This document shows positions 1 through 12,762 of a stretch of DNA of 12,762 nucleotides, in pieces. Source of the stretch: Candidatus Segetimicrobium genomatis. GTDB lineage: Bacteria > Sysuimicrobiota > Sysuimicrobiia > Sysuimicrobiales > Segetimicrobiaceae. The translations under genes and the position numbers were made by a program. Position 1 is the stretch's first letter; each line of letters begins with the position of its first letter. A model generated the notes under the pieces. It saw only the letters and a program-made list of their open reading frames with translations, was not told the DNA's origin and made no database searches. The stretch spans positions 1,333-14,094 of the forward strand of contig VBAN01000227.1 of the NCBI GenBank assembly GCA_005882445.1, read 5' to 3'.

Positions 1-882
1 GGCGATCGGCCGCCCGAACTGGCGCCGTTCGCGCGCGTAGGCAACCGCATCGCGAAGGGCGTGCTTGGCCGCGCCCACACATCCCGCGCCGAGCTTCAGC
101 CGGCCCACGTTGAGGATATTGAGCGCGATAACGTGCCCCCGCCCGGGCTCGCCGATCACGTTCTCGCGCGGCACCCGCACGTTGTCGAGGAAGAGGGAGG
201 TGGTGGACGACCCCCGGAGACCCAACTTGTGCTCCTCCGGGCCCACCGTGAATCCCGCCGTCGCGCGGTCGACGATGAAGCAGGTAAGCTTCCCATCGAC
301 CTTCGCGTACAGGATGTACACGTCGGCGATCCCGCCGTTGGTGATGAACTGCTTGCTTCCCGTCAGCCGGTAGCTCCCATCCGGGTCCTGCACCGCGGAG
401 GTGCGGAGCGACAGCGCGTCCGATCCCGCCGTGGCCTCGGTCAGCGCGTAGGCCCCGATCAGCTCCCCGGTCACCATGCGGGGGAGGTAGCGCGTCCGCT
501 GGGAGTGCGCGCCGAAGAACACGATCGGCAGCATCCCGATCGTCGCGTGCGCGCCCACGCTGGACGAGAGCGACCCGCGGGAGATCGTCTCGGCCAGCAG
601 CACGCCGGTCACCGGGTCGGGCCCCAGCCCTCCGTATTCGGGCGGCACCTCCGCCGCAAACACGCCGAGGGCGCCGAGCCTGGTGAGGACCGCGCGCATC
701 AGCAGCAGGTCCTTCGCCTCCAGCCGCGCATCGAGGGGCGCGACCTCCTGGGCGAGGAAGGCCCGGACCGTCCGCGCGATCAGGCAGTGCTCATCGGACA
801 GCTGCTCCGGGGTCAGGACCTGCGAGGGCTGGGGCGGCGCGATGATCCACCATCCGCCCCCCGCCCGTCCTTCGATCGCCAT
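1..882 (-). CDS. Acyl-CoA dehydrogenase, FadE type (N-terminal half, cut by window edge)
   Basis: Predicted FAD-dependent acyl-CoA dehydrogenase that makes the 2,3-double bond in an acyl-CoA thioester, the first step of beta-oxidation, in the cytoplasm. 294 codons are present and the frame is open at base 1. The start is ATG at 882, with GGAGG 8 nt upstream. Visible landmarks: PPEYGG (80-85), the flavin/substrate signature YALTEATAGSD (145-155), KQFITNG (177-183), the GLRGSST segment (221-227) and RQFGRPI (287-293). The wording around GAHATIGMLPIVFFG resembles the roughly 590-residue FadE/VLCAD-like branch more than the 380-residue short-chain enzymes, so about half the protein is probably missing, including the catalytic glutamate. 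It lies 18 nt behind the 3-hydroxyacyl-CoA dehydrogenase and is the last visible gene of the operon. The family is certain; chain length and substrate cannot be told. Confidence 0.93.
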   Translation of the reverse strand, partial: MAIEGRAGGGWWIIAPPQPSQVLTPEQLSDEHCLIARTVRAFLAQEVAPLDARLEAKDLLLMRAVLTRLGALGVFAAEVPPEYGGLGPDPVTGVLLAETISRGSLSSSVGAHATIGMLPIVFFGAHSQRTRYLPRMVTGELIGAYALTEATAGSDALSLRTSAVQDPDGSYRLTGSKQFITNGGIADVYILYAKVDGKLTCFIVDRATAGFTVGPEEHKLGLRGSSTTSLFLDNVRVPRENVIGEPGRGHVIALNILNVGRLKLGAGCVGAAKHALRDAVAYARERRQFGRPIA

Positions 883-890
883 GCGCCGCG

Positions 891-895
891 CCTCC
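891..895 (-). promoter_or_regulatory. Ribosome binding site deciding the acyl-CoA dehydrogenase start
   Basis: GGAGG on the minus strand, 8 nt before the ATG at 882 and inside the 18-nt gap after the preceding stop. It supports ATG 882 as the start. Confidence 0.6.
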
Positions 896-900
896 GGGCG

Positions 901-1782
901 TTACGACGAAGGTTTCTCCGGGTAGGTGTACCACCCTTTGCCGGTCTTGCGCCCGTAGTCCCCGCGCTCGTACCGCTCCACGATGCTGCGGGCGGGCCGC
1001 TGCGTGGGATCGCCGGTTTCCCCAAACCGCTGCGTGCGGACGTGGTAGGCGATGTCGATGCCGTTCATGTCCATCAGCTCGAACGGCCCCATCGGATGGC
1101 GCAGCCCCTTCTTGACCGCCACGTCGATGTCCTCGAACGAGGCGATCCCCGCCTCGTAGAGCCGCACCGCCTCGTCCATGATCGCGGCGAGGATCCGGTT
1201 GACGACGAACCCCGAGATCTCGCGCCGCAGCAGGACCGGCGTCCGGCCCATCCGCCGCGCCAGCCCCATCGCCGCCGCCGCGGTCGCCTCGCTGGTCTCG
1301 GGGTGCATGACGACCTCGACGAGCTCCATCACCAGCGGGGGATTCAAGAAGTGCATGTTGCAGACCTGCCCCGGCCGTGAGGTGGCCGCCGCCAGGAGCG
1401 AGCCGCGGATCGTGCTCGAGTTGGTGGCGAGGATCGCCGGCGCCGGGGTGATCCGGTCGAGCTGGGTGAAGAGGGCGCGCTTGTCGTCGAGCCGCTCGAT
1501 CACGGCCTCGATGACGAACTCGGCGTCCCGCGCCCCGTCCTCCAGGCTGGTCGTCCAGCGCAACCGGCCCAGGGCGCGCTCGGCGTCCGCCGGCGTGAGC
1601 CGTCCCCGCTGCACCCACCGCGCCATGTGGGCGCGGTTGCTGGATTGCGCTCGATCGAGCGCCTCCGCCCGCACATCCACCACCGCGGTGGTGCAGCCTG
1701 CCAGCGCGCCCAGCATCGCGATCTGGTGGCCCATCGTCCCGGCGCCCACCACGCACAACCGCCGCACCGCGTCAGGTTCCAT
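901..1782 (-). CDS. 3-hydroxyacyl-CoA (3-hydroxybutyryl-CoA) dehydrogenase
   Basis: NAD-dependent oxidation of an L-3-hydroxyacyl-CoA to the 3-ketoacyl-CoA, or the reverse reaction. 293 residues, the usual length of stand-alone Hbd/PaaH-type enzymes. Domains: an N-terminal Rossmann fold with GAGTMG at 13-18 and NSSTI at 121-125, then an all-helical C-terminal dimerisation domain with GFVVNR (191-196), GPFELMD (232-238) and GRKTGKGWYTY (277-287). The catalytic pair His144 (MHFLNPP) and Glu156 (ELVEV) is 12 residues apart, as in the human enzyme. I chose ATG 1782 because the conserved fold begins right after it. An earlier ATG at 1845 would add 21 low-complexity residues and overlap the SDR gene. 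The gap to the SDR stop is 40 nt and no strong Shine-Dalgarno is visible. No crotonase domain is fused to it. Confidence 0.94.
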   Translation of the reverse strand: MEPDAVRRLCVVGAGTMGHQIAMLGALAGCTTAVVDVRAEALDRAQSSNRAHMARWVQRGRLTPADAERALGRLRWTTSLEDGARDAEFVIEAVIERLDDKRALFTQLDRITPAPAILATNSSTIRGSLLAAATSRPGQVCNMHFLNPPLVMELVEVVMHPETSEATAAAAMGLARRMGRTPVLLRREISGFVVNRILAAIMDEAVRLYEAGIASFEDIDVAVKKGLRHPMGPFELMDMNGIDIAYHVRTQRFGETGDPTQRPARSIVERYERGDYGRKTGKGWYTYPEKPSS

Positions 1783-1822
1783 GGATGCCCACCCCGCCGC
1801 CGATCCCTCCGGTGCGCGGCCC

Positions 1823-2599
1823 TTACCGGGCCGTCGCGCCCCCATCGACCGCCAGCACCTGCCCGGTGACGAAATCGCTGGCGGGGCTCGCCAGAAACAC
1901 CGCCGCCCCCTTCAGGTCGTCCTCGCCGCCCAGGCGGCCCATGGGGATGGTGCTGAGAATCGCCTCCCCCCGGTGCTCGATGAGCCACTGCGTCATCCGG
2001 CTGGGGAAAAACCCGGGCGCGATGGCATTCACGGTGATCCGGTGCCGCGCCCACTTCACCGCCAGATCCCGCGTGAAGGCGATCACCGCCCCCTTGCTGG
2101 CGCTGTACCCGATCGCGTCCAGCACCTCCGCGTCCGTGCCGGCGAGGCCCGCCACGCTCGCGATATTGATGATCTTGCCCCCCCGCCCGGTGTCGATCAT
2201 GTGGCGGCCCACCGCCCGGCTCATCAGCATGGTCCCGGTGACGTTCGTCTCGAGCACCTTGTGCCACGCATCGAGCGGCATCTCGAGGACCGGCGCTCCC
2301 CAGGTCGCTCCCGCGTTATTGATGAGGACGTCCACCCGGCCGTACGCGCCGAGCGTCCGGGCCACGCATGATTCGACCTCCTCGGCCCGGGCCACGTCGC
2401 AGGCCGCCGCGAGCGCGCGGATGCCGCGGTCCCGGAGGCGCGCCGCGGCGGCGTCGAGCTCCCCGGTCTTGCGCGCGGTCAGCGCGAGCGAGGCGCCCGC
2501 CTCGCCGAGCGCCTCCGCCATCTGGAAGCCCAGGCCCCGGGAACCGCCGGTGACGATCGCGACTTTGCCCGTGAGGTCAAACAGTTCGCGGACGTGCAT
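1823..2599 (-). CDS. SDR-family NAD(P)-dependent oxidoreductase
   Basis: Classical short-chain dehydrogenase/reductase of 258 residues. The cofactor motif TGGSRGLG is at 17-24 and NNAG at 94-97. The catalytic tetrad is Asn119, Ser148, Tyr165 and Lys169 (YSASK), and the C-terminal VDGG follows. The sequence resembles the gluconate 5-dehydrogenase / 3-oxoacyl-ACP reductase (FabG-like) group, which oxidises secondary alcohols or reduces ketones. The start is ATG 2599, 30 nt after the larC stop. Placed between larC and a 3-hydroxyacyl-CoA dehydrogenase, it may oxidise the hydroxyacid handled by the LarA-like enzyme upstream, but that is inference. The family is certain and the substrate is not predictable from sequence. 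Confidence 0.93.
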   Translation of the reverse strand: MHVRELFDLTGKVAIVTGGSRGLGFQMAEALGEAGASLALTARKTGELDAAAARLRDRGIRALAAACDVARAEEVESCVARTLGAYGRVDVLINNAGATWGAPVLEMPLDAWHKVLETNVTGTMLMSRAVGRHMIDTGRGGKIINIASVAGLAGTDAEVLDAIGYSASKGAVIAFTRDLAVKWARHRITVNAIAPGFFPSRMTQWLIEHRGEAILSTIPMGRLGGEDDLKGAAVFLASPASDFVTGQVLAVDGGATAR

Positions 2600-2629
2600 G
2601 GGTCGCCTGGGCCCGGCGCAGCCGGCGCG

Positions 2630-3736
2630 TCAGCCGCGCAGGACCCGCGGCTCGATGGCTTCGGCTGCCCGCTGGGCCGCCGCGAGCACGCGCTTCAGGG
2701 GAACGCCGTGGCGCTCGGCGAGCGCGCGGCAGACGTCGAACTCCGGCGCCATGTTCAAGACCCCCGACCGGTCTTCGGCGATCTTGATCGGAACGGCGCC
2801 GTACTCGGTCTGGACCTCCACGCGCCGCCGGCGCGCGGCCAGGCGGGAGACCTCGTAGACGCGCACCCCGAGGGTGGTCGTCTCGGCGAGGAGGATGCCG
2901 TAGAGCGCCCGCACGCGGTCCGGGACCGCGAGGACGCGCAGCAGATGGCCGGGGCGGCCCTTCTTCATCACGGCCGGAATCGTCATGACATCCAGCGCGC
3001 CGGCGTCGAGCAGCCGCGCCGTCACGTGCGGATAGAGCTGCGGGTTCATGTCGTCGATGGACGTCTCCAGCACCGCGAGCCGCTCGGCGCGGTCCTCGTC
3101 AGACGGCGCGGCGTTGGCCCGAGGCGGGTCGGCCGCGCCCGCGCCGGTCCCGATCCGCTCGAGGCGCATCAAGGGCAGGGCGCCCCAGCGGGTCACGAGC
3201 GAGGACAGGAGCACCGCTCCCGTGGGCGTGAGCAGCTCACCGTCGAACTCGCCGGCATACACCGGCATCCCGGCGATCAGGGCCGAGGTCGCCGGCGCCG
3301 GCACCGGGACGGTCCCGTGGCCGGTCTTCGCCCAGCCCCGCCCGAGGTTCACCGGAGAGGCAATCAGGCGGTCCAGGTTGAGGGCCCGGACGCCGGCGAG
3401 CACGCCAACGATGTCGACCAGCGTGTCCACGCCACCCAGTTCGTGCAGATGCACCTCCTCGATCGGCGTCGCGTGGATCTCCGCCTCGGCGGCGGCGAGC
3501 CGCCGCAGCACCACGGCGGCGCTGTCGCGGAAGGCCGGATCGAGAGGGGCGTCGGCGAGCACACGGGCGAGGACGGGGTAGCGCCGGGAATGGGGAGGCT
3601 CGGTCTCCTGGACCTCGACACGCACGGCGGGGACGCTCTGCCGGTGCACGCGGCCGACCGTGATGCGGACGGGAACGCCGCCCAGCAGCATGTCGCCGCT
3701 GGCCCCGCTGGCGCAATCAAGGTACCCGATGCGCAT
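2630..3736 (-). CDS. larC: LarC, nickel insertion protein of NPN cofactor synthesis
   Basis: LarC inserts nickel into pyridinium-3,5-bisthiocarboxylic acid mononucleotide in a CTP-dependent step, giving the nickel-pincer nucleotide used by LarA-type enzymes. 368 residues from ATG 3736, which overlaps the end of larB by 20 nt. Landmarks: DCASGASGDMLLG (7-19), EEVHLHELGGVDTLVDIVG (93-111), PVPAPAT (144-150), LTPTGA (169-174), LETSIDDMNPQ (223-233), MKKGRPG (257-263) and ETTTLGVR (285-292). The LarC1 and LarC2 parts are in one continuous frame, unlike Lactiplantibacillus plantarum, where a programmed frameshift joins them. One oddity: GDMLLG runs almost directly into VRITVGRV, so roughly 20-25 residues usually found there are missing in frame. 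An earlier in-frame ATG at 3802 lies wholly inside larB and adds no family sequence. Confidence 0.93.
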   Translation of the reverse strand: MRIGYLDCASGASGDMLLGGVPVRITVGRVHRQSVPAVRVEVQETEPPHSRRYPVLARVLADAPLDPAFRDSAAVVLRRLAAAEAEIHATPIEEVHLHELGGVDTLVDIVGVLAGVRALNLDRLIASPVNLGRGWAKTGHGTVPVPAPATSALIAGMPVYAGEFDGELLTPTGAVLLSSLVTRWGALPLMRLERIGTGAGAADPPRANAAPSDEDRAERLAVLETSIDDMNPQLYPHVTARLLDAGALDVMTIPAVMKKGRPGHLLRVLAVPDRVRALYGILLAETTTLGVRVYEVSRLAARRRRVEVQTEYGAVPIKIAEDRSGVLNMAPEFDVCRALAERHGVPLKRVLAAAQRAAEAIEPRVLRG

Positions 3737-4535
3737 CGTCGTCGCAGAGCGCCGTCTCCCCGGAGGGCTCCTCCGGGGAACGCCGCGCCTCCGGTCCGGC
3801 ATTGATCACCGCGGCCAGGTACCCGGCGCCGAAGCCGTTGTCGATGTTGACGACCGCCACGCCGGGCGCGCAGGCGTTGAGCATGGTCAGCAGCGGCGCG
3901 ACCCCGCCGAAGTGCGCGCCGTAGCCCACGCTGGTCGGCACCCCGATCACCGGCGCACGGGTGAGCCCGGCCACCACCGCGGGCAGCGCCCCATCCATCC
4001 CGGCCACCACGACCAGCGCGCGCGCCCGCTCGAGAAGATCCCGCTGCGCCCCGAGCCGGTGGAGGCCCGCCACCCCGACATCGTAGGCCCGGGTCACCGA
4101 CGCCCCCATTGCTTCGGCCGTGCACGCGGCTTCCTCGGCCACGGCGAGGTCCCCGGTTCCGCCGGTCAGGACCCCGACGCTGCCGATCCGGCGCTCGGGG
4201 AGCGCCCCGATCACGACCATCGACGCGGCGGGGACGTGACGCGCACCCGGAAACGCGCCCAACGCCGCCGCGGCCACCTCCGGGCCGGCGCGGGTGAGCA
4301 GCACGGGGGCCCCGGCGCCGTGGAGCGTTTCGGCGATCCGAATGATTTGCTCGGCCGTCTTGCCCGGGCAGTACACGGCTTCCGCGGCCCGCCGCCGCAG
4401 GAGCCGGTGGGTGTCCACCTTGGCAAACCCCAGGTCCGCGAACGGCAGCCAGCGGAGCGCCGCGAGCGCCGCCTCGACGCTCGTGCGGCCCGCGCGGACA
4501 TCGCGCAGCAGCCGGTCAAGCGCTTCCTCGTTCAC
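3717..4535 (-). CDS. larB: LarB, pyridinium-3,5-biscarboxylic acid mononucleotide synthase
   Basis: LarB carboxylates nicotinic acid adenine dinucleotide at C5 and splits the phosphoanhydride, releasing AMP and the biscarboxylated mononucleotide, the first committed step to the NPN cofactor. 272 residues from a GTG start. The GTG overlaps the larE stop as GTGA, so translation is probably coupled. The N-terminal part carries DTHRLLRR and EAVYCPGKT (53-60). The C-terminal part is PurE-like (AIR carboxylase fold), with AYDVGVAGLHRL (150-161), VVVAGMDGALPAVVAG (176-191) and GVPTSVGYGAHFGG (198-211). Cys222 in LNACAPG matches, by position and context, the cysteine that forms the transient pyridine adduct in L. 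plantarum LarB (Cys221). The frame stays open far upstream of GTG, but that part is antisense-like shadow inside larE. Confidence 0.94.
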   Translation of the reverse strand: MNEEALDRLLRDVRAGRTSVEAALAALRWLPFADLGFAKVDTHRLLRRRAAEAVYCPGKTAEQIIRIAETLHGAGAPVLLTRAGPEVAAAALGAFPGARHVPAASMVVIGALPERRIGSVGVLTGGTGDLAVAEEAACTAEAMGASVTRAYDVGVAGLHRLGAQRDLLERARALVVVAGMDGALPAVVAGLTRAPVIGVPTSVGYGAHFGGVAPLLTMLNACAPGVAVVNIDNGFGAGYLAAVINAGPEARRSPEEPSGETALCDDDAHRVP

Positions 4536-5476
4536 GGGCGGCCCGTCCCGGGCGTCACGCCCTGCCCCGGTCCCGCCCCTCCGGCATCGCCGGGCACTGC
4601 CCCGCCCTGCGCGCGGAGCGCCTCGGCGGCAAGCCGGCCCGAGCGCAGCCCGCGCCGATCCACCTCGACCTCGCGAAATCCGAGGGCCACCAGCGCAGCG
4701 GCGACCCGGGGCGCCTCGGCGAGCAGCCGGGGGACCGCGGGCAGCGGCACCTCGATCCGGGCGACCGCGCCGTGATGGCGGACCCGGACGTCGGGGAAGC
4801 CGAGCCGGTGGAGCACCCGCTCGCCTTCCTCGATCTGGCGGAGCGCCCCGAGCGTCACCGGAGTGCCGTGCGGGAGCCGGGACGCCAGGCAGGGCGACGC
4901 CGGCTTGTCCCACGCCTCCAGACCCCGCGCGCGGGCCAGATTCCGGATCTCCGCTTTGGTCAGCCCGGCCTCGAGCAGCGGCGCCCGCACGGCGAACTCG
5001 GCGGCGGCGCGCATCCCCGGCCGGTACTCCCCGCGGTCGTCCGCGTTCGCGCCGTAGGCCACGGCCGGCAGCCCGAGCTCCGCGGCCAAGGCCCCGAGGC
5101 GCGTGAAGAGCGCGGCCTTGCAGAAATAACACCGCTGCAGGTCGTTCCGCCGGTAGCGCGGATCGTCGAACTCGTCCGTCTCGACGACGACGTGGCGCGC
5201 GCCCATGGCCGAGGCGAGCGCCCGCGCGGCCGCCAGCTCATCGCGGGCGAGCGACGGAGAGACCGCGGTCGCGCCGACGCAGCGCTCCCCCAAAACATCG
5301 GCGGCCGCGGCCAGCAGATACGCGCTGTCGACGCCCCCCGAAAACGCCACCACCACGCCGCGGAGCGCGCGCAGCGCCTCCTCCAGCCGGGCCCGCTTGG
5401 ACTCCAGGGGGAGGGATTCCGGCGCGGGACCCCGCTCGGGCGCGGGGCCTGGCTCGGGCACAACGCGCTCGGCCAT
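4532..5476 (-). CDS. larE: LarE, ATP-dependent sulfur insertase of NPN cofactor synthesis
   Basis: LarE adenylates the two carboxylates of the LarB product and replaces an oxygen of each with sulfur. 314 residues. The PP-loop ATP pyrophosphatase motif SGGVDS is at 46-51, with RCYFCK at 115-120, YGANADDRGEYRPG at 141-154 and KPASPCLASR at 191-200. Cys196 corresponds to the sulfur-donating Cys176 of L. plantarum. Cys116 and Cys119 are also present, which is the three-cysteine pattern of LarE proteins that carry a [4Fe-4S] cluster (Thermotoga maritima type) instead of sacrificing their own cysteine. ATG 5476 immediately follows the TAA of the LarA-like gene (no gap), with GGGGAG 8 nt upstream. 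Both ends are low complexity: a Pro/Glu-rich head (residues 7-25) and a Gly/Pro tail after about residue 290. Confidence 0.94.
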   Translation of the reverse strand: MAERVVPEPGPAPERGPAPESLPLESKRARLEEALRALRGVVVAFSGGVDSAYLLAAAADVLGERCVGATAVSPSLARDELAAARALASAMGARHVVVETDEFDDPRYRRNDLQRCYFCKAALFTRLGALAAELGLPAVAYGANADDRGEYRPGMRAAAEFAVRAPLLEAGLTKAEIRNLARARGLEAWDKPASPCLASRLPHGTPVTLGALRQIEEGERVLHRLGFPDVRVRHHGAVARIEVPLPAVPRLLAEAPRVAAALVALGFREVEVDRRGLRSGRLAAEALRAQGGAVPGDAGGAGPGQGVTPGTGRP

Positions 5477-6772
5477 TTAGAAATCTCCCCAGACCGGCCG
5501 GGCGCCCACGGGTACCGGGGCCAGCGGGGGGATGAGCGACCCGTCGCCGCTCCACTCCAGGGCGAACGGCTTCGAGATCGTCCTGGCGTGAGGCTCGAGG
5601 TGGGGGACGAGAGCGGTGGAGACCGCCACCTCCCCAAGCGTGAGCGTGTTCCGGATATAGACGATCCGCGCGTCCCCCTCGGCCGGCCGCTGGGTGGTCA
5701 GCATCGCGGTGGACACCGCATCCCGATCGGTGAGCAGGATCATCGGGAGGCGCGAGCCCTCCGTGATCGCCGCCGTGATCCCGTTCATGTAGGTCGGCTC
5801 GAGGTCGATCTTGTCCACCACCCGCTGGGAGATGATATCCGCCATGCCCACCCCGGTCGCATTGCCGTGGGTCTCCTCGGTGAGGTCGAGCACCGCGATC
5901 CGCCTGACCGTCGGGCCGCCCGTCACAAGCGGCGAGAGGTACCGGCCGGTGATGTTGGGATCCATCCCATCCCCGCTGATGTTCTTGCCGATCTCCTGCA
6001 CGATCAGGACATCGATGTCCCGGACGGGGAGGCTCGCCATCAAGCTCCGGGCGCGGGTCAGCAGCACCGGCTCCCGGTCGATGAAGGGTGCAATACCGCA
6101 CATGATCTGCGTCCGAGCGCGCACGATCTCCCACGCCTCTCGCAGGCGCGGCCCCAGATCCTTCGGTCCCGTCGCGTGGATCGACATCGCCCCGCGCTGC
6201 TTCCCGGCGCCGATCACGGCCATCTTGATGAGGCCGCTTTCGAACGGGCCCCGGAAGAGGGTGTGCGGCTTCACGCGGCCGATGACGACCACGGCGTCCG
6301 CGGCGTGCGCGCGGCGATCCCAGTAGACCCCGGACCCGTCGGCGAGGCGCCCCAACTCGACAACGTCCATGGACGAGACGACCGGCGCCCCCACCCGCGC
6401 CTCGGTCACCCCGAGCGCGGCCAGGACCTCCACCTGCCCCTCCGCGGTGGCCCCGCCGTGGCTCCCCATGCCGGGAAACACGAAGGGCCGGGCGCCGTGC
6501 CGGCTGAGGGCCTGCACGACGGCGGCCGCGATCCGATCGATCTCGGCGACCCCGCGGCTTCCCACCGCCACGGCCACGGTGCCTCCCTTGGGGATCCGGC
6601 GGGCCACCTCGGGCGCGTCGAATTGGCGGCGGATCTCCGCGTCCACATCGCACCGGCCCGGGGTCGCCCACCGCTGGGCCACACGCACCATCTGGGGGAA
6701 CTGCACCTCGCGGGGCGCCCGGATCCCCCGCAGGCCGCGCGGGGCCGTTCGGGCCAGATCGACCTGCGTCAT
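5477..6772 (-). CDS. LarA-like nickel-pincer enzyme (lactate racemase superfamily, DUF2088)
   Basis: Predicted NPN-dependent hydroxyacid racemase or epimerase. 431 residues from ATG 6772. The N-terminal domain has GSRGVAEID (71-79) and GMGSHGGAT (101-109). Next come GRVKPHTLFRGPFESGLIK (165-183), AVIGAGKQRG (185-194) and MSIH (196-199). Arg73, His105, His170, Lys183 and His199 match LarA Arg75, His108, His174, Lys184 (covalent NPN thioamide) and His200 (nickel ligand). The spacings are nearly identical, and Lys-to-His is 16 residues in both. A GKNISGDGMDPN stretch (262-273) follows in the C-terminal half. Sequence between the motifs differs much from true lactate racemase (no GFSGGAK, for example), so the substrate is unknown. 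ATG 6778 and ATG 6808 are also in frame; ATG 6772 has the best-placed Shine-Dalgarno. The gene sits directly in front of larE, larB and larC, so cofactor makers and user are co-transcribed. Confidence 0.88.
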   Translation of the reverse strand: MTQVDLARTAPRGLRGIRAPREVQFPQMVRVAQRWATPGRCDVDAEIRRQFDAPEVARRIPKGGTVAVAVGSRGVAEIDRIAAAVVQALSRHGARPFVFPGMGSHGGATAEGQVEVLAALGVTEARVGAPVVSSMDVVELGRLADGSGVYWDRRAHAADAVVVIGRVKPHTLFRGPFESGLIKMAVIGAGKQRGAMSIHATGPKDLGPRLREAWEIVRARTQIMCGIAPFIDREPVLLTRARSLMASLPVRDIDVLIVQEIGKNISGDGMDPNITGRYLSPLVTGGPTVRRIAVLDLTEETHGNATGVGMADIISQRVVDKIDLEPTYMNGITAAITEGSRLPMILLTDRDAVSTAMLTTQRPAEGDARIVYIRNTLTLGEVAVSTALVPHLEPHARTISKPFALEWSGDGSLIPPLAPVPVGARPVWGDF

Positions 6773-6778
6773 CGTCAT

Positions 6779-6784
6779 CCCTCC
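6779..6784 (-). promoter_or_regulatory. Ribosome binding site deciding the LarA-like start
   Basis: GGAGGG on the minus strand, 6 nt before ATG 6772 and touching ATG 6778. This spacing favours ATG 6772 over the two upstream in-frame ATGs. Confidence 0.6.
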
Positions 6785-6791
6785 ACCGCCG

Positions 6792-7274
6792 TCAGAGTTT
6801 GTAGCCAATCTTCCGCAGCAGCTCGTGCCGGGCGCCCGCCTCCCCCGCGCCTTCGACGCCCAACGGCGGCTGACCGTCCACCACGCCCAGCACGCCGCGT
6901 CCCCGCGCCGTGGCGGCGACGATCACCTCCACGGGATTGGCGGTCGCGCAGTAGACCTGGCAGACCTCCGGCACCTGCCGCACCGCGCCGAGCACATTCA
7001 CCGGGTAGGCGTTGCCGAGAAAGATCAGGAAGGTGTGCCCGCACCCGACCGCGAGCGCGTTCCGGGCCGCCAGGTCGACCAGGCCGGGGTCGGTGCCGGA
7101 GGTGCGGACGAGGCGCGGCCCGCTGGCTTCGCAGAACGCCAGCCCGAACCGGATGCCGGGCACGGCGCCGGCGAGGACCTCGTGGAGATCCTCGACGGTC
7201 TTGATGAAATGCGACTGGCCGAAGATCAGGTTGAGCCCCTCCGGGTTTTCGATCGGCACCGCGTGCAGCTCCAT
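6792..7274 (-). CDS. Adenosine-specific kinase family protein (PF04008, DUF355)
   Basis: 160 residues, the full length of this compact family, which is known mainly from archaea and some deep bacterial lineages and is annotated as an adenosine-specific kinase on limited evidence. Hallmarks run along nearly the whole chain: GQSHFIKTVEDLHE (19-32), GIRFGLAFCEASGPRLVR (40-57), YPVNVLGAVRQVPEVCQVY near 90-108, CATANPVEVIVA, GRGVLGVVDGQPPLGVE and the terminal LRKIGYKL. The start ATG 7274 has GGAGG 8 nt upstream. An earlier ATG at 7409 would add 45 residues of low-complexity sequence through the divergent promoter region. It is the first gene of the lar operon, 19 nt before the LarA-like gene. A role in recycling adenosine nucleotides released by LarB or LarE is possible but is only inference. 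Confidence 0.9.
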   Translation of the reverse strand: MELHAVPIENPEGLNLIFGQSHFIKTVEDLHEVLAGAVPGIRFGLAFCEASGPRLVRTSGTDPGLVDLAARNALAVGCGHTFLIFLGNAYPVNVLGAVRQVPEVCQVYCATANPVEVIVAATARGRGVLGVVDGQPPLGVEGAGEAGARHELLRKIGYKL

Positions 7275-7324
7275 ACGGGCGTCCTCCGGCCTCAAAGGAG
7301 TCTTCCACCGGCGCGGCCCGCACT

Positions 7325-7343
7325 CCTGGCCCGCCGGGCCAGG
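7325..7343. repeat. Perfect inverted repeat, 8-bp arms, 3-nt spacer
   Basis: CCTGGCCC (7325-7332) and GGGCCAGG (7336-7343) around GCC. It lies midway between divergent start codons, and could be a regulator binding site or a hairpin in the lar leader. There is no T-tract on either side, so a terminator is unlikely. Confidence 0.5.
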
Positions 7344-7358
7344 GCGCCTCGGGCTGCA

Positions 7359-7371
7359 CGTAGAACCTACG
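7359..7371. repeat. Perfect inverted repeat, 5-bp arms, 3-nt spacer
   Basis: CGTAG (7359-7363) and CTACG (7367-7371) around AAC. It is the least GC-rich part of the divergent region and overlaps the only -10-like hexamer, so it could be an operator. Short enough to be chance. Confidence 0.3.
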
Positions 7372-7396
7372 AAAGGCGCGGGGGGAGACTCGCCCG

Positions 7397-7402
7397 GGAG
7401 GA
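7397..7402 (+). promoter_or_regulatory. Ribosome binding site of the PDO gene
   Basis: GGAGGA, 6 nt before ATG 7409, an optimal spacing that supports this start. Confidence 0.65.
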
Positions 7403-7408
7403 CACGCA

Positions 7409-8098
7409 ATGCACCTGCTCAGAGAACGCGATGCCGAAGTCGTGCGCGGACGGCTGGCGGCGCTCACCCAGCCCGTACGCCTCGTCTATTTCACCGAGGG
7501 CACCTCGGGGCTCGTCATCCCGGGGCGGGAGTGCCTGTACTGTGGCGAGACCCTGCGCCTGCTGGAGGACGTCGTCAGCTGCTCGGGACAGGTCACCCTC
7601 GAGGTGCACGACCGGATCAGCGACCCCGCGTCGTCCACCGCGTATGGCGTCGACAGGGTCCCCGCGATCGTGGTGCTGGGCGCGCGCGACTACGGGATCC
7701 GCTACTACGGCCTCCCGGCCGGCTACGAGCTCGCCACGCTGCTGGACATCATCGTGGATGCCGGACGGGGGACCGCGGACCTCGAGGCCGCGACGCGGGC
7801 GGCGGTCGCGCAGCTGCCCGCGGACGTGCACCTCCGGGTCTTCGTCACCCCCACCTGACCGCACTGCCCGAGCGCAGCCAGGCTGGCTGCGGCCCTTGCG
7901 ATCGAGAGCGCGCGCATCCGAACGGACATCATCGAGGCGACAGAGTTCCCGGACCTCGTCGCCAGATACGCGGTGCGGGGCGTGCCGAAGACGATCCTCA
8001 ACGACCGCCTCTTCATCGACGGCGCGGTCCCCGAGCCGGATCTGGTCGCCGCGGTGAGCCAGGCGGCCGGGCAGGCCGTCCCGGAGGCACGGACATGA
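7409..8098 (+). CDS. Protein disulfide oxidoreductase (PDO/glutaredoxin-like), predicted selenoprotein with in-frame UGA
   Basis: Two tandem thioredoxin-fold domains, as in Pyrococcus PDO (about 226 residues); here 229 with one recoded codon. The N-terminal domain carries CLYC (Cys42-Cys45) and a cis-Pro loop RVPAI (Pro85). The C-terminal domain reads VFVTPT, then TGA as codon 150, then PHCP (Cys153), later IIEATEFPDLVARYAVRGVPK with cis-Pro193. The family has CPYC at this place, so the TGA replaces exactly the nucleophilic first Cys and predicts a UxxC redox centre. The 79 codons after TGA keep about 89% G/C at third positions. The frame ends in an ATGA overlap with the OsmC-like gene. A hairpin with a G-rich loop lies just downstream of the TGA. 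The role would be cytoplasmic dithiol-disulfide exchange. Alternatives: a nonsense mutation or a sequencing error changing TGC to TGA. A conventional call would stop at 7858 with 149 residues. Confidence 0.8.
7856..7858 (+). other. In-frame UGA, predicted selenocysteine codon (Sec150)
   Basis: TGA in the position of the first active-site Cys of the C-terminal CxxC motif. It differs by one base from TGC, the Cys codon used at 7865-7867. Other genes here (larC, larB, larE, the kinase-like and OsmC-like genes) use TGA as a normal stop, so general UGA reassignment is not the explanation. Confidence 0.75.
7873..7891 (+). promoter_or_regulatory. Candidate bacterial SECIS hairpin
   Basis: Eight consecutive Watson-Crick pairs, C7873-G7891 through A7880-U7884, close the loop G7881-G7882-C7883. 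Opening the last A-U pair gives a five-base AGGCU loop. The hairpin begins 14 nt and its loop 22 nt after the UGA, inside the coding region, as bacterial SelB-binding elements do. G at the first loop positions fits the bacterial SECIS pattern as I know it. GC-rich DNA can form such stems by chance. Confidence 0.6.
8083..8087 (+). promoter_or_regulatory. Ribosome binding site of the OsmC-like gene, inside the PDO reading frame
   Basis: GGAGG, 7 nt before ATG 8095, lying within the last codons of the UGA-extended PDO frame. It decides ATG 8095 as the start and, with the ATGA overlap, implies coupling to translation of the full PDO frame. Confidence 0.65.
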
Positions 8099-8523
8099 AC
8101 ACCACGATCCGCTGGACGGCGGGCATGCAGTTCGAGGGGACCGGGGAAGCGGGGGCGGCCATCACGATGGATGCGACCCCGGAGCACGGCGGAGGCGGGA
8201 GCGGGCCGTCTCCGATGGAGACGGTGCTCCTGGCCCTGGGCGGCTGCACCGGGATGGACGTGGTCGGCATCCTCACCAAGATGCGGGCGCCGCTGGCGGG
8301 GCTGGAGATCCGTGTGGCCGCCGATCGCGCGGAGGACCACCCCAAGGTCTTCACGCGGATCGCGCTTGAGTACGTCTTCTTTGGGGCCGGCCTCCGGCCC
8401 GAGCAGGTGACGCGCGCCGTGGAGTTGAGCCAGACGCGCTACTGCTCGGTCTCCGCGATGCTGCGCCGGATCACGGAATTCACGTACACGTGGCGGATCG
8501 AGGAGGCGCCCCCGGGCGCCTGA
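8095..8523 (+). CDS. OsmC/Ohr-family protein
   Basis: 142 residues, typical of the OsmC-like group of small cytoplasmic thiol-dependent hydroperoxide reductases. The two redox cysteines are in conserved settings: Cys51 in LLALGGCTGMDVV and Cys117 in RYCSVSAML. The SPMETVLLALG stretch just before Cys51 is the usual core helix. It resembles the OsmC/YhfA-like branch rather than Ohr, but the exact substrate is not predictable. The start ATG overlaps the PDO stop (ATGA) and has GGAGG 7 nt upstream. The upstream PDO is an obvious candidate to re-reduce its Cys51-Cys117 disulfide, which would make the pair a small peroxide-defence module (inference). The gene ends 31 nt before the convergent pilU gene. 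Confidence 0.92.
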   Translation: MNTTIRWTAGMQFEGTGEAGAAITMDATPEHGGGGSGPSPMETVLLALGGCTGMDVVGILTKMRAPLAGLEIRVAADRAEDHPKVFTRIALEYVFFGAGLRPEQVTRAVELSQTRYCSVSAMLRRITEFTYTWRIEEAPPGA

Positions 8524-8541
8524 GCCGCGGGCGGCCGCGGC
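8524..8541. terminator. Possible hairpin between convergent genes
   Basis: GCCGCGG (8524-8530) and CCGCGGC (8535-8541) form a perfect 7-bp stem with a 4-nt loop directly after the OsmC-like stop and before the convergent pilU stop. No T-run follows on either strand, so intrinsic termination is plausible only as a weak, GC-rich type. Confidence 0.35.
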
Positions 8542-8554
8542 GCGGGGGCCACTC

Positions 8555-9616
8555 CTAGACGAGGCCCCGGAGCCGAAGCCGGATGTCGTTGGGGCTGTCC
8601 GCGTAGTGCATCCCGGTTTCGGTGTCGATCACGGCCTCCTGGATGAGCGCGTAGACCGCCTGATCGAAGGTCTGCATCCCCTCCCGCGTCCCCGCCTGCA
8701 TCGCCGCGCGCAGCCCGGAGATATTGCCTTTCTTCAGCAGTTCGCGGATGTGCGGGGTGGCCACCATCAGCTCCAGGGCCAGCACCAGCCCCTTCCCGTC
8801 GGACCGCGGGATCAGCCGCTGGGAGACCACCGCCAGCAGGTCGAGCGAGAACAACAACTGGACGCTCTCGTGGGCTTCCGCGGGGAAGAACCGGAGGATC
8901 CGCTCGATCGTCTGGCTCGCGTTCGTCGAGTGCAGGGTGCTCAGGACGAGGTGGCCGGTCTCGGCAAAATGCACGGCGGCGGTCGCGCTCTCAGCGTCCC
9001 GCATCTCGCCGATGAGGATGACGTCGGGCGTCTGCCGGAGGGCGTCCCGCAGCGCCATGTGGAACGAGTCGCAGTCGGAGCCGATCTCCCGCTGGCTCAC
9101 CAGGCTCCGCTGATCGGCGTGGACGAACTCGATGGGGTCTTCGATCGTCACGATATGGCCGGGCGCGTGGCGGTTGCGGTAGTCGATCATCGACGCGAGG
9201 GTGGTCGACTTCCCCGACCCGGTGGGGCCGGTCACCAGGACCAGCCCGCGCTGGCCGAGCGCCAGATCGGCGATCATCTTCGGGAGCCGGAGTTCCTCGA
9301 ACGACGGGATCTCGCTCTTGATCCTCCGGATGACGATCGCCGGCATCGACCGCTGCATGTAGATGTTCGCGCGGTACCGTCCCAGGGCCGGGGTGTGGTA
9401 GGCGAGGTTCACCTGCTGCCACTCCTCGAACTCCTTGCGGTGCCGCGGCTGCATCAGCTGCCCGGCCAGCCGCTCCACCGCCTCGGGGGTGAGCGGGGTC
9501 TCGCCGATGGGCATCAGCTGATTGGCGATCCGCAGCATCGGCGGGACCTCGGTCTTGATGTAGAGATCGGACGCCTGGCGGCTGACCATATGAATGAGCA
9601 GGTCGTTGATCTCCAC
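8555..9616 (-). CDS. pilU: Type IV pilus retraction ATPase PilU
   Basis: 353-residue secretion ATPase of the PilT/PilU branch, which acts as a hexamer at the inner-membrane base of the type IV pilus to help PilT pull the fibre in. Domains: an N-terminal PAS-like part starting LLIHMVSRQASDLYI, then the RecA-like domain with Walker A GPTGSGKS (130-137), Asp box TIEDPIEF (157-164), Walker B DVILIGEMRD (198-207) and His box STLHSTNA (226-233). The C-terminus has GMQTFDQAVY (313-322) and ADSPNDIRLRLR, typical of PilU. The AIRNLIRE motif of PilT is replaced by HIRELLKK (289-296), also as in PilU. The start is GTG 9616, 3 nt after the pilT stop; the family's N-terminus begins there, and translation is probably coupled to pilT. 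Confidence 0.93.
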   Translation of the reverse strand: MEINDLLIHMVSRQASDLYIKTEVPPMLRIANQLMPIGETPLTPEAVERLAGQLMQPRHRKEFEEWQQVNLAYHTPALGRYRANIYMQRSMPAIVIRRIKSEIPSFEELRLPKMIADLALGQRGLVLVTGPTGSGKSTTLASMIDYRNRHAPGHIVTIEDPIEFVHADQRSLVSQREIGSDCDSFHMALRDALRQTPDVILIGEMRDAESATAAVHFAETGHLVLSTLHSTNASQTIERILRFFPAEAHESVQLLFSLDLLAVVSQRLIPRSDGKGLVLALELMVATPHIRELLKKGNISGLRAAMQAGTREGMQTFDQAVYALIQEAVIDTETGMHYADSPNDIRLRLRGLV

Positions 9617-9619
9617 GGG

Positions 9620-10711
9620 CTACCGCTTGGGCCGGAGGTCGGCGAGCTCGGGGCGGCCGCCCGCCGCGTCCTCCGCGAACGACTGCTTTTCGACCGCGAC
9701 CTTCAGCGCCTCGTCCGGGCTGATCTTCTTGTTCTTCACCAGGACCTTGAAGCTCTGGTCGAACGACTGCATGCCGTCGCGCGCGCCGGTCTGAATCGCC
9801 GAGGGGAGCTGATGGATCTTGTTCTCGCGGATGATGTTCCGGATCGCCGCCGTGCTCACCATGATTTCCATGGCCGCCACCCGCCCGCCGCCGTTCAGGG
9901 CGGTGACCAGCGTCTCAGCGACCACGCCCAGCAGCGACTCGGCGAGCTGGACGCGGATCTGCTCCTGCTGGTGCGGGGGAAAGACGTCGACCACCCGGTT
10001 GATCGTCTGCGGCGCGTTGTTCGTGTGCAGCGTGGACAGGACGAGATGGCCGGTCTCCGCCGCGGTCAGCGCCAGGGCGATCGTCTCAAGGTCGCGCATC
10101 TCACCGACGAGGATGACGTCGGGATCCTCTCGCAGCGCGCTCCGTAAGGCCGCGGCGAACGACATCGTGTGGGGCCCGACCTCCCGCTGGTTGATGTTGC
10201 ACCGCTTGTGCGCGTGGACGAACTCGATGGGGTCCTCGACCGTGATGATGTGATCCTCGCGCCGTTCGTTCATGTGATCGATCATCGCGGCGAGCGTGGT
10301 CGACTTCCCGGAACCCGTGGGCCCGGTGATCAGGACCAGCCCGCGGTCCTGCATCGCCAGGTCTTTGAGGACCGGCGGCATCCCCAGGTCGTCGAGGGAC
10401 TGGACCCCCTCCGGGATGAGCCGCAGGACGGCGCCTTCCCCCAGGCGATGGAGGAAGGCGTTGATCCGGAACCGGCCCACCCCGTTCAGCTCGAGCGAGA
10501 AGTCGAGATCGTGGGTGGCTTCGAATTTCGCCTTCTGATCGTCGGTGAGGATGTCGTAGATCAGGGCGTGGATCTCCTCGCGGCCGAGCTCGGGCATGTC
10601 GAGCCGGGTGAGTTTGCCGTTGATCCGCAGCGTGGGCCGGGCCCCGGCGGTCAGGTGCAAATCGGAAGCGTGCAATTGCTTGGTTTGGATGAGCAGGTCG
10701 GTAATATCCAT
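9620..10711 (-). CDS. pilT: Type IV pilus twitching motility ATPase PilT
   Basis: 363-residue hexameric ATPase that powers pilus retraction, used for twitching motility, surface sensing and DNA uptake. N-terminal domain with LLIQTKQLHASDLHLTAG (6-23). RecA-like core with Walker A GPTGSGKS (130-137), Asp box TVEDPIEF (157-164), Walker B DVILVGEMRD (198-207) and His box STLHTNNA (226-233). The retraction-specific AIRNIIRE motif is at 289-296, followed by GMQSFDQS (313-320). It is thus a true PilT rather than a PilB extension ATPase. ATG 10711 has GGAGG 6 nt upstream. It heads a two-gene unit with pilU; no other pilus genes are in the window, so the rest of the machine must be elsewhere. The final 20 residues are a short variable tail. 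Confidence 0.95.
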   Translation of the reverse strand: MDITDLLIQTKQLHASDLHLTAGARPTLRINGKLTRLDMPELGREEIHALIYDILTDDQKAKFEATHDLDFSLELNGVGRFRINAFLHRLGEGAVLRLIPEGVQSLDDLGMPPVLKDLAMQDRGLVLITGPTGSGKSTTLAAMIDHMNERREDHIITVEDPIEFVHAHKRCNINQREVGPHTMSFAAALRSALREDPDVILVGEMRDLETIALALTAAETGHLVLSTLHTNNAPQTINRVVDVFPPHQQEQIRVQLAESLLGVVAETLVTALNGGGRVAAMEIMVSTAAIRNIIRENKIHQLPSAIQTGARDGMQSFDQSFKVLVKNKKISPDEALKVAVEKQSFAEDAAGGRPELADLRPKR

Positions 10712-10890
10712 CAGCGTCCTCCGGTCCTCGGGATCGTCCTTCCGGAGAGATCAGGCCATCGCCGGCGTCACGTCCGACCGAACACGCCGAACATATGATG
10801 GACGGCGGTCGATTGATGTTCTGTGTATGCCCAGATGAAATGGAGGATCGGACACCGAATTACATTGGGACCGAGGGGGGTCGCGCCGAG
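10712..10890. promoter_or_regulatory. Divergent region between pilT and the LacD-like aldolase gene
   Basis: 179 nt, visibly more AT-rich around 10785-10870 than the flanking genes. It holds a plausible plus-strand promoter (annotated separately). I found no confident promoter for pilT on the other strand. An in-frame ATG at 10795 would run the aldolase frame back through this stretch, but nothing aldolase-like is encoded there. Confidence 0.45.
10813..10841 (+). promoter_or_regulatory. Candidate sigma70-type promoter for the aldolase gene
   Basis: TTGATG (10813-10818) and TGAAAT (10836-10841), separated by exactly 17 nt, each matching four of six consensus bases. Transcription would begin near 10848, about 40 nt before the ATG at 10891. 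This fits the later start codon and argues against ATG 10795. Confidence 0.4.
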
Positions 10891-11985
10891 ATGATGCTGA
10901 GTAGCGGAAAGCTCACCAACCTGGTGCGCCTCGCCGACGCGGCGGGACGCTTCAAGATGCTGGCCGTCGACCAGCGAGACTCGATGCGGGCCGCGCTGGC
11001 CAAGGCGGCGGGGCGCCAGCCCCGGGATGTCGCCTACGAGGAGATGGCCTCCACCAAGGCCCTGATCACCGATCTGCTGTCACCGCACTCCACGGCGACG
11101 CTGGTGGATCCCATCTACGCGCTCCCTCGGGCGGTCAAGGTCGTGCCCGGCGACGTCGGCCTCCTCGTTGCCGTGGAGGACGGCGAGTACGACCAGGTCG
11201 GGCCCACCGGGCGCGAGCGCAAGACCAGGCTGCTGGACGGGTGGTCCGTGGCGCAGGCGAAGCGGTCGGGGGTGAACGCGATCAAGCTCCTGCTCTACGA
11301 CACGCCGGAAGCGTCGGCCGAGGTGCGGGCGCACCAGCGGCAGATCGTGCGGCGGGTGGGTGAGGAGTGCGTCCGCCACGATCTCCCGTTCCTGCTGGAG
11401 GTCGTGACGTACCCGATCGAGGATGCCGCCGCGGACACGCCCGAGTTCGCCCGGAAGCGGCCGCGCCACGCGATCGACGCGGCGCGGGACTTCTCGGACG
11501 CGTCCTTTCAGGTGGATCTCCTCAAGCTCCAGTTCCCCGCCGACCTCAAGTACGCGCGCCAGTTTCACCAGGCGGTGTTTGACGGCAAGGAGCGGCCGGC
11601 CGTGTATTCCCTCGAGGAGATCCGGGCGTTCTGCCGCGAGCTCAACGAGGCGGCCCGGCGGCCCTGGGTGCTCCTGAGCGGCGGCGTCGGGATCCAAGAG
11701 TTCCTCGTCGACCTGGAACTGGCCGTCGAGGCCGGCGCCAGCGGCTTTCTGTGCGGGCGGGCAATCTGGCAGGAGGTCCTCCCGCTCCACCCCAACCGGG
11801 AGCGGATGCGGGGCTACCTCACCTCCACGGCGGTCTATAACTACATTCGCGCCAACGCCACGGCCGAGCGCGCGCGGCCGTGGTATGCGCATCCGCACAT
11901 CGGCGGCTGGGAGAACCTGCGGCTGCACGACGGCGACGCGGAGTGGTACCGCCGGTACGGGACCTCCCTGCAGCGCGGCGAGTAG
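10891..11985 (+). CDS. LacD-like class I aldolase (tagatose 1,6-bisphosphate aldolase family)
   Basis: 364 residues with a TIM-barrel aldolase pattern. LSSGKLTNLVRLADAAGRFKMLAVDQRDS (residues 3-31) is the LacD signature start. VDPIYALPRA, LLVAVEDGEY, GVNAIKLLLYD (128-137) and LLEVVTYP follow. Lys212 in DLLKLQFP is the likely Schiff-base lysine, and VLLSGGVGIQEF (260-271) corresponds to the phosphate-binding end of the barrel. The family cleaves tagatose 1,6-bisphosphate or related ketose bisphosphates to triose phosphates. The protein is some 40 residues longer than typical LacD, with an added Trp- and Tyr-rich tail after residue 325. ATG 10891 or 10894 fits the family start; GAGGGGGG lies about 10 nt upstream. 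No sugar transport or kinase genes are nearby, so the true substrate is open. Confidence 0.87.
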   Translation: MMLSSGKLTNLVRLADAAGRFKMLAVDQRDSMRAALAKAAGRQPRDVAYEEMASTKALITDLLSPHSTATLVDPIYALPRAVKVVPGDVGLLVAVEDGEYDQVGPTGRERKTRLLDGWSVAQAKRSGVNAIKLLLYDTPEASAEVRAHQRQIVRRVGEECVRHDLPFLLEVVTYPIEDAAADTPEFARKRPRHAIDAARDFSDASFQVDLLKLQFPADLKYARQFHQAVFDGKERPAVYSLEEIRAFCRELNEAARRPWVLLSGGVGIQEFLVDLELAVEAGASGFLCGRAIWQEVLPLHPNRERMRGYLTSTAVYNYIRANATAERARPWYAHPHIGGWENLRLHDGDAEWYRRYGTSLQRGE

Positions 11986-12010
11986 CCCGGGAGGTTCCCT
12001 CTGAGGCCGG

Positions 12011-12622
12011 CTAGCCGCCGCCGGTCCGGGGCGCGTCCCCCTCCACCCGCTCCTTGAGACGGGCGAAGTCGTCGGGGGTATCCAGGTCCGCGGCGGCCAG
12101 AGGCGGGAGGGATACCTCCGCCACCAGGTCCGGGTGCCGCTCGATGAGGAAGCGCCCCCCGACGTCTCCGGTGAGGCCCCGGGCCTCGTCGAAGAGCGCG
12201 CGGCCCAGCAGCGTCGGCGCCCCCGTCACCGCGCCATACCGGGATGCGATGATCGGCTTCCCCGTCCGCCGGTGCGCGTCGATGAGGGCGTTGATGGCGG
12301 CCGCTTCCACGCACGGCTGGTCGCCGAGGAGGACGACGGCCGCCTCACAGTGGGCAGGCAGCGCGGCGATCCCCGCCGCGAGCGAGGTGCCCATGCCCTC
12401 ACGGGAGCGGCCGTTGACCACCAGCCGCACGAGCGGGCCGCGCACCTCCGCCGCAATCCGATCCTCCGCCTCGCCCACGACGACCACGATCTCCCCGCAC
12501 GCCGACCCTCGGGCGTTCTCCACGACACGGCGGACCACGCTGCGGCGGGCCAGGGGCAGGAGCAGCTTCGGCCTCCCCATCCGGCGCGACTGCCCGGCGG
12601 CGAGGATGACGGCGGCGATCAC
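12011..12622 (-). CDS. MocA-like molybdenum cofactor cytidylyltransferase / NTP transferase
   Basis: 203 residues with the MobA/MocA nucleotidyltransferase fold. The NTP-binding signature LAAGQSRRMGRPK is at 7-19, NGRSREGMGTSLAAGI at 70-85, the metal-binding LLGDQP at 98-103, LTGDVGGR at 150-157 and DLDTPDDF at 179-186. MocA attaches CMP to molybdopterin for xanthine-dehydrogenase and CO-dehydrogenase type enzymes, while MobA uses GTP. The RMGRPK wording and DLDTPDD end favour MocA. The start is GTG 12622: the fold begins immediately (VIAAVILAAG) and an in-frame stop lies two codons upstream. It is probably downstream in an operon with the partial gene to its right (19-nt gap). The molybdoenzyme itself is not in the window. 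Confidence 0.87.
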   Translation of the reverse strand: MIAAVILAAGQSRRMGRPKLLLPLARRSVVRRVVENARGSACGEIVVVVGEAEDRIAAEVRGPLVRLVVNGRSREGMGTSLAAGIAALPAHCEAAVVLLGDQPCVEAAAINALIDAHRRTGKPIIASRYGAVTGAPTLLGRALFDEARGLTGDVGGRFLIERHPDLVAEVSLPPLAAADLDTPDDFARLKERVEGDAPRTGGG

Positions 12623-12641
12623 GGATCACACCGCCGCGTCG

Positions 12642-12762
12642 TTACGCCCGGCGCGGTCGCTCGGGGGCGTCGGCGACGCGCGCTGAAACCGACTCGGCAT
12701 CAGCGGGCTCGTGAATCGGCCCCCGGCGGTCGCGGAGCGAGGCCGTCGCCCGACCGTTGTGC
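12642..12762 (-). CDS. C-terminal end of an unidentified gene, possibly XdhC/CoxI-like
   Basis: An open minus-strand frame enters from the right edge and ends at TAA (12644-12642), giving about 40 residues beginning HNGRATASLRDRRGPIH and finishing in a charged tail. It lies 19 nt upstream of the MocA-like gene in the same direction. The RATASLRDRRGPIH stretch is reminiscent of the end of XdhC/CoxI accessory proteins, which often sit next to mocA, but the fragment is too short to prove it. It may be no gene at all. Confidence 0.3.
   Translation of the reverse strand, partial: HNGRATASLRDRRGPIHEPADAESVSARVADAPERPRRA

Follow-up and report, generated by a model that had tools for sequence, protein, structure and literature searches.

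The window analysed here is the whole 12,762-nucleotide stretch of contig VBAN01000227.1 from Candidatus Segetimicrobium genomatis, and at positions 7409–8098 of its forward strand it carries a reading frame with a single in-frame TGA. Translation starts at ATG 7409, with GGGAGGA just 5' of it, proceeds through 149 residues to the TGA at 7856–7858 (codon 150), continues for 79 sense codons and ends at a stop TGA (8096–8098). As a prior sequence-only reading had claimed, codon 150 occupies the place of the nucleophilic, first Cys of a CxxC, namely the second such motif of a two-domain protein disulfide oxidoreductase (PDO); the surrounding residues read VFVTPT-U-PHCP, and a VPK follows further on. 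With the TGA translated as U, the product comprises 229 residues, having CLYC in its first half (Cys42-Leu-Tyr-Cys45, 7532–7543) and UPHC in its second, in which the presumed resolving Cys is encoded by TGC at codon 153 (7865–7867) and is invariant in an alignment of 15 family sequences. The GC content at codon positions 1/2/3 is alike on both sides of the TGA (0.74/0.48/0.92 before, 0.73/0.53/0.89 after), such that the strong third-position bias noticed by the sequence-only reading indeed persists, and the overlap with the following start codon that it described is also confirmed, with ATGA (8095–8098) joining the PDO stop to the ATG of an OsmC-family gene on the same strand (8095–8523; PF02566, 66.6 bits). 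TGA serves as an ordinary stop as well: of 11 other window genes examined, 4 terminate with it. When the 2.5 Mb assembly was searched with a DNA pattern for TPT-TGA-P-(H or Y)-C-P, a single match was obtained, and the reversed control gave none.

Further genes flank this pair. On the minus strand lie genes for the nickel-pincer cofactor, LarC (2630–3802) and LarE (4532–5476), followed by a LarA-like isomerase of NCBIfam group 22 (5477–6808). An adenosine-specific kinase (PF04008, 6792–7274) is located divergently upstream of the PDO gene, and a kinase of this type has that position in every species of the genus with an identified PDO, three in all (represented by the window, L018 and L019). 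Beyond the OsmC gene, two adjacent minus-strand ORFs (8555–9616 and 9620–10711) look by eye like PilT-type ATPases, both containing TGPTGSGKSTTLA; a counterpart of the former is also found beside the PDO-OsmC pair in two congeners.

The 229-residue product belongs to the NCBIfam family TIGR02187 (PDO_seleno_TRX), scoring 224.5 bits against a cut-off of 185 over residues 6–218. It has the CxxC or UxxC expected in domain 2, as UPHC, and the CxxC of classical PDOs in domain 1, as CLYC; PDOs are described as having two CXXC motifs (PMC7465337). Searching the structure database with a sequence profile built from 15 family sequences returned archaeal and Aquifex PDOs as the closest solved relatives, with 1a8l matching over nearly the full length (E 2e-61). 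A model folded from the 15-sequence family alignment, with Cys substituted for Sec, reached a pLDDT of 91.1 and is predicted to form two tandem thioredoxin folds; its best PDB match by fold was again the P. furiosus PDO 1a8l (TM 0.87).

Selenocysteine insertion depends on dedicated genes, and selA, selB, selD and tRNA-Sec, which the sequence-only reading had proposed to look for, are all present in the assembly containing the window (2.50 Mb in 500 contigs, 64% complete). SelB scored 347 bits, above its cut-off, selA adjoins selB (494 bits, cut-off 267.9), and a tRNA-Sec gene lies on the same contig as the two (73.3 bits, gathering score 47). The selD gene has an in-frame TGA of its own, in the motif ACAGU (L014:1501-1650 on contig C115 of the window genome, G000), so that the selenophosphate synthetase is probably itself a Sec form. 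In a congener assembly with 6% contamination, G030, we observed two tRNA-Sec matches (C11:65169-65258 and C34:5051-5142, 73.9 and 71.1 bits) and also two SelB matches above the cut-off.

We then compared the gene across the class, which was represented by 43 genomes, the same 43 being returned by a phylum-wide search. A PDO homologue is present in 28 of them, and 30 of the 33 listed phylum matches were taken as loci for alignment. The codon aligned to position 150 is TGA in 21 of these loci and TGC or TGT in the other nine, and none of the 21 Sec rows contains a further internal stop. The two congeneric proteins, 92% and 78% identical to the window PDO, likewise have TGA at codon 150. Setting a 60-bit line for tRNA-Sec, because weaker matches resemble other tRNAs, we found a listed match of at least that score for 17 of 21 Sec-PDO genomes and for four of the seven with Cys forms only; SelB was above its cut-off in 16 of 21 and three of seven, respectively. 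The six Sec-PDO genomes with no listed tRNA-Sec and/or SelB comprise four that are less than 90% complete and two at 93%. Substitution patterns were analysed in seven pairs, three of which share the window's genus. The dN/dS ratio was 0.15–0.24 before the TGA and 0.04–0.29 after it, the closest pair involving the window having only nine differences after the TGA, four of them at third positions. Judged by these alignments, divergence past the TGA looks like that of coding sequence, and the decay that would mark a dead 3' half is not seen in these relatives.

Downstream of codon 150, we identified a putative SECIS hairpin within the coding sequence at 7873–7891, CGCAGCCA-GGC-TGGCTGCG, in which an 8-bp stem (7873–7880/7884–7891) encloses a GGC loop (7881–7883) whose first base is 22 nt past the UGA. 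Bacterial SECIS elements are described as being placed immediately 3' of the UGA, with a few of the known ones departing from the consensus (PMC9312934). When synonymous codons were redrawn, the stem length of the window was reached in about 1% of draws. A free hairpin scan at a score of at least 13 picked out 20 of the 37 Sec rows (two being copies) vs 1 of 72 Cys rows, though these rows are related genes and hence not independent. The covariation set consisted of the 21 phylum Sec genes less the truncated L044. In these 20 genes, 91.9% of the pair cells are formed, compared to 22–53% when the partner is slid by 1–3 columns, and seven cells are changed on both sides vs 2.1 in shuffles. Counted by pairs, both-side changes affect two of the eight, which is not clearly above the shuffles (their mean being 1.3, with 192 of 500 reaching at least two), and three of the eight pairs show no variation. 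Of the 21 phylum Sec genes, 19 use AGG for the Arg codon that enters the loop, which none of the nine phylum Cys genes does; AGG makes up 4.4% of the remaining Arg codons in the phylum Sec genes. Outside the phylum, 4 of 14 Sec rows and 8 of 63 Cys rows use AGG at this codon, which is thus not telling there, so the AGG signal is local. At the fixed place, 8 of the 34 Sec genes examined have no stem, some of these having one at a different spacing, and another 10 of 34 have a stem of only 4–5 bp, a length also attained by 11 of 72 Cys genes. The fold energy of the hairpin region was no better than that of shuffles (z 0.43 and -0.28), and the window had no Rfam match at gathering score. According to these alignments, a SECIS-type hairpin putatively follows the UGA; within the phylum its position is conserved and its stem covaries in part.

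To place the gene among database relatives, we considered the best 120 of 1146 matches among 7998 candidates scored. Whereas 77 of these 120 are 211–245 residues long, the remaining 43 are stubs of 149–166 residues that end at the site, in TPT (41) or TPS (2). That standard gene calling would yield a 149-residue stub, as the sequence-only reading had anticipated, is therefore borne out, and a recurrent annotation error is exposed, in which gene-calling pipelines miss the second half of the gene. The stubs have a CxxC within residues 31–60 in 42 of 43 cases, the exception being a 166-residue stub with shifted numbering, and the long relatives have the domain-1 CxxC in 77 of 77; the two-site form is therefore the rule near the window type.

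Could the TGA be something other than a Sec codon? It is a single base away from TGC or TGT and the assembly is fragmented into 500 contigs, so a sequencing or assembly error in an ordinary Cys PDO is conceivable. The same TGA, however, is kept by the separately assembled congeners at 92% and 78% identity and recurs across 21 of the 30 aligned phylum loci, and thus read error is excluded in practice; the codon is also TGA in 14 of the 78 distinct loci taken from named genomes, Acidobacteria and Chloroflexi among them, and 43 truncated database relatives stop at this site. The clean 149-residue protein obtained by standard gene calling, together with similar stubs in the databases, might alternatively reflect a nonsense pseudogene or a functional one-domain stub trailed by a dead 3' remnant. 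Against this reading stand the low dN/dS past the TGA in all seven pairs (few as the differences in the closest pair are), the phylum Sec rows free of other internal stops, the retention of UxxC, VPK and the start-stop overlap, and a genome equipped for Sec synthesis; we regard it as highly improbable. Equally slight is the chance that UGA is decoded by an ordinary tRNA for Trp, Cys or Gly. Although the inserted residue cannot be read from sequence alone, the genome has the Sec machinery, a SECIS-type hairpin is in place, the site alternates in the phylum with Cys codons only, and neighbouring genes use TGA as an ordinary stop. We therefore rejected read error, pseudogene formation and ordinary readthrough. 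Given the computed frame, predicted fold, conserved UGA, Sec machinery and hairpin, the window gene is very probably a selenoprotein of the PDO family; the Sec assignment of the earlier reading is well supported by machinery, recurrence, coding-like evolution and hairpin.

With Sec at codon 150, the following mechanism can be proposed. When selenium is available, SelB and Sec-tRNA-Sec would bind the hairpin just past the UGA, and Sec would be inserted. Without selenium, the ribosome would stop at the UGA and release a 149-residue stub containing domain 1 only, presumably a by-product. The Sec150 selenolate would be the attacking group of domain 2, reducing disulfides or peroxide-oxidised thiols of partner proteins, and Sec150 and Cys153 would then form a selenenylsulfide to be re-reduced by a flavoprotein resembling thioredoxin reductase. 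Thiol transfer by the S. solfataricus PDO depends fundamentally on its C-terminal site (PMC7465337), and this PDO relays electrons that come from NADPH via thioredoxin reductase on to peroxiredoxins (PMC7465337, PMC7278568). By analogy, the Sec of the window PDO may sit at the reductase site. In the 64%-complete window assembly no thioredoxin reductase scored above the cut-off, the best match, under the cut-off, ending at a contig end. The likeliest partner would be the adjacent OsmC-type thiol peroxidase: the OsmC-family protein is a probable redox partner encoded in the same operon, while our estimate that it is the main partner falls somewhat short of even. The Sec PDO might alternatively work mainly as a disulfide isomerase or oxidase in protein folding rather than as a reductase of OsmC. 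In keeping with such a role, the window PDO retains both active sites, and the isomerase activity of the S. solfataricus enzyme requires both (PMC7465337). Against it speak the OsmC gene overlapping the PDO stop and the existence of related Sec forms that have no domain-1 site. In addition, Sec pairs have a low redox potential, which favours reduction. On balance, we consider a main role in folding unlikely, if less so than the objections to Sec itself.

Returning to the proposed OsmC reductase, we surveyed gene neighbourhoods in a set of 107 PDO loci, 84 of which include 1.4 kb or more on each side. An OsmC-family gene is present in the fetched flanks of 13 of 107. These 13 loci come from the window's phylum, Chloroflexi and Bipolaricaulota, and OsmC lies beside Cys and Sec two-site forms alike. 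In six of the 13 (L017–L019, L023, L067 and L093) it comes directly after the PDO gene, no more than about 100 nt away and on the same strand; in four it is upstream on the same strand, and in three it is on the other strand. No OsmC gene was found beside any of the 18 Sec rows with a single site, either in the fetched flanks or, for seven of them, in longer flanks; the longer neighbourhoods, 12 in all, were searched for OsmC by BLAST. The neighbours of one-site genes had nothing in common among five ORFs from two such loci, two of which had a Pfam match. Upstream of the Sec PDOs at L033 and L039 there is an OsmC gene of a different type. Two more OsmC homologues of the window genome have an in-frame TGA (C408:1263-1550 and C252:2394-2678) and are possibly further selenoproteins; an OsmC-like selenoprotein family has been listed (PMC9312934).

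The 107-row set combined phylum loci with a scan of species genomes, from which the best 80 of at least 574 confirmed relatives were kept, a sample that favours window-like sequences. TGA is at the site in 16 of these 80, two being copies of loci already in the set; removal of the two copies and one truncated row reduced 110 rows to 107. The set divides into 72 Cys rows with and one without the domain-1 CxxC, and 16 Sec rows with and 18 without it. The domain-1 motif is thus missing in 18 of 34 Sec rows vs 1 of 73 Cys rows, the lone Cys exception, L081, having no first Cys. The suggestion of the sequence-only reading that Cys in domain 1 with Sec in domain 2 would be unusual is contradicted, since 16 of 34 Sec rows have this arrangement. 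The 18 one-site Sec rows represent two lineages, 14 coming from the window's phylum and four from Acidobacteria; L034 has lost just the first Cys of the domain-1 pair. The one-site state needs two changes on a careful 47-row tree and three on a quick 107-row tree. The window's genus (three rows) keeps both sites and groups with the 14 one-site rows, the 17 rows being held together at 96/88 in the 47-row tree. This tree puts the genus beside the one-site rows, the 14 of which come together at only 90/66, and the 107-row tree nests it among them (95). Three Sec rows from other genera of the same family (L033, L035 and L039) fall in a distant clade with Ktedonobacterales rows (96/87), so Sec PDOs have originated or moved on more than one occasion. 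The minimum number of Sec/Cys changes on the 107-row tree is eight.

Does Sec accompany loss of the domain-1 site? Four independent pairs differ in this site and Sec also differs in zero to two of them, always sitting on the side that lost the site. The pair test gave a median p of 0.5, and fewer than six such pairs cannot reach 0.05. As far as these sequences go, the association has the expected direction, there are too few events, and it is statistically not shown. It is a tentative and rather doubtful proposal that Sec in domain 2 made the domain-1 site dispensable, whereby two or more Sec-bearing lineages (Acidobacteria and further families of the phylum) would have lost the domain-1 CxxC to become one-site selenium reductases like the AhpF N-terminal domain, the window's genus having kept or regained two sites. 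We also tried a mosaic origin, with domain 1 from a Cys PDO and domain 2 from a one-site Sec PDO, using separate domain trees of 47 of the 107 rows. With motif columns omitted, the window clade and the phylum one-site Sec rows were together in both domains (86/80 and 81/90), and thus there was no good sign of a mosaic. In the domain-1 tree with motif columns, the window clade, the 14 one-site rows and eight Cys rows branch from one polytomy (84/72). The natural series Cys/Cys, Cys/Sec and none/Sec offers a test of the benefit that Sec brings to a disulfide oxidoreductase with two sites.

The family is known to include selenoproteins since at least 2006, when two members of a 'homolog of AhpF, amino-terminal domain' family were described, with Carboxydothermus and Symbiobacterium named (PMC1794560). 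It has since been listed as TIGR02187 with UxxC (PMC9312934, PMC13188914), and four such selenoproteins are given for Asgard archaea (PMC11227280). Because selenoprotein members of TIGR02187 are published, the kind is already known. Among the titles listed in our literature search there was no report of the window gene or of domain-1 site loss, and the main text of the CSP1-3 (Sysuimicrobiota) paper contains no word beginning with 'selen' (PMC11604079). Compared to the Sec proteins of Carboxydothermus hydrogenoformans (ABB15282.1), Symbiobacterium and Asgard archaea, the window PDO has the same family model and UxxC but a different host lineage, and it thereby extends the Sec form of this well-characterised enzyme family to a further lineage. 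The PDOs of Pyrococcus furiosus (1a8l), Aquifex aeolicus (2ayt/2ywm) and Aeropyrum pernix (2hls) have the two thioredoxin folds in common with it and match most of its length; the window protein differs from these enzymes, which we take to have Cys at both sites, in that Sec opens the domain-2 site. The N-terminal domain of AhpF (1zyn, 1hyu, 5h29) has the same double thioredoxin fold (TM 0.76–0.82 by query length), but whereas AhpF presumably has the second site only and is fused to a flavoprotein, the window PDO is a standalone protein with both sites.
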